A stretch of 64,000 nt of DNA from Rhodococcus globerulus NBRC 14531. GTDB lineage: Bacteria > Actinomycetota > Actinomycetes > Mycobacteriales > Mycobacteriaceae. The position numbers were made by a program, and so were the translations under genes. Under the pieces are notes generated by a model. The model saw only the letters and a program-made list of their open reading frames with translations. It made no database searches and was not told where the DNA came from. Position 1 is the stretch's first letter. Each line of letters begins with the position of its first letter. This document shows positions 1 through 64,000 of this stretch, piece after piece. Location: NCBI RefSeq assembly GCF_001894805.1, contig NZ_BCWX01000002.1, positions 744,001-808,000 of the forward strand, read 5' to 3'.

Positions 1-158
1 GCGCGCCGCCGCCGCAGCCCGAATGGGGGCTGGCGGTATCCGAAGGCCGCGACTATCTGGCCGTGTATCCGTGGATCGCGATCTTTCCGGGAATCGTGAT
101 CGCGGTAGTAGTCCTGTCCACCAATCGAATCAGCAAGTCGTTAGGAGAGTCGCGATGA
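1..158 (+). CDS. ABC importer permease (DppC/OppC type), 3' end only
   Basis: An open frame (codons in phase from base 3) enters from the left edge and stops at TGA 156-158. Its roughly 50 residues contain PEWG, GRDYL, PWIAIFPG and a hydrophobic stretch ending VVVLSTN, which is the usual C-terminal signature of DppC/OppC-family inner-membrane permeases. The stop codon overlaps the ATG of the following ATPase gene (ATGA, 155-158), so the two are translationally coupled. The tail is shorter than usual because the common GDxLRDxLDPR ending is replaced by RISKSLGESR. It is the membrane component of the importer whose ATPase follows; the rest lies outside the window. Confidence 0.8.
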   Translation, partial: APPPQPEWGLAVSEGRDYLAVYPWIAIFPGIVIAVVVLSTNRISKSLGESR

Positions 159-1900
159 CCGAGCTTCTCGAATCACCTGTCGGTACCGAGCCGGCCCCGA
201 CGTCGACGCCGCTGTTGGCGATCGACAGGTTGAGTGTCAGCTATGTCCGAGGTAGAGGCCGGGCCGTCGCGGCCGTGCGTGATGTGAGCCTGATCGTCGA
301 GGCCGGCGAGTTCGTGGCGGTGGTGGGTGAGTCCGGTTCGGGAAAGAGCACCACCATTCATTCTGCGCTGCAGTTACTTCCGTCGTCGGCGCGGGTCGAC
401 AGCGGCACCATTCGCTTCCGCGGAGAGGACACCACCGGCTGGAACGACAAGCGACTGGCCAAGGTTCGGGGTCCGTTCGTCGGATTCGTTCCGCAAGATC
501 CGGGTAACTCGCTCAATCCTGTCAAACGCGTCGGCACTCAGGTACTCGATGCTGTCGGTCTGCACCGACGTATAGGCAAGTCAGCAGCCAAGGCCGTGGC
601 GTTGGAAAAGCTTCGTCTGGCCGGACTTTCGGACGTGGAGCGGTTGTACTCGCAGTTTCCGCACGAGCTGTCGGGAGGTATGAAGCAACGTGTTCTGATC
701 GCCATCGCACTCGCGAACGATCCGGAGTTGCTGATTGCGGACGAGCCCACATCGGCGTTGGACGTGACAGTGCAGAAGGTGATCCTCGATCACCTCGAGC
801 ACCTGCGCTCCACACTCGGCTTGGGCATTCTGCTCATCACTCACGATCTGGGGGTCGCCGCGGAGCGAGCCGACCGTCTGATCGTCATGCAGGGCGGAAC
901 AATCGTCGAGCAGGGCATTACCGAATCGGTGGTCGACGATCCGGCGAGCCCGTACACGCGGCAACTGCTCGAGGCCGCACCGTCGTTCCAGCTCGGCCGA
1001 TTGGCGCCAGACGTCGGCGTCGAACCGGCGAACGGCGACACGGTGAATGGCGACAGCGGGGAGGTGGTACTCCGAGCAGACGGGATCACCAAGCACTTCT
1101 CAGTGGTCGACGCGACCGGCGCGCGTGATGTCTTCACCGCGCTCGACGACGTCTCGATACGGCTACGCCGCGGAACGACGCACGCGGTGGTGGGGGAATC
1201 CGGCGCCGGGAAGTCGACGCTGGCCCGCGCCGTGGTGGGGTTGACGACTCCGGATCTCGGAAAGGTGTACTTGCACGATGACCCGATCTCGGGATTGTCG
1301 AATCGGGCACTGCACCCTGTTCGTCGACGGATCCAGCTGGTGTATCAGAATCCGATGTCCTCGCTCGACCCCAGATTCACGATCGAGCGCACCATCGCAG
1401 AGCCGTTGCGAACCTTCGGGATCGCCAAGGACCGCAAGGAGATCCGCGCGCGGGTGACCGACCTGCTGGCAGCTGTTGCACTCGGCCCTGAGTATCTGCT
1501 TCGCAAACCAGCGGAACTGTCGGGTGGTCAGCGTCAGCGAGTTGCCATCGCTCGCGCACTCGCCGCCGATCCGGAAGTGCTCGTCCTCGACGAGGCGGTC
1601 TCCGCGCTCGACGTGTCGGTGCAGGCCCAGATCCTACGACTGCTCGTCGATCTTCAAGCCGAACGTGGGCTGACCTACCTGTTCGTCACACACGATCTGG
1701 GAGTCGTGCGTCTGGTGGCCGACGATGTCACGGTTATGCGGGCCGGTCGCACCGTGGAGTCGGGAGCCGTCGAGCAGGTACTGGGGAATCCGAGCAGCGA
1801 CTACACCCGTGCACTTGTCGCCGCCGTACCGCATGTTCACCGGCAGGAACTGGTCGACGATCACAGGACCCACAGCCGTACGATCGGAGTTGCGTCATGA
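155..1900 (+). CDS. Oligopeptide-type ABC importer, fused dual ATPase (DppD-DppF type)
   Basis: This protein (581 aa) has two complete ABC ATPase domains in one chain. The first has Walker [10 protein letters not shown] at about residues 58-66, signature LSGGMKQRV and Walker [12 protein letters not shown]. The second has [18 protein letters not shown] and LVLDEAVSALD. Each half carries the short oligopeptide-ATPase tail (SPYTRQLL / SDYTRALV). A longer frame opens at 23, but ATG 155 is preferred: it follows an AGGAG ribosome site at 143-147 and overlaps the upstream permease stop. It energises import by a peptide/nickel-type (family 5) transporter. The next gene starts inside its stop codon, so transporter and oxidoreductase form one operon. 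The transported substrate cannot be read from the sequence. Confidence 0.9.
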   Translation: MTELLESPVGTEPAPTSTPLLAIDRLSVSYVRGRGRAVAAVRDVSLIVEAGEFVAVVGESGSGKSTTIHSALQLLPSSARVDSGTIRFRGEDTTGWNDKRLAKVRGPFVGFVPQDPGNSLNPVKRVGTQVLDAVGLHRRIGKSAAKAVALEKLRLAGLSDVERLYSQFPHELSGGMKQRVLIAIALANDPELLIADEPTSALDVTVQKVILDHLEHLRSTLGLGILLITHDLGVAAERADRLIVMQGGTIVEQGITESVVDDPASPYTRQLLEAAPSFQLGRLAPDVGVEPANGDTVNGDSGEVVLRADGITKHFSVVDATGARDVFTALDDVSIRLRRGTTHAVVGESGAGKSTLARAVVGLTTPDLGKVYLHDDPISGLSNRALHPVRRRIQLVYQNPMSSLDPRFTIERTIAEPLRTFGIAKDRKEIRARVTDLLAAVALGPEYLLRKPAELSGGQRQRVAIARALAADPEVLVLDEAVSALDVSVQAQILRLLVDLQAERGLTYLFVTHDLGVVRLVADDVTVMRAGRTVESGAVEQVLGNPSSDYTRALVAAVPHVHRQELVDDHRTHSRTIGVAS

Positions 1901-3135
1901 CGTCCACGCTCGAAACGCCCACGAATCCGCTTCCACCCGGTCCGATCGATCCAGGTCCGGTGACACGGAGACTCGGGTTGGCCGAACTCTTCTCGAAGAT
2001 ACGTGTCGGGGCATCCGACCGAGATCGTGACCACGACATCCCCTACGGCTTGGTGGACGAACTTAAACAGGCAGGAATAGGCGCGTTGCGTCTACCTGTC
2101 GAGGCGGGCGGCCACGGCATCAGTCTCGTCGAATTGTTCGATGTGGTAGCTGATCTGGCCTCCGCGGACCCGTCCATCGCGCATGCGCTGCGCAACCACT
2201 TCGGCTTCGTCGAGAATGCACTCTCCCTGTCGGTCGTCGGAATCCGAGGACGACTCCTCGAAGAGACAGCGCGCGGTAAGTTGGTGTTCGGATCGTACGG
2301 TGAACGGACCACGCCCACGTCAGGCGACGCCCAGGCGGACTTCACAACCACCGTGCGTAAGCGGGACGGCCAACTTCTTCTGCGTGGTGAAAAGTTCTAC
2401 TCCACTGGCAACCTGTACGCGGACTATCTGGTTGTGAAGGGGAATTGGGAGACCGGAAAACCGGTGACCGTGGCGATTCCCGCCACGCGGGTGGGTATCG
2501 ATCGGACAGATGACTGGGACGGAATCGGCCAGCGACTCACCGGAAGTGGCTCGACCAGATACGTCGACGTGATCGTGCGCGACGACGAGGTCCTTCCTGA
2601 AGACGGTCCGTCCGTCGACAAATACGAGGCATCGTTTGCGCAGTTGTATCTCACGACGGTCATCGCCGGAATTGTTCGCAACATCGTCGCGGATTCCGTG
2701 GAGGCAGTCAACGCCCGTAGTCGCAACTATTTTCACGGTCAAGCCGACCATCCATCGGGGGAGGCGGTGGTGCACCATACGATCGGGCAGATATCGGCGT
2801 ACTCGTTTGCCGTGACATCGGCAGTGCGCGCCGCAGCCCAGGTGCTGGACGCGGCGGTGCGGGCAACCGATCCGGACGAGCGCGCCGAACTGAGACTGGC
2901 TGCTGCTCTTGATGTCTCGAAGGCGAAGGTGATCGCCGACGAACTCGCCGGCAAGGCCGGATGGTTGTTGTTCGAAACTGGCGGTGCATCCACCACCAGC
3001 CAGTCGAAGAATCTCGACAGACATTGGCGAAATGCCCGGACGCTGTCCTCGCACAATCCCGGTAGTTACAAACTGCGCTATCTCGGAGCTTACGAGGTGA
3101 ACGGTGAGTTGCCGCCGCCGATCAGCTACTTCTGA
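1897..3135 (+). CDS. Acyl-CoA-dehydrogenase-fold flavin monooxygenase (DszC/SfnB-like)
   Basis: This 412-aa protein has the acyl-CoA dehydrogenase fold: a helical N-terminal domain (LVELFDVVADLASADPSIAH), a central beta domain (FVVxGS-like region GKLVFGSYGE, with LRGEKFYSTGNLYADY) and a C-terminal helical bundle ending with RHWRNARTLSSHNP. This last motif is typical of the DszC/SfnB/flavin monooxygenase branch rather than true acyl-CoA dehydrogenases. Family members use reduced FMN and O2 to oxidise sulfur or nitrogen compounds, or in SfnB take part in sulfone use. ATG 1897 overlaps the ATPase stop (ATGA). The operon position with an importer and two DszA-type enzymes supports a role in organosulfur breakdown, which is inferred. 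Confidence 0.82.
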   Translation: MTSTLETPTNPLPPGPIDPGPVTRRLGLAELFSKIRVGASDRDRDHDIPYGLVDELKQAGIGALRLPVEAGGHGISLVELFDVVADLASADPSIAHALRNHFGFVENALSLSVVGIRGRLLEETARGKLVFGSYGERTTPTSGDAQADFTTTVRKRDGQLLLRGEKFYSTGNLYADYLVVKGNWETGKPVTVAIPATRVGIDRTDDWDGIGQRLTGSGSTRYVDVIVRDDEVLPEDGPSVDKYEASFAQLYLTTVIAGIVRNIVADSVEAVNARSRNYFHGQADHPSGEAVVHHTIGQISAYSFAVTSAVRAAAQVLDAAVRATDPDERAELRLAAALDVSKAKVIADELAGKAGWLLFETGGASTTSQSKNLDRHWRNARTLSSHNPGSYKLRYLGAYEVNGELPPPISYF

Positions 3136-3208
3136 ATTCCCTTCCGCAGCTGTAGCAATCTGGAACTTCGGTCTGTTGTTTCCGAGTGTTTCGCGCTGAG
3201 GTTGCTCG

Positions 3209-3246
3209 AATCCCGGTGATCCCAACTCTGTAGAGGCGCCGGGATT
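3209..3246. promoter_or_regulatory. Inverted repeat AATCCCGG/CCGGGATT between operons
   Basis: Two perfect 8-base arms (3209-3216 and 3239-3246) enclose a 22-base loop in the 168-base gap between the DszC-like gene and the LysR gene. It could end transcription of the upstream operon or be a binding site for the LysR regulator that follows. There is no U-tract after it. Confidence 0.35.
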
Positions 3247-3303
3247 TCCAGCACAATGTGTTATCGGGCGCTCCGCTCAATTGCCTGGCCGCGAGGACAC
3301 ATC

Positions 3304-4209
3304 ATGTATGACATACGACGATTGATTCTGCTCCACGACCTCGCGGAACTGACGACGATGACCTCGGTCTCCGAACGTCACGGAATCACGACATCTGCAG
3401 TTTCCCAGCAGATGCGTCTCCTCGAAGAGGAGGTCGGCACAGTTCTCACGCGTCGGGAGGGACGAGTCCTGCGCCTCACCCATGCCGGCCGGGTTCTGGT
3501 CGACCACACCGCACGCATCATCGCTGCGCTCGAGGAGGCTGAAAGCGCTGTCGCTGCCACCGGTGAATCGGTCACGGGTGTCCTCACCCTCGCGACGTTT
3601 ACCACCGCTCTCACCCGACTCGCGATTCCCGCAGCAACCCGTCTTCATCGGGAACATCAGGGTCTGCGAGTCCGATTGGTGGACGCGGTACCGGTCGATT
3701 CCGTACCGGCAGTGAGGCAACAAGAAGTCGACCTTGCGATCACCTACACGTATTCGTTTCGTACGAGCGAACTCCCCGTCGGATTGAGCTCGGAGTTCCT
3801 GTTCACCGATCCGCTCGTGCTGTTGGCGCCGGCACCGCTCCGTGAGCGGGCTCAGCTGTACGGTCTCGAAGCAGTTGCCGATGCCGACTGGATTGCGGCC
3901 AAGGACGGTGCTCCGTCGATTGCGTCGATCATGTTCTCCTGCAGGCAATCCGGGTTCACCCCACGAATCGAGCATCGTTCGGCAAGCTTCAGTGCCATGG
4001 CGGAGATGGTCGATCACGGCTTCGGTGTGACGGTGCTGCCGGAGATGGCTGTGCCGGAGTCGGCCAAGCACCTCGTTGCCTGCCCTGTCGCCAACGGAGC
4101 CCGCGAGATCGGTGTGACGTATCGTCAGGCCTCGCTCGAGCGACCGGCGGTGGCTGCGGCGATCCGCGCGCTGAGGATGGCTGCGGTACCGCTGCGTCTC
4201 GCGTCGTGA
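3304..4209 (+). CDS. LysR-family transcriptional regulator
   Basis: The N-terminus has a LysR-type winged helix-turn-helix (LHDLAELTTMTSVSERHGITTSAVSQQMRLLEE region), followed by the substrate-binding domain with two Rossmann-like lobes. The predicted length is 301 aa, normal for the family. A longer frame exists from 3256, but ATG 3304 is preferred: GAGGA lies at 3293-3297 and the protein then begins directly with the HTH (MYDIRRL). It sits between the DszC-like gene and the two DszA-like genes on the same strand, so it is the obvious candidate regulator of this island. The coeffector is unknown; LysR regulators of sulfur scavenging (CysB/Cbl type) are a precedent, not a demonstrated match. 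Confidence 0.88.
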   Translation: MYDIRRLILLHDLAELTTMTSVSERHGITTSAVSQQMRLLEEEVGTVLTRREGRVLRLTHAGRVLVDHTARIIAALEEAESAVAATGESVTGVLTLATFTTALTRLAIPAATRLHREHQGLRVRLVDAVPVDSVPAVRQQEVDLAITYTYSFRTSELPVGLSSEFLFTDPLVLLAPAPLRERAQLYGLEAVADADWIAAKDGAPSIASIMFSCRQSGFTPRIEHRSASFSAMAEMVDHGFGVTVLPEMAVPESAKHLVACPVANGAREIGVTYRQASLERPAVAAAIRALRMAAVPLRLAS

Positions 4210-4284
4210 AGTCTGCCGCGATCGGTACCCATGTCCTTCAGGTCGCGGATTTCATGTATTCAGTTACGAAGGAGGCGAACATTG

Positions 4285-5631
4285 ATGACCCGTCAGGTCC
4301 ATCTCAACGTCAACATCCTCAACGCCGGTGTGTTCGGTGGTTCCTGGCGACTTCCGGGAACCGATCCGCTGGCGAGTTTCGGCCTCGCACACTATGTGGA
4401 CATCGCGCGCAAGGCCGAGGCCGCTAAGTTCGACGCAGTATTTCTCGCCGACGGTCCGGCGATCCGGGAAGATTTGCGCTATCGGCCGTTCAACAGTCTC
4501 GAACCGTCGGTGGTGCTCGCTGCGGTGGCCGCGTCGACGTCCAGGATCGGATTGATCGGCACACTGTCTTCGAGTTACAACGATCCGTATGACGTGGCAA
4601 GACGCTTTGCGACGCTCGATCAACTCAGCGGCGGACGGTCAGGGTGGAATGTCGTCACCACGGCGGGCCGGGAATCAGCGCGCAATTTCGGTTTCGACGA
4701 CGAACCCGATCACGGCCGGCGGTACGAACGTGCGGCAGAGTTCGTCGAAGTGGTACGAAAGCTTTGGAACAGTTGGGAACCCGACGCGTTGGTGGGGGAT
4801 AAATCTGGCCAGGTGTTCGCCGACACCACACGGATTCACCGTACCGACCATCACGGCGAACACTTCGACGTGGCAGGCCCGCTCAACGTTCCGCGGTCAC
4901 CACAGGGTGAGCCGGTGGTTGTGCAGGCGGGTGCCTCACGTGACGGGCGGGCACTGGCGGCCAGGGTCGGCGAGGTGATCTTCACGGCGGCGCAGACCGA
5001 GGACGAGGCCCGGGAGTATCACCACGATGTGAAGGCGAGGGCGCGCGGATACGGCCGAGGGCCCGAGGACGTCATCGTCCTGCCTGGACTGTCGACCGTG
5101 ATCGGCAGTACGGAAGCCGAGGCTCATGAGCGTCGTGAGCTGTTGGCCGAAATGGTGCCTCCCGAGTACGCGCTCGACCGCCTTGCGGGTCAGTTGGGGG
5201 TTCCTCGCGAGAGCTTGGTTCTCGACGGCTCGTTGCCGTGGGAGCTCTTGGCCGATCCGGACGACGCGGGTGGATCGCAGACGTTCTACAAGATCGCGGT
5301 CAGTCTCGCCCGGCGCGAGAGCTTGACCGTTCGGCAGCTGTTGAGGCGACTGGGCGGAGGTGCCGGACACCGGATCGTCACCGGCACTCCGGAACAGATA
5401 GCCGATGCCATCGTAGATTGGGTGGACAAAGGCGTTGCCGACGGATTCAACCTGATGCCGGACGTGCTCCCGAGCGGATTCGACGATTTCGTCGATCACG
5501 TCGTGCCGGAGTTGCAGCGCCGCGGTGTTTTCCGCACCGACTACGACAGCACCACGCTTCGTGGACATCTCGGGTTGGCCGCTCCTCACCATGCGATTTC
5601 GTCGTCGCACGTCGAACAGGTGGTGGCGTGA
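4285..5631 (+). CDS. LLM-class flavin monooxygenase, DszA/NtaA/SnaA family (copy 1)
   Basis: This 448-aa protein has the bacterial luciferase-like TIM-barrel of the nitrilotriacetate/dibenzothiophene-sulfone monooxygenase branch. Diagnostic blocks are LDQLSGGRSGWNVVTT, HGRRYERAAEFVEVVRKLW, the substrate-loop region GEHFDVAGPLNVPRSPQG and VVVQAGASRDGRALAA. Such enzymes use FMNH2 from a separate reductase and O2 to cleave C-S or C-N bonds. The 4285 start follows a strong GGAGG (4271-4275); upstream in-frame codons lack a ribosome site. The stop overlaps the next gene start by one base (TGATG). No flavin reductase gene is seen in the window, so FMNH2 must come from elsewhere. Sulfone or sulfonate substrates are inferred from the context. 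Confidence 0.88.
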   Translation: MTRQVHLNVNILNAGVFGGSWRLPGTDPLASFGLAHYVDIARKAEAAKFDAVFLADGPAIREDLRYRPFNSLEPSVVLAAVAASTSRIGLIGTLSSSYNDPYDVARRFATLDQLSGGRSGWNVVTTAGRESARNFGFDDEPDHGRRYERAAEFVEVVRKLWNSWEPDALVGDKSGQVFADTTRIHRTDHHGEHFDVAGPLNVPRSPQGEPVVVQAGASRDGRALAARVGEVIFTAAQTEDEAREYHHDVKARARGYGRGPEDVIVLPGLSTVIGSTEAEAHERRELLAEMVPPEYALDRLAGQLGVPRESLVLDGSLPWELLADPDDAGGSQTFYKIAVSLARRESLTVRQLLRRLGGGAGHRIVTGTPEQIADAIVDWVDKGVADGFNLMPDVLPSGFDDFVDHVVPELQRRGVFRTDYDSTTLRGHLGLAAPHHAISSSHVEQVVA

Positions 5632-6950
5632 TGAGTCGTTCGCTGCACTTCTTCGTCAACGTCGGTAGCGCGGGCTACCACTCGGCGGCCTGGCTCGACC
5701 CGGAACTCGATCCCAGCGCCTTTGTCACTCTCGACCACTACCGCCGCGCCGCCGAGACCGCCGAGCGCGGCAAACTCGATGCGTTGCTGTTCCCGGATAT
5801 CCCGGTCCAGCACCCGGGCATCGGCCGTGGACCGGCGGCCTCCCTCGACCCGGTGCTACTGACCAGTGCGCTCGCGGTGTCCACCACCCGGATCGGTCTG
5901 ATTCCCACTGTGTCATCCACCCTGAATCTGCCGTACAACCTTGCTCGTCGAATTCTCTCGCTGGATCACGTGAGCGGTGGTCGTGCCGGATGGAACGTGG
6001 TGACGACGTTCGAGCCGAATGCGGCCAAGAACTTCGGAATCGACCACCTTCCGGAACGCGACGAGAGATATCGCCGTGCAGCGGAATACGTAGAACTTCT
6101 CGAAAGATTGTGGGACAGTTGGGAGTACGGCGCTCTGATCGGTGATCAAGAGAACGCGCGCTTTGCAGATCCGGATCTGGTACACGCTGTCGAGCACCGA
6201 GGCGAGTTCTACTCCGTTGCCGGCCCGCTCAACGTCACGAGGTCGCCACAGGGACGACCGGTTCTGGTCCAGGCAGGATCCTCCTCTCGAGGGCGGGAAT
6301 TCGCCGCAGCCCATGCCGAGGCGATCTATGCCACCCAGTTCGGACTCGACGCTTCAGGAGAGTTCTCCACGGAGATCAGGTCGAAAGCTGCTGCACTCGG
6401 CCGTGATCCGGATCAGATCAGGATTCTGCCCGGACTGGTGCCGATCGTTGCAGAGACCGAACACGCGGCGCGAGAGAAGTTCGACGAACTTCAAGCGCGC
6501 CTTCGTCCAGAGAGTGCACCCGTTCGCCGGCTCGCATCGTGGTTGGGATTCCCGGACGAAGAGTTCGACCTGGATTCGCCGCTCCCCGCGCATGTGCTGG
6601 ACCTGCCGTCCGGTCGTGTCGGCCCCCAAGGATTCTTCACTTCGCTCGCCGATTATGCAGCATTGACCGGCCACACTGTTCGTCATCTGTTGACCGAATT
6701 CTTGGGCGGTCATCGTGTGGTAATCGGTGATCCTGTACAGGTGGCTGATCATATCGAAACCTGGTGGCGGAGCGGCTCTGTGGACGGATTCACGATTATC
6801 CCCGCTGTCCTGCCTCGATCACTGGAGGACTTCGTCGACCTTGTCGTTCCGGTTCTTCAGGAGCGGGGCATTTTCCGGTCCGAATACGGCGGTGTCACGT
6901 TGCGCCATCACCTCGATCTGCGTGAACCTGCGAATTCCTTTGCGTCCTAA
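5631..6950 (+). CDS. LLM-class flavin monooxygenase, DszA/NtaA/SnaA family (copy 2)
   Basis: This 439-aa protein is a paralogue of the preceding enzyme, with the same block order: LDHVSGGRAGWNVVTTFEPN, RYRRAAEYVELLERLWDSWE, VAGPLNVTRSPQGRPVLVQAG and a C-terminal FTIIPAVLPRSLEDFVDLVVP. The long upstream frame from 5238 is an out-of-frame overlap with copy 1; the start at ATG 5631 shares its A with the TGA of the previous gene, so the two are translated in tandem. Two adjacent paralogues usually differ in substrate range or act on successive intermediates. Which applies here cannot be told from sequence. Confidence 0.87.
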   Translation: MSRSLHFFVNVGSAGYHSAAWLDPELDPSAFVTLDHYRRAAETAERGKLDALLFPDIPVQHPGIGRGPAASLDPVLLTSALAVSTTRIGLIPTVSSTLNLPYNLARRILSLDHVSGGRAGWNVVTTFEPNAAKNFGIDHLPERDERYRRAAEYVELLERLWDSWEYGALIGDQENARFADPDLVHAVEHRGEFYSVAGPLNVTRSPQGRPVLVQAGSSSRGREFAAAHAEAIYATQFGLDASGEFSTEIRSKAAALGRDPDQIRILPGLVPIVAETEHAAREKFDELQARLRPESAPVRRLASWLGFPDEEFDLDSPLPAHVLDLPSGRVGPQGFFTSLADYAALTGHTVRHLLTEFLGGHRVVIGDPVQVADHIETWWRSGSVDGFTIIPAVLPRSLEDFVDLVVPVLQERGIFRSEYGGVTLRHHLDLREPANSFAS

Positions 6951-7112
6951 AGGTGACTCCGTCCGTGCGTACGCGTTTTCGTCCACACTGCGTCGATGTA
7001 AGGGCAGAGCCGGTTGCATTCACGATGATCCTGATTGTGGCACTGCAGCGTTCGCTGGAGAAACATAGCGGTATCAGGTTCAGTCGTGTAGACCTTTGAC
7101 AGGAGCAGACCA

Positions 7113-8702
7113 GTGACGGACGTCCTCGAAGTTTCCACCGATGTGCTGGTAATAGGTGGTGGTCCCGCCGGCGCCTGGGCAGCGTTGCGTGCCGCCGAGG
7201 CCGGTGCGGACGTCGTCCTGGTCGACAAAGGGTATTGCGGGACGAGCGGGGCGACTGCGCCGTCGGGCACAGGTGTCTGGTACGTCGAACCCGAACCTGC
7301 GGCGCGCGCAAAGGCCAAAGCAGGGCGTGAGGCACTCGGCGGATTTCTCGCCGATCACCATTGGATGGACCGCGTCCTCGAGCAGACGTATACCAACATG
7401 GACCTCCTGGCGGTAGAAGGCAGATACCCGTTCCCCGTCGACGCGCGTACCGGTGAGCAGATCCGCACCGGTGTGCAGGGGCCGGAATACATGCGCAGAA
7501 TGCGCGCCTGGATCCGCCGCGCCGGAGTGCGAATTCTCGACCATTCGCCCGCGCTGGAGTTGTTGGTGGACAACCAAGGTCGCGTGCGGGGCGCCAGCGG
7601 ATATCGGCGTCACGAGCTTCACGACTATCGAGTGTCCGCAGGTGCTGTCGTGGTCGCGAGCGGCGGATGTGCCTTTCTCTCAGGCGCATTGGGTACCAAC
7701 GTCGATACCGGTGACGGCGCACTGATGGCAGCTGAGGTGGGGGCCGAGTTCTCCGGAATGGAGTTCTCCAACGCATACGGAATTGCTGCGGCCGGATCCA
7801 CCATCACGAAGACGGCGTACTACGCCTACGCAACCTTTTTCCATGCTGACGGGAGCGTACTCGAAGGGGCCGGCTCGGCGAAGGGGCGATCTGTCATCGC
7901 GAGAACCTTGAAGTCCGAACCCGTCTTCGCGCAGATCGACCGTGCGGACGTCGAGGTGCAGCGTCGAATGAGGATGGGGCAGCCCAATTTCTTCCTGCAA
8001 TTCGATCGCCGCGGAATCGACCCCTTCACCGAAAGGTTCGAGGTCGGGATGCTCGCCGAGGGGACCGTGCGCGGTACTGGTGGAATCAACGTCGTCGACG
8101 ACGATTGCGCCACGACTGTCCCCGGACTGTTCGCTGCTGGGGACGCTGCAACTCGCGAACGTATATGCGGAGGGTTCACCGGCGGTGGCAGCCACAACGC
8201 GGCCTGGGCGATGTCGTCCGGTTCATGGGCAGGATCGGGTGCCGCGAGGTACGCGCGGTCGGTGGGGCGTGGATCAAGGATCGGTCTCCGCGGAGCGGGG
8301 ACGGTAGGGCTACGTCCCTCGTCCAACTCTCGCCTGACTGCTGTCGACGTGGTGAAAGCTGCTCAGGAGCAATTGCTTCCCTTCGACAAGAACTACTTGC
8401 GGAGCGGAGATCGAGTGTCGGCGGCGCTCGACGAACTCGAATTGCTCTGGAGTGCGGCGAGTGTGGGTCTGGGTGGCGCGCCCGCTGAACGGATGGCAGC
8501 TCGTCAGGCGGCGGCGATCACCGCTGTGGGTCGGTGGATGTATCACTCGACCTTGGTGCGGACTGAAACTCGGGGGATGAGCAAGAGAGACGACTTCCCC
8601 GAACTCGACGTCGCGCAGCATCATCACATCTTGACCGGAGGACTTGACACGGTGTGGACCACTACGGTCGATCCCGCCGGTGCAACACTGGTGGCGTCGT
8701 GA
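7113..8702 (+). CDS. FAD-dependent oxidoreductase (fumarate reductase/AprA-like flavoprotein)
   Basis: This 529-aa protein starts with a Rossmann dinucleotide fold (VLVIGGGPAGAWAALRAAEAGADVVLVDK, GxGxxG at about residues 15-20) and contains the FAD-closing segment GLFAAGDAATRERICGGFTGGGSHNAAWAMSSG, as in the fumarate reductase/succinate dehydrogenase/adenylylsulfate reductase flavoprotein family. The GTG start at 7113 follows AGGAG at 7101-7105. Its stop overlaps the start of a two-cluster ferredoxin gene, the arrangement expected for an AprBA-like flavoprotein/iron-sulfur pair. It is shorter than typical AprA. The reaction is unknown; a role in redox handling of a sulfur intermediate is inferred from the neighbouring monooxygenases. 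Confidence 0.82.
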   Translation: MTDVLEVSTDVLVIGGGPAGAWAALRAAEAGADVVLVDKGYCGTSGATAPSGTGVWYVEPEPAARAKAKAGREALGGFLADHHWMDRVLEQTYTNMDLLAVEGRYPFPVDARTGEQIRTGVQGPEYMRRMRAWIRRAGVRILDHSPALELLVDNQGRVRGASGYRRHELHDYRVSAGAVVVASGGCAFLSGALGTNVDTGDGALMAAEVGAEFSGMEFSNAYGIAAAGSTITKTAYYAYATFFHADGSVLEGAGSAKGRSVIARTLKSEPVFAQIDRADVEVQRRMRMGQPNFFLQFDRRGIDPFTERFEVGMLAEGTVRGTGGINVVDDDCATTVPGLFAAGDAATRERICGGFTGGGSHNAAWAMSSGSWAGSGAARYARSVGRGSRIGLRGAGTVGLRPSSNSRLTAVDVVKAAQEQLLPFDKNYLRSGDRVSAALDELELLWSAASVGLGGAPAERMAARQAAAITAVGRWMYHSTLVRTETRGMSKRDDFPELDVAQHHHILTGGLDTVWTTTVDPAGATLVAS

Positions 8703-9022
8703 TCGAACTGGTGTCAGCACCGGACTGCATCGGGTGCGACAAGTGTGTAGAAGTCTGTCCGACAGATGTTTTCGATCGCACGCCATCAGGTGTTCCCGTG
8801 ATCGCGCGCCAATCGGACTGCCAGACGTGCTTCATGTGCGAGGCATACTGCCCGACCGATGCCTTGTACGTGCATCCGCAATCGGCACCAGTGGGAAGTG
8901 CCGATGTGATCGAGCGCGATCACATCGGACGCTACCGGGAGAAGATCGGGTGGGGAAAGGGGAGGACACCTGGGGCGCTTACCGCAGTGGGACCCGAGGT
9001 GCCCCGCCCGATCACAACCTGA
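8699..9022 (+). CDS. Two-[4Fe-4S] ferredoxin subunit
   Basis: This 107-aa protein has two classical cluster motifs: CIGCDKCVEVCP and CQTCFMCEAYCP, both CxxCxxCxxxCP, followed by a short C-terminal tail. GTG 8699 overlaps the flavoprotein stop (GTGA), so the two genes are coupled and the products probably form a complex passing electrons between the FAD and an external donor or acceptor. The start before VIELVSAPDCIGC places the first cluster about 10 residues from the N-terminus, normal for bacterial ferredoxins and AprB. No transposition or frame damage is seen. Confidence 0.88.
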   Translation: MIELVSAPDCIGCDKCVEVCPTDVFDRTPSGVPVIARQSDCQTCFMCEAYCPTDALYVHPQSAPVGSADVIERDHIGRYREKIGWGKGRTPGALTAVGPEVPRPITT

Positions 9023-9140
9023 CGACAATCGTTGCAGCCGTTCCGAGATCGTCTCTTCGAGCGGGAGCCGGCCGGTGATGAACGGCGCCAGGTCTACAAC
9101 CAGCTCGTGATCGCGGACGTGATCGTCAGCGAAGCCGAGC
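9023..9140 (-). pseudogene. Possible dehydrogenase C-terminal remnant
   Basis: On the minus strand between the ferredoxin and the GNAT, a frame reads ELVVDLAPFITGRLPLEE followed by TISERLQRLSSG, resembling the C-terminal segment of zinc-type medium-chain dehydrogenases. It has no start of its own, continues meaninglessly into the antisense of the ferredoxin, and lacks the rest of the enzyme. It may be a decayed gene end; a chance resemblance is quite possible. Confidence 0.2.
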
Positions 9141-9656
9141 TCAGCTGCGGGGTTGTACGAAGGCCTTCTCGAAACAGTTCGAAAACGGCATTACTTCATA
9201 GGGCGAGAAGATCGGGATCCGCGAGTATCCGCTCTTTTCGTACAACCTGACTGCATCGGGTTGACGGTCCCCGGTCTGGAGAATCAGCCGTGGCCGACCA
9301 GCCTGCTTGGCCGCATCCTCGACTGCGTCCAACAGGAGCGTGGATACGCCGGAGCCGCGATGCGAGGGCCTGACGTACATCCGCTTCAACTCCAGATCGG
9401 CGCCGTTCCAGCGAAGCGTGGCATGACCTACTGCTTGTGGTTCTTCGGCCTCGCTGCCGTTGGCGTACGCCACCACAGTCAGGTGAACTGATTGTGGGTC
9501 AACCGAATTTGCGGCGGCACGGTCCGTGGTGGATACGCGATCGGAGTAGCGTGGCCCCACTTCGGCAGCCATTTCGCCGCGTAATGCCTCGGCATCAGGA
9601 TGGGACCACGACACCTCACGAACATGAAGGGATGAAGTCTTGATGTCGTGTGCCAT
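9141..9656 (-). CDS. GNAT-family N-acetyltransferase
   Basis: This protein of about 171 aa has the GNAT core: strand HLTVVAYANG, then the acetyl-CoA loop motif LKRMYVRPSHRGSGVSTLLLDAVEDAAKQAG (R/Q-x-x-G-x-A type, here HRGSGV) and a C-terminal RLYEKSGYSRI. Such enzymes transfer an acetyl group from acetyl-CoA to an amine. The frame can be extended 12 codons further, but MAHDIKTSS at 9656 lies just after a GGATGG-like site and is the more likely start. It is convergent with the ferredoxin gene; substrate unknown. Confidence 0.78.
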   Translation of the reverse strand: MAHDIKTSSLHVREVSWSHPDAEALRGEMAAEVGPRYSDRVSTTDRAAANSVDPQSVHLTVVAYANGSEAEEPQAVGHATLRWNGADLELKRMYVRPSHRGSGVSTLLLDAVEDAAKQAGRPRLILQTGDRQPDAVRLYEKSGYSRIPIFSPYEVMPFSNCFEKAFVQPRS

Positions 9657-10145
9657 GTGTAGTGTCCATCCTGACGCAGACGATGAGATCAATTCGACAC
9701 GAATAGTATCGGCAAGCGCATGCCGCGGGGTGTGGAGTGCGACAACAGGAAGTCAGGATTCGGGGTCTATCCCGAGTTTCGTATGAAGGGCGTTGGAGTA
9801 GTCTCCCGCATCGAACGCCGCGATCCACTGGCTTACGGGACCAGGCCCGTTAATGCGGTAAATATCGCTTGAATATATTGTGGCAGTGTTGGATTCGATT
9901 TCATATGTGCTCGGCGAGTGGCCGTCGCTGCGCACGGTAATGGAATGCGGGATCGACGAAAGTGACCGCCCAGTGACGGTCGAATCACGGCATATGGATC
10001 GGAATGGATCCGTTTCGATCCGAGTGATTTCAACTGGCCGCCGACAAGCGTGGAGTGAGTGTCACGAGAAGGCGGCACTGTTAGTGGGCCTGCAAGAGAC
10101 TTCGGGGTGCAGCGTTTGACGCTGCGCACCGAAGCATCAACGCCT
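9657..10145. other. 489-base stretch without a convincing gene
   Basis: Between the GNAT and the TetR gene, both on the minus strand, no frame has clear family features. A minus-strand frame (9753-9935, GTG start, 60 aa, ending QWIAAFDAGDYSN then ALHTKLGIDPES) reads like protein, and the open frame continues upstream to about 10063 without a better start. A plus-strand frame (TTG 9880 to 10119, 79 aa) overlaps it. Both use more A/T-ending codons than the neighbours. One of them, or a decayed gene, may be real. Confidence 0.4.
9753..9935 (-). CDS. Small hypothetical protein or gene remnant
   Basis: A 60-codon frame with a GTG start, containing the run SNTATIYSSDIYRINGPG and then VSQWIAAFDAGDYSNA. 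No ribosome site is obvious, and the same frame stays open upstream for about 40 more codons without a start, which suggests a truncated or decayed gene rather than an intact one. No family is recognised. Confidence 0.25.
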   Translation of the reverse strand: MRSDGHSPSTYEIESNTATIYSSDIYRINGPGPVSQWIAAFDAGDYSNALHTKLGIDPES

Positions 10146-10826
10146 TCAGTGACTCGATGAAGTCGGGTTCAGCTGGGCTTCCTTCTGGGCGTCGAGAGTT
10201 TCCTGGGAAACCGGAGCTCGCAGTAGTGCTTCCCATCCGTCGATCAGAGCGGACAGTTCAGCATGGGTGGGTCGGGTGCCGCGTCTGTCGTAACCCGCCA
10301 ATACCCGGAGATAGCTGGTGTAAACGATCTGAATGCGCTGCAGTCGAACATCTTCCGCAAGTTCGACAAGGCTGACGTTGAGGCTCTGGTTGACGGCGGA
10401 TCCGCTTGTTGTCACAGTCGGATCTGCGGTGGTGAAGACGCGGCCGAGGATTTCCGTCTCCATCAACCGATCGAGTAGTGCGACGTAGTGGTTGTCGGGG
10501 CTGATGCTGTTGGCCAAGGGTTGCACAATTGCCCATAATGCCTCGCGCGTAGTCATATTCGCGCCCTGTGAGCTTGTTCGGAGCATCATTGCTTGTCTGT
10601 CTGCGTTGATGTCGGGCAGGCGGTACGCGAATATCGCGTGCAGCAGATTTTCCTTCGAACCGAAGTAGTAGGCGATTACCGATGCATTCTGCTGGCCTGC
10701 CGCGATGCGGATTTCAGAGATGGAGACGCCCTCATAGCCGCTGAGTGCAAAAAGCCGCTCCGCGGTTTCGATGAGTTGTACGCGTGTCTGTTCTCCCGCG
10801 CGGTATCGGCCACGTTTTGAGGTCAC
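10146..10826 (-). CDS. TetR-family transcriptional regulator
   Basis: The N-terminal DNA-binding domain (TRVQLIETAERLFALSGYEG, then VSISEIRIAAG and the recognition helix region ASVIAYYFGSKENLLHAIF) is typical TetR. The 226-aa product begins at GTG 10826. The C-terminal ligand domain is unrecognised. It is transcribed away from the TauD-type dioxygenase gene at 11060 with 233 bases between them. It may control the dioxygenase and the downstream ABC importer, or itself. Confidence 0.85.
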   Translation of the reverse strand: MTSKRGRYRAGEQTRVQLIETAERLFALSGYEGVSISEIRIAAGQQNASVIAYYFGSKENLLHAIFAYRLPDINADRQAMMLRTSSQGANMTTREALWAIVQPLANSISPDNHYVALLDRLMETEILGRVFTTADPTVTTSGSAVNQSLNVSLVELAEDVRLQRIQIVYTSYLRVLAGYDRRGTRPTHAELSALIDGWEALLRAPVSQETLDAQKEAQLNPTSSSH

Positions 10827-10965
10827 ACTGGTCGACCCTACCGGCGACAGTGTTGTGGCTGGACTCGTCGGGTCGAATATAGCCGGACTGCAAGAGCATT
10901 GGTGAATTCTCTGCGTGAGTTGCTGGCAGCATATCGACCAAGCTGACGTCTGTCAATGCTTAAAT

Positions 10966-10984
10966 CATCGAAATTTTAACGATG
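10966..10984. promoter_or_regulatory. AT-rich inverted repeat CATCG-N9-CGATG in the TetR/TauD intergenic region
   Basis: CATCG (10966-10970) and CGATG (10980-10984) flank nine A/T bases in a conspicuously AT-rich patch between divergent regulator and dioxygenase genes. It is a reasonable candidate TetR operator or promoter core, though short. Confidence 0.35.
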
Positions 10985-11059
10985 CTCAAAATAAGAAACA
11001 TTGATTACTTTGAACGCAGTCCGATTTGCACACCCACGTATATGTTTCGAGGAAGATTG

Positions 11060-11869
11060 ATGACCGCAATCGCAGAACCCACGACAACTACAATCGTGCC
11101 CCTCGCCGGCAAGATCGGCGCCGAAGTCCGGGGCCTGCGAGTGGACTCACTGACGGATGCCGATGTTCAATTGGTCAAGGACGCGCTGTACCGCTACAGC
11201 GTGCTCTTTTTTCCGGAACAGGGCCTCGATCCGGCGATCCACCGCGCGTTTGCGCAGCACTTCGGTGAGGTTGTTCTCCCACACGAGCACTTGTTGAACC
11301 TTAGCGACGAGGGTTACCGCGAGATCAGCGTGATCGGCACAGAGAACGGAAGCGCGTACCAGGCCAACCGTTGGCACTGCGACGTGTCCTGGCGTGACGC
11401 GCCGTCCAGGTTCAGCGTTCTGCACATGCAGGTCCTTCCGGAATTCGGCGGTGACACCATGTGGTCCAACCAGTCCGACGCACTCGACGCTTTGTCGGAG
11501 CCGCTGCGTGAACTCCTCTACGGCCTGACCGCAAAACATCGCATCGCACCGAGGGAGAATGTCCCCGAAGCCGACCACCCGTTGGTGATCCGGCATCCCG
11601 AGACCGGACGCGAAGCGCTTTTCGTCAACGACCTGTTCACCAGCTACATCAACGAACTCGACGCACAAGAGAGCGCCGCGATCCTGGGTGTACTCAAGGC
11701 AGTGTCGATCCGACCGGAATTCACCGTCCGTCGCCGCTGGACTGTTGGCGAAATCGCTATCTGGGACAACCACTTTGTCCAGCACAACGCGATCTACGAC
11801 TACGCGGATCAGCCGCGCCGAATTCATCGCATCGAGGTTGCTCCGGAAGCTCCCATCCCGGCTCGCTGA
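11060..11869 (+). CDS. TauD/TfdA-family Fe(II)/2-oxoglutarate dioxygenase
   Basis: This 269-aa protein has the TauD iron site: H106 and D108 in NRWHCDVSW, and the distal His242 in VQHNAIYDY, with Arg257 in RIHRIEV placed 15 residues later, as in taurine dioxygenase, to bind 2-oxoglutarate. The family hydroxylates sulfonates, sulfate esters or aryloxyacids next to the heteroatom so that sulfite or sulfate is released. ATG 11060 follows GAGGAAG (11049-11055); longer frames exist upstream without a ribosome site. It lies directly before a complete importer on the same strand, so it is probably the intracellular enzyme for the imported compound. A sulfonate/alkylsulfate substrate is likely but not proven. 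Confidence 0.88.
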   Translation: MTAIAEPTTTTIVPLAGKIGAEVRGLRVDSLTDADVQLVKDALYRYSVLFFPEQGLDPAIHRAFAQHFGEVVLPHEHLLNLSDEGYREISVIGTENGSAYQANRWHCDVSWRDAPSRFSVLHMQVLPEFGGDTMWSNQSDALDALSEPLRELLYGLTAKHRIAPRENVPEADHPLVIRHPETGREALFVNDLFTSYINELDAQESAAILGVLKAVSIRPEFTVRRRWTVGEIAIWDNHFVQHNAIYDYADQPRRIHRIEVAPEAPIPAR

Positions 11870-11989
11870 CTCTGACGTCACCTCGCGCTTCTCCAAGCTG
11901 CTCACGAACCACTGTCCGCGAGCAGCACGATCTTTCATCCCGATCAACAGCAGCACCTGCCCGTGCAGGGCCCCTCGAAAGGTTTCTCC

Positions 11990-13555
11990 GTGAACAGCCG
12001 CTCCGTCCTCAGACGTCCCTCCCTGCGGGGGATAGTCGCCGTTGCTCTCTTCGGTGCACTCACCGTGACGGGATGTAGCTCGGCAGTGGATCAGGCGGCC
12101 GCCGGCACGGAGGTCGTAGATGGCGGTGTGCTGCGGATCGGCGACAGTGGGGATCTGACCCCGGCGTCGTTCTTTTCAGGCGTACCGGTAAATGCTGCGC
12201 TCTCCGGGCTTGTCTACGACACGCTGATTACCTACCCGGCAGGAAGCCTCGACCCCCAGCCGGCGCTTGCCGAATCGTGGCAGGTGTCTGATGACGGGTT
12301 GACGATCACGCTTACGCTGCGGCCCGATGTCACGTTCCACGACGGACGCCCGATGACGTCCGACGATGTGCAGTTCAGCCTCGAAACCTATGCGGACCCA
12401 GCGCGTTCCGGACAGCTCGCGCGAACTGCGCAGCTGATCACCAACTACGCCAGGCCTGATGATCACACGATTGTGCTTACTCTCGCGCATCCGGCGGGTA
12501 ACTTCTTCGATCTGCTCGACGTCGTGCCCGTCATCGACCGCAACACCATGGCCGACTTCGATTCGGGGAAGGGCTACAACGGAACCGGAGCTTTCACCTT
12601 CGCAAACTGGCAACCCGGAAGCGGAATGACCTTCGAGGCCAATGAGCAGTACTGGGGTGGTGCGCCCAACCTCGACGGCGTCGAGTACGTCATTGTTCCC
12701 GACGCGCAGACACGGGTGTCGCAACTTCGGTCAGGACAGCTGGATTTGCTGCTCAACGCAGCTCCGCGTGACGCCGATATGCTCGCCGCCGACTCCAATT
12801 TCGAGGTCGTGGACCAGACCGGCGTGTTGCGCACGTGGTACATCGGCGCGAACGTGCAGGCTCCGGGCCTGGGTGATGTTCGCGTCCGCCAGGCAATCGC
12901 GAATGCCGTGGATCGCGAACGCCTACTCGAAGACGTCTATCAAGGGCATGGCAATTCCGACAACCTGCCGTGGCCGGAATACTCGCCGGCGTTCGATGCG
13001 AGCCTCAACTCCACGTACAACCATGACGTCGACAAGGCAAAGGCCCTCGTCGCCGAGGTCGGCGCCATCCCGGTCATTCCGATCAGCTACACCGCGGGAT
13101 CGAGTGAGTCGGAATCCATCGCGCAAATCATTCAAGCGGACCTTGCCGCAGTCGGTATCACGACGGTTATCGAACCGATCGATGCTGCGACATCGGTCAA
13201 GAACCTGATCGGTGGCACGTACGGCGGACTCTGGATCACCTCGCACGTATTTGCGCAGTACACACCCTCAACCTTGCCAACCAGTGCCTACCCGTTCAAC
13301 GCCTACAAGAACACGTCCAATTTCATCGATGCGGATTACCAGGCTGCCACCGAAGCGGTGTGGCGGATCACGGATCCGAAAAGCCCGGAAGCGTCTGCGG
13401 CATACCAGGTTCTGAACCACGAACTGCTCGACAACGCCGTCGTGATCGGACTGCTCAACGCAGACAACACCCTCGCAATGTCCGCCGCGGTCCACGATGT
13501 GGACTGGTCGAAGAGGGCGGAACTCGACCTGAGTAATGCCTATCTGAGTGAGTGA
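11990..13555 (+). CDS. ABC importer substrate-binding lipoprotein (family 5)
   Basis: This 521-aa lipoprotein has an N-terminal signal with RR, a hydrophobic stretch and the lipobox VTGC (Cys29), followed by an oligopeptide/nickel-binding-type domain (GGVLRIGD, LAESWQVSDDGLTITLTLRPDVTFHDGRP split across the typical block, RVRQAIANAVDRERL). GTG 11990 is preferred over GTG 11963 because AAAGG lies 7 bases before it and it gives a normal signal length. It captures the substrate outside the membrane for the permeases and ATPase encoded next. Ligand unknown; the TauD neighbour suggests an organosulfur compound rather than a peptide. Confidence 0.9.
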   Translation: MNSRSVLRRPSLRGIVAVALFGALTVTGCSSAVDQAAAGTEVVDGGVLRIGDSGDLTPASFFSGVPVNAALSGLVYDTLITYPAGSLDPQPALAESWQVSDDGLTITLTLRPDVTFHDGRPMTSDDVQFSLETYADPARSGQLARTAQLITNYARPDDHTIVLTLAHPAGNFFDLLDVVPVIDRNTMADFDSGKGYNGTGAFTFANWQPGSGMTFEANEQYWGGAPNLDGVEYVIVPDAQTRVSQLRSGQLDLLLNAAPRDADMLAADSNFEVVDQTGVLRTWYIGANVQAPGLGDVRVRQAIANAVDRERLLEDVYQGHGNSDNLPWPEYSPAFDASLNSTYNHDVDKAKALVAEVGAIPVIPISYTAGSSESESIAQIIQADLAAVGITTVIEPIDAATSVKNLIGGTYGGLWITSHVFAQYTPSTLPTSAYPFNAYKNTSNFIDADYQAATEAVWRITDPKSPEASAAYQVLNHELLDNAVVIGLLNADNTLAMSAAVHDVDWSKRAELDLSNAYLSE

Positions 13556-13561
13556 TCGGTC

Positions 13562-14521
13562 ATGCTCTCGTATGCACTTCGGCGCCTGCCCTCGGCCCTG
13601 CTGGTTCTGGCAGTGGGTTCGGTGCTGATCTTCACCCTTTTGCGGCTGGTACCTGGTGACCCGGCCAGTGTGTTGGCCGGTGCAGATGCCACTCCGGAAG
13701 CTCTGGAAGCCCTGCGTGAAGAGCTGGGGCTGAACGGTTCTCCACTCGGTCAGTACTTTTCGTGGCTTGGCGGAATCCTCACCTTCGATCTCGGTCGGTC
13801 GTTGATTCTCGGCGGTGAGATCTCCACGCTGATGCTCGACGCACTTGGCAATACCTTGCTCCTCTCGGTCACCGCCCTGGCGATTGCGATTGCTGTAGCG
13901 CTCACCTCGAGCACGGTGTCGGTCATCATCGATCGGCGGTGGCTCAACAGCATTGTGACCACATTCGGCACGGTCGCCGTCGCGATCCCGAACTTCGTGA
14001 CGGGCGCGCTCCTGGTGGTGTTGTTCGGTGTGGTCTGGGCGGTATTGCCGGCCGGCGGGATTCCCCGCAAAGGCTTCCTGGACGACCCGGGCATCACGGT
14101 GCAGTATCTGATTCTCCCCGCGGTATGTCTCGGGCTTCCGATTGCGGCCGCGCTGACCCGGTTTCTCACCGAGTCGCTTCGCAGTCAACTTGCGGAGCCG
14201 TACGTCACAACGGCTCGTGCCCTTGGTATTTCGCGTCGACGGATCATTCTGACTCAGGTGCTGCCCAACGCTCTGCCGTCGACCGTGACGGTATTGGGGA
14301 TGCAAATCGGTCATCTACTCGGTGGAGCCGTACTCGTCGAGGCCATCTTTGCCTGGCCAGGCCTCGGAAACCTCATCGAACGCGCGATCTCGAGCCGGGA
14401 TTACCCGGTGGTTCAAGTGATGCTGCTGTTCTCCGTGGTTCTTTTTGTCATCGTTCAGCTCGCCACGGATCTCGTCAACGCGTGGCTCGACCCTCGAATT
14501 CGATTGGGGAGTCAGTCATGA
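13562..14521 (+). CDS. ABC importer permease (DppB type)
   Basis: This 319-aa membrane protein has the OppB/DppB layout: an N-terminal transmembrane helix (LLVLAVGSVLIFTLLRLVPG with the family GDP motif), a large loop, and five further helices, plus the EAA loop (VTTARALGISRRRIILTQVLPNA split region). It begins six bases after the lipoprotein stop and its own stop overlaps the second permease (ATGA). It forms half of the membrane channel. Confidence 0.92.
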   Translation: MLSYALRRLPSALLVLAVGSVLIFTLLRLVPGDPASVLAGADATPEALEALREELGLNGSPLGQYFSWLGGILTFDLGRSLILGGEISTLMLDALGNTLLLSVTALAIAIAVALTSSTVSVIIDRRWLNSIVTTFGTVAVAIPNFVTGALLVVLFGVVWAVLPAGGIPRKGFLDDPGITVQYLILPAVCLGLPIAAALTRFLTESLRSQLAEPYVTTARALGISRRRIILTQVLPNALPSTVTVLGMQIGHLLGGAVLVEAIFAWPGLGNLIERAISSRDYPVVQVMLLFSVVLFVIVQLATDLVNAWLDPRIRLGSQS

Positions 14522-15378
14522 CCATATCGCTCGAGAAGTCCACCGACGGAACCGGCGCAGATCGCGACGACCGCTGGGCAGCACTGCGAAGCGGTCGCGG
14601 ACTGATCGGCGCCGCGTTGGTCGGGGCTGTAGTCCTTGCCGGACTGCTAGCCCCGTGGCTCGCTCCGTTCGCGCCGGACGAACAGATACGTGGAGCGACT
14701 CTGCTCGGCCCGAGCAGTGATCATTGGTTCGGTACGGATTCGGTTGGCCGCGACGTATTTTCGCGGACGCTGTACGGCATACGAATCGATTTGCTGGTGA
14801 TCTTCGTTGCTGTCCCGTTAGGAGCTCTGATCGGCTCGTTTCTCGGCCTTGCCGCATCGCGCGCCGTCTGGCTTGATACCGTGCTGCAACGCTCGTTCGA
14901 CCTGATTCTGGCATTCCCGACCATCGTTCTCGCTATTGCATTGACGATGGTCATCGGCCCGGGAATCATGACGATCTCGGTTGTCATCGTGCTCGCCGAA
15001 ATCCCGGTGTTCGGCAGGCTCATGCGCACGTCAGTGCTGACGGTGCGCGAGCTGCCGTACGTCGAATCCGCCCGAACCCTGGGTGCGAGCGAAGGCTGGA
15101 TACTGCGACGCCACGTACTGCCCAACTGCCTCGAACCCCTCACCGTTCAACTTGCGTTGGCAATGTCGGTCGGCGTGTTCATCGAAGGCGCGATGAGCTT
15201 TCTGGGACTCGGAGTTATCCCGCCGATGCCGTCGCTCGGATCACTCATCAAGGAGGGAACCCAGAATGCCTATCACTCGCCGTATTTTGTCTTCGGTCCT
15301 CTCCTGGTCGTTGTTGTTCTGGTCCTCGGACTGCTCCTGATTTCGCAAGCGCTGGCTGCCCGGTCCCGGCGCCGGTAA
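14518..15378 (+). CDS. ABC importer permease (DppC type)
   Basis: This 286-aa permease has the DppC hallmarks: DHWFGTDSVGRDVFSRTLYG near the N-terminus, then the membrane domain and the EAA loop YVESARTLGASEGWILRRHVL. The start at 14518 overlaps the DppB stop by four bases; the longer frame from 13939 is an out-of-frame overlap. Together with the preceding permease it makes the heterodimeric channel. Confidence 0.92.
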   Translation: MTISLEKSTDGTGADRDDRWAALRSGRGLIGAALVGAVVLAGLLAPWLAPFAPDEQIRGATLLGPSSDHWFGTDSVGRDVFSRTLYGIRIDLLVIFVAVPLGALIGSFLGLAASRAVWLDTVLQRSFDLILAFPTIVLAIALTMVIGPGIMTISVVIVLAEIPVFGRLMRTSVLTVRELPYVESARTLGASEGWILRRHVLPNCLEPLTVQLALAMSVGVFIEGAMSFLGLGVIPPMPSLGSLIKEGTQNAYHSPYFVFGPLLVVVVLVLGLLLISQALAARSRRR

Positions 15379-15408
15379 CCACTCTTCTCCCGAACAAGGA
15401 CACCTCTC

Positions 15409-17046
15409 GTGCGCACTGCTCTCCTCTCCGTCCGCGACCTGCATATTGCCTTCGAGCAGCAGCCGCCCGTCGTCAACGATGTCACTCTCGAGGTGTGTCG
15501 GGGCGAGGTCGTAGCTCTCGTGGGGGAGTCCGGTTCGGGTAAGTCGATGACAGCCCGTGCGATCCTCGGCCTTCTCCCTGATGGAGCCGCGGCGGGCGGT
15601 TCGATCGATGTGGACGGCACATCCGTACTCGACGCGACCGAGGACGAATTGAATCGGCTGCGTGGCTCTACGGTCGCGCTGATCTTCCAGGAACCGCAGA
15701 GCGCGCTCAATCCAGTCCGTCGTGTCGGATGGCAGATCCGAGAGGCGATTCGCGCCCATCGCACGGTCTCTTCCCGTGATGCTCGCGTCCGCGCAATCGA
15801 ACTTCTCGAGCAGGTGGAGATTCCAGATCCGCAGCGCCGCGTCGATTACTTTCCGCACCAACTCTCGGGTGGCCAGAAGCAGCGCGTTGCGATCGCGCTG
15901 GCCCTGGCCAACGACCCCGATCTACTGATCGCCGATGAACCGACCACCGCGCTCGACGTCACCGTGCAAGCCGAGATCCTGGCGCTGCTCGACCGGATCC
16001 GTCAGCGGACCGGAATGGGAATCCTGCTCATCACCCACAACATGGGAGTTGTTGCGCAGCATGCTGATCGGGTGATCGTCCTCCGAGATGGCGAAGTTGC
16101 CGAGACTGGCGACACGCACACACTGTTTGCCGCGCCGGCCCACCCGTACACCCGTCGACTGCTGGCCGCAGTGCCGCGCCTTCCCGAGGGTGCCGCAGCG
16201 GCTGCGATCACTCCGGAGTCGACCGAGGGTACTGTGCTCGAATTCGACAGCGCCACAGTGCAGTTCCCGGCCAGGCGCGGTAGTCCCGCCTTTCTGGCAG
16301 TCGACGGCGTGAGCCTGACGGTCAGCAGGGGAGAGGTCCTCGGTCTTGTCGGTGAGTCGGGTTCCGGGAAGACCACGATCGGCCGCGTTGCTGCCGGCCT
16401 GGTGCCGTTGGCGGCGGGACGTGTTCTGTTCGGTGGCCACGATCTTGCTGAAACGCCGTCCCGTCAGCTGCAAGAACTACGCCGTGATCTGGCATTTGTT
16501 CACCAGGACCCCGCTGCGTCTCTCGACCCGAGACTGACGATCGCAGCAACCATCCGTGAGCCGTTCGACGTCCACAAGATCGGTACGGCGGGGGAAAGGC
16601 GCGCTCGCGTACTCGAACTGCTCGACGCCGTTCGGTTGCCCAGTACGTTGGCCGACCGTTTCCCACATCAGCTCTCCGGTGGGCAGAGGCAGCGCGTTGC
16701 ACTCGCCCGCGCACTGGCGCTGACGCCCAAGCTGGTGATTGCGGACGAGCCGACCAGCGCGCTCGACGTGTCGGTGCAGGCCGAGGTGCTGGAGCTGTTC
16801 ACCGAGGTGCAGCGTGATCTCGGGTTTGCTTGCCTGTTCATCAGCCACGACCTTGCCGTTGTCCACCAGGTCGCGGACCGGGTTGCAGTGCTGCGATCCG
16901 GCTCCGTTGTCGAGATAGGCAGCGTCGACGCGGTCTTCACCGCACCGCGTGATGCCTACACGAGGGCCTTGATCGACGCCGTTCCGGTGCCTGACCCCGC
17001 GCACGCCCGCGATCGCTCGACTGACTTGGCCTCGCTCGCTGTGTAA
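15409..17046 (+). CDS. ABC importer, fused dual ATPase (DppD-DppF type)
   Basis: This 545-aa protein has two ABC domains: GESGSGKSM...LSGGQKQRV...[11 protein letters not shown] and GESGSGKTT...LSGGQRQRV...[11 protein letters not shown]. It is organised like the ATPase at 155-1900, so the window carries two related importers of the same architecture. GTG 15409 follows an AAGGA-like site (15396-15400). It is the last gene of the lipoprotein-permease-permease-ATPase unit and is followed by hairpins before the convergent msrB gene. Confidence 0.92.
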
Positions 17047-17052
17047 TCGGCA

Positions 17053-17071
17053 CCCCAGTTTCAGCTTGGGG
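17053..17071. terminator. Short hairpin after the importer operon
   Basis: CCCCA (17053-17057) pairs with TGGGG (17067-17071) around a 9-base loop, seven bases after the ATPase stop. There is no U-tract, which is common for actinobacterial terminators. Confidence 0.45.
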
Positions 17072-17077
17072 CCGCAA

Positions 17078-17134
17078 TGCACACAAGTCTCCCTCGGATG
17101 GCTGATCCAGCCACGCAGGGGAGACTTGTGTGCA
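17078..17134. terminator. Long perfect inverted repeat between convergent genes
   Basis: TGCACACAAGTCTCCC (17078-17093) and GGGAGACTTGTGTGCA (17119-17134) are perfect 16-base complements around a 25-base loop that itself contains a GGCTG/CAGCC repeat. The position between the converging importer operon and msrB suits a bidirectional terminator. Confidence 0.65.
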
Positions 17135-17162
17135 CTTGTACCTGTCTCAGGGACCCCGAGGA

Positions 17163-17582
17163 CTACTTCGCGGGATTCAGTACCAGTGAGATTGAGTTGA
17201 TGCAGTACCGCTGATCCGTCGGAGTGGGGTAGCCCTCACCCTCGAAGACATGGCCGAGGTGGCTGTGGCACTTCTTGCAGATAACTTCGACGCGTCGCAT
17301 TCCCAGGCTCACGTCTTCCTTCAGGATGACGGCGTCGGAGTTGGCCGGATCGAAGAACGACGGCCACCCGCAATGCGATTCGAACTTCTCGGTGCTGCGG
17401 AAAAGTTCGGCGCCGCACGCCCGGCAGGAGTACACACCTTCGGTGGTGGTGTCGGTGTATTCGCCCACGCCGGGCCGTTCGGTACCGGCCTGACGCAGGA
17501 CCGCGTACTCGGCCGGGGTCAGTTTTTCGCGCCACTGCTCGTCGGTGAAGGTGACTTCGGGGGCGTTATCTGTAGAACTCAT
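17163..17582 (-). CDS. msrB: Peptide-methionine (R)-S-oxide reductase
   Basis: This 139-aa protein repairs oxidised methionine (R-sulfoxide) in proteins. It carries the two zinc Cys pairs (SCRACG and CKKCHSHLGH) and the catalytic block RYCINSISL near the C-terminus, with thioredoxin-type recycling expected. Length and motifs are standard for MsrB. Immediately upstream on the same strand is aftC, the same pairing as in M. tuberculosis (Rv2674/Rv2673), which supports the assignment. Confidence 0.95.
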   Translation of the reverse strand: MSSTDNAPEVTFTDEQWREKLTPAEYAVLRQAGTERPGVGEYTDTTTEGVYSCRACGAELFRSTEKFESHCGWPSFFDPANSDAVILKEDVSLGMRRVEVICKKCHSHLGHVFEGEGYPTPTDQRYCINSISLVLNPAK

Positions 17583-17591
17583 GCCTACACG

Positions 17592-18875
17592 CTAATCCTT
17601 TACTGCAGGTTCGGCTTTGCTTGCAGGTGGGACGGCATCCACAGGAGGATCGAGGAGGTAGGCGGGATCGATTCCGCGGTCCAGGCGTCCCTCGCGCCGG
17701 GCAACCAGATACCGGTAACCGAGGACGCAGAAGATCACGATCAGCAGCAGGCTCCACCCGAGAGTGCTCTTCATGTACTCCGCTGCCCGGCCGAAGGCGG
17801 GCCAACGGAAGGACCACCAGTCGTCGAATGTCATGCACCCGTACACGGCAAGCCAGGCCGGCCAGTTCCGCATGACGGAGTTCTTGAGAATCACCGACAT
17901 CAGGAGCGGGAACAGCATCATCGAGTAGTACATCTGCCCGAGCGACGGCAGGAGGAACGACGCGGTCATGATCACGCCGGTCGTGGTAGTGAGGAAGAAC
18001 AGATCGTCATTGCGGTAGTACCGGTAGAGCAGCCACAGCGAGATCAGGACCATGGCGGCGAAGACCGCGCGCAGGGTGAGGACCAACCAATCGGGCAGGC
18101 CGAAGTAGGCGCCGTTACCGACTATCGAGCTGTTGAAGTAGTCGCGTGATTCCAGCAGGTACGGAACCGTGCGTTCGACAAATGCCATCGGATCTGCCGA
18201 GAGAGGCACCGCGACGACGGTGAGGATGAACGGTATGCCGAGTGCTGTGACAAAAACCTTCCACTGACCACGAACCAAGGGGAGCAGCAGCAGCGGCGCA
18301 AGTGTGGGTTTGACGGCCAGAGTGATGCCGATCGATGCGCCTGCCCATAGATCTTTACGGCGCATCAGGAGCAGCAGGAACGCCATCTCGCTGAGCAGCA
18401 CGATGCCGTTGATGTTGGTGAACACCAGAGTGTTGGTGACGGTCTCCGACGAGAACGCGGCCAGTACGAGAATTGGCGCGGCGATGGAGCTGATTGTCAG
18501 ATCGAACAGCCGTAGCAGCAGATAGAGCGCGACCAGGATCGCAATCGCGTTGGCGCCGATGAACAGCCAGCGCGAGCGCTCGGGATCGAGGATGGCCAGT
18601 GGTGCCATCAGCAAGGATCCCGATGGGGGATACAAGTAGTGCGGATCTACCGTGTTGAAGTCCGCGGTGTAGACCTCGCGGCCGTTCCAGAATGCCAGCG
18701 CGGCGTTGTAGACGGGCCGGAAATCATCGGTGATCGACCCGTTGACGGCTTTGACGACAACGCGATTGATCACGGTCATCACGGCGATCGGCCACAAAAC
18801 GTAGTTGACGACTTGTTGGGTTGTCCGCCCGGTGCGAGGCTCGATTTGTCTAAGGAACACTTCGGAACGGTACAC
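17592..18875 (-). CDS. aftC: Arabinofuranosyltransferase (GT-C family, AftC)
   Basis: This 427-aa polytopic membrane protein has about ten hydrophobic segments and the GT87/DUF2029-type sequence of mycobacterial AftC: TDDFRPVYNAALAFWNG, VDPHYLYPPSGSLLMAP, TNTLVFTNINGIVLL and RDYFNSSIVGNGAYFG. The enzyme uses decaprenyl-phosphoryl-arabinose outside the membrane to add alpha(1-3) branches to cell-wall arabinan. The Asp pair in ITDDF is the expected catalytic/substrate site for GT-C enzymes. It starts with GTG 18875 and is followed after 9 bases by msrB. Its presence indicates an arabinogalactan-containing cell wall. Confidence 0.9.
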   Translation of the reverse strand: MYRSEVFLRQIEPRTGRTTQQVVNYVLWPIAVMTVINRVVVKAVNGSITDDFRPVYNAALAFWNGREVYTADFNTVDPHYLYPPSGSLLMAPLAILDPERSRWLFIGANAIAILVALYLLLRLFDLTISSIAAPILVLAAFSSETVTNTLVFTNINGIVLLSEMAFLLLLMRRKDLWAGASIGITLAVKPTLAPLLLLPLVRGQWKVFVTALGIPFILTVVAVPLSADPMAFVERTVPYLLESRDYFNSSIVGNGAYFGLPDWLVLTLRAVFAAMVLISLWLLYRYYRNDDLFFLTTTTGVIMTASFLLPSLGQMYYSMMLFPLLMSVILKNSVMRNWPAWLAVYGCMTFDDWWSFRWPAFGRAAEYMKSTLGWSLLLIVIFCVLGYRYLVARREGRLDRGIDPAYLLDPPVDAVPPASKAEPAVKD

Positions 18876-18936
18876 CGAGACGCAAACAGATCTGGGGATG
18901 CACCCTGCAATGGTGGGTGACGGCCGTCATATTCGG

Positions 18937-20493
18937 CTAGGCCGGGCACACATTGCCGTTGGCCGGCAGGCTCTGATTGTCCAGGTAGGACACCGCGGCC
19001 TGTTGCACGCAGGCAGATTGCATCGCGGGGTGTCCGGAGCCTTGCCAATCGAGGCTGGCGAACCGGGCGCCGGCGTTGGTGACAACTCCGGTGACGGTGG
19101 CCAGCCCGGTGTTGCCGACGGCGGGGTCGGCTTGACCGCTGAGGACCAGAACAGTCGGTTTCAACGCGGTGGGCAAGGGTGTCGGAGCGGTTGTCGGCCA
19201 ACTTGCGCAGGCCGACAATCCGAGTGCGGCTTCGTTCCCGAACACGGGGTAGGACTTACCCCACGTTTGTTGCAGTTCGCGGATGCGCCCCACTCCCGGC
19301 CACTGAACGCCGTCGGTGCAGCGTCCGACAAACTGACCGTCACTGGCGAGGGCTTTCTCTGCGGCTGCGGCACGTTCGCGCATGGGTACGGGGTTTCCGG
19401 TTCCGAGCGCACTGAGAGCGTCGGCCAGAGACGTTGTGTCCAGTTGACGATTCTGGCTCGCGATGGCAAGACTTGCCGAGATTGCGCGGGTGATGGACGC
19501 CGCGGACAAGGGCCGGAACTCACCGGCTCGCGCGCGTTCGGTCAATGCAACGACGGCCGCGCGGGGGTCGGGTCCGAGTGAGCAGGACAGCGCCGCGCAG
19601 CGAGTGGCAAACGCCGTCAACGCTGCTTCCTGGCCTTGGACTCGGCTTTCCTCCTCGGTGGTGGCATCGGTGGCGATCGGTGCGGGCGAGTCGAGGATCA
19701 ATCGTGCAATGTTGTCGGGATATGTTGCGGCGTAACTCAATGCGATATCCGAACCGGAGCCTGCAGCCCACAGCGCGATGGTGTCGACGCCCCATCGCGT
19801 GCGCAGTGCGTTGATGTCGTCGGCCGCGGCGTCGGCTCCGAATTCGAGTTCCTGCGGATCGAGATAGTCGGTGCAGGAGATTGTGGCGTCGTGCCCGAGG
19901 GTGGCGACGGCGTCGGCTGCGTCTCCGCTGAAACTCGGCTCGAATTGGCCGAGATCGGCGAGTCCGCGCCGAGTATCGGGTTCCATGCATTCGATGGGCG
20001 TCGAGCGGTCGATACCGCGGCGGTCGAGAGCCACAACCGGGTGGGCTGCGAGGACGGCCGTCAGTCCGGTGGCAGAGAGCATGGCCAATGTGCTTCCCGA
20101 CGACCGATCGGTTCCGGAGGTGAAGACAATCGGGTAGGCGTCAGCAGGAGTAGCCGACGTTCGGGCCCGGGTCGCCGCAGCCGTGAATGTTCCGTCGATG
20201 CGGCCGCTGGTGTCGATGGGAGCGCTGAATTCGGCGCATTCGACGATGACGCCCGTGCTGGCGGCCGCCAACGCGGCGTCGGCAAGAGATGTCCCGCTAC
20301 AGTCGCGCCACGGGAGATCGCTGGTCGGGACGGCCGGAGCGGGAACCGGGGGAGGTGTCGCCTGTGACGTATCGGAACTCCCGGGGGTGCCACCGGTGTG
20401 ACCTTCGACGGCGACGTCCGGGCGAATGGAGGGCCCTGCGCCACAGGCACAACAGGTCGCCAGGACAACTGCAATCAAAGCCGCTCTGCGCAT
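18937..20493 (-). CDS. Exported alpha/beta hydrolase, TAP-like (Rv2672-type)
   Basis: This 518-aa protein has an N-terminal export signal (MRRAALIAVVLATCCACG, Cys residues compatible with a weak lipobox) and a low-complexity Pro/Thr linker, then an alpha/beta-hydrolase domain. The nucleophile elbow reads AGSGS rather than GxSxG, small-x-Ser-x-small. The C-terminal TAP-like region contains the acid/His part LVLSGQADPAVG and GSGHPAM. It resembles secreted tripeptidyl-aminopeptidase-like proteins and the M. tuberculosis Rv2672 protein by gene order (between aftC and ribD). Eight or more Cys residues suggest disulfides. Activity is inferred. Confidence 0.82.
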   Translation of the reverse strand: MRRAALIAVVLATCCACGAGPSIRPDVAVEGHTGGTPGSSDTSQATPPPVPAPAVPTSDLPWRDCSGTSLADAALAAASTGVIVECAEFSAPIDTSGRIDGTFTAAATRARTSATPADAYPIVFTSGTDRSSGSTLAMLSATGLTAVLAAHPVVALDRRGIDRSTPIECMEPDTRRGLADLGQFEPSFSGDAADAVATLGHDATISCTDYLDPQELEFGADAAADDINALRTRWGVDTIALWAAGSGSDIALSYAATYPDNIARLILDSPAPIATDATTEEESRVQGQEAALTAFATRCAALSCSLGPDPRAAVVALTERARAGEFRPLSAASITRAISASLAIASQNRQLDTTSLADALSALGTGNPVPMRERAAAAEKALASDGQFVGRCTDGVQWPGVGRIRELQQTWGKSYPVFGNEAALGLSACASWPTTAPTPLPTALKPTVLVLSGQADPAVGNTGLATVTGVVTNAGARFASLDWQGSGHPAMQSACVQQAAVSYLDNQSLPANGNVCPA

Positions 20494-20512
20494 GCCGACC
20501 AGAGTGCCAGGT

Positions 20513-21283
20513 TCAGTGCCGAGGACGTTGACGAACCCACCGCGACAGCACCGTGCCGTCGGAGTCCGTGAGGATATGTGCAGGCATCATCGGGGTGGGA
20601 AGGGACTGTGCGGAGAGGGAAATCCGCCCCGCGTTGCCGCCGACCAATTGCGGAGACGTCGTCACGCATAGTTCGTCGACGGCGTTGTCCGTGATCAGTT
20701 GGCCGAACAGGGACGGTCCGCCTTCGCACAGAATTCGCGGCAAATTCAGAGCGGATGCTGTGTTCTCGATGTCGACACTGCGCACAGCCGCGCCGACGCT
20801 TCGGTGAACGTCGGCACCGGCATCGTTCAACCTCGATACGGCAGCGGCGTCTGCGTCGGAGCCGACCAGCAGAATCGGTGGGACTTCGGCGTCACGGAAA
20901 AGCCGGCTTTCGGGGTCGATCGACGCGCGTGACGAGACAACCAAGATCGGAGGCACAGGGGCGAGCCCCGACGCGACCCGGCGTGCCCGAGCGTCGTCGC
21001 TCATCACGGCGCCGCCGTAGTTCTCCGCACGCGCGGTTCCGGCTCCGACGACAACCACGTCGCAGAGTTCGCGCAGCGTGTCGAACACCGTCTTGTCCGC
21101 CGGGGTGCCCAGACCGCCGCTGAGCCCACTGACGGAGACGGCACCGTCGATGCTGGACACGAAGTTCACCCGAACCCACGGATGCTGCAAGTTTTCCGGA
21201 TATGAATAGAGCTCTCGGAGCCGCTGCGGCTGATCGGGTGTGAAGTAGGTCGCAAAATCCAGATGGTGCATATGAGAGATCAC
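20513..21283 (-). CDS. RibD C-terminal-domain reductase (pyrimidine reductase family)
   Basis: This 256-aa protein has only the reductase half of RibD: FVSSIDGAVSVSGLSGGLG, LRELCDVVVVGAGTARAENYGG (NADPH-binding glycine region) and ILCEGGPSLFGQLI. RibD reductases convert the ribosylamino-pyrimidine of riboflavin synthesis, but many stand-alone copies have other roles. M. tuberculosis Rv2671 is the positional equivalent. The start may be GTG 21283 or ATG 21271; neither has a strong ribosome site, so the exact start is uncertain. It is divergent from zapE with only about 22 bases between starts. Confidence 0.85.
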   Translation of the reverse strand: MISHMHHLDFATYFTPDQPQRLRELYSYPENLQHPWVRVNFVSSIDGAVSVSGLSGGLGTPADKTVFDTLRELCDVVVVGAGTARAENYGGAVMSDDARARRVASGLAPVPPILVVSSRASIDPESRLFRDAEVPPILLVGSDADAAAVSRLNDAGADVHRSVGAAVRSVDIENTASALNLPRILCEGGPSLFGQLITDNAVDELCVTTSPQLVGGNAGRISLSAQSLPTPMMPAHILTDSDGTVLSRWVRQRPRH

Positions 21284-21305
21284 ACCACGTAGATACCCTT
21301 GATGG

Positions 21306-22322
21306 ATGCCTCAACGTCTTGTCGATCGCAGTCCGGTGGTACCCGCCGATCAATTGGTCGCTCAAATGGTTCCACCCGCAATGTTCGACGACGTGAGCTT
21401 CGCGTCCTACATCCCGGATCCCAACGAGCCGAGTCAGGCAGCTGCTGTTGCCAAGACCGAGGAATTCTCCAAGCGTGTAGCCAAGATTCGGGCCGGCGGT
21501 CGTCGCGGATTGTTCGGTAAGAAGACTCAGGCCACGGGCGCCGGTCTGTACCTCGACGGCGGCTTCGGTGTCGGTAAGACGCACCTTCTGGCGTCGATCT
21601 TCCACAGCGTTCCGTCGCCCAAGGCATTCGGCACGTTCGTCGAACTGACGCACGTGGTCGGCGCACTCGGCTTCAACAAGGCCGTCGAGGCATTTTCCGA
21701 GCACAGCGTTCTGTGCATCGACGAATTCGAGCTCGATGATCCGGGCGACACCATGCTGGTCTCTCGCCTGTTGTCCGAGCTGTCGACGCGCGGTGTGTCG
21801 ATCGTCGCGACGTCCAACACACTCCCGGGTCAGCTCGGTGAGGGCCGCTTCGCCGCGCAGGACTTCATGCGCGAGATCAAGAAGCTCGGCTCGATCTTCG
21901 AGACCATTCGCGTCGACGGTCCCGACTACCGTCACCGCGATCTGCCACCCGCTCCGGAGCCGATTTCCTCCGAAGAGTTGGTCGCGCGCGCAGAGTCCGT
22001 CGACGGCGCAACGCTCGACAACTTCGACGAGCTGTGCAAGCACCTCAGCACATTGCACCCGTCGCGATACAACAAGTTGGTCGAGGGTGTTCGTGCTGTC
22101 TACATCGACGGCGTCCACCCCGCGACAGACCAGTCGGTTGCGCTTCGGTTCGTGGTTCTTGCCGACCGCCTGTACGACGCGAGCATTCCGGTGACGGTGT
22201 CCGGCGCTCGCCTGGACGAGATCTTCACCCCGGAGATGCTGGCCGGCGGTTACAAGAAGAAGTACCTGCGCGCCATGTCGCGTCTGCTTGCGTTGTCTCG
22301 TTTCGAGGTTGCCGCGACCTAG
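21306..22322 (+). CDS. zapE: AFG1/ZapE-like ATPase
   Basis: This 338-aa P-loop protein has Walker A GGFGVGKTHLL and Walker B VLCIDEFELDD, with SIVATSNTLPGQLGEGRFA and a C-terminal RFVVLADRLYDASIPV block, all typical of the AFG1/ZapE family. E. coli ZapE is a Z-ring-associated ATPase; the mitochondrial relative helps degrade proteins. Its place next to ribD and the GNAT matches M. tuberculosis Rv2670c. Its stop lies in a CTAG palindrome shared with the stop of the convergent GNAT gene. Confidence 0.9.
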   Translation: MPQRLVDRSPVVPADQLVAQMVPPAMFDDVSFASYIPDPNEPSQAAAVAKTEEFSKRVAKIRAGGRRGLFGKKTQATGAGLYLDGGFGVGKTHLLASIFHSVPSPKAFGTFVELTHVVGALGFNKAVEAFSEHSVLCIDEFELDDPGDTMLVSRLLSELSTRGVSIVATSNTLPGQLGEGRFAAQDFMREIKKLGSIFETIRVDGPDYRHRDLPPAPEPISSEELVARAESVDGATLDNFDELCKHLSTLHPSRYNKLVEGVRAVYIDGVHPATDQSVALRFVVLADRLYDASIPVTVSGARLDEIFTPEMLAGGYKKKYLRAMSRLLALSRFEVAAT

Positions 22323-22852
22323 TTCACCGGTCGCTCCATCACAAAATCGTGATGGAGCTGGGTGCCCACGACAAAGGTCTTGGTCCCTACCCGTGTGAAG
22401 CCATGCTTTGCGTAGAACTTTTGCGCTCGCGCATTTTCCTGGTTCACTCCGAGCCAGATTCCCGCACTGCCACTTTCGTGGGCGTGAGCGACCACCGCGG
22501 CCATCAATGACGCTGCGGCGCCGCTTCCGTGATTTCCGGGAAGCACGTACAGCTTGCTCAATTCCGTCGTCGGGCGCAGTGTGAGTGCCGACCGCACGTC
22601 GGGATCGGACGGTTCGGCGTCGATGAGCATCGCGTAGCCGACTATGGCGTCGCTCGAGATCACTTTGAGAACCGTCCGTGTCGGGTCGGTCAGGTATTCG
22701 GAGAACTTGTCGACCGAGAGCACGTTGTCGATGAAGGCATTGATGTCGTCGTCGGATGCATCGGGCGGGCAGGCGAGCGGAAACGTCACCGCGGCCACGT
22801 CGGCGATTGCTTCGGAATCCCAGATTCCTGCCCGGTCAACGGTGATGCTCAC
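22319..22852 (-). CDS. GNAT-family N-acetyltransferase (Rv2669-type)
   Basis: This protein of about 177 aa has the GNAT motif A LSKLYVLPGNHGSGAAASLM, an acetyl-CoA-binding loop (NHGSGA), and the C-terminal NARAQKFYAKHGFTRVG. GTG 22852 is chosen because GGAAGGACGA lies just upstream; the listed frame extends 16 codons further. The stop overlaps that of zapE by four bases (CTAG, both strands end in TAG). Substrate unknown; gene order matches M. tuberculosis Rv2669. Confidence 0.83.
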   Translation of the reverse strand: MSITVDRAGIWDSEAIADVAAVTFPLACPPDASDDDINAFIDNVLSVDKFSEYLTDPTRTVLKVISSDAIVGYAMLIDAEPSDPDVRSALTLRPTTELSKLYVLPGNHGSGAAASLMAAVVAHAHESGSAGIWLGVNQENARAQKFYAKHGFTRVGTKTFVVGTQLHHDFVMERPVN

Positions 22853-22918
22853 GTCACTTCGTCCTTCCCTGCACGCGCAATGGTCGCTCAAGTACACCAC
22901 TTGCCGTGTCAGTGACGG

Positions 22919-24115
22919 CTATCCGGCTTTCTCAGCCGCCAGGCTCTCGGCGCGTTTCGGGGCAAACGCGGGTGCAAGCGCAATCAGAATCACGCAGAAC
23001 GCCAGCGGGATGAGGAACCCGATCCGCAGGTCGCTGAATGCGGCAACAGCTCCGACGATTCCGCCGCCGACAACGGTGCCTACATAGTTGAAGAGGTTGA
23101 TGCGAGCGATGACGGTATCCACCTGATCGGGTGGCGCCATCCGACCGGCAGCGCTGAAGCAGATCGGGGCGATCACCGGAAGGCCAAGACCGACGATCAG
23201 GAACCCGGCGATCGCAATCGCAGGAGATTGCGCCGTCACGACAATCGTCATGCCGATCACGCCGATCACTGATCCCATGCGGACGACGGCAGTTTCACCG
23301 AACTTGCCCACCCAGTAGTCGCCGGTCAATCGCGCAACCAAAGCTGCGATTTGGTAGGCAGCCATCGACAGAGCGGCAGTGCTCGCGTCGGCAAGCAGGA
23401 CGTCTTCGAGGTACAGGGTCGACCAGTTGCCGATGCTGAAATCGACTGCGTAGAACAGTGCCATCGCGATGCCGAGCAGGACAAACGCTCGCATCGGGAC
23501 CGTGAGCGTGACGGAGCCACCGGTATTCGTATCCGCGACGGTTGTTGCGCTTCGATCGAGCAATGACGGTCCGAATACCAGAAGCAGCAGGGCCACAATC
23601 ACTCCCGCGACCACCTGGGTAACCCGTACCGAGATGTCGAGTCCTGCGGTTGCCGAGATGTAGAGCGCGCCGGCAATGGCCCCGACGCTCCAGGCTGCGT
23701 GGAACGAGCTGAGAATGAAGCGTCCCTTGGCGTGCTGGATCGAGACGGCCTGCATGTTTGCTGCCGCATCAACGATGCCGAGGCCGATTCCGTAGACAGC
23801 GAGGCAGACAAAAAAGAGTGCAGAGTTGGGGGCCAGTCCGGTGGCGCCGCCGAAGACCGCGATGACGGCCAGTCCTGTGCGGAGCGTGGTCTTGCTCGAT
23901 GTTCGAACTGCGAGTCGCTCGGCGAGAACGCTGCCGAGGCCGGCGATCACTGACACCGACACAACCGCAACGACCAGCAACGACTCGCTGAGCGCAAACA
24001 AGTCCCGGTACGCGGGCAGTTGCGTCAGAATCGACGCGAGAAGAAAACCCTGGAGTCCGAAAGCCACGGAGGTGGCGATCCGAGCCTTCGTCAGGCTGCG
24101 GGTGTGATCCGTCAT
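22919..24115 (-). CDS. MFS transporter
   Basis: This 398-aa membrane protein has about 12 hydrophobic segments in the two-bundle MFS layout. Loop 2-3 carries the family signature region (GSVLAERLAVRTSSKTTLRTG). It ends with a charged tail. Substrate is not recognisable; the fold could be a drug or sugar exporter. It is the last gene of the leftward group and is divergent from the beta-glucosidase gene, so the 118-base gap at 24116-24233 should hold both promoters. Confidence 0.85.
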   Translation of the reverse strand: MTDHTRSLTKARIATSVAFGLQGFLLASILTQLPAYRDLFALSESLLVVAVVSVSVIAGLGSVLAERLAVRTSSKTTLRTGLAVIAVFGGATGLAPNSALFFVCLAVYGIGLGIVDAAANMQAVSIQHAKGRFILSSFHAAWSVGAIAGALYISATAGLDISVRVTQVVAGVIVALLLLVFGPSLLDRSATTVADTNTGGSVTLTVPMRAFVLLGIAMALFYAVDFSIGNWSTLYLEDVLLADASTAALSMAAYQIAALVARLTGDYWVGKFGETAVVRMGSVIGVIGMTIVVTAQSPAIAIAGFLIVGLGLPVIAPICFSAAGRMAPPDQVDTVIARINLFNYVGTVVGGGIVGAVAAFSDLRIGFLIPLAFCVILIALAPAFAPKRAESLAAEKAG

Positions 24116-24233
24116 CGAATGTGGCCTTGTCTGTGGTTGGGCACTGCCCGCCGAACGCTACTTGATACTTGGTACTGGTCGAGTGTCCAACAAAGTCGCG
24201 TGTCGCGCAGCATTCTTTGATTAACTGACGGCT

Positions 24234-25619
24234 ATGAGTGCACATCCAACAGCAATCTTTCCCCCCGAGTTTGTGTGGGGAACCGCGACGGCTGCGTATC
24301 AAATTGAAGGCGCGGTGACCGAAGACGGTCGGGGACCGTCGATTTGGGACGATTTCTGCACTCAACCCGGTGCTGTGGTGCGTGGCGAGACCGGCGTCGT
24401 TGCTGCTGATCACTACCACCGCTGGGAATCCGACGTCGCTCTCATGGCGCAGCTGGGACTTGACGCGTATCGCCTGTCGCTGTCGTGGTCGCGAATCCTC
24501 CCTACCGGATCAGGTGACGTGAACCAGAAGGGGCTCGATTTTTACGACCGCGTGATCGACAGGCTCTGCGAGTCCGGAATTACGCCCGCCGTCACGCTCT
24601 TTCACTGGGATCTGCCGTCAGCTCTGCAAGAGCAAGGGGGCTGGATGAATCGCGACACCGCGTATCGGTTGGGGGAGTACGCGCAGATTGTGGGCGAACG
24701 GTTTGCCGATCGTGTCGGCCTGTGGATGCCACTCAACGAGCCTGTTGTCCACACTCTGTACGGCCACGCCCTAGGAGTTCATGCCCCGGGACTTGCCTTG
24801 GGATTCGCCGCCTTCCAGGCCGCACATCACCAGCTCCTCGGGCATGGTCTGGCAGTCGACGCGCTGCGGTCGGCAGGCTGCTCGGGCATTGGCATCGCGT
24901 CCAATCACGCTCCGGTGCGCGCCGCAACGGATTCGGCGGAAGACGTGATGGCCGCAGACATCTACGACCACGTCGTCAACTGGATGTTCGCCGACCCGAT
25001 ACTGCTCGGAAAGTATCCGGCCGACGAATTTGCGCAGATCCTCACCGGACCGGTCGACGAGGATCTGACGATCATCAATGCGCCCCTCGACTGGTACGGC
25101 ATCAACTACTACGAGCCGACGATGATCGCTGCCCCTGTCGAGGGCCAGGGCACCGACGGCGTTCTCGAGATCGATTTACCGCCGGGACTTCCCTTTGCTC
25201 CGGTGGCGATAACCGGTTACCCCACAACCGATTTCGGATGGCCGATCGTTCCCGAAGGACTTGGCGAGATCCTGCGAACATTCCAGTCGCGGTTCGGTGA
25301 GTCCCTGCCGCCGATCTACATCACCGAGAGCGGATGTTCGTTTCACGACACCTTGAACAGTTCGGGCGAGGTCAGTGACACTGCTCGAATCGAGTACCAC
25401 GACGCACATCTACGGGCCCTGCGATCGGCCATGGACGACGGTGTCGACGTGCGCGGCTATTTTGTGTGGTCGCTGCTGGACAACTTCGAGTGGGCAGCCG
25501 GCTACCAGGAACGATTCGGCCTGGTCCACGTCGATTTCGACACCCAGAAGCGCACCCCGAAGGCTTCGTTCGAGTGGTATCGCAGCTTGATTGCGGCTCA
25601 GAAGGCAGCGCGGGTTTAG
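24234..25619 (+). CDS. Glycoside hydrolase family 1 beta-glucosidase
   Basis: This 461-aa protein is a full-length GH1 retaining glycosidase. The N-terminal family signature (FVWGTATAAYQIEGA), acid/base Glu169 in LNEP and the nucleophile Glu365 in YITESG (the usual ITENG) are present, as is DNFEWAAGY near the C-terminus. It hydrolyses beta-linked glucosides, probably in the cytoplasm as there is no signal peptide. It is divergent from an MFS transporter, which might bring in a glycoside. Confidence 0.93.
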   Translation: MSAHPTAIFPPEFVWGTATAAYQIEGAVTEDGRGPSIWDDFCTQPGAVVRGETGVVAADHYHRWESDVALMAQLGLDAYRLSLSWSRILPTGSGDVNQKGLDFYDRVIDRLCESGITPAVTLFHWDLPSALQEQGGWMNRDTAYRLGEYAQIVGERFADRVGLWMPLNEPVVHTLYGHALGVHAPGLALGFAAFQAAHHQLLGHGLAVDALRSAGCSGIGIASNHAPVRAATDSAEDVMAADIYDHVVNWMFADPILLGKYPADEFAQILTGPVDEDLTIINAPLDWYGINYYEPTMIAAPVEGQGTDGVLEIDLPPGLPFAPVAITGYPTTDFGWPIVPEGLGEILRTFQSRFGESLPPIYITESGCSFHDTLNSSGEVSDTARIEYHDAHLRALRSAMDDGVDVRGYFVWSLLDNFEWAAGYQERFGLVHVDFDTQKRTPKASFEWYRSLIAAQKAARV

Positions 25620-25628
25620 CGTCCAGGT

Positions 25629-25657
25629 TTGCGTTCTGGCGCCTGGCCGCCTAGCCT
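25629..25657 (+). promoter_or_regulatory. Promoter for a leaderless leader-peptide transcript
   Basis: TTGCGT (25629-25634) and TAGCCT (25652-25657) are 17 bases apart; the ATG of a 13-codon reading frame begins 8 bases after the -10 box. This spacing would start the mRNA at or near that ATG, as in leaderless actinobacterial transcripts. Confidence 0.5.
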
Positions 25658-25664
25658 CACTCAC

Positions 25665-25706
25665 ATGAAGCGCATTCTCGTAGTACACCGCCGTAGCGGG
25701 GTCTGA
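25665..25706 (+). CDS. Putative branched-chain amino acid leader peptide
   Basis: The frame encodes MKRILVVHRRSGV (13 aa) and contains consecutive Ile-Leu-Val-Val codons (ATT CTC GTA GTA), the composition expected of a ribosome-mediated attenuator for branched-chain amino acids. It ends inside a strong hairpin (25691-25729) and precedes a LeuA-domain gene. There is no ribosome site, but the -10 box placement implies a leaderless start. Small size means chance cannot be excluded by sequence alone. Confidence 0.55.
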   Translation: MKRILVVHRRSGV

Positions 25707-25733
25707 ATCGGACCGACCCCCCGCTGCGGGTCG
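25691..25733 (+). promoter_or_regulatory. Mutually exclusive hairpins (attenuator-like) before the LeuA-domain gene
   Basis: Hairpin one pairs 25691-25703 with 25715-25729 (13 pairs with one G-U and a two-base bulge). Hairpin two pairs CGACCC (25714-25719) with GGGTCG (25728-25733) around eight bases. They share the segment 25715-25729, so only one can form. The first overlaps the leader-peptide stop codon. A run of Us is lacking. Confidence 0.55.
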
Positions 25734-25780
25734 TCGTGCTACCAGTTGGTCCTCCACTTCATTCCAGGAAGACCACGACA

Positions 25781-26263
25781 ATGACTTACAACTTCGCCTT
25801 CGCTTCTGATTCTTCTTATTCCTTTGCCGGCGATCCTTTTGCTGCGCGTCATGGAAAATCCCTGCCTGCCGGCTTGCGTTCCGAATGTGCTGAGATGTCG
25901 TGGAACGAATTCGAATCCACCTACGCGGCAATGAGTGGCCCGGTCCGTCTGGGCGCATGGTCGAGCGAGAAGATTGCGCCCGGTCGCTGGACGTACGAAG
26001 CAACTCTCGGTTTGGGGGAGCGCATCGCGACGGCCTCCGCCACCGCAACCGGTCCAATTTCTGCGATGACGTCGATGCTGCACGATGCAGGAATCGCGCT
26101 GGAGATCCTGTCATTTCACCAGCACCAGATCGGCCACCGCACAGCCACCTTCATTTTCACGGAGTGCAATGGTCGTCGGAATTGGGCTATGGGCATCGGT
26201 GAGTCGGCAACAGAGTCATCACTTCGCGCGATGACGTCAGCAGCAAACCGTTTCTCGAACTGA
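25781..26263 (+). CDS. Stand-alone LeuA-type allosteric (dimerisation) domain protein
   Basis: This 160-aa protein matches only the C-terminal regulatory domain of alpha-isopropylmalate synthase/homocitrate synthase: GPISAMTSMLHDAGIALEIL, HRTATFIFTECNGRRNWAMG and SLRAMTSAANR. The catalytic TIM barrel is absent. In LeuA this domain binds leucine and inhibits the enzyme. ATG 25781 is preceded by AGGAAG (25766-25771). A leader peptide with Ile-Leu-Val-Val lies upstream, so regulation by branched-chain amino acids is plausible. Function is inferred: a leucine-sensing partner of an encoded LeuA, or a separate amino-acid-binding regulator. Confidence 0.75.
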   Translation: MTYNFAFASDSSYSFAGDPFAARHGKSLPAGLRSECAEMSWNEFESTYAAMSGPVRLGAWSSEKIAPGRWTYEATLGLGERIATASATATGPISAMTSMLHDAGIALEILSFHQHQIGHRTATFIFTECNGRRNWAMGIGESATESSLRAMTSAANRFSN

Positions 26264-26355
26264 AGCGTCGCCTTTACTGCTCGCTCACGCTGATACGGGA
26301 ACCTTTGTCGGGATTCTGTATCAGCGCGAGTGGTGCAGCAAGTCTTAGTGCACAA

Positions 26356-26396
26356 CGCAGAAAGCCGGAATCCCGTAAGGATTCCGGCTTTCTGCG
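26356..26396. terminator. Perfect 18-bp terminator hairpin
   Basis: CGCAGAAAGCCGGAATCC (26356-26373) and its exact complement (26379-26396) flank a five-base loop. It can end transcription from the LeuA-domain gene and from the tRNA cluster on the other strand. Confidence 0.85.
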
Positions 26397-26404
26397 TATT
26401 TCCG

Positions 26405-26479
26405 TGGTGCGCGATACTGGGATTGAACCAGTGACCTCTTCCGTGTCAGGGAAGCGCTCTCCCGCTGAGCTAATCGCGC
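26405..26479 (-). tRNA. tRNA-Val(GAC), copy 1
   Basis: The minus strand folds as a complete tRNA: acceptor GCGCGAT/ATCGCGC, D-arm TAGCTCAGCGGGAGAGC, anticodon arm CTTCC-CTGACAC-GGAAG (anticodon GAC) and T-arm with GGTTCAATCCC. ACCA is encoded at the 3' end. Confidence 0.95.
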
Positions 26480-26496
26480 GGGTCTGGAGATGAAAA

Positions 26497-26572
26497 TGGA
26501 GCGGACGACGGGATTCGAACCCGCGACCCCAACCTTGGCAAGGTTGTGCGCTACCAGCTGCGCCACGTCCGC
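26497..26572 (-). tRNA. tRNA-Gly(GCC), copy 1
   Basis: The minus strand has acceptor GCGGACG/CGTCCGC, a D-arm with GCGCAGCTGGTAGCGC, anticodon loop TTGCCAA (anticodon GCC) in a CAACC/GGTTG stem, and T-loop GGTTCGAATCCC. CCA is encoded after U73. Confidence 0.95.
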
Positions 26573-26620
26573 ATGTGCATTGAACTCCGTTGCCGGCGCT
26601 CAGTGCGTGTCTAACCTATC

Positions 26621-26662
26621 AGACCCGCAAGCGGGTCTTGACCATCAGGCCCGAGGGCCTGA
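26621..26662. repeat. Two small palindromes between tRNA genes
   Basis: AGACCCGC/GCGGGTCT (26621-26638) and TCAGGCCC/GGGCCTGA (26645-26662) each have 8-base arms and 2-base centres. They lie between the tRNA-Gly and second tRNA-Val genes and may be processing or termination signals. Confidence 0.55.
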
Positions 26663-26664
26663 CG

Positions 26665-26739
26665 TGGTGCGCGATACTGGGATTGAACCAGTGACCTCTT
26701 CCGTGTCAGGGAAGCGCTCTCCCGCTGAGCTAATCGCGC
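26665..26739 (-). tRNA. tRNA-Val(GAC), copy 2
   Basis: This is the same sequence as the tRNA-Val at 26405-26479, including encoded ACCA; anticodon loop CTGACAC. The two copies lie 186 bases apart. Confidence 0.95.
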
Positions 26740-26740
26740 G

Positions 26741-26811
26741 AGGTGGAGACGGGAATCGAACCCGTGTGCACGGCTTTGCAGGCCGTTGCCTCACCACTCG
26801 GCCACTCCACC
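26741..26811 (-). tRNA. tRNA-Cys(GCA)
   Basis: Acceptor GGTGGAG/CTCCACC, anticodon loop CTGCAAA (anticodon GCA) in an ACGGC/GCCGT stem, T-loop GGTTCGATTCC and U73, the discriminator required for cysteine. CCA is not encoded. Confidence 0.95.
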
Positions 26812-26836
26812 GTAAAAGGTTGAGTTACACCTCTCG

Positions 26837-26909
26837 AGCGGACGACGGGATTCGAACCCGCGACCCCAACCTTGGCAAGGTTGTGCGCTACCAGCTGCGC
26901 CACGTCCGC
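26837..26909 (-). tRNA. tRNA-Gly(GCC), copy 2
   Basis: The tRNA body repeats that of 26500-26572 with anticodon GCC, but CCA is not encoded here (CGA follows), unlike copy 1. It is the first gene of the leftward tRNA cluster. Confidence 0.95.
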
Positions 26910-26959
26910 ATCGCACCGTGTTGCTTGGGGAGTTGGTTGCTCTCCTCGGTGCGTTGAAA

Positions 26960-26989
26960 ACATTAGCCGACGGTGTCGGATTCATACAA
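26960..26989 (-). promoter_or_regulatory. Promoter for the tRNA cluster
   Basis: On the minus strand, TTGTAT (26984-26989) and TAATGT (26960-26965) are 18 bases apart and point into the tRNA-Gly/Cys/Val/Gly/Val cluster; transcription would begin near 26953. Confidence 0.5.
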
Positions 26990-27194
26990 ATCACCAGCTC
27001 AGTAGGCGTTTCGGTAGTGGAATCGCTCAAAATTGCGATGTTGCGGGCCGGCCGAGTGCGTTCGTGAAGTTCTTAAATGGGTGAAATTGGGCGTTCTGGG
27101 AGGAGAATGAATGCCAACCTGGTGATTCGTAATCGGTGCGCGAGCGTGTTAATGTTCCAACTCGTTCGAGCGCATGCGTTCGAACAGTTCGTAA

Positions 27195-27266
27195 GGTCCC
27201 GTGGCTCAGTGGGAGAGCGTCCGCTTCACACGCGGAAGGTCGCTGGTTCGATCCCAGCCGGGACCA
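27195..27266 (+). tRNA. tRNA-Val(CAC)
   Basis: The plus strand folds with acceptor GGTCCCG/CGGGACC, anticodon loop TTCACAC (anticodon CAC) in a TCCGC/GCGGA stem, and T-loop GGTTCGATCCC. CCA is not encoded. A TAATGT -10-like box lies at 27150-27155. It complements the tRNA-Val(GAC) genes on the other strand. Confidence 0.95.
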
Positions 27267-27274
27267 CAAGTACA

Positions 27275-27314
27275 GACTGAAGGCGTTCCCGAGAGATCGG
27301 GGACGCCTTCAGTC
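27275..27314 (+). terminator. Terminator after tRNA-Val(CAC)
   Basis: GACTGAAGGCGTTCCC (27275-27290) pairs with GGGGACGCCTTCAGTC (27299-27314), with one G-U pair and an 8-base loop, followed by GTTTCT. Confidence 0.85.
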
Positions 27315-27408
27315 GTTTCTGCGCCCGACGTGCCAATCCGGGCGCACTCGAGATTTCGGTAACCTGGGTCGCAAAGACGTGCTCTTCTATGGAAACAGGT
27401 GAGGGAAG

Positions 27409-27882
27409 TTGACTACCAAAAAGGTCGACCCTCCCGTCGACGACTCCGACCTGACGCTCTTTCGCGAAGCCGAGTCTCGTATCCACGAAGCTGAGTCCCG
27501 CTGGTCGAGGTGGCGCGCGCACATTGCCGCCCGCCCGAGCTTGAATCTCGCGTATCGAATCGCGGTTGGTTTTGTCGGTCTCGTCGTATTGGCGGCCGGT
27601 GTACTGGCCATCCCTTATCCCGGACCTGGCTGGCTTATCGTCTTTGCCGGCCTCGGAATCCTGGCGTCGGAGTTTGCCTGGGCGCATCGACTGCTGCATT
27701 TTGCCAAGGCACGGTACGACCGTTTCATGACGTGGTTCGGCAAACAGTCCCTGTTCGTCAAGGGAATCGGCGTTCTGTTCACCACAGTGGTCGTTGTTGC
27801 AACATTGTGGCTTCTGGGCACCTTCGGCCTGATCGGGACTTGGGTTGGCCTCGACTACTCCTGGCTCGAGTCGCCACTCTGA
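27409..27882 (+). CDS. TIGR02611-type PGPGW membrane protein
   Basis: This 157-aa protein has a charged N-terminal half and two transmembrane helix pairs. It contains IPYPGPGWLIVFAGLGILASEFAWA, the signature of the small actinobacterial PGPGW membrane family, and a C-terminal helix VKGIGVLFTTVVVVATLWLL. The start is TTG 27409, with AGGTGAGG just upstream; no better ATG/GTG exists. Function is unknown. Confidence 0.78.
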   Translation: MTTKKVDPPVDDSDLTLFREAESRIHEAESRWSRWRAHIAARPSLNLAYRIAVGFVGLVVLAAGVLAIPYPGPGWLIVFAGLGILASEFAWAHRLLHFAKARYDRFMTWFGKQSLFVKGIGVLFTTVVVVATLWLLGTFGLIGTWVGLDYSWLESPL

Positions 27883-27941
27883 GGTGAAAGTGGCTTGTTA
27901 ACTTCAGTCGGTTGACTCGTCGGGTCGGCAGGGTAGATAAC

Positions 27942-28001
27942 ATGATCGTGCACGTGCTCGCTGTGGGTGCGATGCACGTCTTACTTGCCGCAATACATTA
28001 G
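27942..28001 (+). CDS. Possible upstream ORF before thrS
   Basis: An ATG frame of 19 codons (MIVHVLAVGAMHVLLAAIH) lies 12 bases before the thrS start. A TTGACT (27912-27917) and GATAAC (27936-27941) pair, 18 bases apart, sits just upstream. There are no threonine codons, so it does not look like a threonine attenuator. It may simply be leader sequence. Confidence 0.25.
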   Translation: MIVHVLAVGAMHVLLAAIH

Positions 28002-28013
28002 GAGCACATCGCC

Positions 28014-30071
28014 GTGACCAGTCCCGCGCCAGAGCACTCAGCCGCCCCACTTCGGGTGCCCGCGGGGACGACCGCCGGGACTGCAGTGCGTGAGGCCGGA
28101 TATCCCTCGAAGGGACCGGACGTCATTGTCGTCGTTCGTGACAGCGAGGGAACGCTCAAGGATCTGTCGTGGACCCCGGAGGTCGACGTCGAGGTTGAGC
28201 CTGTAGCCGCGTCCACCGAGGACGGCCGCAGCGTGATCCGCCACTCGGCCGCGCACGTCTTGGCGCAGGCAGTGCAGAAGGAATTCCCCGACGCGAAGCT
28301 GGGTATCGGCCCGCCGATCACCGACGGTTTCTACTACGACTTTGCTGTCGATCGTCCTTTCACCCCGGAGGATCTGGCCAAGCTCGAAAAGCGGATGAAG
28401 CAGATCATCAAGGGATCGCAGCGATTCTCCCGCCGCGTGGTCGATTCCATCGAAGACGCTCGCGTCGAATTGGCAGACGAGCCGTTCAAGCTCGAGCTCA
28501 TCAACGACAAGTCGGGCATCGACGATCCGGAGATCATGGAGGTCGGTGGCAACGAACTGACCATCTACGACAACCTTGATCCGCGGACCGGCGACACCAT
28601 CTGGTCCGACCTGTGCCGTGGTCCCCACATCCCGACCACCAAGCACATCCCGGCCTTCAAGTTGACCCGAAGCTCCGCTGCCTACTGGCGCGGCAACCAG
28701 GACAATGCCGACCTGCAGCGCGTCTACGGCACCGCATGGGAATCCACCGAGGCTCAGGATGAGTACTTGGAGCTCTTGGCCGAGGCCGAGCGCCGCGATC
28801 ACCGCAAACTCGGTAGTGAACTCGACCTCTTCAGCTTCCCGGACGAGTTGGGCTCCGGTCTGCCGGTCTTCCATCCCAAGGGCGGAATCATCCGCACCGA
28901 GATGGAGAACTACTCGCGCAGCCGCCACATCGAGGCCGGCTACGAGTTCGTCAACACCCCGCACATCACCAAGGGGCATCTGTACGAGGTTTCGGGTCAT
29001 CTCGACTGGTACCGCGACGGAATGTTCCCCGCAATGCACATCGACGCGGAACTGAACGAGGACGGCACCGTGCGCAAGCCGGGCCAGGATTACTACCTCA
29101 AGCCGATGAACTGCCCGATGCACAACCTGATCTTCCGTGCACGTGGTCGCTCGTACCGCGAATTGCCGTTGCGGCTCTTCGAATTCGGCTCCGTGTACCG
29201 CTACGAGAAGTCCGGCGTCGTCCACGGTCTGACGCGCGTGCGCGGCATGACTCAGGATGATGCGCATATCTACTGCACCCGCGAGCAGATGCGCGACGAG
29301 CTCACCACCACGCTGCAGTTCGTGCTGAATTTGCTCAAGGACTACGGTCTCGACGATTTCTATCTGGAGCTGTCCACCAAGAACCCGGACAAGTTCGTCG
29401 GTAACGACGACGTCTGGGAAGAGGCGACCGCAACACTCGCCGAGGTCGGCGAAGCTTCCGGTCTGACTTTGGTGCCGGACCCGGGTGGAGCCGCGTTCTA
29501 CGGCCCCAAGATTTCCGTTCAGGTCAAGGACGCGCTCGGCCGCACGTGGCAGATGTCGACCATTCAGCTCGACTTCAACCTGCCTGAGCGCTTCGACCTC
29601 GAATACACCGGCAGCGACGGCGTCAAGACGCGGCCGGTCATGATCCACCGCGCGCTGTTCGGTTCGATCGAGCGATTCTTCGGTGTGCTGACCGAGCATT
29701 ACGCGGGCGCATTCCCGGCCTGGCTCGCGCCGGTGCAGGTTGTCGGCATCCCGGTCGCCGAGGCGTTTGTCGATCATCTCTTCGACGTCACCAAGAAGCT
29801 CAAGGCGGCCGGCGTTCGAGCCGAGGTCGATTTCAGCGACGACCGGATGCAGAAGAAGATCCGCAACCACACCACGCAGAAGGTTCCGTTCATGTTGCTC
29901 GCCGGTGAGCGCGACGTCGAGGCAGGCGCCGTCAGCTTCCGCTTCCGTGATGGAACCCAGATCAACGGCATTCCCACCGACGACGCGGTTCGGATCATCA
30001 CGGAGTGGATCGCTCGACGCGAAAATGCCTCTCCGACTGCGGAACTGGTTCAGCCAAGCGTGGCGCCATGA
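28014..30071 (+). CDS. thrS: Threonyl-tRNA synthetase
   Basis: This 685-aa class II synthetase has the N-terminal TGS-like and editing domains ([12 protein letters not shown], HxxxH editing motif), the catalytic core ([12 protein letters not shown], motif 2 [25 protein letters not shown] and motif 3 region [15 protein letters not shown]) and the C-terminal anticodon-binding domain. It charges tRNA-Thr. GTG 28014 begins the operon with HIT, pgsA, acyltransferase, pimA and Nudix genes, the same order as in M. tuberculosis. Confidence 0.97.
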
Positions 30072-30622
30072 GTATGCCCGGTAGCGACGGTCCAGGTTCG
30101 TTGATCGATCAGGGTGTCGGTGATCCAGACCATCTTCAGCGGATCTGGTCGCCCCACCGGATGTCGTACATCACGGAGGCGCCCAACACGCCCGGCACGA
30201 CCGGTGAACCGTTCATCGACATTCCCAAGATGTCGGACGAAGAAGGGTTGATCGTCGCCCGCGGTGAGCATGTGTACGCGGTCCTGAACCTGTACCCGTA
30301 CAACCCCGGCCATCTGATGGTGGTGCCGTACCGCAAGGTCGCCGCACTCGAGGACCTGACGCCCGAGGAAAGCGCCGAGTTGATGGCGTTCACGCAACGC
30401 GCGCTGCGGGTCATCAAGAGTGTGTCCAACCCGCACGGTTTCAACGTGGGGCTCAACCTCGGCGCTGCCGCGGGTGGATCGCTGTCCGAGCACCTTCACC
30501 AGCACGTGGTTCCGCGTTGGGGTGGCGACGCCAACTTCATCACTGTCTTGGGTGGTGTGAAGGTGATGCCGCAGTTGTTGCGCGAGACCAGGGGATTACT
30601 CGCTCGTGCTTGGCAAGAGTGA
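30068..30622 (+). CDS. HIT-family hydrolase/Ap4A phosphorylase (Rv2613c-type)
   Basis: This 184-aa protein has the HIT triad [10 protein letters not shown] and the nucleotide-binding region [18 protein letters not shown]. The M. tuberculosis relative Rv2613c is an Ap4A phosphorylase. ATG 30068 overlaps the thrS stop (ATGA), consistent with removing diadenosine tetraphosphate, a by-product of aminoacyl-tRNA synthetases. It precedes pgsA. Confidence 0.9.
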
Positions 30623-30682
30623 GCGAACCGAGTTGATTCGACGGGTCCCGCTTCGGGACTCACGAGGTGGAGGTTTCCAGAG

Positions 30683-31342
30683 GTGTTGAGCTTCTTCGGA
30701 CGCGCATCGGTGTCCAAGGTGACGGCACCGATGGGCCAAGCTCTGATCAAGACCGGATTGACGCCCGATGCGGTCACGATCATCGGCACGGTCGCGAGCA
30801 TCGCCGGCGCCGTGACACTGTTCCCGTCCGGTCATCTGTTCTGGGGAACCATCTTCATCTGGTTCTTTGTCATGTTCGACATGCTGGACGGTGCGATGGC
30901 TCGCGCCCGTGGCGGCGGAACCCGCTATGGCGCGGTTCTCGACGCCACGTGTGACCGTGTTGCCGACGGTGCGATTTTTGCGGGCCTGGCCTGGTGGGCC
31001 GTCTACCACGAGAACAACAAGTGGCTCCTGGTGGCAACACTGATCTGCTTGGTTACCAGCCAGGTCATTTCTTACGCGAAGGCCAGAGCCGAGGCGAGCG
31101 GTCTGACGGCTGATGGCGGTTGGATCGAGCGTCCGGATCGTCTGGTCATCGTCTTGGTCGGTTCCGGCCTCACCGGCCTCGGATTGCCGTGGGCGATCCA
31201 CATCGCCATGTGGGTTCTTGCCGCGGGCAGTATCGTGACTGTTTTCCAGCGTGTGCTTGCGGTGCGGAATTCGCCTGGTGCACGGGAGCTTCTACCGATC
31301 GCACCGGCTGCATCCGACACCGAAGGTGAGTCCGACAAGTGA
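30683..31342 (+). CDS. pgsA: Phosphatidylinositol phosphate synthase
   Basis: This 219-aa membrane enzyme has the CDP-alcohol phosphotransferase motif D-G-x2-A-R-x8-G-x3-D-x3-D (DGAMARARGGGTRYGAVLDATCD) and five to six transmembrane helices. In Actinobacteria it joins inositol phosphate to CDP-diacylglycerol, giving phosphatidylinositol phosphate, the base of PIMs and lipoarabinomannan. GTG 30683 follows GGAGG 9 bases upstream. Gene order matches pgsA1 (Rv2612c). Confidence 0.93.
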   Translation: MLSFFGRASVSKVTAPMGQALIKTGLTPDAVTIIGTVASIAGAVTLFPSGHLFWGTIFIWFFVMFDMLDGAMARARGGGTRYGAVLDATCDRVADGAIFAGLAWWAVYHENNKWLLVATLICLVTSQVISYAKARAEASGLTADGGWIERPDRLVIVLVGSGLTGLGLPWAIHIAMWVLAAGSIVTVFQRVLAVRNSPGARELLPIAPAASDTEGESDK

Positions 31343-32241
31343 GTGTTGCCGAGCGCGCTACCGATTTGGGTTACGCCGCCGGGTGGAGACTGGTTCGCAG
31401 TCTGCCGGAGTCCGTCGCGGTCAAGCTTTTTGACGCCGGCGCGGATTTTGCAGTGCGCAAAGGTGGTCCAGAACAACTGCGCAAGAACCTGGCCAGAGTT
31501 CTCGGAACGACGCCGGCTGAGGTTCCGGATCAGCTGATCAAGGAGTCGATGCGCTCGTACGCGAGGTATTGGCGTGAGGCGTTCCGATTGCCGTCGATGG
31601 ATTTGGCGGTGACGGGCAAGGCACTGAGCGATCTGGTCGAGGGTCAGGAGTACCTCGAGAAGGCAATGGCAGACGGCAAGGGCGCTGTGTTGGCCTTGCC
31701 GCACAGCGGCAATTGGGACATGGCCGGCGTGTGGTGTGTTCAGCAGTGGGGTGGCTTGACCTCGGTTGCGGAGCGGCTGAAGCCGGAATCGCTGTACGAG
31801 CGTTTTGTGGAGTATCGCGAGAGCCTCGGCTTCGAGATCTTCCCGCTGAGCGGCGGGGAGCATCCACCGTTCGTTGAACTGTCGAAAGATCTGCACGAGA
31901 ACAAAATTGTGTGCCTGCTAGGGGAGCGCGACCTAGCGAAAAAGGGCGTGCCGGTGACGTTCTTCGGCGAACCCACTCGCATGCCCGCCGGCCCCGCAAA
32001 GCTTGCCATCGACACCGGAGCGGCCTTGTTACCGGTGCACTGCTGGTTCACCGACGACGGTTGGGGATTCAAGATCGATCCGCCGATCGACGTGTCCGAA
32101 GGCGTCGGCCCGGCCACTCAGGCGCTAGCCGACCAGTTTGCGATCAACATCGCAGCGCACCCGGCGGATTGGCACATGCTTCAACCACTCTGGCGTTCCG
32201 ACCTTTCCGAATCGCGGCTCGCCCGCATGGAGGGTGAATGA
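31339..32241 (+). CDS. patA: Phosphatidylinositol mannoside acyltransferase
   Basis: This 300-aa protein has the lipid A biosynthesis/LPLAT acyltransferase core with the HX4D motif HSGNWD and the later ERDLAKKGVPVTFFG block. It transfers an acyl chain to the 6-position of the mannose of PIM1/2 (PatA activity in mycobacteria, Rv2611c). GTG 31339 overlaps the pgsA stop (GTGA). It is peripheral to the inner membrane face. Confidence 0.9.
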   Translation: MSVAERATDLGYAAGWRLVRSLPESVAVKLFDAGADFAVRKGGPEQLRKNLARVLGTTPAEVPDQLIKESMRSYARYWREAFRLPSMDLAVTGKALSDLVEGQEYLEKAMADGKGAVLALPHSGNWDMAGVWCVQQWGGLTSVAERLKPESLYERFVEYRESLGFEIFPLSGGEHPPFVELSKDLHENKIVCLLGERDLAKKGVPVTFFGEPTRMPAGPAKLAIDTGAALLPVHCWFTDDGWGFKIDPPIDVSEGVGPATQALADQFAINIAAHPADWHMLQPLWRSDLSESRLARMEGE

Positions 32242-33365
32242 AAATCGGCATGATCTGCCCGTATTCGTTCGACGTACCCGGTGGGGTGCAAGCGCATGTG
32301 GTGGATCTGGCCGAGGTGTTGATCGAGCGCGGGCACAAGGTCAGTGTGTTGGCGCCGTCGTCGGATGACGACGAACTGCCCGAGTTCGTCGTCTCGGCAG
32401 GCAAAGCCGTCGCGATTCCGTACAACGGTTCCGTCGCGCGGTTGTCCTTCGGGCCTACCGCGAATGCGCGTTTGCGTAAGTTCATCGCCGAAGGTGACTT
32501 CGACGTTCTGCACATTCACGAGCCGAACGCGCCCAGTCTGTCGATGCTTGCGTTGCGCATTGCGGAGGGGCCGATTGTCGCGACGTTCCATACGTCGACC
32601 ACGAAGTCGTTGGTACTGAGCACTTTCCAAGGCGTATTAGCTCCCTACCTCGAAAAGATCAGTGGCCGCATCGCTGTCTCGGAGTTGGCCCGTCGGTGGC
32701 AGGTCGAGTCCCTGGGATCCGACGCCGTCGAGATCCCGAACGGCGTCGACGTTGCTGCGTTTGCGGGGGCGGAACTTCTACCCGGCTATCCGCGCGAAGG
32801 TGGAACCATTTTGTTCCTCGGTCGCTACGACGAACCGCGCAAGGGGATGGCGGTGCTGTTGGGTGCATTGCCCGCGCTGGTCGAGCGTCATCCGAACCTC
32901 GAGGTCATTGTCGTCGGGCGCGGCGACGAGGACAAGCTTCGTAAGGAAGCCGGTCGGTACTCCCGCCACTTGCGTCTGCTCGGTCAGGTCAGTGACGAGG
33001 AGAAAGCGTCGGCGTTGCGTAGTGCCGACGTGTACTGCGCACCCAATCTCGGTGGTGAGAGCTTCGGGATCGTGCTGGTGGAGGCGATGGCAGCGGGGAC
33101 CGCAGTCGTGGCCAGTGAACTCGACGCCTTCCGCCGGGTGCTTCGCGACGGGCAGGCCGGATTGTTGGTTCCGATCGGGGATTCCGACGCACTTGCCGTG
33201 GCTATCGATTCGGTTCTCGGTGATCCTGACCGTCGTAGGGCTTTGGTCAATACTGCGACCGCGGTGGTTGCCGAATACGACTGGCCTGTTGTGGCCGAAC
33301 AGATCCTGCGGGTCTACGAGACCGTGACCGTGGGCGGCACCGGCGTGCATGTGGTGGGATCGTGA
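32238..33365 (+). CDS. pimA: Phosphatidylinositol mannosyltransferase (GT4)
   Basis: This 375-aa GT-B enzyme transfers mannose from GDP-mannose to phosphatidylinositol, the first step of PIM synthesis. Features are the N-terminal acceptor loop PYSFDVPGGVQAHVVDLAEVL, the donor-domain FLGRYDEPRKGMAVLLGALP and the GT4 E-x7-E motif ESFGIVLVEAMAAGT. ATG 32238 overlaps the acyltransferase stop (ATGA). Gene order matches pimA (Rv2610c). Confidence 0.95.
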   Translation: MKIGMICPYSFDVPGGVQAHVVDLAEVLIERGHKVSVLAPSSDDDELPEFVVSAGKAVAIPYNGSVARLSFGPTANARLRKFIAEGDFDVLHIHEPNAPSLSMLALRIAEGPIVATFHTSTTKSLVLSTFQGVLAPYLEKISGRIAVSELARRWQVESLGSDAVEIPNGVDVAAFAGAELLPGYPREGGTILFLGRYDEPRKGMAVLLGALPALVERHPNLEVIVVGRGDEDKLRKEAGRYSRHLRLLGQVSDEEKASALRSADVYCAPNLGGESFGIVLVEAMAAGTAVVASELDAFRRVLRDGQAGLLVPIGDSDALAVAIDSVLGDPDRRRALVNTATAVVAEYDWPVVAEQILRVYETVTVGGTGVHVVGS

Positions 33366-34384
33366 CTTTTTCTGCACTAACAATTTTTGTCCTCGGGCTC
33401 ATCGCTGCGGTTGTTCTGGTCATCGGGCTCTGGGCGTACGCAACGGCAAACCGGTTGGACCGCTTGCACGTCCGGTCGGATCAGTCGTGGCTGGCGCTCG
33501 ATGCGGCGTTGTCGCGTCGGGCCGCTGTGGTTCGCGCTGCGGCGGTCGACATGAGTGCCGAGGATGCTCGACGGTTCGTGAAGCTGGCGGATGCTGCCGA
33601 ACGTGCCGATCGGCAGGACCGTGAGCTGGCGGAGAACCGACTCTCCAATGCGCTTGCCGCATATGGAACGACGTCGCTGCGGCCGCAGTTGGTTGCGGAG
33701 CTGGCTGACGCGGAGGCTCGGGTACTGATCGCTCGGCGGTTCCACAACGACGCTGTCCGTGACACCCTCGCGTTGCGAACCCGTAGGTTGGTCCGTTGGC
33801 TTCACCTGGGTGGAACCGCGCCGCTGCCACAGTATTTCGAGATCACCGAACGGACCACCGCGGCCGCAGTTCCCGAGGGCATTACCGTGGATACGGCTCG
33901 GACGTCCGCACGAGTGGTGCTGCTCGATCGACAAAACCGCGTGCTGCTTCTGCGCGGCCACGATCCGAAGATCCCGGACCGGCAGTTCTGGTTCACCGTC
34001 GGCGGGGGAATCGAGCGTGGCGAACAAATTCGGGCCGCTGCAGTTCGTGAGGTGGCCGAGGAAACAGGGTTGACGATCGCGCCGGAAGACCTCCGTGGAC
34101 CGCTGTGGCGCCGCGTCGCGATCTTCCCGTTCGACGGCGAATTGATCCGCTCGGAGGAATTGTTCTTCACCACTCGTACCTCTGGCTTCACTCCGGTGTT
34201 CAAGGGCCACACCGAATTGGAACAACGTGCGATTTCCGGCTACCGGTGGTGCAGCGCTGACGTCATTCGTGAACTGACAAAGGCTGGGGAGCCGGTGTAT
34301 CCGCTCGATTTGGCAAACTTGCTGGCAGAAGCTGCGACCGTCGCTGATGGCACCGAAGATCCGGAAGTCCGCTCGATCCGCTGA
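33362..34384 (+). CDS. LemA-like/Nudix fusion membrane protein (Rv2609c-type)
   Basis: This 340-aa protein has an N-terminal transmembrane helix (ALTIFVLGLIAAVVLVIGLWA), a helical region resembling LemA (WLALDAALSRRAAVVRAAA, ARRFHNDAVRDT) and a C-terminal Nudix hydrolase domain. The Nudix box is intact: GGIERGEQIRAAAVREVAEETG then L, matching Gx5Ex7REUxEExGU. Nudix enzymes cleave nucleoside diphosphate derivatives; the substrate here is unknown. GTG 33362 overlaps the pimA stop. Conserved position at the end of the PIM operon suggests a link to GDP-mannose or lipid metabolism. Confidence 0.85.
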   Translation: MTFSALTIFVLGLIAAVVLVIGLWAYATANRLDRLHVRSDQSWLALDAALSRRAAVVRAAAVDMSAEDARRFVKLADAAERADRQDRELAENRLSNALAAYGTTSLRPQLVAELADAEARVLIARRFHNDAVRDTLALRTRRLVRWLHLGGTAPLPQYFEITERTTAAAVPEGITVDTARTSARVVLLDRQNRVLLLRGHDPKIPDRQFWFTVGGGIERGEQIRAAAVREVAEETGLTIAPEDLRGPLWRRVAIFPFDGELIRSEELFFTTRTSGFTPVFKGHTELEQRAISGYRWCSADVIRELTKAGEPVYPLDLANLLAEAATVADGTEDPEVRSIR

Positions 34385-34487
34385 TCGCATTTAAGGCCAG
34401 CAATGGCAAATTGGCTACGGAATCAAAGGCCGGTTCGTTCTACAGTTCTGGGGTTCGATCATCACGCCACTATTGCAGGAGTTTGCT

Positions 34488-35396
34488 GTGAGCACCCCCG
34501 ATTCCGCCCCCACCACTGCCGTTGGCACCGCACGCGTCAAGCGCGGTATGGCCGAGATGCTCAAGGGTGGTGTGATCATGGACGTGGTCACCGCCGAGCA
34601 GGCCAAGATCGCCGAAGACGCCGGCGCTGTAGCTGTCATGGCACTCGAGCGCGTCCCCGCAGACATTCGCGCCCAGGGCGGCGTCTCGCGTATGAGCGAT
34701 CCGGACATGATCGACAGCATCATCTCCACCGTCAGCATCCCCGTCATGGCGAAGGCGCGTATCGGCCACTTCGTCGAAGCGCAGATCCTGCAGAGCCTCG
34801 GCGTCGACTACATCGACGAGTCCGAAGTTCTCACCCCGGCCGACTACGCCAACCACATCGACAAGTGGAAGTTCACGGCTCCTTTCGTTTGTGGTGCTAC
34901 CAACCTCGGTGAAGCACTGCGTCGTATCAACGAAGGTGCGGCCATGATCCGCTCCAAGGGTGAAGCCGGCACCGGAGACGTCTCCAACGCCACCACCCAC
35001 ATGCGCACCATCCGCGCGGAGATCCGTCGTCTCACCTCGCTTAGCGAGGACGAGTTGTACGTCGCGGCAAAGGAATTGCAGGCTCCGTACGAGCTCGTCG
35101 TCGAGGTTGCCAAGGCCGGCAAGCTTCCCGTCACCATGTTCACCGCCGGTGGCATCGCCACCCCGGCCGACGCCGCGATGATGATGCAGCTCGGCGCCGA
35201 GGGCGTGTTTGTCGGATCGGGCATCTTCAAGTCCGGTAACCCGCAGCAGCGTGCCGAGGCCATCGTCAAGGCCACGACGTTCTTCGACGACCCGGACGTG
35301 CTGGCCAAGGTTTCTCGCGGTCTGGGCGAAGCAATGGTCGGCATCAACGTCGACGACCTGCCCGTCGGACATCGTCTCGCCGAGCGCGGTTGGTGA
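34488..35396 (+). CDS. pdxS: Pyridoxal 5'-phosphate synthase subunit PdxS
   Basis: This 302-aa TIM-barrel protein makes PLP from ribose 5-phosphate, glyceraldehyde 3-phosphate and ammonia supplied by PdxT. The characteristic blocks are [22 protein letters not shown] (catalytic Asp/Lys region), [38 protein letters not shown] and [22 protein letters not shown] 34488 is preferred over TTG 34473 because GCAGGAG lies 7-8 bases before it. The partner amidotransferase pdxT is not next to it and is not in this window. Confidence 0.97.
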
Positions 35397-35417
35397 TTTT
35401 TTCCAGGGCGGTAATCT
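35390..35417 (+). promoter_or_regulatory. Leaderless promoter for azlC at the end of pdxS
   Basis: TTGGTG (35390-35395) and TAATCT (35412-35417), 16 bases apart, lie on the pdxS stop codon and the gap after it. The GTG start of azlC is at 35424, seven bases after the -10 box, suggesting a leaderless transcript. Confidence 0.4.
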
Positions 35418-35423
35418 GACTTG

Positions 35424-36086
35424 GTGCCTGATCGTCAATCCCTTGCGGCTCTACTCCCGTTGGGATTGGCGATGGCGTTGGTCGGTGCCTCGTTCGGAGC
35501 GGTTGCGGTAGCGGCGGGGGTGTCGTTGCCGCAGGTTATTGCTCTGTCGGGCATCGTCTACGCGGGCGGAGCTCAGTTTCTTGTGGTGGCGGCGGTGGTT
35601 GCGGGTGCAGCCCCCGCCGCTGTCGTTTTTGGTGGGCTGCTTCTCAACGCGCGTCACCTGCCGTACGGATTGGTGCTTGCCGACGTTCTGCGGGGGAGTT
35701 GGCGCTCACGCATCTTCGGCGCGCACCTGATGACCGACGAAGCTACAGCTTTCACCACAGCGGAGCTTGCGTCGCACGGTGACGTGGCTCGTGCCCGCAA
35801 GACGTTCTTCGCTGCGGGAATCACGCTGTTTCTTGCGTGGAATATCGGTACCGCGATCGGCGCAGTCGGCGGCAATCTTCTGGGCGAGCCCAACGCGCTC
35901 GGTATCGACGCGGCATTTCCGGCAGCACTGCTGGCGCTCACCGCCGGAGCGTGGCGAGACCGGCTCGACCGCCGGGTTGCGTTGCTGGGGGCGGCCATTG
36001 CGGTGGTTTTGACGCCTGTGCTGCCTGCCGGTCTTGGCGTCATCGGCGGCTTGCTCGGTTTGATCGCTGCGGGCCGTAACCGATGA
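35424..36086 (+). CDS. azlC: AzlC-family branched-chain amino acid exporter, large subunit
   Basis: This protein of about 220 aa has 5-6 transmembrane segments and the AzlC features ASFGAVAVAAG, SGIVYAGGAQFLVVAA, LLNARHLPYGL and DEATAFTT. With AzlD it exports branched-chain amino acids or related compounds. The start may be TTG 35421 or GTG 35424; the latter fits the nearby -10 box. It overlaps azlD by four bases. Confidence 0.9.
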   Translation: MPDRQSLAALLPLGLAMALVGASFGAVAVAAGVSLPQVIALSGIVYAGGAQFLVVAAVVAGAAPAAVVFGGLLLNARHLPYGLVLADVLRGSWRSRIFGAHLMTDEATAFTTAELASHGDVARARKTFFAAGITLFLAWNIGTAIGAVGGNLLGEPNALGIDAAFPAALLALTAGAWRDRLDRRVALLGAAIAVVLTPVLPAGLGVIGGLLGLIAAGRNR

Positions 36087-36391
36087 GTTGGTGGATCATC
36101 GGCCTGATTGCCTTGGGAACCTTTGGCTTTCGTATTTCCGGGCCAGTGTTGCGGGATCGAATTCATCTCAGTCCGCGGGCGGTACGCATGCTCGGGTTGG
36201 GCGCAACCGCACTGTTGGTATCGCTGGCCGCTACGCAGGCCGTGTACTCCGGTGACGGTTTTGCCGGGTGGGCGCGGGTGCTCGGTGTTGCTGTCGCAGG
36301 CGTACTGATTTGGCGCCGTGCACCATTCGTGGTGATTGTGGTGGGCGCGGCGACGGTGACCGCGTTGTTGCGTCTGGCCGGCGTTACGTGA
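36083..36391 (+). CDS. azlD: AzlD-family branched-chain amino acid exporter, small subunit
   Basis: This 102-aa protein has three to four transmembrane helices and the AzlD-type TFGFRISGPVLRDRI and LSLAATQAVY-like region. ATG 36083 overlaps the azlC stop (ATGA). It works only as a pair with AzlC. Confidence 0.9.
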   Translation: MSWWIIGLIALGTFGFRISGPVLRDRIHLSPRAVRMLGLGATALLVSLAATQAVYSGDGFAGWARVLGVAVAGVLIWRRAPFVVIVVGAATVTALLRLAGVT

Positions 36392-36477
36392 TGAGTGCTC
36401 AAATGAATCACCGTGCGTGAATGGGTGTGAAACCTCTTGTCGATCCCCGATGTGCCGCAGTCGGCCCGGTATCTCAG

Positions 36478-37416
36478 TCAGTGCGGAGCCGACGTTGCCC
36501 AGGACGGACGCCATACGGTTTCCGGGAGCGGTGTCAGGTTTCCGAAGTGCTTGATGATCGCCGCTAGTGAAGGGTGTGGATTCGCGGTGCGGAGAATGAG
36601 CGAAAGCGGATATGCGAGAGTTGGATTCACGATCGGTATGCGGCGCAGGTCGTAGTTAGTCGGCCAGATGTAGCGGTCGCGCGCACCGACGAGAGTGGCC
36701 ACGTCCGCGGAGTCCGCGAGGGTCTCGAGAAGGACCTCGTCGCCGAAGTGCGGGCCGGTGGCGTCGATGCGTAAGTCGAATTCGGTGGCGAGCTGATCGT
36801 AGAACTCACCCCATTCGGTGCGGGGCGCGATACCCGGTACCCAGATCCGATGCCTGCGCAGCTGAGGTGGCGTCAGTGTTCGCGAGGAGGCAAGTGGATG
36901 TCGTGGTCCGACAAGGAGTTCCAATGGGGAATCGAAAGCGTGAATCGTGCGCACGTCGCGCGGCAACATCGTCGGATCTGTCACGGTGCGAAACGTGGCG
37001 TCGATCTCGCCCGCTTCGACGGCGGCGACGGCTACGCGCGGGTCGTTGACTCTGAGAGTCACTACGTCGAGATTGATTTCGGGATGTGACCGCCAGTAAT
37101 CGTGCAGAATAACGGCCTGCGCGCTACGCAGGCCGAGAACGTCGATTCGAAGTGCCCGCGAACCTGGTCGGACCGCAGTGATGGCACGCTCGACTCCCGT
37201 GACGATGTTCCGCGCATGCGGGAGAAATGCTTGTCCGTCGAGTGTCAGCTCGACTCCGCGGGCGGTACGGGTGAACAACCGAACTTCCAGCTCGCGTTCC
37301 AGGGCGGCGATACGCTTCGAGACGGCTTGTTGTGTCACACCCAGCTCGTTGGCTGCATGTTGCAGCTGTCCGAGCTCTGCTGCCCGTACGAATGATCGCA
37401 CTGCTTCGGTATCCAT
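36478..37416 (-). CDS. LysR-family transcriptional regulator
   Basis: This 312-aa protein begins MDTEAVRSFVRAAELGQLQ and has the HTH AANELGVTQQAVSKRIAALE, followed by the ligand domain. It is divergent from an MFS transporter with 119 bases between starts, the classic arrangement for a LysR regulator controlling a drug/efflux gene. A CCGACTGTCGG palindrome at 37457-37467 lies in the gap. Confidence 0.9.
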   Translation of the reverse strand: MDTEAVRSFVRAAELGQLQHAANELGVTQQAVSKRIAALERELEVRLFTRTARGVELTLDGQAFLPHARNIVTGVERAITAVRPGSRALRIDVLGLRSAQAVILHDYWRSHPEINLDVVTLRVNDPRVAVAAVEAGEIDATFRTVTDPTMLPRDVRTIHAFDSPLELLVGPRHPLASSRTLTPPQLRRHRIWVPGIAPRTEWGEFYDQLATEFDLRIDATGPHFGDEVLLETLADSADVATLVGARDRYIWPTNYDLRRIPIVNPTLAYPLSLILRTANPHPSLAAIIKHFGNLTPLPETVWRPSWATSAPH

Positions 37417-37535
37417 TCACCCAGCCTATTCATGCACAACTGATCGTTGTGGCTTGCCGACTGTCGGTTGTTTGATCGTGCGTCGGTACAGCTGGTGTGA
37501 TTCATGCCGACGTCGGCGTTGCAAAGGGGAGTTGT

Positions 37536-38783
37536 ATGCGGGTGGACTTGGGGCGCAGTTTCGGCTGGCTGTGGACGGCCTACGCCATCAGCACCTACGG
37601 CACGTGGCTTGCCTTCGGAGCGTTCGCCCTCATTGCTGTGCAAGTGCTGCACTCATCGGCATTCGCAGTCGCGCTCCTGGGATCGGCGGGACTTGCCGTT
37701 GCCGCGATCGTTGCGTTCCCGCTCGGGCCGTGGGTCGAGCGCAGGGCAAAACGGCCGGTGATGATCGCGACGGACCTGGCCCGATTCTTCGCAATGGCGA
37801 GTGTTCCGATCGCGTATTTCTTCGACATCCTGACCTATGGGCAACTGCTGGTTGTCTCGGTTGTCTCCGGAACCGCAGGTATCGTCTTCTCTGCCGCTTC
37901 CGGCGCATATCTGAAACATGTCGTCCGCAGCGATCACCTCCTTGTCGCAAACGGAAGATTTGAAAGCACGAGTTGGGTGGCAACCGCGGCGGGGCCGCCC
38001 CTTGGCGGCGCGCTCATCGGACTGCTCGGTCCAGTCGTCACAGTCGCGGCCGACGCCTTCAGCTTTCTGCTGTCCGCTCTCGGGGTTCTCCGCATTCGTG
38101 GCGACGACGTCGAGGCGCCTGGAGGCGCGCCCACCAGAGTGCGCGCCACTGACCTGTTGAACGGCTGGCGGCACATTCACGCCGACCGTGTGCTTCGACG
38201 TCTGTTTCTCAATTCCGTGATAGTCAGTGGCCTGATCATGGCAACCAGCCCCCTCCTGGCCGTCCTCCTTCTCGGTCAATACCATTTCCCCGCTTGGCAA
38301 TACGGTCTTGCGTTCGGCATCCCAGCACTCGGGGGTTTCGCGGGTGCCCGCCTTTCCGCGCCACTCGTCGCTCGGTACGGGCGCCACCGCGTTATGATCG
38401 TCTCCGGTTGGCTGCGCTCGATCTTCCCGCTCGGCCTCGCGTTCACCCAACCCGGCGTCGCCGGACTTATCACGGTGATTGTCGTTGAGGGCCTGTTGAT
38501 CACGTGTATGGGCATCTTCAATCCCATTAATGCGACCGAACGCTTGCAGCGCACTTCTGCCGATCACGCCGCGCAGGTCCTCACCACATGGAGCGTCAGC
38601 AGCAAACTCGCTCAGGCGACGCTCATGTTGGTGTGGGGCGTGCTCGCGACACTCACCAGTCCGCTGGCCGGGATCACGACGGCAGGCGTTCTCCTACTTG
38701 CCACCCCGCTCCTGCTGCCCACACGGGCGCATATGACCGCGCCCGAGGCTGGAGTGTCGGATAAAGGCGTCCGGGCAGGATGA
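37536..38783 (+). CDS. MFS efflux transporter
   Basis: This 415-aa protein has 10-12 transmembrane segments, no large soluble domain and MFS_3-type sequence (WTAYAISTYGTWLAFGAFALI, GPWVERRAKRPVMIATDLARF). ATG 37536 follows AAGGGGA. The divergent LysR gene probably controls it. Substrate is not recognisable; multidrug or antibiotic export is typical. Confidence 0.85.
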   Translation: MRVDLGRSFGWLWTAYAISTYGTWLAFGAFALIAVQVLHSSAFAVALLGSAGLAVAAIVAFPLGPWVERRAKRPVMIATDLARFFAMASVPIAYFFDILTYGQLLVVSVVSGTAGIVFSAASGAYLKHVVRSDHLLVANGRFESTSWVATAAGPPLGGALIGLLGPVVTVAADAFSFLLSALGVLRIRGDDVEAPGGAPTRVRATDLLNGWRHIHADRVLRRLFLNSVIVSGLIMATSPLLAVLLLGQYHFPAWQYGLAFGIPALGGFAGARLSAPLVARYGRHRVMIVSGWLRSIFPLGLAFTQPGVAGLITVIVVEGLLITCMGIFNPINATERLQRTSADHAAQVLTTWSVSSKLAQATLMLVWGVLATLTSPLAGITTAGVLLLATPLLLPTRAHMTAPEAGVSDKGVRAG

Positions 38784-38966
38784 CTCACGCAAACGTGGCG
38801 TCCAGATCTAGAACAATATTTCAGGTCTATGCAAATGCGCGATGCGCTGGTCGGTCAGAACATGATGTATCACCGGCATCCGAATCAGCATATTATCTGT
38901 ATATTTCGTGATCCGGCGGCGATGGACATCTACGCGACCAAGCTCTACTCTGAGGCTCACCAATAA
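38784..38966 (+). pseudogene. 60-codon open frame after the MFS gene, probable gene remnant
   Basis: The reading frame of the MFS gene stays open past its TGA for 60 codons (LTQTWRPDLEQYF... ending in YATKLYSEAHQ). The only ATG is at 38829, giving 45 aa (MQMRDALVGQNMMYHRHPN then QHIICIFRDPAAM). It reads like real protein but is AT-richer than its neighbours and has no ribosome site. It may be the tail of a decayed gene or a small protein; no family recognised. Confidence 0.35.
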
Positions 38967-39032
38967 ATAGAGCACAGTTTCATTTCTTGAATTCGATTCG
39001 GTAGGTGAACCGACGGTGGAGGAGTTGCAAGT

Positions 39033-39899
39033 ATGGCGTCGTACGAGGACATTCCGATCATCGACACTCTCATTGGCTTCCGTGAAGCCTGTGGGCACGA
39101 GTACGACTTCATCACTGAGCAGACCAAGGACCGGGAAAGTCGGGAGTCGTTCGAGTTTCCGGCCGAGTACATGTTCAAAGGCGTGCCCAAGGAATTGCCC
39201 ACCGACGACCCGGTGTCGGTGACGTTGCGTGAGATGGACAAGCACGGTATTGAGATCGGTATGGTTACCGTGGCGACAGAGTCGGGTAGGACTGCAGTGC
39301 AACGGTTCCCCGACCGTTTTGTGCCACAAGGCTCCGCTGTGGACCCCAACGACATCATGGGCACCCTGTCGACAATGACGCGTGAGTACGAGGAATTTGG
39401 CATCAGATCAGTGAGTTCCTTTGCCGCGGGCACTTTTCCGCAGGTAGCACTCAACGCGCCCCAGATGTACCCCATCTACGCGAAGTGCGTCGAACTCGAT
39501 ATCCCGATCTTTGCGTGCGCCGGTATCGCGGGGCCGCGCTTGAAATCTGCTGTACAGCATGTGGAACTCATCGACGACGTGATGTTCGATTTCCCCGATC
39601 TGGTGTTCGTCACCAGGCACGGCTGTGAACCGTGGGAGGAATTGGCAGTCAAGCTGATGCTGAAGTGGCCGAACTTGTACTACTCGACGTCGGCTTTCGC
39701 GCCGAAGCACTACCCCAAGGCGATAGTCGATTACGCAAATTCGCGTGGCGCCGACAAGATCATGTATGCGGGCTACTTTCCGGCCGGATTGACGTTGGAC
39801 CGCATCTTCACGGACATGCCGCACGTGCCGTTCAACGACGACGTGTGGCCGAAATTCCTGCATTTGAACGCCCGCAAGGTTCTGAAGTTGAAGGAGTGA
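39033..39899 (+). CDS. Amidohydrolase family protein (Amidohydro_2 type)
   Basis: This 288-aa TIM-barrel protein has IIDTLIGFREACG at the N-terminus, MDKHGIEIGMVTVA, FPDLVFVTRHGCEPWEELA and ending MYAGYFPAGLTLDRIF, with a histidine-containing metal/substrate site like the ACMSD/decarboxylase group. ATG 39033 follows GGAGGAG. The usual first HxH is missing, so it may be non-canonical or a decarboxylase-like hydrolase. A TetR gene follows 7 bases later and is probably its regulator. Confidence 0.82.
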   Translation: MASYEDIPIIDTLIGFREACGHEYDFITEQTKDRESRESFEFPAEYMFKGVPKELPTDDPVSVTLREMDKHGIEIGMVTVATESGRTAVQRFPDRFVPQGSAVDPNDIMGTLSTMTREYEEFGIRSVSSFAAGTFPQVALNAPQMYPIYAKCVELDIPIFACAGIAGPRLKSAVQHVELIDDVMFDFPDLVFVTRHGCEPWEELAVKLMLKWPNLYYSTSAFAPKHYPKAIVDYANSRGADKIMYAGYFPAGLTLDRIFTDMPHVPFNDDVWPKFLHLNARKVLKLKE

Positions 39900-39906
39900 T
39901 CGCGCA

Positions 39907-40533
39907 GTGACCGATGCATCTGTCGCCTTTCCGCTGAACCCAGACGACATGACGACGTCCCAGCTCGAACGTCGTAAGGCGCTCACCGACACTGTTATCG
40001 AGATGCTCGCCGATATGAGCCCGGACAAGGTCCAGATGCGCGAGGTTTCCGAACGGTCGGGCGTCGCGCTCGGAACGGTGTACCGCTATTTCCCGGCCAA
40101 ACAGCAACTCTTGGCGGCGTCGATAGTTGCGTGGAACGACATCCTCGCCGATCGGCTTGCACGTGAACAAGCGAGTGGACGTGCGCGGTATGGCGGCCAC
40201 GACTCAGTCCTTGATCGAGTCCTCGACCTGTATCGCCGCCAGATGAAGGCATTCCACCGCCGGCCCCACTTTGCGCGGCTCGAGGTCGACATGCAGACGT
40301 CGGACGACCCTTACGTTCGGGACACGATGGACGAGCGAGCCGCCGCCAACCGCTCGGTGATCTTCAGTCTGATGGACGGAGTCCCGGCTGAGTTGGCTCG
40401 TCTGGCGTCGCTTTCCATTGGCAGTGTGATGCTTAATTCGTTGATCTTGTGGACCACTGGTCGCATCGGCTATCCAGAGGCGCTGCGCAATGTGGAGGAG
40501 ACCTGTCGACTGGTCTTGCGCGACTACTCCTAG
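39907..40533 (+). CDS. TetR-family transcriptional regulator
   Basis: This 208-aa protein has the HTH VQMREVSERSGVALGTVYRYFPAKQQLL. The GTG start follows the amidohydrolase stop by seven bases with GGAG upstream, so the two are cotranscribed. The C-terminal domain belongs to the group found beside hydroxylase/hydrolase genes in actinobacteria. Confidence 0.88.
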   Translation: MTDASVAFPLNPDDMTTSQLERRKALTDTVIEMLADMSPDKVQMREVSERSGVALGTVYRYFPAKQQLLAASIVAWNDILADRLAREQASGRARYGGHDSVLDRVLDLYRRQMKAFHRRPHFARLEVDMQTSDDPYVRDTMDERAAANRSVIFSLMDGVPAELARLASLSIGSVMLNSLILWTTGRIGYPEALRNVEETCRLVLRDYS

Positions 40534-40544
40534 AAGTGAGTCGT

Positions 40545-40766
40545 TTACGGGATCTGGGGAATCGGGTCCGGTGGATAGGGGTTGGGCGGCGTTGGAGTCG
40601 GGGGTACCGGCGGTGGCGTCGGCGGTACGGGTTCCGGCGCTGGCGGGATTGGTTCAGGCACGGGGTTCGGCGGAACCGGATCGGGCCCGGTACCCGACGG
40701 GGTGTTGTACGCCAACGCAAAAGGATCGATCATGCCGGTCGTGTTCCCCAATACTCCGTTCGCCAA
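40545..40766 (-). CDS. Small proline-rich protein
   Basis: The minus-strand frame (TTG 40766, 73 aa) begins MANGVLGNTTGMIDPFALAYN and ends with a PxP-rich tail of PPTP, PEP and PPDP repeats. The opposite strand reads as glycine-rich, an artefact of the same sequence. The start lacks a clear ribosome site. It overlaps nothing and ends 12 bases after the TetR gene. No family recognised; a secreted or surface role is possible. Confidence 0.5.
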   Translation of the reverse strand: MANGVLGNTTGMIDPFALAYNTPSGTGPDPVPPNPVPEPIPPAPEPVPPTPPPVPPTPTPPNPYPPDPIPQIP

Positions 40767-40856
40767 CCCTGAGGTGGGTTTCGGGTTTCAGTGTTGGACT
40801 CGCCGGGTAGCTGATCGCTGGCAGCGCGAACAGCAGCACAACGAGAGGGGCTTGTG

Positions 40857-41705
40857 ATGAGTGAGCATCCGCGCGAGCGAATCGAATACCCCGGGCACAC
40901 CGGCGACATGAGTGAAAAACCCCGCGACGAGATGAACGGTTACGTCGGGCGGGGCCTGCTCGACGGCAAGCGTGCGTTGATCACAGGTGGCGATTCCGGT
41001 ATCGGAAGGGCTGTGGCTGTTGCATTTGCCAAGGAAGGAGCCGATGTCGCGATTGCCTATCTCGAGGAAGACGCCGACGCCCATCACACCGCCGCACTTG
41101 TTGCGCATCAAGGCAGAAAGTGTCATCTGATGCGGGGCGACCTCGCGGATCCGTACCACTGCAATGATGTGGTCGGGCAGACGGTGGACGTGCTGGGAGG
41201 CTTGAATATCCTCGTCAACAATGTTGCCTACCAACAACCGGTCGATGACTTCGTCGAGCTGTCGGACGAGCAGTGGCGTCGGACCTTCGCGGTGAACATC
41301 GACAGCTATTTCCACGTCAGCAAGGCAGCGGTTCCCCATCTGAGAGGCGGTGGGTCGATCATCAACACGGCGTCGATCAACGGCCTGCGCGGAAATAAGA
41401 GCTTGATCGACTACTCGGCGACCAAGGGGGCCGTCATTGCGCTGACGTACTCACTGTCCCAGTCGTTGCGTGAGCGATCGATTCGCGTCAATTGTGTTGC
41501 CCCTGGCCCGGTATGGACGCCGCTGATACCGGCGACATTGGACATGGACAAGGTGGAGTCTTTTGGTCAACAGGCACCGTACGGGCGGGCAGCCCAGCCG
41601 GACGAGATCGCACCCTCGTACGTGTTCTTTGCCTCGGAAACTATGTCGTCTTATTACTCCGGGGAGGTGCTTGCGCCGATCGGCGGAGAAACGCTGCCCG
41701 GTTGA
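40857..41705 (+). CDS. Short-chain dehydrogenase/reductase (YghA/YhdF-type)
   Basis: This 282-aa protein has an N-terminal extension (YPGHTGDMSEKPRDEMNGY), the Rossmann motif ALITGGDSGIGRAVAVAFAKEGADVAIAY, LVNNVAYQQP, the catalytic YSATKGAV (Tyr and Lys) with Ser in INTASINGLRG, and PGPVWTPL. The extension is typical of the YghA/YhdF branch of SDRs. ATG 40857 follows GAGAGGGG and is preferred over GTG 40854. Substrate unknown. Confidence 0.88.
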   Translation: MSEHPRERIEYPGHTGDMSEKPRDEMNGYVGRGLLDGKRALITGGDSGIGRAVAVAFAKEGADVAIAYLEEDADAHHTAALVAHQGRKCHLMRGDLADPYHCNDVVGQTVDVLGGLNILVNNVAYQQPVDDFVELSDEQWRRTFAVNIDSYFHVSKAAVPHLRGGGSIINTASINGLRGNKSLIDYSATKGAVIALTYSLSQSLRERSIRVNCVAPGPVWTPLIPATLDMDKVESFGQQAPYGRAAQPDEIAPSYVFFASETMSSYYSGEVLAPIGGETLPG

Positions 41706-41768
41706 CGGCAAATTCCGACAATTGCCTTCTGCCTGATCTCCAGAAGCGGCGTCGGCTAGGTTAGTCGT

Positions 41769-42857
41769 GTGGGGGACACCAGGGGAACTGATCCGATTGT
41801 CGTCGAGCCGCAATCGCAGGAGCAGGTCGGTGATTCGACGGGCCGCAAGCCGCGGCGGCGATTCCTTCGCGTGGTGCGATGGATCTGCGTCTCCGTGCTC
41901 GCGATAGTTGTTGGTGCTGTTGCGATCTCGACCATCAATCATCGGTGGCAAACTCCACGGGACAAGCAAGCCATCGAGGCGCTGATCGGTCCCTCGCACC
42001 GTTACGTCGAGGTGGACGGACATCGGATGAGCGTTGCGATTCAAGGCTCCGGCCCACGTACCATCGTCCTCATGCCAGGTTTGGGTACACCTGAGCCGAT
42101 CCTCGATTTTGCGCCCCTCGCGCGACGCCTCGCTGAGGCGAACACGGTGGTTACCGTCGAAAACTTCGGGTTGGGACTCAGTGACGGCACAGACGCACCG
42201 CGAACCAGCGAAGCAATCGTCGACGAGACCCGTTCTGCGCTGAGTGCCCTGGGGTTGAACGGACCCTATGTTCTTATGCCGCATTCCCTTTCCGGTCTGT
42301 ACGCGATGTGGTGGGTTACCAACCATCCTGACGAGGTGGCCGCGGTAGTAGGAGTCGACGACGAGCGATATACGTCCGAACTTGCCGAAGGTGCGCCGGA
42401 GTGGCCGGGCTGGATGTCTACGGTCACGGCGCTCGGCGGGGTACGGGACTTGATCTACTTGGATATGAATACCGATTACCTGGGGCTCGCGGCCGACTAC
42501 CGAGAAAGTCTCGGCGACGCCGCCGAATATACCCCTGAGCAGCAAGAACTCTATTTGCGTTCCTACTCGTGGGTATTGAATTCAACGATGCTCGCCGAGA
42601 CCGCGCACGAAGCTGAGAATGTACGAGGCGTCGAGGGCGCTACCTTGCCTCCGACTATGCCGGCCATGTCTATTCTCGCGTCGTCGTCACTCACAGCCGA
42701 CCCGGAATGGGAGTCGTCGCACCGCGCGGCAATTACCAACCCGTCGATTCAACGGGTCGAAATATTGGACGGCCACCACTACCTGTTTCACGCGAACGCG
42801 TCCGAGATTGCCGACATGACCCAGCAGTTTCTGGACGAACACGTCCAGCCTCGGTGA
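41769..42857 (+). CDS. Membrane-anchored alpha/beta hydrolase
   Basis: This 362-aa protein has a basic N-terminal region, one transmembrane helix (WICVSVLAIVVGAVAISTI) and an alpha/beta-hydrolase domain with oxyanion motif LMPGLGTPEPI, nucleophile in MPHSLSG, acid region and a C-terminal ILDGHHYLFHA. It probably faces outside. The GTG 41769 start lies 7 bases after TAGGTT (41757-41762), so the mRNA may be leaderless. Substrate unknown. Confidence 0.82.
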   Translation: MGDTRGTDPIVVEPQSQEQVGDSTGRKPRRRFLRVVRWICVSVLAIVVGAVAISTINHRWQTPRDKQAIEALIGPSHRYVEVDGHRMSVAIQGSGPRTIVLMPGLGTPEPILDFAPLARRLAEANTVVTVENFGLGLSDGTDAPRTSEAIVDETRSALSALGLNGPYVLMPHSLSGLYAMWWVTNHPDEVAAVVGVDDERYTSELAEGAPEWPGWMSTVTALGGVRDLIYLDMNTDYLGLAADYRESLGDAAEYTPEQQELYLRSYSWVLNSTMLAETAHEAENVRGVEGATLPPTMPAMSILASSSLTADPEWESSHRAAITNPSIQRVEILDGHHYLFHANASEIADMTQQFLDEHVQPR

Positions 42858-42895
42858 GCAAGCAATTCAGGACGTAGCGCCGTCGCTATACACAG

Positions 42896-44518
42896 CTACG
42901 CGAGTTCGGGGGTCGTTGTGAACCCGCGGTAATTGTCGGCGGCGATTTGAGTGCAGAGGTTTCGATAGTTTCCGACGCCGCCGATATATGGCATGAAAAT
43001 TCTCGGTTTACCGGGAACGTTGGCGCCGAGATACCACGAATCCGCTTGCATATAGAGACTATCCGCGGCAATGGAGGTCACGTGGTCTACCCACTGCTCT
43101 TGAGCGGCATGGGTAGCTTCGGCGAACTGCGTGCCGACGCGGCGCATGTGGTCGATGTAGTCCACTACCCACTCGACGTGCTGTTCGATCGAGACCACGA
43201 CGTTGGACAAGACCGAGGGGCTGCCTGGTCCGGTGAGGACAAACATGTTGGGGAAGCCCGCAACCGCAACGCCGAGATACGTGCGTGGCCCAGCCGCCCA
43301 GGTCTCGCGTAGTGCTATGCCATCTCGCCCGCGGATGTCGATGGCGTTCAACGCGCCGGTCATGGCGTCGAATCCCGTGGCGTAGACGATCATGTCGAGT
43401 TCGTGCAGTCCCGCTGAGGTCTGGATTCCCTCGGGCACAATGTGCTCGATCGGTGCGGCGCGGAGGTCCGCCAGCGTGACGTTGTCGCGGTTGAAAGTCT
43501 CGTAATAGTCGGTTCCGATGCACAACCGCTTCGAACCCAATGGATACCCCTTGGGGCACAGTGCCTCTGCCGTAGTGGGATCTTCGACTGTATCGCGGAT
43601 CTTCGATCGTACGAATTCAGCGGCGGTCTCGTTGGCGTCGACGCTGATCATGATGTCGCCGAAGGCGTTCTGGAAGGCGATTCCGCCGCCGGCCCAGCGG
43701 CTCTCGTATTCCTTGTCACGGACTTCCGGCGCGGTTTCGAGTGCCAGTCCGACGGGCGGCGGGAGAATCCAGCCACCGTGGGATTCACGCAGGTTCTGGC
43801 GGCGGGTGGGGTAGTCGGCCTTGATCTCGTCGAGTTCGTCGGGTCCGAGTGGCCGGTTGCGCGCTGGGATGACAAATCCCGGGGTCCGCTGGAACACGGT
43901 GAGGTGTTCGGCCTGCTCGGCGATGAGCGGGATCGCCTGTACCCCGGACGATCCGGTACCGATGACGCCCACGCGCTTACCCGTGAACTCGACGCCCTGA
44001 GACGGCCAGTGTCCGGTGTGATGGACCTCGCCGCGGAAATCCTGCTGGCCGGCTAATTCTGGCATTCGCGCGGATGAGAGTGCACCGGTTGCCATGACGA
44101 CCCACCGACCGGTGACAGAATCTCCGTCGTCGGTCGTGATCGTCCACAATCCCGCCGTTTCGTCGAAATCGGCTGATGTCACACGAATTCCGAATGTGAT
44201 CTCCTTGCGCAGGTCGAATCGATCGGCGACGTGCTCGAGATACGAGAGAATCTCAGGCTGCGCGGGGAAGCGTTCTGTCCAGATCCATTCCTGCTGAAGG
44301 TCGTCGTCAAATGAATACGAGTAGTCGGCGCTGTCGACATCGCACCGGGCGCCGGGGTAGCGGTTCCAGAACCAGGTTCCGCCGACGCTGCTACCTGCTT
44401 CGAACCCTCGAACGGAGAGGCCTCGTTGCCGAAGGCTGTGCAGCGCATAGAGGCCGGCGAATCCGGCGCCCACGACAATTGCGTCGCAATCTGGAGTCTG
44501 CGGAGGGTTGTTCAGCAT
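42896..44518 (-). CDS. Baeyer-Villiger monooxygenase (type I)
   Basis: This 540-aa flavoprotein has the FAD site (AIVVGAGFAGLYALHSLRQRG), the NADPH site (VGVIGTGSSGVQAIP) and the fingerprint FRGEVHHTGHWP matching FxGxxxHxxxW(P/D) of type I BVMOs. It inserts oxygen next to a ketone to give an ester or lactone. Length is typical of cyclohexanone/phenylacetone monooxygenases. It is divergent from a TetR gene, and an esterase gene lies just beyond, so a ketone-ester-hydrolysis route is likely. Substrate not identifiable. Confidence 0.93.
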   Translation of the reverse strand: MLNNPPQTPDCDAIVVGAGFAGLYALHSLRQRGLSVRGFEAGSSVGGTWFWNRYPGARCDVDSADYSYSFDDDLQQEWIWTERFPAQPEILSYLEHVADRFDLRKEITFGIRVTSADFDETAGLWTITTDDGDSVTGRWVVMATGALSSARMPELAGQQDFRGEVHHTGHWPSQGVEFTGKRVGVIGTGSSGVQAIPLIAEQAEHLTVFQRTPGFVIPARNRPLGPDELDEIKADYPTRRQNLRESHGGWILPPPVGLALETAPEVRDKEYESRWAGGGIAFQNAFGDIMISVDANETAAEFVRSKIRDTVEDPTTAEALCPKGYPLGSKRLCIGTDYYETFNRDNVTLADLRAAPIEHIVPEGIQTSAGLHELDMIVYATGFDAMTGALNAIDIRGRDGIALRETWAAGPRTYLGVAVAGFPNMFVLTGPGSPSVLSNVVVSIEQHVEWVVDYIDHMRRVGTQFAEATHAAQEQWVDHVTSIAADSLYMQADSWYLGANVPGKPRIFMPYIGGVGNYRNLCTQIAADNYRGFTTTPELA

Positions 44519-44631
44519 GGGGACTGCCTCGATTCACGGTGAGGGGCGGGGACGACGGGATGTGCCAGTAGCATCAGTGCAGGCTGTGAGTACGCCGCAC
44601 GCTGTTCGGATGTAACGGGAGGAATGCAAAC

Positions 44632-45249
44632 GTGGACGCAGGGCCCAACGACAGGCCGGCGCAATTGGATCCCGCGTCGTTGCCCAAAGGTCAACAGGCG
44701 CGGCGCCAACACATCATCGATGTCGCCGGCGAGTTGTTGGTTGCGGACGAGTTCGAGCGCATCCAAATCCGTGATGTTGCAGAGGGTTCCGGCGTTGCGC
44801 TCGGAACTGTATATCGGTATTTCACGTCCAAGGAGCACCTGTATGCGGCGGTGTTGCGAGACTGGTCGGCGACGGATCCGATCAAGCACGGAAACCCGGT
44901 TGATACGTCGCGCTCGCCCGCCGAGCGGATACGGGTGCGCTTGCACCACTCGGTCCGTCGGTTCGAGGAGTATCCGAGTTTTCTTCGTCTGCAAAGCACA
45001 CTCAGACAGTCGACGGATCCGATCGTGTCCGAGATCTTTGCCGAATTCTCCGACCAGGTGCTGATCTCGTATCGCGCGCAACTTGCCGATCTGCCCGCGG
45101 GCGACGCTGCGGACATCGTGTCGATTGTGACCGCTGTGTTGACTCATCAGTTGGTACTTTTCGGATTGGGACGTCAGGAAGCCGCCGAGGTTCATCGACT
45201 GCTCGATCGCACTGTCGACATGATCTTTTCGTTGAACGGCACGGTCTGA
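44632..45249 (+). CDS. TetR-family transcriptional regulator
   Basis: This 205-aa protein has an N-terminal HTH (IQIRDVAEGSGVALGTVYRYFTSKEHLYAAVLRDW). GTG 44632 follows GGGAGGAA 8 bases upstream. It lies divergent from the BVMO and upstream of the esterase, and a TCTAG-type palindrome sits just before the esterase gene; both are likely targets. Confidence 0.88.
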   Translation: MDAGPNDRPAQLDPASLPKGQQARRQHIIDVAGELLVADEFERIQIRDVAEGSGVALGTVYRYFTSKEHLYAAVLRDWSATDPIKHGNPVDTSRSPAERIRVRLHHSVRRFEEYPSFLRLQSTLRQSTDPIVSEIFAEFSDQVLISYRAQLADLPAGDAADIVSIVTAVLTHQLVLFGLGRQEAAEVHRLLDRTVDMIFSLNGTV

Positions 45250-45313
45250 GCGAAGGCGGCGTTCGACGCTCGTAAACACAGCCGCACGCCGACTCGCGAT
45301 TTTGATGTGACCG

Positions 45314-45347
45314 TTGTCATATTCACAGACTAGAGTTAGATTCTAGT
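45314..45347 (+). promoter_or_regulatory. Leaderless promoter with overlapping operator for the esterase gene
   Basis: TTGTCA (45314-45319) and TAGATT (45337-45342) are 17 bases apart; ATG 45350 lies 8 bases after the -10 box. A palindrome ACTAGA (45329-45334) / TCTAGT (45342-45347) with a 7-base centre covers the -10 box, a typical position for a repressor. Confidence 0.6.
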
Positions 45348-45349
45348 TC

Positions 45350-46327
45350 ATGACAAGCGGTGTGCAGGAGCGAAGTGCGTTGGATCCGGCATTTCAGGCC
45401 GTCGCGGACGCGGCGTCGGGGGCAGGGCTTCCGCCGATGGTTGAGCTGTCTCCAGCGGATGCGCGTGAGCGGATACGAGGTGCGCTGCAGGCCTGCGCAC
45501 CTGGGCCCGAGGTGGCGTCGATCGAAACGCATGCAGTAGGTGACGGGGTTTCGGTGCGGATCTACCGGCCGGTGGACGAGACACACGCCGGTACCGTCGT
45601 GCATTTCCATGGCGGAGGTTGGGTCACCGGGGATTTCGATTACGCGGACCCGATGTGCCGGCTGCTCGCCGAGACTGCTGGCGTCCCGGTAGTGAGCGTG
45701 GATTACCGGCTGGCACCGGAACACCCGTTCCCGGCCGCCGTGGATGATGCGTTGACGGTGCTGCGCTGGGTCGCTTCAGAATCCGAAGGGCTGGATCCAC
45801 GGATTGTCGTCACGGGTGACAGCGCCGGCGGCAATCTCGCAGCGGTGAGCGCGCAATTGATGCGGTCCGATGACGCCGTCAACCTTTTGGGGCAGGTGCT
45901 CATCTATCCGGTGGTGGACGCCGATCTGACGCGGGATTCCTACGTCGCCAACTCAGGAGTGTTCCTCGGTGCACGGGAGATGGGATGGTTTCTCGATCAT
46001 TACTGCCCCGACGTGGACGCCCGGACCTCTCCCGATCTTGCACCGATTCGCGCTGCGGACCTGTCCGGGCTGCCGCCGGCCGTCGTAGTTGTCGGTGGAC
46101 ACGATCCGTTGCTGGACGAGGGCCTCGAATATGCCGAGCGGCTGCGCGGTTCCGGGGTGCCCGTCGAGGTGCAGCACCTCCCAAGCCTGCCGCACGGATT
46201 TCTCCAGTTCACGGCTGTATCGGCGGCTGCGGCAGCGGCCGCTGCCGCAGTCGCAGCAGCAACAGCGCGTTTGTTCGAAGGCGTTGCCCAGCAGTCCGAT
46301 TCGACGGAGGCAGTAGACCATGCATGA
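45350..46327 (+). CDS. HSL-family esterase/alpha-beta hydrolase
   Basis: This 325-aa hydrolase has the oxyanion motif HFHGGGW, nucleophile GDSAGG, acid in GGHDPLLDEG and the C-terminal His in LPHGF. HSL-type esterases hydrolyse short to medium esters and lactones, fitting a role after the BVMO. The C-terminus contains a run of about 15 alanines and valines (AAAAAAAAVAAAT), unusual for the family. Its stop lies inside the start region of the next gene (8-base overlap). Confidence 0.92.
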   Translation: MTSGVQERSALDPAFQAVADAASGAGLPPMVELSPADARERIRGALQACAPGPEVASIETHAVGDGVSVRIYRPVDETHAGTVVHFHGGGWVTGDFDYADPMCRLLAETAGVPVVSVDYRLAPEHPFPAAVDDALTVLRWVASESEGLDPRIVVTGDSAGGNLAAVSAQLMRSDDAVNLLGQVLIYPVVDADLTRDSYVANSGVFLGAREMGWFLDHYCPDVDARTSPDLAPIRAADLSGLPPAVVVVGGHDPLLDEGLEYAERLRGSGVPVEVQHLPSLPHGFLQFTAVSAAAAAAAAAVAAATARLFEGVAQQSDSTEAVDHA

Positions 46328-48053
46328 TCTGGTGATTCGCGGTGGGACCGTTGTGGACGGAACGGGCAGCGTGCCGCGGCGGGCAGACGTGGCTGTCGAC
46401 GGCGGCACGATCACCGTCGTCGGTGTGGTACCCGAGGCAGGGCGTCGTGAGATCGACGCGTCCGGAAAGCTTGTCGCCCCCGGGTTTGTCGACATCCACA
46501 CGCATTACGACGGACAGGTCACGTGGGACACGTTGTTGACACCGTCGTCGTTGCATGGCGTCACCACCGTGGTGATGGGTAACTGTGGAGTTGGCTTTGC
46601 ACCCGTCAAACCCGAGCAGCGCGACTGGCTGATCAGCTTGATGGAAGGCGTCGAGGACATTCCCGGAAGTGTTCTCGCTGACGGGATGAGCTGGAACTGG
46701 GAGTCTTTTCCCGACTATCTCGACGCGATCGATACGCCGCATGCCATCGACTTTGCCGCGCAACTGCCACACGGCGCACTTCGCACGTATGTAATGGGGG
46801 AGCGCGGAGGTGACCATCTGGCCCGGCCGACCGACGCTGAAATGGACCGGATGCGTGACCTTGTTGCCGAGGCAGTCGAGGCTGGTGCGCTCGGTTGGTC
46901 GACGTCGCGGTCTGCGGTGCACAAGACGTCTGCCGGCGAGCCGACGCCCAGTCTGACGGCGTCTCGGGAGGAGTTGACCGGGCTGGCACATGGTCTGGCG
47001 AAGGCAGGGGCCGGTGTCATCGATTTCATCTCCGATTTCATGGACGAACCTGAGGAGATGGAGTTTGTCAGCGCCATAGTCGAGGCAGCGCAGCGGCCGA
47101 TGTCCGTGTCCATCGTCCAGAGCGACCGGGCGCCGGACAAGTGGCGGTCACTACTGGATGGGCTGGCGGAAGTCTCTGCGCAACAGAATATTCCGATCAC
47201 CGGCCAGGTGGCGCCAAGAGCTGTCGGAGTCATGCTCGGCTGGGAGCTGAGCTGGCATCCGTTCATGGCGTATCCCAGCTATGCGGCACTCGCGGATCTT
47301 CCTCGCGAGGAGAGAGTGGTGCAGCTGTCCCGCCCCGAGGTCAAAGCGGCCCTTCTGGCGGAGAATCCGGTATCGGACAGTGAGTTCGTGCAGAGACTCT
47401 CGACCAAGTTCGAGAGCGTCTACCTTCTTGGCGACCCGCCCAACTACGAACCGGGACCGAATGATTCGGTCGCTGCGCTTGCTGAGCGTTCCGGTGTGTC
47501 GCCGGTCGAGGTTGCCTACGATGCGATGATGGCGCAAGACGGGCGTGGTCTGCTGTATTTCCCGATGCTCAACTACGCGGGTGGGAATCTGGATGCCGTC
47601 CGCGAGATGCTCGCTCGGCCGGATACCGTGCCGGCGCTCGGTGACGGTGGTGCGCATTGCGGCGCTATCTGCGACGCAAGCTTTCCGACAACACTGCTCA
47701 CGCACTGGGGTCGTGACCACCGGAACCCCGAATTATTGTTTCCCATCGAGTGGTTGATCAAGCGGCACACCGTAGACACAGCCGCGGTGGTTGGTCTACT
47801 TGACCGCGGGCAGGTACTGCCGGGGTACCGGGCGGACCTGAACGTGATCGATTTCGACCGTTTGCAGGCCGATCACCCGGAAGTGCTGTACGACTTGCCA
47901 ACCGGTGGTCGTCGGCTGATGCAGACTGCCACCGGCTATGTCGCAACTGTTGTCGCGGGTGAAGTTGTCTTCGAGGAGGGCGAGCACACCGGCGCCCTAC
48001 CAGGACGACTGGTGCGTGGCGCTCGGCCGATTCCCGAATCAATCACGCGCTGA
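46320..48053 (+). CDS. N-acyl-D-amino-acid deacylase family amidohydrolase
   Basis: This 577-aa metallo-hydrolase has the HxH metal motif ([10 protein letters not shown]), an N-terminal beta-sandwich ([11 protein letters not shown]), GNCGVGFAP and a C-terminal [15 protein letters not shown]. It resembles D-aminoacylases, dihydropyrimidinase-like enzymes and bacterial imidase relatives. It overlaps the esterase gene by eight bases, so it is translated with it. Substrate is an inference: amide or ester-linked product of the same pathway. Confidence 0.85.
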
Positions 48054-48093
48054 ACGGTATATCCTCCCGAACACCCTAGGAAAGAAGGTCTTC

Positions 48094-49707
48094 ATGCGTC
48101 GTAGTTCATTCGCTCGTGCCGCGACCACGTTCACTGCTCTGGCGGCGGCGACTGTGCTTGTTGCAGGCTGCGCCGGGGGCGGTTCGGGTTCGGAGACCGA
48201 TACGTCGGACGTGACGACCGGACTGGTCGGCGATCAGGGGGACGGAGGTGAACCGACGTCTGGTGGAACGCTGTCCTTTGCGACGTACAACGGCGTCAGC
48301 AGCCTCGATCCAGCCGACCGGCAGGATGGCGGTGCGACCGGCGGCAACGAAATGGCCGCGATCTACGACCTCCTCGTGCGGTACGACCCCGAAACGAAGG
48401 CGTTCGAACCGCAACTCGCACAATCGCTCGAAGCCAACGGAGACAACAGCGTCTGGACGTTGACGCTTCGCGACGGAGCGAAGTTCAGCGACGGGACACC
48501 GGTTGACGGCGCCGCGGTGCTGTGGAGCATCAACCACTATCTGGAGAAGAAGGGGACCCACACGCAGGTGTGGAAGGCAACCGTTGCCGACGTACAGTCG
48601 CCCGATCCGGCTACCGTCGTCTTCACGTTGAAGCAGCCGTGGAACGAGTTCCCGATCATGTTCACCACCGGTCCGGGGATGATCGTGGCACCGTCGTCGA
48701 TGACAACAGGAGCATTCGCGCCGATCGGAGCGGGCCCCTTCGTCGTCGAGAAGTTCGCCTCTCAGGATGAACTGGTGCTCGCGGCCAACCCCGCGTACTG
48801 GAACGGCAAGCCGAATCTCGACACATTGCGCTTCCCGGCGATCGTCAGTGAGCAGGCCAAACTCGACGCCCTGCACACCGGTGGTGTCCAGGCCGCATAC
48901 CTACGAGGCGCAGAGGTTGTTCATAACGCTCTGAGCGCGGGAGACGTGGGATACGTCTACACCGTGAATATGGGCGGTGTCGGCAACATCAATCAGCGTG
49001 AGGGGCGAGCGGCGTCCGACGTCCGGGTTCGTAAGGCGATCGTGGCGGCATTCAACCCCGATACGTTCAACGAGCGGGTCGAAGCCGGCTACGGAATGCC
49101 CGGCAGCGATATGTTCCAGTCGTGGTCGCGGTGGCACGGATCCGTCGCCGGAAACGGGTACGACCCCGAGGCTGCAAAGAAGTTCCTGGGCGAAGCCAAG
49201 GCGGACGGATACGACGGCAAGCTCACCTATGTGGGCTTGAACGACCCGGCCACCCAGCGCAGTGCGCTGGCGTTCCAGGCAATGCTGCAGGCCGTCGGAT
49301 TCACGGTCGAGATCGTGTACACGACCAGCATCAACGACCTCGTGAAAACCATGTACGCCCAACATGATTACGACATCGGGTATGCAGGCTTCAACGTGCT
49401 CGACGAATCGCCGTTCGTCCGGATGTACGGCAACCTGTACAGCGAATCGTCGTCGAATGTGATCGGGTACAAGAACGCGACCATGGATTCCCTTCTGATC
49501 GAGATGCAATCGGCGCCGACCGACGAAGATCGCACGAAAGTGATCGAGAAAATCCAGACCCTTGTCAACGAGACGGCTCCCATGCTGGTCGTCAACACGG
49601 GTAAGTACTTCATTCCGTGGAGCAAGAACGTCTACGGAATCACGCCGAGCGCCGACGGCATCATGCTGTTCGGAAACGCTTGGATCACACCTGATTCGAC
49701 GTCGTAG
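48094..49707 (+). CDS. Orphan family-5 substrate-binding lipoprotein
   Basis: This 537-aa protein has a lipoprotein signal (lipobox LVAGC, Cys about residue 26) and the oligopeptide/nickel-binding fold (GGTLSFATYNGVSSLDPAD, FEPQLAQSLEANGDNSVWTLTLRDG region). ATG 48094 follows AAGAAGG. No permease or ATPase genes are adjacent, so it must serve a transporter encoded elsewhere or bind for sensing. Its place after the hydrolases suggests the ligand is their substrate. Confidence 0.88.
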   Translation: MRRSSFARAATTFTALAAATVLVAGCAGGGSGSETDTSDVTTGLVGDQGDGGEPTSGGTLSFATYNGVSSLDPADRQDGGATGGNEMAAIYDLLVRYDPETKAFEPQLAQSLEANGDNSVWTLTLRDGAKFSDGTPVDGAAVLWSINHYLEKKGTHTQVWKATVADVQSPDPATVVFTLKQPWNEFPIMFTTGPGMIVAPSSMTTGAFAPIGAGPFVVEKFASQDELVLAANPAYWNGKPNLDTLRFPAIVSEQAKLDALHTGGVQAAYLRGAEVVHNALSAGDVGYVYTVNMGGVGNINQREGRAASDVRVRKAIVAAFNPDTFNERVEAGYGMPGSDMFQSWSRWHGSVAGNGYDPEAAKKFLGEAKADGYDGKLTYVGLNDPATQRSALAFQAMLQAVGFTVEIVYTTSINDLVKTMYAQHDYDIGYAGFNVLDESPFVRMYGNLYSESSSNVIGYKNATMDSLLIEMQSAPTDEDRTKVIEKIQTLVNETAPMLVVNTGKYFIPWSKNVYGITPSADGIMLFGNAWITPDSTS

Positions 49708-49720
49708 GACAGCGAGATGC

Positions 49721-49755
49721 GGGGCCGCTCAGTGGGGAATCCACTCGGCGGCCCC
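49721..49755 (+). terminator. Terminator after the binding-protein gene
   Basis: GGGGCCGC (49721-49728) and GCGGCCCC (49748-49755) enclose a second small hairpin (CAGTGG...CCACT) and are followed by a T-rich stretch (GTCGTTCTTGTT). Confidence 0.75.
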
Positions 49756-49816
49756 GTCGTTCTTGTTCAGCGTGATCGAAAACCTTCCCGAACCCCACCA
49801 CGTTAGGTAGACATCG

Positions 49817-50803
49817 ATGGTGGACACTTCGATCTGGTACCGATCATTCGCGGAAGTGGAAGCGCGAGGAAATTCGGCGATCTACGAGGACTGGGGTTTC
49901 GGGGTCTCACAGGACCCAGCGGTCCTCGCCCTCATCGATCGACTTCCAGAACCCCGACGGCAACCGAACCTGGTCTTCGGCGCCAGCCGTCATCTCGGTG
50001 CCCCGATAGCTCCGTACGAGTCGTTTCGTCGGTGGGTGAGTGCGCACTGGTTCGAGGTCGAACAACTCGCACGCACCCGGACTACCCAGACCAACGAAAC
50101 GGGTCGCGACGCCGTGCTGCTTCCCGTCCTCGGACTGTTGAAGGGTCCGTTCGCCCTGATAGAGGTCGGCGCGTCCGCTGGCCTGTGTCTGTATCCGGAC
50201 CGGTACAGCTACCTCTACGACGGCAACCGGTATCTGCATCCGGTAGACGGTCCGTCCACGGTGCTGCTCGAATGTGCGACGACCGGAAATCCGCCGATTC
50301 CGCAAAAGGCCCCAGAAGTGGTGTACCGGGCCGGTATCGACCTCAATCCACTCGATGTGACCAACGCCGACGACATGAGTTGGTTGGAGAGTCTCGTGTG
50401 GCCCGAGCAGGAGCATCGCAGACAGCGATTGCGAGACGCTGCCGCCCTCGCTCGAGAGGATCCGCCACATCTGATTCGCGGTGATCTCAATTCCACCATT
50501 GCAGACCTCGTCGAGCAGACACCTCGAGGCACAACTGTGGTGGTCTTTCACAGTGCTGTTCTCAGCTACCTCGCCCCGTCGGATCGAGCGGCGTTCGTGG
50601 ACACTGTGGGTTCGCTTCCATGTCACTGGATTGCCAATGAAGGGGTCGGAGTCCTTCCGGCCATCGACAACCGGTTGACGACGTCAACGCAGACGCGTCG
50701 CGGTAAGTTTGTCGTCTCTCTCGACGGTGTACCTCATGGGTTAGCCGGTGCCCATGGCCAGTTTCTCGACTGGACGAACGAAACTCACACGGCATCACAT
50801 TGA
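49817..50803 (+). CDS. DUF2332 family protein
   Basis: This 328-aa protein has LLPVLGLLKGPFALIEVGASAGLCLYPDRYSY, a glycine-rich SAM-binding-like segment, and a HSAVLSYLAP region, as in the actinobacterial DUF2332 (methyltransferase-like) family. No catalytic assignment is possible. It ends just before the MFS gene (the TTG of an extended MFS frame overlaps its stop), but the MFS has its own promoter, so cotranscription is uncertain. Confidence 0.8.
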   Translation: MVDTSIWYRSFAEVEARGNSAIYEDWGFGVSQDPAVLALIDRLPEPRRQPNLVFGASRHLGAPIAPYESFRRWVSAHWFEVEQLARTRTTQTNETGRDAVLLPVLGLLKGPFALIEVGASAGLCLYPDRYSYLYDGNRYLHPVDGPSTVLLECATTGNPPIPQKAPEVVYRAGIDLNPLDVTNADDMSWLESLVWPEQEHRRQRLRDAAALAREDPPHLIRGDLNSTIADLVEQTPRGTTVVVFHSAVLSYLAPSDRAAFVDTVGSLPCHWIANEGVGVLPAIDNRLTTSTQTRRGKFVVSLDGVPHGLAGAHGQFLDWTNETHTASH

Positions 50804-50833
50804 TTGACTCGCGATCCGATACGCGTGGAATGC

Positions 50834-50865
50834 TTGACCCTCACATTGATGTGAGGGTTGACAAT
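50834..50865 (+). promoter_or_regulatory. MerR-type operator/promoter
   Basis: TTGACC (50834-50839) and GACAAT (50860-50865) are 20 bases apart, an over-long spacer typical of MerR-activated promoters. The spacer contains the perfect palindrome CCCTCACAT-TG-ATGTGAGGG (50838-50857). ATG 50872 begins 7 bases after the -10 box. A MerR gene is the last of the operon. Confidence 0.75.
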
Positions 50866-50871
50866 CGGTCC

Positions 50872-52113
50872 ATGGCAGATGACATCGCTTCACAGCAAAA
50901 AGTTCTCGGCACCAACCAACGTCTTCCGGACAAGCTTCCGAGAGTCCCGCTACTGGCCTTGTTCGCGTGCGTCTTCATCACCAGCCTGACTGAGACTCTC
51001 CCGGCTGGAGTGCTACCCGCAATCAGTGACAGTCTCGATGTCAGTGAATCCGCTGCCGGGCAGACGATCATGGTCTACGCGCTGGGAACGGCGCTGACGA
51101 CGGTTCCTTTGGTTGCAGCGACGGCGTCGTGGTCCCGGAAAGTGTTACTGCTGAGCGCGATTCTCGGGTTTGCGGTCGCCAACACCGTCACCGCATTTTC
51201 TTCCGACTATGTTCTGACGATGACCGCTCGCTTTGTCGCGGGAGTTGCTGCGGGGATTGCGTGGGCGTTGCTTGCCGGGTACGCCAGAAGTCTTGCCCCG
51301 AAACACCTCGAGGGCCGCGCCATCGCGGTGGCTATGGCAGGAATTCCGCTGTCTCTGGCGTTCGGAGTTCCGTTCGGAACATTCTTGGGAAATGCCGCCG
51401 GGTGGCGTGCGCCGTTCTATCTCATGTCGGGTCTGGCTGTTGCGCTACTCGTTGTGATCGGGTTGACAGTTCCGGATCGTCCTGGCCGGCCGCGAAACCG
51501 GAAACAGCGGAGCATGTTCGGCGCTGCACGAATCCCCGGTGTCGACGCAGTTCTGATCGTGACGTTCACTGTGGTGTTGGGGCACACGATCATGTACGCG
51601 TACATTGCCCCGTTCCTCGAGGCGATCGGTATGGGAGGCGATACCGACCTCATTCTATTGACGTTCGGAGTGGCATGCCTGATCAGCATTGTTGTTGTAG
51701 GTCAACATATTCACACGAAGCTTCGGACCTTCTCCGTGGTCAGTGCCGTCTTGATTGCAGTTGCCGCAACCGTTCTGGCCGTCACGACCGAGGATTCACT
51801 GCTCGTCTATGTCGCTGCCGCAATATGGGGCCTGGGGTGGGGAGGAATTCCGACTCTGCTGCAAACGTCGGCAGCGGTTGCCGCAGGCTCGCACGCAGAC
51901 GACGCTCAGGCACTTCTTACAACGCTGTGGAATGGCGCTATGGCTGCAGGAGCGGTGTTGGGCGGAGTTCTACTGACCCTCAACGGCGCTCGATCTCTGC
52001 CGTGGTGGACGGTGACACTCGCCCTACTCTCCGTGGTGATCATGTTGACCGCTCGCGGTGGCGGGTTCCGATCTCCCGCACACATCCATCAGGAAGATCA
52101 GGTTCGCATATGA
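50872..52113 (+). CDS. MFS transporter (MerR-controlled operon)
   Basis: This 413-aa MFS transporter has 12 hydrophobic segments and the AraJ/DHA1-like features VPLLALFACVFITSLTETLPAGVLPAIS and LAPKHLEGRAIAVAMAGIPLSLAFGVPFG. ATG 50872 is chosen over the extended TTG 50800 because the MerR promoter would start transcription at or near it. Its stop overlaps the next gene. It may export a compound detected by the MerR protein. Confidence 0.87.
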   Translation: MADDIASQQKVLGTNQRLPDKLPRVPLLALFACVFITSLTETLPAGVLPAISDSLDVSESAAGQTIMVYALGTALTTVPLVAATASWSRKVLLLSAILGFAVANTVTAFSSDYVLTMTARFVAGVAAGIAWALLAGYARSLAPKHLEGRAIAVAMAGIPLSLAFGVPFGTFLGNAAGWRAPFYLMSGLAVALLVVIGLTVPDRPGRPRNRKQRSMFGAARIPGVDAVLIVTFTVVLGHTIMYAYIAPFLEAIGMGGDTDLILLTFGVACLISIVVVGQHIHTKLRTFSVVSAVLIAVAATVLAVTTEDSLLVYVAAAIWGLGWGGIPTLLQTSAAVAAGSHADDAQALLTTLWNGAMAAGAVLGGVLLTLNGARSLPWWTVTLALLSVVIMLTARGGGFRSPAHIHQEDQVRI

Positions 52114-53321
52114 ACGCACCACAGTCCCACCGCTTACCCATAATCGGCATCGCTTTGGAACCTGCCGGATGGCATCCAGCGGCGTGGCGACTACAGGGTC
52201 ACACCCCGACCGAACTGTTCACTGCTCCGTATTGGTTGGCGTTGTTGCGTGACATCGATGCATCCGTCGTAGATTTCGTGACCTTCGAGGAATCGATTGG
52301 GCTTCAGTCGTCGGACTTCCGGGCAATGGACGGCAAGGAGGACCAGGTGCGCGGTCGACTGTCGCCGGTCGCGCTGACCGCGCTGGCCGTATTCGGAACA
52401 CAACAACTTGGCGTGATCGCCGCGAGAAACCTCACCCACAGCGAGCCGTACAGTATCGCCACCGAAATAGCATCGCTCAACGTCCTGAGCGGAGGCAGAG
52501 TCGGGCTTCGTGCCCAGATCACTTCGCGAAGCATCGACACACATCATTTCGTTCGCCCACAGCCCGTTCCGGAACTGAAAGAGTCCGACATCTACTTTCC
52601 CGAGAAGATCGGAACCCGACTGGCACCAGTTTTCTCGAAAGCTACCGAGTCGATTGAGATACTCCGAGCACTGTGGTCGACATGGACGGAAGACGCACTC
52701 TTGGACGGGACGGACGGACGATTCGTCGATGTCAACAAGATCTCGGCCCAGCCAATCACGACCGCGACCTACGACATCGCAGGCCCACTCGGCGTCCCGG
52801 TCACCACGGCTATGCAACCCGTCGTTCTCGCGTTGGCACATCACGCCAACGTCCCCTACAAGTTGGCGACCGCGGCAGCCGACGTGATTCTGGTGACGCA
52901 GACTCCGAGCGCGAACGGGGTCTCCATCGGCGACGTATTGAACGCTGTGGAAACTGAATGCACTGCAGTGCAACGAGACTTGATCGCTAGACCGCTGACT
53001 ATCCTGGTGGATCTTGTCGTCTTCCTCGGTGCGACTCGCCACGAGGCAGTGACCATGAAGAGGGCACTCGACGAACTGTCAGGCGCACCGTATTCGTCGG
53101 ACACCGAAATATTTGTCGGTTCGGTGGGTGAACTCGTCCGTCGGATCGAAGAGCTTGTGGCAGCTGGTGCAGACGGTGTGCGACTACGGCCGGCGGTGAA
53201 CGGCTCGGATATCCCACTCGTCCTTCAGCAACTCGGCTTAGTGTTCGGATCGAATCGCCTGACCGGCACGCTGCGTGAGCGCCTGCACCTCGGTTCGCTC
53301 GAAACATCCTCAACTACATGA
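52110..53321 (+). CDS. LLM-class flavin monooxygenase
   Basis: This 403-aa protein belongs to the luciferase-like family (LTALAVFGTQQLGVIAARN, IATEIASLNVLSGGRVGLR), with a shorter substrate loop than the DszA-type copies at 4285-6950. The large frame from 51129 is a shadow of the MFS gene; ATG 52110 overlaps the MFS stop (ATGA). A flavin monooxygenase and a transporter under MerR control look like a detoxification or efflux unit. Substrate unknown. Confidence 0.84.
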   Translation: MNAPQSHRLPIIGIALEPAGWHPAAWRLQGHTPTELFTAPYWLALLRDIDASVVDFVTFEESIGLQSSDFRAMDGKEDQVRGRLSPVALTALAVFGTQQLGVIAARNLTHSEPYSIATEIASLNVLSGGRVGLRAQITSRSIDTHHFVRPQPVPELKESDIYFPEKIGTRLAPVFSKATESIEILRALWSTWTEDALLDGTDGRFVDVNKISAQPITTATYDIAGPLGVPVTTAMQPVVLALAHHANVPYKLATAAADVILVTQTPSANGVSIGDVLNAVETECTAVQRDLIARPLTILVDLVVFLGATRHEAVTMKRALDELSGAPYSSDTEIFVGSVGELVRRIEELVAAGADGVRLRPAVNGSDIPLVLQQLGLVFGSNRLTGTLRERLHLGSLETSSTT

Positions 53322-53698
53322 AGATAGGCGAGCTTTCGACGGCCACGCGGGTATCTCGGCGGCTGTTGCGCTACTACGAGGAACAAAGCCTGATCGCTCC
53401 GAGACGATCCGAAAACAGCTACCGGGACTACGACGAACGTATGGTCGATCGGGTTTTCCAGATACGAGGGCTGTTGGAGATGGGATTTCCGACGCGAGTG
53501 ATTCGGCAGATCCTTCCGTGTCTGGATCAAGAACGCGTCATCCATATGAATGATGTAACACCGGAGATGCTGGCGATGCTCGAGGCGGAAGCGTCCGGGC
53601 TGGACGAGAAGATTCACTTTCTCGTCAAGAATCGCGACGCGATCCGTGAGTACATTGCGGACGTGCGGCAGCGACATACCGTTCCAACCAATACATGA
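53318..53698 (+). CDS. MerR-family regulator
   Basis: This 126-aa protein has the MerR HTH at the N-terminus (MKIGELSTATRVSRRLLRYYEEQ, SYRDYDERMVDRVFQIRGLLEMG) and a coiled-coil dimerisation helix; the C-terminal effector part is short, with no obvious cysteine pair, so it is not a metal/redox type like SoxR. ATG 53318 overlaps the monooxygenase stop. It probably controls the promoter at 50834-50865. Confidence 0.9.
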   Translation: MKIGELSTATRVSRRLLRYYEEQSLIAPRRSENSYRDYDERMVDRVFQIRGLLEMGFPTRVIRQILPCLDQERVIHMNDVTPEMLAMLEAEASGLDEKIHFLVKNRDAIREYIADVRQRHTVPTNT

Positions 53699-53785
53699 GT
53701 GGGGGTTCACCCGTTCGGGGTGATGTTCGCCCTACTGAATCTCGGGAAACTGTTCACACGCTATTCTGCCGATGAAGGGGACGTC

Positions 53786-54211
53786 ATGACTGCTCCGAAC
53801 CAAGCTCCCGCGAACCATCCTGTCCGACAGGGCTTTGCGATTGGTACTACGGTAGCGGCGGCTGCCCTGCTGTTTGTCGCAGGTGTCGTTGCTCTCCTGC
53901 AAGGTATCGCTGCTCTCGCCGACAACAATATCGTAGTGGTCGGAACCAACTACGCGTTCAAATTCGACGTCACGACGTGGGGTTGGATACATATCATCCT
54001 CGGAATCATCGGCATTGCGGTGTCGTTGGGGCTGTTCGTGGGACAGACATGGGCCCGCGGGATGGCCTTTGTCATCGCAGCGCTCTCGATCGTGGCCAAT
54101 TTCCTGTGGCTGCCGTACTACCCACTGTGGTCGATCGTGATCATTGCGCTCGATGTCGTGGTGATCTGGGCAGTTGCGACCTGGCGGCCCGACGCTACAA
54201 AAACGATCTGA
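53786..54211 (+). CDS. Four-helix membrane protein (DUF7144-like)
   Basis: This 141-aa protein has four transmembrane segments (residues about 13-40, 60-80, 88-110, 113-135), starting at ATG 53786 after AAGGGGA. Similar small membrane proteins are widespread in actinobacteria with no known function. It is not clearly linked to its neighbours. Confidence 0.75.
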   Translation: MTAPNQAPANHPVRQGFAIGTTVAAAALLFVAGVVALLQGIAALADNNIVVVGTNYAFKFDVTTWGWIHIILGIIGIAVSLGLFVGQTWARGMAFVIAALSIVANFLWLPYYPLWSIVIIALDVVVIWAVATWRPDATKTI

Positions 54212-54345
54212 TCAGCTCACCGGTGTACCCCAGATCCGCCTCATCGGCTCGTCGGGCATCTCGAGGGTTGCGGTATCACGCCAACAGCACCAGGGGGCGG
54301 GCAATGCTCGAGAGTGAGCTTCGATGACTTCGAGCGGATAGGGCG

Positions 54346-55551
54346 ATGAGCAAGCCGGTCGAGCATGGATTTATTCGCGGACGCCGTCGGTGGCGAGCGG
54401 GGTTGAGCCAGCTTGTTTCGATCTTTGCCGGTGTGAGTTTGGGTCTTTTGATGCCACTCGTCGAATTCGGGCCAACAGTCCCAGCCCGCCAGGTGACCGA
54501 TATGTTGGTTGCGGTAGGGCTGGGATTGCTGGGTTCCATCGCGGTTATATTCTCGTTGCTGTTTCTTGTTGTACAGTGGGCAGCAACAACTTTCACACCC
54601 CGGCTGACGCTGTTCCGCGACGATCCGATCGTGTGGCGAACCTTCGCTTTCGCGGTGGGGCAGGCCGTATTCTCCATCACCGCAGCACTCGCCATCGGCA
54701 ACCGCGCCCGAGTTTCCGTGGTCGTTCCCATTATCGCGGTACTACTCCTGCTCGCCATGCTGGCATTTCTGCGAGCGCTTCAGATTCACTCTTTTGCCGC
54801 TATCCAGCTGGCACCGGTTCTGAAATCGATAGGCAGTCGGGGCCGCGCAGTCCTTGGCGCGTACTACAGCACGAGGGGTTCGGAATCACCGTCACCGCCA
54901 TTGGCGCTGCCTGCCGATCACACAACCATCGTATGGCCCAACCCGCCAGCCGTGCTGCATGAGATCATCATCGACGATTTGCTCGAGGCAGCGACAGTTG
55001 CTCAGGTAGTCGTCGTTCTTCAGGTCATGCAAGGCGATACACTGCTGTACGGTGCGTCCGTTGCCGACGTACATCGTGGGTCACTCTCGGCACCAACATT
55101 TCTCGATGCTCTGGTCACTGGCCACGAACGCACATTCGACGGTGACCCGTTACTCGCGCTCCGGCTCTTGGCAGACATCGCTCTGAGAGCCCTGTCTCCG
55201 GCCGTCAACGATCCGGCCACCGCGGTGCAAGCTCTAGACGAAATCGAAGATCTGCTTACCCGCGTGGCGTCTGTCGACACCGCGCCGACATACATCACCG
55301 ACTCTTCCGGGCACGTCCGAGTAGTGCTGTCTCGCCCAACTCTGGACGACTATGTCCAGATCGGGCTCGATGACGTGATCGCCAGCGCCACTACGTCACC
55401 CATGACCGTCGATCGGCTCCGCGCACTGTTGATGCGGCTTACGACCCACTGCCGACCCGAACATGCCGCGATGCTCGAAGCCCGACTCAACCGGATCAAC
55501 GGTCTTGACGGTCCTCTGTCGCCCTTCGATACCGTCGGAAAATCTCAGTGA
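54346..55551 (+). CDS. DUF2254 family membrane protein
   Basis: This 401-aa protein has an N-terminal region of about four transmembrane helices (LVSIFAGVSLGLLMPLVEFG, FSLLFLVVQWAATTFTPRL with the family TPR) and a soluble C-terminal half with LSPAVNDPATAVQALDEIEDLL. This is the usual DUF2254 architecture; function unknown. Confidence 0.85.
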   Translation: MSKPVEHGFIRGRRRWRAGLSQLVSIFAGVSLGLLMPLVEFGPTVPARQVTDMLVAVGLGLLGSIAVIFSLLFLVVQWAATTFTPRLTLFRDDPIVWRTFAFAVGQAVFSITAALAIGNRARVSVVVPIIAVLLLLAMLAFLRALQIHSFAAIQLAPVLKSIGSRGRAVLGAYYSTRGSESPSPPLALPADHTTIVWPNPPAVLHEIIIDDLLEAATVAQVVVVLQVMQGDTLLYGASVADVHRGSLSAPTFLDALVTGHERTFDGDPLLALRLLADIALRALSPAVNDPATAVQALDEIEDLLTRVASVDTAPTYITDSSGHVRVVLSRPTLDDYVQIGLDDVIASATTSPMTVDRLRALLMRLTTHCRPEHAAMLEARLNRINGLDGPLSPFDTVGKSQ

Positions 55552-55893
55552 GGTCGGTCGAACGGTGGATACGTGAATTCGACGTAGTGCGATGCAGGAA
55601 ATTGAGGGGTTCGCGATGATCGCAGGTGGTTGGATCTGGTTCCTTCCGTTGCCATGGGAATGGCGAATTGCGCTGTCGAAAGCCATCCCATGCGAACTCG
55701 GTGGTACACAGTGCTATTGATGCACTGAAATGTCGATACCTGACTGACTCTTCGCACGAGAGGGCCGCCGGCACCCGACGGAATCCAGCGGCTTCATGAT
55801 GTCGGTAGCAGTCTTGGGTCTCGCGAAGTGGGTGTCACCGAGCTGCCCCGTAGACTTCCGGCGGATGTCAGTGCCAACAGCCAGGAGTCGTCA
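55552..55893. other. 342-base gap without a gene
   Basis: No frame here has coding character; frames on the minus strand overlap antisense of DUF2254. The P450 start is taken as GTG 55894; the alternative GTG 55828 would shorten this gap. The promoter for the P450 must lie here but none is clear. Confidence 0.6.
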
Positions 55894-57264
55894 GTGAGCA
55901 TCGAAGTTCCGCCCCACCCTCCGCGGCGAGTGCCGATTCTCGGCGACATCATCGGGCTGGACCCAGTCAAGCCGATGCAGAACACGGCACGGATTCTGGC
56001 GTCGCTCGGTCCGATCTACCAGCGTCGAATTCTGACAATGCGATTGAGCTTCATCGGCGGGGTCGACCTGGCCGAGGATGTGAATGACGAAAAGCGCTGG
56101 CAAAAGAACCTTGCCCGGCCGCTACGTCAGCTGCGGCCGATTTCGGGTGACGGATTGTTCACAGCCGAAAATGACGAACCGAACTGGTCCAAAGCTCACG
56201 CGATCTTGATGCCCGGCTTCACACAAGCGGCGATGCGCAGTTATCACGACACCATGCTCGATGTCGTCAGGGAGATGGTCGGGGCCTGGGACCATGCCGA
56301 TGCTCCCGTCGACGTGTCCGAGGAGATGAGCAAACTGACCCTCGAGACAATTGGCAGAGCAGGATTCGGCTATCGATTCAATTCCTACGATCGCGAGGAC
56401 ATCGATCCGTTTGTGACGGCGATGCTCGGAGCTCTGGAATACATTCAGCAGAAGGGCCTCCCGATTCCGGGCCGGGCATTATTCGACCGCCGACGCCGTC
56501 GCCGCCACACCACGGACGTCGAATATCTGAACGCGGTGGTCGATCGAGTTGTCGAAGATCGGCAAGTGAACAGTGCCGATCGACCTGACCTCCTGACCTT
56601 GATGCTGGAGTCGGTCGACCCGGCCACCGGGGAAAGGCTTGATCCGGTCAACATCCGCTACCAGATCTTGACCTTCCTCGTTGCCGGCCACGAGACCTCA
56701 GCCGGCGCTTTGTCTTTTGCCCTGTGGCTGTTGTCCCAGCATCCCGAGGAAGCCGTAAAGGCTCGGGCGGAGGTTGACGCGTTGTGGCCGTCCCGGGAGA
56801 TTCCGGCGGTCGAGTTCGATCAGGTGGGAAAGTTGCGCGCGGTACGGCGAGTGCTCGACGAAACACTTCGGCTGTGGCCGACGGCTCCGGGGTATTTCCG
56901 CGAAGCCAAGGAAGACACTCTCCTCGGCGGGAAATACGCCTTCAAGAAGGGCGACTGGGTCATGGTTGTCCTGCAGCGAGTGCACTGCGACAAAGCAGTG
57001 TGGGGCGCGGACGCAGACGAATTCCGTCCGGATCGATTTCTCCCCGAACAGGTCAGGGCGCGGTCCGGTGCCGCATACAAACCATTCGGCACCGGACCGC
57101 GCGCATGTATCGGACGCCAGTTCGCATATCACGAAATGCTCATGGCACTCGCAGTGATCCTGCATCGCTACGAGTTCACAGCGGACCCGTCCTACGAACT
57201 CGAGGTTCAGGAGCAACTCACGATGCGTTCGCGAGGCTTTGCACTGACGGTTACTCGTCGCTAG
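55894..57264 (+). CDS. Cytochrome P450 (CYP102-like heme domain, no reductase)
   Basis: This 456-aa P450 has the I-helix LVAGHETSAGAL, the K-helix ETLR and the heme loop KPFGTGPRACIGRQFAYHE with Cys405, close in length and position to the heme domain of P450-BM3 (Cys400). There is no fused reductase, so it depends on a separate electron donor. GTG 55894 is favoured over 55828 because AGGAG (55883-55887) precedes it. Fatty-acid-type substrates are typical for relatives, by inference. An alcohol dehydrogenase gene is convergent with only six bases between stops. Confidence 0.85.
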   Translation: MSIEVPPHPPRRVPILGDIIGLDPVKPMQNTARILASLGPIYQRRILTMRLSFIGGVDLAEDVNDEKRWQKNLARPLRQLRPISGDGLFTAENDEPNWSKAHAILMPGFTQAAMRSYHDTMLDVVREMVGAWDHADAPVDVSEEMSKLTLETIGRAGFGYRFNSYDREDIDPFVTAMLGALEYIQQKGLPIPGRALFDRRRRRRHTTDVEYLNAVVDRVVEDRQVNSADRPDLLTLMLESVDPATGERLDPVNIRYQILTFLVAGHETSAGALSFALWLLSQHPEEAVKARAEVDALWPSREIPAVEFDQVGKLRAVRRVLDETLRLWPTAPGYFREAKEDTLLGGKYAFKKGDWVMVVLQRVHCDKAVWGADADEFRPDRFLPEQVRARSGAAYKPFGTGPRACIGRQFAYHEMLMALAVILHRYEFTADPSYELEVQEQLTMRSRGFALTVTRR

Positions 57265-57270
57265 TTCAGT

Positions 57271-58311
57271 TCAGGACTTGCCTGCGGTGTAATCGAGGAC
57301 GATACGGCCGTCGATCTGACCGGCCTCCATGTCGGTGAAAATGCTGTTGATGTCCTCGAGCTTCCGAAGAGAATAGGTGGGTTTGATCAGCCCCCTGGCG
57401 AAAAAGTCCACAGCTTCGGTCATGTCCTTACGGGTACCGACAATCGAGCCACGCACAGTCAATCCCAAGAGCACTGTGGTGAAGATGTCGAGGGGGAATT
57501 TCTCGGGTGGGAGCCCGACCAGGGAGACGGTGCCGCCGCGGCGCAAACTGCCGACCGCTTGGGGGAAGGCGTGTGCGTTGACGGCTGTGACCAGTGCTCC
57601 GTGAACTCCGCCGCCGGTGAGGGCGCTGATGGTTGCGGCAGGATCATCCACTGTGCTTGCGTTGACGGTGTGTTCGGCGCCGTGTTTGGTGGCGAGTTCC
57701 AGTTTGGCGTCGTCGACGTCGACGGCAACCACGCGGAGCCCCATCGCGACGGCATACTGCACCGCGATGTGTCCGAGGCCGCCGATTCCGGAGATCAGTA
57801 CCCATTGCCCTGGTCGTGTGTCGGTGACTTTCAGTCCTTTGTAGACCGTGACACCGGCACACAGGATCGGACCCACCGCGGAGAGATCAACCCCGGCGGG
57901 AATGATCGGCGCGTAGCGGGAGTCGACGAGCATGTACTCACCGAATGATCCGTCAACCGAGTAGCCACCGTTCTTCTGGTTGGGGCACAAGGTTTCCCAC
58001 CCGGTTTCGCAGTACTCACATTCTCCGCACGCACTCCACAGCCAGGCGTTTCCGACAGTGTTTCCGACGCTGATCCGGGTAACCGACTCGCCAACCGAGA
58101 TGACCGTCCCGACGCCTTCGTGGCCAGGGACAAACGGTGGCGACGGCTTGACCGGCCAATCGCCGTGCGCTGCATGTAAATCGGTGTGGCAGACACCGGA
58201 ATACTCGACGCGAACCAAAGCTTCGAAGGGGCCTGGTTCCGGGACTTCGATATCGTCGATCGTCAACGGTTCGGTGAACGAATGTACAACCGCAGCTTTC
58301 ATGGTGCCCAT
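57271..58311 (-). CDS. Zinc-dependent alcohol dehydrogenase (AdhP type)
   Basis: This 346-aa MDR protein has catalytic zinc ligands (GVCHTDLHAAHGDW, GHEGVG) and the structural zinc site with four Cys (CGECEYCETGWETLC), and the Rossmann GIGGLGHIAVQYA. It oxidises primary alcohols or reduces aldehydes with NAD. Being convergent with a P450 may mean that it oxidises the hydroxylation product, by inference. Confidence 0.92.
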   Translation of the reverse strand: MGTMKAAVVHSFTEPLTIDDIEVPEPGPFEALVRVEYSGVCHTDLHAAHGDWPVKPSPPFVPGHEGVGTVISVGESVTRISVGNTVGNAWLWSACGECEYCETGWETLCPNQKNGGYSVDGSFGEYMLVDSRYAPIIPAGVDLSAVGPILCAGVTVYKGLKVTDTRPGQWVLISGIGGLGHIAVQYAVAMGLRVVAVDVDDAKLELATKHGAEHTVNASTVDDPAATISALTGGGVHGALVTAVNAHAFPQAVGSLRRGGTVSLVGLPPEKFPLDIFTTVLLGLTVRGSIVGTRKDMTEAVDFFARGLIKPTYSLRKLEDINSIFTDMEAGQIDGRIVLDYTAGKS

Positions 58312-58640
58312 ATCTGCACTACTCCTCGCATCAGTCGACTACTTCACGGGACGCAGAGTTATGGCTGGCGTGCGTCCGTCTTCATCATGGTCCCTTTCGC
58401 TCTGATGCGCGAAGGTTCGGGGAGAATCCCTGTGCGCAACACTGTGGCATGACTGCGAAACGCGCCTGCTTGGCCCGTTGGCGGTGTACGGCTATGCCTT
58501 ACAACAGTTTCAAGTATCGCTGGGGGATCAGTTGCCGACAAACGTCGTTCCGTCCCGGTCAGCGGGCTGGGCGCTCTCGCTCCCCGAGCGGGCTCTGCAC
58601 TATGACAGGCAGCCATTACACATGACGAGGTAGGAGAGCA
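58312..58640. other. 329-base intergenic region
   Basis: Between the divergent ADH and SDR genes no real frame was found; the minus-strand frame at 58359-59366 is a shadow of the SDR gene. The octamer AGCGGGCT occurs twice (58561-58568 and 58588-58595). Promoters for both genes should lie here. Confidence 0.5.
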
Positions 58641-59435
58641 ATGGACATCGCGAAGTACGGGCCGTGGGCAGTAATTGCAGGTGGATCGGAAGGCGTGGGA
58701 GCGGAATTCGCCACCCAGTTGGCCGATCAAGGTTTCAACCTGGTGCTGTTGGCGCGCAAAGAAGGGCCACTCGCGGAAGCAGCTGATGCCAGCCGCGCTC
58801 GAGGCGTCGAGGTTCGCACGCTGTCGGTTGATCTCCTGGCTTCGGATGCACTTGATCGCATTCGGCAGATAACAGATGACATCGACGTCGGCTTGTTCAT
58901 CTACAACGCGGGAGCCAACACCTACGGTCACGAATTTGCCACCGGCGATCTCACTCGATTTCAGTCCGTCATAGATTTGAACATCACCAGTCAACTGCTG
59001 CTCGTCCACCACTTCGGAGGTCGGCTCCGAGAACGCGGACGTGGTGGAATCTTGCTGGTGGGCTCGCTGAGCGGCTATTTGGGCTCGGCCCAGATCAGCG
59101 TTTATTCGGCGGTGAAATCTTTCTGCAGAACTTTCGCCGAAGGGCTGTGGCTCGAGATGCAAGACCATGGCGTGGATGTGCTCGAATTGGTTCTCGGCCT
59201 CACTCGAACCCCGGCTATGGCCCGCGCAGGTTTGAACATGGACACACCGGGCCTTCGCATTTCGGACCCTCGCGATGTTGCCGCCCAAGGGCTTGCGAAT
59301 ATCGCCAACGGTCCCGTCGTGGTGGTGAAAGAGCACGAAACGGCGGCAATCAGAAATAGCGGCCACAATCGGGCCGAGTTGCTTCTGGCATCCCAGGCTG
59401 CGGCACGAAAGCTGCTTCCCCCGCCAACTGTCTAA
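58641..59435 (+). CDS. Short-chain dehydrogenase/reductase
   Basis: This 264-aa SDR has the Rossmann motif VIAGGSEGVGAEFATQLADQG, FIYNAGAN, the catalytic SSer-Tyr-Lys set (LVGSLSGYLG, YSAVKSF) and LELVLGLTRTPAM. ATG 58641 follows AGGAGAG. It resembles the 3-oxoacyl/steroid reductases found in catabolic clusters; substrate not recognised. Confidence 0.88.
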   Translation: MDIAKYGPWAVIAGGSEGVGAEFATQLADQGFNLVLLARKEGPLAEAADASRARGVEVRTLSVDLLASDALDRIRQITDDIDVGLFIYNAGANTYGHEFATGDLTRFQSVIDLNITSQLLLVHHFGGRLRERGRGGILLVGSLSGYLGSAQISVYSAVKSFCRTFAEGLWLEMQDHGVDVLELVLGLTRTPAMARAGLNMDTPGLRISDPRDVAAQGLANIANGPVVVVKEHETAAIRNSGHNRAELLLASQAAARKLLPPPTV

Positions 59436-59487
59436 CCGCGGTTCATATCCGAAACTTCTTGTGCTCCTTGTGGAAAGGATTGATCAG

Positions 59488-60405
59488 ATGTCATATCGCC
59501 CCACGAGCTTGCGTCGAGCGGCCCGAACGTGTGTTGCGCTCGCATCAGCTGGTTCGTTCGTGCTAGCCGGCGCAAGCGCTGCTACCGCGACGCCGATTGA
59601 TCTACCGTTCTCAGGATCGTCGGAACTCGGCTCGAGTGCGCCGGCTGCCGTCGTAGCACCCCGACTTGCATCGGTGGACAATTTTCGCGATGTGGCAGGT
59701 CGGGAAGCCGGTTACGTCGGAACCGGCGGCCTGCATGTGCGCCAGGGAGTGTTCTACCGCGCCAACGCGATAACCCCGAGCGCCGAGGACCTCGCGACAC
59801 TCGAGTCGCTCCATCTGACCGCGGTGTATGACCTGCGGACCGAGGCCGAGATCGCGGCGAACCCGAACACTCTGCCCAGCGGGGTTCGTTACGAGAAAAT
59901 TCAGGTCCTTGCGGCTGATCCGAGCGGCGACGTCGCCTCCATTGCCACAAAAGAGCAAGCGCTGGCGTATGTCCAGTCCGGCTACCGGTCGACCGTCAGT
60001 GATTCCGTCTCCCGTGCCGGATTCGGTGAGCTGTTGACCCAGCTCGCAGATACCCCCGGTGCGCAGATTTTCCACTGCACCGCAGGCAAGGATCGCACCG
60101 GCTGGGCATCGGCGCTGCTACTGAGCATTGCAGGTGTATCTCGAGAGACGATCATGGAGGACTATCTGCTCACCAACGAGTACTCCGCGGCGTCGATCGA
60201 CGCAAAGGTGGCTCGTATTGCCGCCGCAAAGGGTCAGGAGTACGCCGAGGTTTATCGGTTGCTCCTCGGGGTCGATGCCAGTTATCTGCAGGCGGCATTC
60301 GACGAACTGGACAACAACTACGAATCCTTCGACAGCTATCTCGTCGACGGACTCGGCTTGGACGTGGAAACGATCATCAAGCTGAAACTCAAGCTTCTGG
60401 TCTGA
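59488..60405 (+). CDS. Secreted tyrosine phosphatase (PtpB/Tyr_phosphatase-3 type)
   Basis: This 305-aa protein has an N-terminal signal peptide (about residues 1-35, ending ASAATATP) and a phosphatase domain: VDNFRDVAG, VYDLRTEAE and the active site HCTAGKDRTG with Cys197 and Arg203 (Cx5R). The Lys-Asp in the loop is characteristic of MptpB-like atypical phosphatases that also act on phosphoinositides. ATG 59488 follows GGAAAGG and gives a normal signal peptide. Because it is exported, its target is outside the cell or in the wall. Confidence 0.9.
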   Translation: MSYRPTSLRRAARTCVALASAGSFVLAGASAATATPIDLPFSGSSELGSSAPAAVVAPRLASVDNFRDVAGREAGYVGTGGLHVRQGVFYRANAITPSAEDLATLESLHLTAVYDLRTEAEIAANPNTLPSGVRYEKIQVLAADPSGDVASIATKEQALAYVQSGYRSTVSDSVSRAGFGELLTQLADTPGAQIFHCTAGKDRTGWASALLLSIAGVSRETIMEDYLLTNEYSAASIDAKVARIAAAKGQEYAEVYRLLLGVDASYLQAAFDELDNNYESFDSYLVDGLGLDVETIIKLKLKLLV

Positions 60406-60430
60406 GTTCGCGTGAGAGGAAATGAAACCG

Positions 60431-60474
60431 CTGGGCGCGTGACCGATGTGATTGGTCACGCGTCCAGCAGTTTT
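60431..60474 (+). terminator. Rho-independent terminator after the phosphatase gene
   Basis: CTGGGCGCGTGACC (60431-60444) pairs with GGTCACGCGTCCAG (60454-60467), with one G-U pair and a 9-base loop, followed after three bases by TTTT (60471-60474). Confidence 0.85.
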
Positions 60475-60517
60475 ATGTCGAATGCCGGGACTACTGGTGT
60501 AGTCGCAGACCTGCTAT

Positions 60518-60534
60518 CTTGAACGTCGTTCAAG
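60518..60534. promoter_or_regulatory. BioQ-type operator before bioY
   Basis: CTTGAAC-GTC-GTTCAAG is a perfect 17-base palindrome with a 3-base centre. It matches the TGAAC-N3-GTTCA-type sites of the TetR repressor BioQ known in Corynebacterium and Mycobacterium. A TATCTT (60515-60520) overlaps it. It predicts biotin-dependent repression of the bioY operon. Confidence 0.75.
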
Positions 60535-60551
60535 TATCTGAAGGAGTGGGC

Positions 60552-61136
60552 ATGTCAAGTCTCGAGGGCGCCCAGGCGTCGCCGGTCGGCATTCAAGCAA
60601 GGGAAATGGCTCAGATCGCGGTCTTCGCGGCGCTGATCGCTGCATTGGGTCTTCCCGGCGCTATCTCGATCGGTATCAGCGGCGTGCCTATCACGCTGCA
60701 GACGCTCGGAGTTATTCTCGCCGGTGCGATCCTCGGTGCACGGAAAGGTGTTGCGGCAGTTGCCGTCTTCATGGCACTGACACTGATGGGATTGCCACTG
60801 CTGTCAGGCGGACGCACCGGACTCACTGCCCTCGCTGGGCCTAGCGCCGGCTACCTGATCGGCTGGATTCCCGCGGTACTGTGCATCGGCTGGCTCACTG
60901 CCAGGATCTTGCCGAAGTACCCGCTTGTGCTGGGTATTTTGATCAACGCGTTTGGCGGAATTGTTGTCGTGTATCTGTTCGGCACGGCAGGGCTCATCCT
61001 GCGGACCGACATGGGTATCGGTGCGGCACTGAGTACCAACGTGGCATTTATCCCCGGCGATGCGTTGAAGGTGGTTGTCGCGAGTGTTGTCGCCAAGGGG
61101 GTACACCGAGCATATCCAGGACTGATTCGTCGGTGA
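60552..61136 (+). CDS. bioY: Biotin ECF transporter S component BioY
   Basis: This 194-aa membrane protein has six hydrophobic segments and the BioY signatures AISIGISGVPITLQTLGVILAG, GLPLLSGGRTGLTALAGPSAGYLIGW and the C-terminal FIPGDALKVVVAS. It captures biotin for import; it needs the BioM ATPase and BioN permease of an energy-coupling module, not found here. ATG 60552 follows AAGGAG. Its stop overlaps the next gene (GTGA). Confidence 0.93.
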   Translation: MSSLEGAQASPVGIQAREMAQIAVFAALIAALGLPGAISIGISGVPITLQTLGVILAGAILGARKGVAAVAVFMALTLMGLPLLSGGRTGLTALAGPSAGYLIGWIPAVLCIGWLTARILPKYPLVLGILINAFGGIVVVYLFGTAGLILRTDMGIGAALSTNVAFIPGDALKVVVASVVAKGVHRAYPGLIRR

Positions 61137-62239
61137 TCGGAGCACTCGGGGGACACGGCGACCAGCGGGCGCTCGATCTCGGCGGCACAGTTCTCACCTA
61201 TGCAGAACTGGACGCCGCCATCGAGCGATCGCCGCAGGCTGCCGTGTGTGACGCGTCGGCGCTGCCGGTGCTGGAAGCGCTGATCTGCATCTTTGCTGCC
61301 GCGCGGCGTGGAACCGCGGTGATCGTGGAGGATCCGGCGACGCGACCCGAGCGCGGCGAAATCGATCCGTCGTCGTTCCTGCTTGTTGCCACGTCGGGTT
61401 CCAGTGGCCGGCCACGTCCGCTGGCCAGGACAGCGGCGTCGTGGTTCGACAGCTTCCCCGAGTTCACCACCATCACCGGCATCGAGGCACACGATCGAGT
61501 GCTGATCACCGGGCCGCTCCACGCAACGATGCACCTGTTCGGCGCTGTTCACGCATTGTGGCGAGGCGCGTGTGTCACCGACGACCCAACGGAGGCGACG
61601 GTTGTACACGCGGTTCCCGCCGTGTTGCGACGCGTTGTGGTCGAGGCGCCGCGGTTGCGAACTGCTGTTGTTGCCGGGACCGTGCTGGACGACGGTGCCC
61701 GGGCCGCAGCGTCGGGGATCGAGATAGTCGAATACTACGGCGCTGCAGAGCTTTCCATTGTCGCTGCCCGGCGGGTGCCTGAGCCGATGCGTTTACTCGA
61801 CAGCGTCGACGCCGAGATTCGCGACGGACTCTTGTTTGTCCGTTCGCCGTATCGTGTGCTGGGTGCGGCGGAGTGGTTCGGTGTGGGGGACAGAGCGATC
61901 CTCGGCTCGAACGGGGAGTTGACGATTCTCGGCCGCGGGGAGTTTGCGATCAACGTCGGCGGAACCACGGTCATGGCCGAGGACGTCGAGCGAACCCTGG
62001 AGTCAATGGACGGCGTCAGAGGCGCCGCCGTAATCGGTTCGCCGCATTCGGTTCTCGGAGAGACGATCACAGCTGTGATCGAGCGCGACGACGCCGTCAC
62101 TCTCCAGGCAATTCGTGCGCAGGCGCGGGCGTTGTTGGCACGAGAAGCCATGCCGAGTCGCTGGATCACCGTCGACGAACTGCCACGTACCGGTAGTGGC
62201 AAAGTCGCTCGAGGGTTCGTGAAAGAGTTGCACTCATGA
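61133..62239 (+). CDS. Compact AMP-dependent acyl-CoA ligase (YhfT-like)
   Basis: This 368-aa adenylating enzyme has the P-loop-like A3 motif (LVATSGSSGRPRP), A5 (YYGAAELS), A7 (GVGDRAIL), A8 (LGRGEFAINVGGTTVMAEDVE) and A10 with the catalytic Lys (PRTGSGKVARG). It is about 130 residues shorter than usual because the N-terminal subdomain is reduced. GTG 61133 overlaps the bioY stop. The bioY-ligase-thiolase order corresponds to yhfU-yhfT-yhfS of Bacillus. It is expected to activate a fatty or dicarboxylic acid; substrate unknown. Confidence 0.85.
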   Translation: MIGALGGHGDQRALDLGGTVLTYAELDAAIERSPQAAVCDASALPVLEALICIFAAARRGTAVIVEDPATRPERGEIDPSSFLLVATSGSSGRPRPLARTAASWFDSFPEFTTITGIEAHDRVLITGPLHATMHLFGAVHALWRGACVTDDPTEATVVHAVPAVLRRVVVEAPRLRTAVVAGTVLDDGARAAASGIEIVEYYGAAELSIVAARRVPEPMRLLDSVDAEIRDGLLFVRSPYRVLGAAEWFGVGDRAILGSNGELTILGRGEFAINVGGTTVMAEDVERTLESMDGVRGAAVIGSPHSVLGETITAVIERDDAVTLQAIRAQARALLAREAMPSRWITVDELPRTGSGKVARGFVKELHS

Positions 62240-63363
62240 ATTCCGCTCCTGTTCTGGTGGCCGCACGGCGAAGCCCGATCGGTAATGCAGGCCATGGATT
62301 TGCAGACCTCACAGCGACGGATCTCGCCGCCCCGGTACTCGGCGAAGTAGATGCTGTGCTGCGTCGATCCGGCATCGAGGCCGACGTGGACGACGTTATT
62401 CTCGGAAACTGCATGGGCCCCGGCGGCAATCCTGCTCGTATCGCAGCGCTTGCGGCCGGGCTGGGATTCTCTATCCCGGGCGTCACCGTTGACCGACAAT
62501 GCGGTTCGGGCCTCGATGCGGTCATGCAGGCCGCGCTGCGCGTACGCAGTGGAAACGACACGCTGATCCTGGCGGGTGGCGTCGAATCCGCCAGTACTGC
62601 TCCGTGGCGATACTGGCCGCCCACTTCGGGCGGTGAACTGACGCGATACACCCGGGCGCCGTTTGCTCCGCAGGGCTTTGCCGATCCCGATATGGGTTGT
62701 GCGGCAGATGATCTCGCGCGATTGCGTGGCATCAGCCGCGAGCGCCAGGATGCGTATGCAACGCGTTCGCACACGCTCGCGGCAGCGTCGGATTTCTCGT
62801 CCGAAATTGTGCCGATCGGCGCCGTCGCCGCTGACCAGCGGATTCGTCGCGGCATGACCGAAGCACGGTTGGCGAGGCTTCGTCCAAGTTTTGGGGTCGA
62901 CGGCACCGCAACGGCCGGGAACTCGTGTGGCATCTCGGACGGCAGCGCAGTGCTCGCTGTGACGACGGCGTCACTCGCGCAGGGAATGCCGGCGCTCCGA
63001 ATTCTCGGCACAACTGTTGCCGGGTCCGATCCGGCATTGCCGGGACTCGGGCCGGTTCCCGCCGTTCGCTCGCTGTTCGCAAAAACCGGAATCGGTGCGT
63101 CCGACCTGGGTATTGTCGAAATCACCGAGGCGTTTGCCTCCGTAGTCCTGGCAGTATCGGACGAACTCGGACTCGACGAATCCATCATCTGCCCGCAAGG
63201 CGGGGCAATTGCGATGGGCCATCCGTGGGGCGCTTCGGGAGCTGTTCTGTTGGTGCGCTTGGCAAGTCAGATGCTCGCCGACGGCGGCCCGGAACTGGGG
63301 CTTGCAGCGTGCGCAATCGGCGGCGGTCAGGGCATTGCAATGCTGGTCGAGCGTGTTTCGTGA
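62236..63363 (+). CDS. Thiolase (acetyl-CoA acyltransferase, YhfS-like)
   Basis: This 375-aa thiolase has the catalytic Cys in DRQCGSGLDAV, GHPWGASGA, and a C-terminal CAIGGGQG, where CxGGGxG is usual. The middle motif is GNSCGISDGSAVL in place of NASGINDGAA. ATG 62236 overlaps the ligase stop (ATGA). It joins or splits acyl-CoA units; in this operon probably extends or shortens a biotin precursor such as a dicarboxylyl-CoA, by inference. Confidence 0.88.
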   Translation: MNSAPVLVAARRSPIGNAGHGFADLTATDLAAPVLGEVDAVLRRSGIEADVDDVILGNCMGPGGNPARIAALAAGLGFSIPGVTVDRQCGSGLDAVMQAALRVRSGNDTLILAGGVESASTAPWRYWPPTSGGELTRYTRAPFAPQGFADPDMGCAADDLARLRGISRERQDAYATRSHTLAAASDFSSEIVPIGAVAADQRIRRGMTEARLARLRPSFGVDGTATAGNSCGISDGSAVLAVTTASLAQGMPALRILGTTVAGSDPALPGLGPVPAVRSLFAKTGIGASDLGIVEITEAFASVVLAVSDELGLDESIICPQGGAIAMGHPWGASGAVLLVRLASQMLADGGPELGLAACAIGGGQGIAMLVERVS

Positions 63364-63373
63364 GGCTGCAACG

Positions 63374-64000
63374 ATGAGCGAACTTCTGGCGGAACGAATT
63401 GCTCGACTAGTTCGCAGCAATCCGTCGACGGTCGCAGTTGTCTCGTCGCGCGACGAGATCAGCTACGCCGATTTCTGGGCGCGGGTGTGCCGGGTCGCCG
63501 CGGGACTGGCGTCGATGAACCGAGTTGCGGTACTGCCGACCTCGGACGTCGAATCGTTGGTGGTTGTCGCGGCTGCGATGCGGACGGGTACCAGTGTGGT
63601 CCTGCTTCATCGCCATCTGCTCGGGCCGCAGTTGGCGCGGGTGCTCGAGCTGTCCGTTCCCGGAGCCGTTGTCGCGGAATCGAAGCAGCACAGGCGGTTG
63701 CGCAGGCTGGGGTTCTCGGGTGAACTTGTCACCGCGGTTGATCTCGAAAGTGACGGGGCGTCGAATCAGGCTTCGGCCGAGTCCGAACTGTTGATCGGTG
63801 TCACGTCGGGCACTACCGGCGAGCCGAAGCTCTTCGTCCGAAATCAGTTGTCCTGGGCACGAACTCTTGATCGATCGGATGCCGTGTTCGACGTCGGTGT
63901 CGGAGATCGAGTGTCCGTACCGGGCGTCCTCGATCACACCCACTTTCTGTACGGAGCGCTCCATGCGCTCACCCGCGGTGCCACTGTCGATCTCCGTGGC
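63374..64000 (+). CDS. AMP-dependent acyl-CoA synthetase, 5' part
   Basis: The frame opens at ATG 63374 and stays open for all 209 codons to the right edge of the window. It has the N-terminal subdomain (SSRDEISYADFWARVCRVAAGL) and the A3 motif GVTSGTTGEPKLF, so it is a second adenylating enzyme after the thiolase, running off the window. GAGG lies at 63362-63365. It may be the larger ligase partner of the compact one at 61133. Confidence 0.85.
   Translation, partial: MSELLAERIARLVRSNPSTVAVVSSRDEISYADFWARVCRVAAGLASMNRVAVLPTSDVESLVVVAAAMRTGTSVVLLHRHLLGPQLARVLELSVPGAVVAESKQHRRLRRLGFSGELVTAVDLESDGASNQASAESELLIGVTSGTTGEPKLFVRNQLSWARTLDRSDAVFDVGVGDRVSVPGVLDHTHFLYGALHALTRGATVDLRG

Follow-up and report, generated by a model that had tools for sequence, protein, structure and literature searches.

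A bioY, acyl-CoA ligase and thiolase operon behind a BioQ-type operator in Rhodococcus globerulus: possible salvage of shortened biotin by two-carbon extension

We propose, with a rough probability of about 0.4, that the operon at the right-hand end of a 64,000-nucleotide stretch of the genome of Rhodococcus globerulus NBRC 14531 (the whole of which is called the window here) serves salvage during biotin shortage, its products activating an imported acid and extending it by two carbons, with bisnorbiotin being the likeliest substrate. The proposal draws on the operator in front of the operon, on the association of its enzymes with the importer gene bioY across phyla, on the presence of the same enzymes in genomes that have no recognisable bioB and on the genes that adjoin them in Bacillota.

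The four genes lie on the forward strand. The first, bioY (60552-61136, ATG start), encodes a biotin-type ECF transporter S-component of 194 aa (PF02632, 122.6 bits) that matches LlBioY 4dve at 4.9e-23 and keeps its IPGDxxK segment. Its stop is overlapped by the start of ligA (61133-62239, GTG start), encoding a compact ANL acyl-CoA ligase of 368 aa with the motif R-x3-SW after the P-loop, and the stop of ligA is overlapped by 4 bases by the start of the gene for a YhfS-type thiolase (62236-63363, 375 aa), where C89, H329 and C359 are present. The last gene, ligB (63374-64000 in the window, ATG start), encodes a second ANL acyl-CoA ligase of 460 aa and crosses the window end, with the stop at 64756 (position 5757 of locus L005). 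The coordinates confirm the operon structure given by the sequence-only reading, where four genes overlap or nearly abut behind a palindrome. The two ligases are 32% identical over 313 columns and both have the Pfam domains AMP-binding and AMP-binding_C, with AMP-binding of ligA exactly at the cut-off of 29.9; the thiolase has Thiolase_N and Thiolase_C and also matches ketoacyl-synt PF00109 at 23.6 bits, just above the cut-off of 20.8. The genes bioM and bioN are absent from the operon locus in the window; in related genera they sit between the thiolase gene and ligB. Between the preceding phosphatase-like gene and the operon, 3' of the former and 5' of the latter, there is an intrinsic-terminator-like stem-loop (60430-60468, forward strand) of 18 pairs, 11 of them G-C, with a T-rich tail (one found versus a mean of 0.4, sd 0.8, in shuffles).

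The BioQ-type operator TTGAACGTCGTTCAA (60519-60533, forward strand) is placed 18 bases 5' of the bioY start codon, and in a scan of the whole window it is the sole zero-mismatch match to TTGAACNNNGTTCAA, so that the perfect BioQ palindrome noted earlier stands. The perfect core TGAACN3GTTCA is found 5' of bioY in all 16 loci of the window's family (the window counted), while sites with up to one mismatch occur in 9 of 1020 random windows; conservation of the operon in relatives with BioQ sites, whose failure the sequence-only reading had named as a refutation, thus holds. Genome-wide there are nine perfect palindromes versus three for the reversed-pattern control, which is more than chance. 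Three of the nine precede biotin genes, in the gap between bioA and bioFD, in the gap between a TetR gene and bioB, and at the bioY of the window (the places of bioF, bioB and bioA being confirmed by search, whereas bioD was assigned by reading). The remaining six have no such position. Palindromes at loci L006 (two), L009 and L012 adjoin other TetR, LLM-type or SDR genes by reading, and those at L010 and L011 have no biotin gene seen nearby; none of them was counted as a BioQ site. A palindrome variant with a 6-base spacer was also tried and matched at chance level only. The TetR-family gene divergent from bioB encodes a candidate BioQ repressor, the best PDB matches of which, at 154-155 bits, are 5yek, 5xs9 and 5yej, which we take to be the M. 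smegmatis BioQ structures; its top NCBIfam model is a tetracycline TetR, far under the cut-off. With the palindrome before biotin genes and the TetR gene present, the bioY operon of the window is a predicted member of a BioQ regulon. Beyond the window's family biotin control is only partly seen: a BioQ-like site occurs in 1 of the 35 other loci from actinobacteria, BirA-like sites in 8 of the 16 from Bacillota versus 24 of 320 random windows, and BioR-like sites in none of 7 Alphaproteobacteria loci.

In the thiolase tree a single bipartition with support 100/100 separates 49 cassette rows from 15 paralogue rows and, judged from these sequences, the cassette thiolases are one family whose genes neighbour bioY in Actinomycetota, Bacillota and Pseudomonadota. 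The model PRK07638, presumably representing YhfT, is the top NCBIfam model for both window ligases (224.6 and 118.8 bits versus a cut-off of 518), and PRK06690, which we take to represent YhfS, gives 300.6 bits for the window thiolase versus a cut-off of 498, ranking second to the general thiolase model. Four Bacillota cassette ligases, at 410-497 bits, and the Bacillota cassette thiolase of L073, at 453.4 bits, are likewise under the respective cut-offs. A profile search against YhfS/YhfT and BioW/BioZ had been suggested by the sequence-only reading; here kinship of the yhfT/yhfS type is supported by the model ranking at scores far below the curated cut-offs, and Pfam found no BioW or KAS III domain in the window ligases or thiolase. 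All 35 aligned cassette ligases carry the R-x3-SW motif, including those of Bacillota and Alphaproteobacteria. The window genome has 138 ANL matches; of the best 30, 26 are readable, and ligA and ligB are the only two with the motif (0 of 24 readable non-cassette loci); it is also missing from four non-cassette control ligases. No conserved charge pattern that would separate dicarboxylate, biotin and fatty-acid substrates was seen in the ligase alignment. Two ligases, one of them trimmed, are indeed present, as had been remarked, but they need not represent a separate mechanism, since the motif is common to both and since genome G278 has only the long ligase near its cassette (L025), the Agromyces loci just the short one. 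If the operon repairs biotin, a shorter catabolite or product release might be the task of the second ligase in rhodococci and nocardiae.

The cassette was followed in 85 loci, whose flanks span about 8 kb at most and less where a contig ends. The set includes three loci without cassette (L099, L103, L105) and four that start too close to a contig end to show bioY (L052, L059, L075, L077). Here bioY is present in 74 loci, bioM plus bioN are nearby in 56, and ring-assembly genes are within 9 kb in one, so that the enzymes travel with the importer and not with biotin synthesis. The earlier idea that biotin uptake is linked to acid activation and thiolase chemistry is supported. Four loci (L049, L074, L080, L087) have no adjacent bioY despite the upstream sequence being there. 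In a phylum sample of 296 genomes some thiolase is found at E 1e-90 in 195, most of these matches presumably being paralogues; at least seven are cassette genomes (G000, G050, G225, G268, G278, G008, G292), as identified by neighbours among the 20 best matches, and the compact-ligase search alone gives five. With BioY in 205 of the 296 and six or seven cassette genomes, co-occurrence at the genome level could be due to chance, and the argument thus rests on adjacency.

It was also suggested that the enzymes supply a pimeloyl-type precursor. On such a route an external or internal dicarboxylic acid, glutarate or azelate, would be activated and converted to pimeloyl-CoA for biotin synthesis. The enzyme set could convert C5 to C7, and the window genome itself has bioA, bioF, bioB and a bioD assigned by reading, all preceded by BioQ-type sites. 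This route is nevertheless quite unlikely. Among 53 tested cassette genomes (those of 48 of 80 named loci spread over genera, plus G000, G050, G225, G268 and G278), 23 have no match over the cut-off for bioB, the last biotin-making gene. Completeness is unlisted for 48 of the 53, so that some of the absences may be gaps; G225 (one contig), G268 and G278, all without bioB, are each listed as 100% complete. Moreover, nine of the 53 have no bioF-like match better than E 1e-9, which is a lower bound since the window's own bioF falls under the cut-off (395.7 versus 426.45 bits) and only clear absence was used. The route is further weakened by the rarity of ring-assembly genes, near in just one of the 85 loci, and by the missing BioW and KAS III domains. 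BioZ and BioW are routes to a pimeloyl thioester in which the supply of biotin is likewise tied to the chemistry of an acid or acyl-CoA; they differ in having other domains than the window enzymes, and the present cassette persists in genomes without bioB. A pair kept in such genomes is unlikely to be solely a biotin precursor route.

Another reading is that the BioY-type protein imports a different compound, for example pantothenate, with this compound or the supply of CoA as the target of the enzymes. In Bacillus subtilis, genetics showed that YhfU, the BioY-type protein of yhfUTS (PanU), serves the uptake of pantothenate (excerpts of PMC11487621), and this counts against a biotin-like cargo. 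In addition, the window genome has a second operon with BioY, bioM and bioN, and at least two BioY matches occur in five of the 23 genomes lacking bioB. However, the other 18 have exactly one BioY, and in 17 of these the fetched locus holds bioY, the exception being L049 (G309), so that the cassette BioY is probably the biotin importer of those genomes. Of the two BioY of the window genome only that of the cassette has a BioQ site, and it keeps the IPGDxxK of LlBioY where the second reads IPLDxxK. We thus regard a different cargo as improbable.

The gene neighbours in Bacillota hint at the chemistry of the ligase-thiolase pair. Among 19 Bacillota loci a FabG-like ketoreductase joins the cassette in 13, FAS1_DH/MaoC dehydratases are found at 11 and FabK at 4, with ketoreductase, dehydratase and enoyl reductase all linked in L074, L080, L087 and L090. 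In Paenibacillus (L076; genome G325, with no bioB and two BioY) the genes bioY, ligase, thiolase, two dehydratases, ketoreductase, two EcfA and EcfT follow in one row. An MDR oxidoreductase is encoded at 5 of the 7 loci from Alphaproteobacteria, and four of these are close relatives. With HMMs whose seeds came solely from Bacillota and Alphaproteobacteria, no ketoreductase, dehydratase or enoyl reductase was found in the window operon or adjoining the cassette in other Actinomycetota loci; matches lie farther off in L022, L035, L038, L051, L093, L097, L098 and L101. Among the typed partner proteins there is no thioesterase that would release the product, except for a weak 4HBT match in the MaoC protein of L081 (22.3 bits versus a cut-off of 20.6). 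Some partners resemble ACP enzymes (FabG, FabK, HadAB-like), which counts against the proposal.

The same partners, being acyl-chain enzymes, would also fit a biotin-sparing acyl metabolism in which, as acetyl-CoA carboxylase falters for want of biotin, scavenged fatty acids are activated and lengthened with acetyl-CoA via the thiolase, with bioY a co-regulated neighbour. The CoA-ester product would then require no release, auxotrophs and prototrophs would be suited alike, and for the cassette ligases the models that rank next after PRK07638 include those of general fatty-acid ligases. By contrast, a fatty-acid source would not need the BioY that is physically tied to the enzymes in most loci, and in some loci an ECF module forms one gene run with them. 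Fatty-acid salvage is a possible role of the operon, and we consider this biotin-sparing form of it unlikely. Ligase and thiolase also begin and end beta-oxidation, so that the enzymes might dismantle biotin or an antivitamin; but the relatives are repressed rather than induced by biotin (PMC4016012, PMC6391492, both in excerpt), acyl-CoA dehydrogenase is absent among ten typed partner proteins, and FabK types are reductases, making degradation very improbable.

Starting from what is seen, namely the site, the gene family and the partners, we infer the substrate, the direction and the release in the proposed salvage. At low biotin BioQ would leave the operator and the operon would be on. BioY, with BioMN encoded elsewhere in the strain, would import a carboxylic acid, the ligase would convert it to the CoA ester, and the thiolase, working in the synthetic direction, would add acetyl-CoA; the two-carbon extension would be completed by a reductase, a dehydratase and an enoyl reductase encoded at other places of the window genome. 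By this logic the likeliest substrate would be bisnorbiotin, that is, biotin with its side chain shortened by beta-oxidation, which one round of extension would turn into biotin. As such a cycle does without malonyl-CoA, no biotin enzyme would be needed. Run as a Claisen condensation, the thiolase reaction is uphill, which counts against the proposal. That an imported acid undergoes two-carbon extension of some kind we consider somewhat more probable than not, and for a biotin-like substrate the odds are somewhat short of even. More tentative still is a bisnorbiotin repair pathway in at least three phyla, with import by BioY, formation of the CoA ester and regrowth by two carbons free of malonyl-CoA.

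The proposed cycle resembles reverse beta-oxidation, which consists of thiolase, ketoreductase, dehydratase and enoyl reductase and has the same order of chemistry with acetyl-CoA as extender and no malonyl-CoA; the cycle proposed here would differ in starting at a free acid via a ligase, in its FabG/MaoC/FabK-type partners and in the tie to a vitamin importer. The yhfUTS operon of B. subtilis likewise joins a BioY-type gene, a ligase and a thiolase in one biotin-repressed operon (excerpts of PMC4016012, PMC11487621), but with BirA in place of BioQ, one ligase and a YhfU reported as a pantothenate S-component. In Staphylococcus aureus yhfS-yhfT is a thiolase-like and ligase pair repressed by biotin via BirA (excerpts of PMC6391492, PMC7235819), but with its own promoter, apart from that of bioY, and no BioQ. 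The bioYMN of Corynebacterium glutamicum is a biotin ECF importer whose expression tracks biotin supply and which has the predicted BioQ motif TGAAC-N3-GTTCA; by contrast, ligase and thiolase are not mentioned in the excerpts of PMC3398298, and the window operon has no bioMN.

In Bacillus and Staphylococcus the ligase-thiolase pair belongs to the biotin regulon, with repression by biotin and BirA published for yhfUTS and yhfS-yhfT (excerpts of PMC4016012, PMC6391492, PMC7235819), and the excerpts of PMC4016012 and PMC11487621 establish no function for yhfT and yhfS. If the proposal is true, a biotin-starved cell would regain the vitamin without biotin enzymes, yhfT and yhfS would gain a function, and vitamin salvage would have a new form that matters for biotin auxotrophs.

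The gene arrangement proposed in the sequence-only reading, where bioY, a ligase, a thiolase and a second ligase overlap or nearly abut behind a perfect BioQ palindrome, is confirmed by the coordinates and Pfam. The BioQ-type palindrome TTGAACGTCGTTCAA (60519-60533), the sole perfect match of its kind within the window, lies 18 bases 5' of the start codon of bioY (60552-61136, Pfam BioY). It is followed by ligA (61133-62239), encoding a compact ANL ligase of 368 aa, by the gene of a thiolase of 375 aa (62236-63363), two-domain by Pfam, and by ligB (63374-64756), encoding a second ligase of 460 aa, with both ligases having Pfam AMP-binding and AMP-binding_C. The bioY and ligA genes overlap, as do the ligA and thiolase genes, and ligB starts 10 bases after the latter. 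Cys89, His329 and Cys359 of the thiolase, which we take to be the catalytic residues, occupy the thiolase catalytic positions. A terminator-like stem (60430-60468) separates the operon from a protein-phosphatase-like gene directly 5' (59461-60405) having, by reading, a signal-like start. About 240 bases 3' of ligB, an alpha/beta-hydrolase-like gene (by reading) is present on the same strand (L005:5995-6816, in the locus extending beyond the window end).

On sequence grounds, the window operon would be under BioQ-type control. The genome has nine perfect TGAACN3GTTCA palindromes versus three for the control pattern, and three of the nine precede biotin genes, being located in the bioA/bioFD gap (bioD named by reading), in the gap separating bioB from a TetR gene, and 5' of the window operon. 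The TetR protein adjoining bioB has its best matches, at 154-155 bits, to 5yek, 5xs9 and 5yej, which we take to be M. smegmatis BioQ structures. Moreover, all 16 loci assigned to the family of the window have the perfect core 5' of bioY; besides the window, these are two relatives and 13 records with Rhodococcus, Rhodococcoides or Nocardia in the title. This is consistent with the earlier expectation of conservation in relatives with BioQ sites. With at most one mismatch, the core is found in 17/51 actinobacterial loci, i.e., in 1/35 beyond the 16 family loci, versus 9/1020 random windows, and in 0/16 Bacillota and 0/7 Alphaproteobacteria loci. Under biotin shortage BioQ would leave its operator. 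Note also that AATGAAC-N3-GTTCATT palindromes lie, by reading, beside a different TetR gene (L006:8762 and 8840) and an LLM-type gene (L009:4801), perhaps as sites of another TetR regulator with a BioQ-like core; at L012:4547, TGAACAATGTTCA and a second imperfect copy lie between divergent SDR-like and TetR-like genes.

Kinship with the Bacillus yhfT/yhfS type is supported by the ranking of the NCBIfam models. The best model for ligA and ligB alike is PRK07638, and for the window thiolase PRK06690 is second after the general model TIGR01930 (the two PRK models presumably standing for YhfT and YhfS), but both lie far below cut-off, and the Bacillota cassette members tested against the PRK models are likewise below. 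In a thiolase tree of 64 rows, the 49 chosen cassette thiolases (from Actinomycetota, Bacillota, Pseudomonadota and a cyanobacterial MAG) fall on one side of a branch with support 100/100, the other 15 rows being a small set of paralogues gathered by similarity. As for the ligases, ligA and ligB have 32% identity over 313 columns, and R-x3-SW is present right behind the P-loop in 35/35 aligned cassette ligases. In the window genome, the cassette ligase profile gives 138 ANL-type matches, many of which sit in open frames of great length (up to 9542 aa), as in NRPS genes. Among the 26 readable of the best 30 of these 138, the motif is carried by ligA and ligB only, and thus the two look like one family.

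A profile from five cassette thiolases gave the best 80 named loci among the matches listed, which with the window and four relatives make the 85 mapped loci, the flanks searched being about 8 kb, shorter at contig ends. Of these 85 (best 80 listed plus five), 74 have bioY, 56 have bioM and bioN close by, and one (L097) has biotin ring-assembly genes within 9 kb. Among the 11 loci lacking bioY, three are not cassettes (L099, L103, L105), four begin near a contig end (L052, L059, L075, L077) and four are cassettes with no adjacent bioY (L049, L074, L080, L087). The order is bioY-ligA-thiolase-bioM-bioN-ligB in Rhodococcus and Nocardia, bioY-ligA-thiolase-bioM-bioN in most other actinobacteria, bioM(-bioN)-bioY-ligase-thiolase in Alphaproteobacteria and bioY-ligase-thiolase in most Bacillota, while in Arthrobacter ligase-thiolase lies beside an opposite-strand bioY-bioM-bioN operon (the two being neighbours in L093, L098 and L101, unlike in genome G008, where some 34 kb of a single contig lie between them; L126, L133). 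The operon of the window strain lacks bioMN. Near the cassette, only ligB is present in genome G278, only ligA in Agromyces and both in rhodococci. The window operon is regarded as real and as a member of an old, wide cassette in a new arrangement. It is noted that L026, a Rhodococcus-titled MAG contig placed under a cyanobacterial lineage by the tree tool, is probably mixed binning, and that for the cassette ligase and thiolase in a cyanobacterial MAG (L075) transfer and contamination are both possible.

The route to a pimeloyl-type precursor proposed before was examined in 53 genomes that carry the ligase-thiolase pair, namely those of 48 among the 80 listed named loci plus five more. There, bioB is over cut-off in 30/53 and below or absent in 23/53 (G326, among the latter, having a weak match of 91 bits), bioA is over cut-off in 22/53, and a bioF match better than E 1e-9 is missing in 9/53. 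Completeness is not given for 48/53, so some bioB absences may be gaps; three of the genomes lacking bioB have a listed completeness of 100%, namely G225 (one contig), G268 and G278. In a phylum sample of 296 genomes, bioB occurs in 58 and BioY in 205. Since pimeloyl-CoA is useless for biotin without bioB, the route fails as the general function of the cassette, but could still apply in individual lineages, for example that of the window genome, which carries bioA, bioF and bioB.

Extending a free acid by two carbons with acetyl-CoA takes a ligase, a thiolase, a reductase, a dehydratase and an enoyl reductase. With partner families assigned by Pfam and NCBIfam, 13 of the 19 Bacillota cassette loci have a FabG-like reductase nearby on the same strand, 11 have FAS1_DH/MaoC dehydratase genes there and 4 have a FabK-like enoyl reductase (286.9 bits against the NCBIfam FabK model, cut-off 453.1), types that would point to the reductive direction. 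In five Bacillota loci (L076, L078, L083, L090, L104) the run continues into what appears by reading to be an ECF module, typed by domain search in L076 alone; in L090 the FabK gene sits 3' of the ECF genes. The clearest case is Paenibacillus L076, where a single run holds the importer, the extension enzymes and the ECF module; its genome lacks bioB and has a second BioY. Paenibacillus loci L074, L080 and L087 show ligase-thiolase-DH-KR-FabK runs without adjacent bioY; the L087 ligase is split across two frames, and L080 has a short second dehydratase. An MDR oxidoreductase occurs in 5/7 Alphaproteobacteria loci, with a PIG3-family quinone reductase as best model and acrylyl-CoA reductases ranked lower; our guess is that it reduces enoyl-CoA.

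Among the 23 genomes without bioB, 18 have a single BioY and five have two or three matches, and thus in the 18 the cassette-linked BioY probably imports biotin. The IPGDxxK segment known from the biotin protein of L. lactis, in which Asp and Lys presumably bind biotin, is retained in the cassette BioY. A second bioY-bioM-bioN operon on C2 of the own genome (L132:4745-6625, minus strand), near which no BioQ-like site was found, encodes a BioY with IPLDxxK and SPTAGF rather than IPGDxxK and GPSAGY, differences by which it may carry another substrate.

Bisnorbiotin, of microbial origin, would be a biotin-like acid needing two carbons and is a candidate substrate. Counting against it, we know of no product-release enzyme, and in actinobacteria the operon does not include the reductive enzymes. 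Bisnorbiotin is described as a biotin catabolite (PMC11203980), and B. subtilis YhfU, of yhfUTS, as serving pantothenate uptake (PMC11487621), the latter also counting against bisnorbiotin as the cassette substrate. The open-licence literature on BioQ, yhfS/yhfT, the biotin regulon and bisnorbiotin, as far as it was covered here, gives no function for the ligase-thiolase pair and no bisnorbiotin repair route. We offer import with two-carbon extension as a proposal. A cycle without malonyl-CoA does without biotin enzymes, in keeping with an operon switched on under biotin shortage. Likeliest, under such shortage an acid would be imported and then extended by two carbons, perhaps as a repair of clipped biotin.
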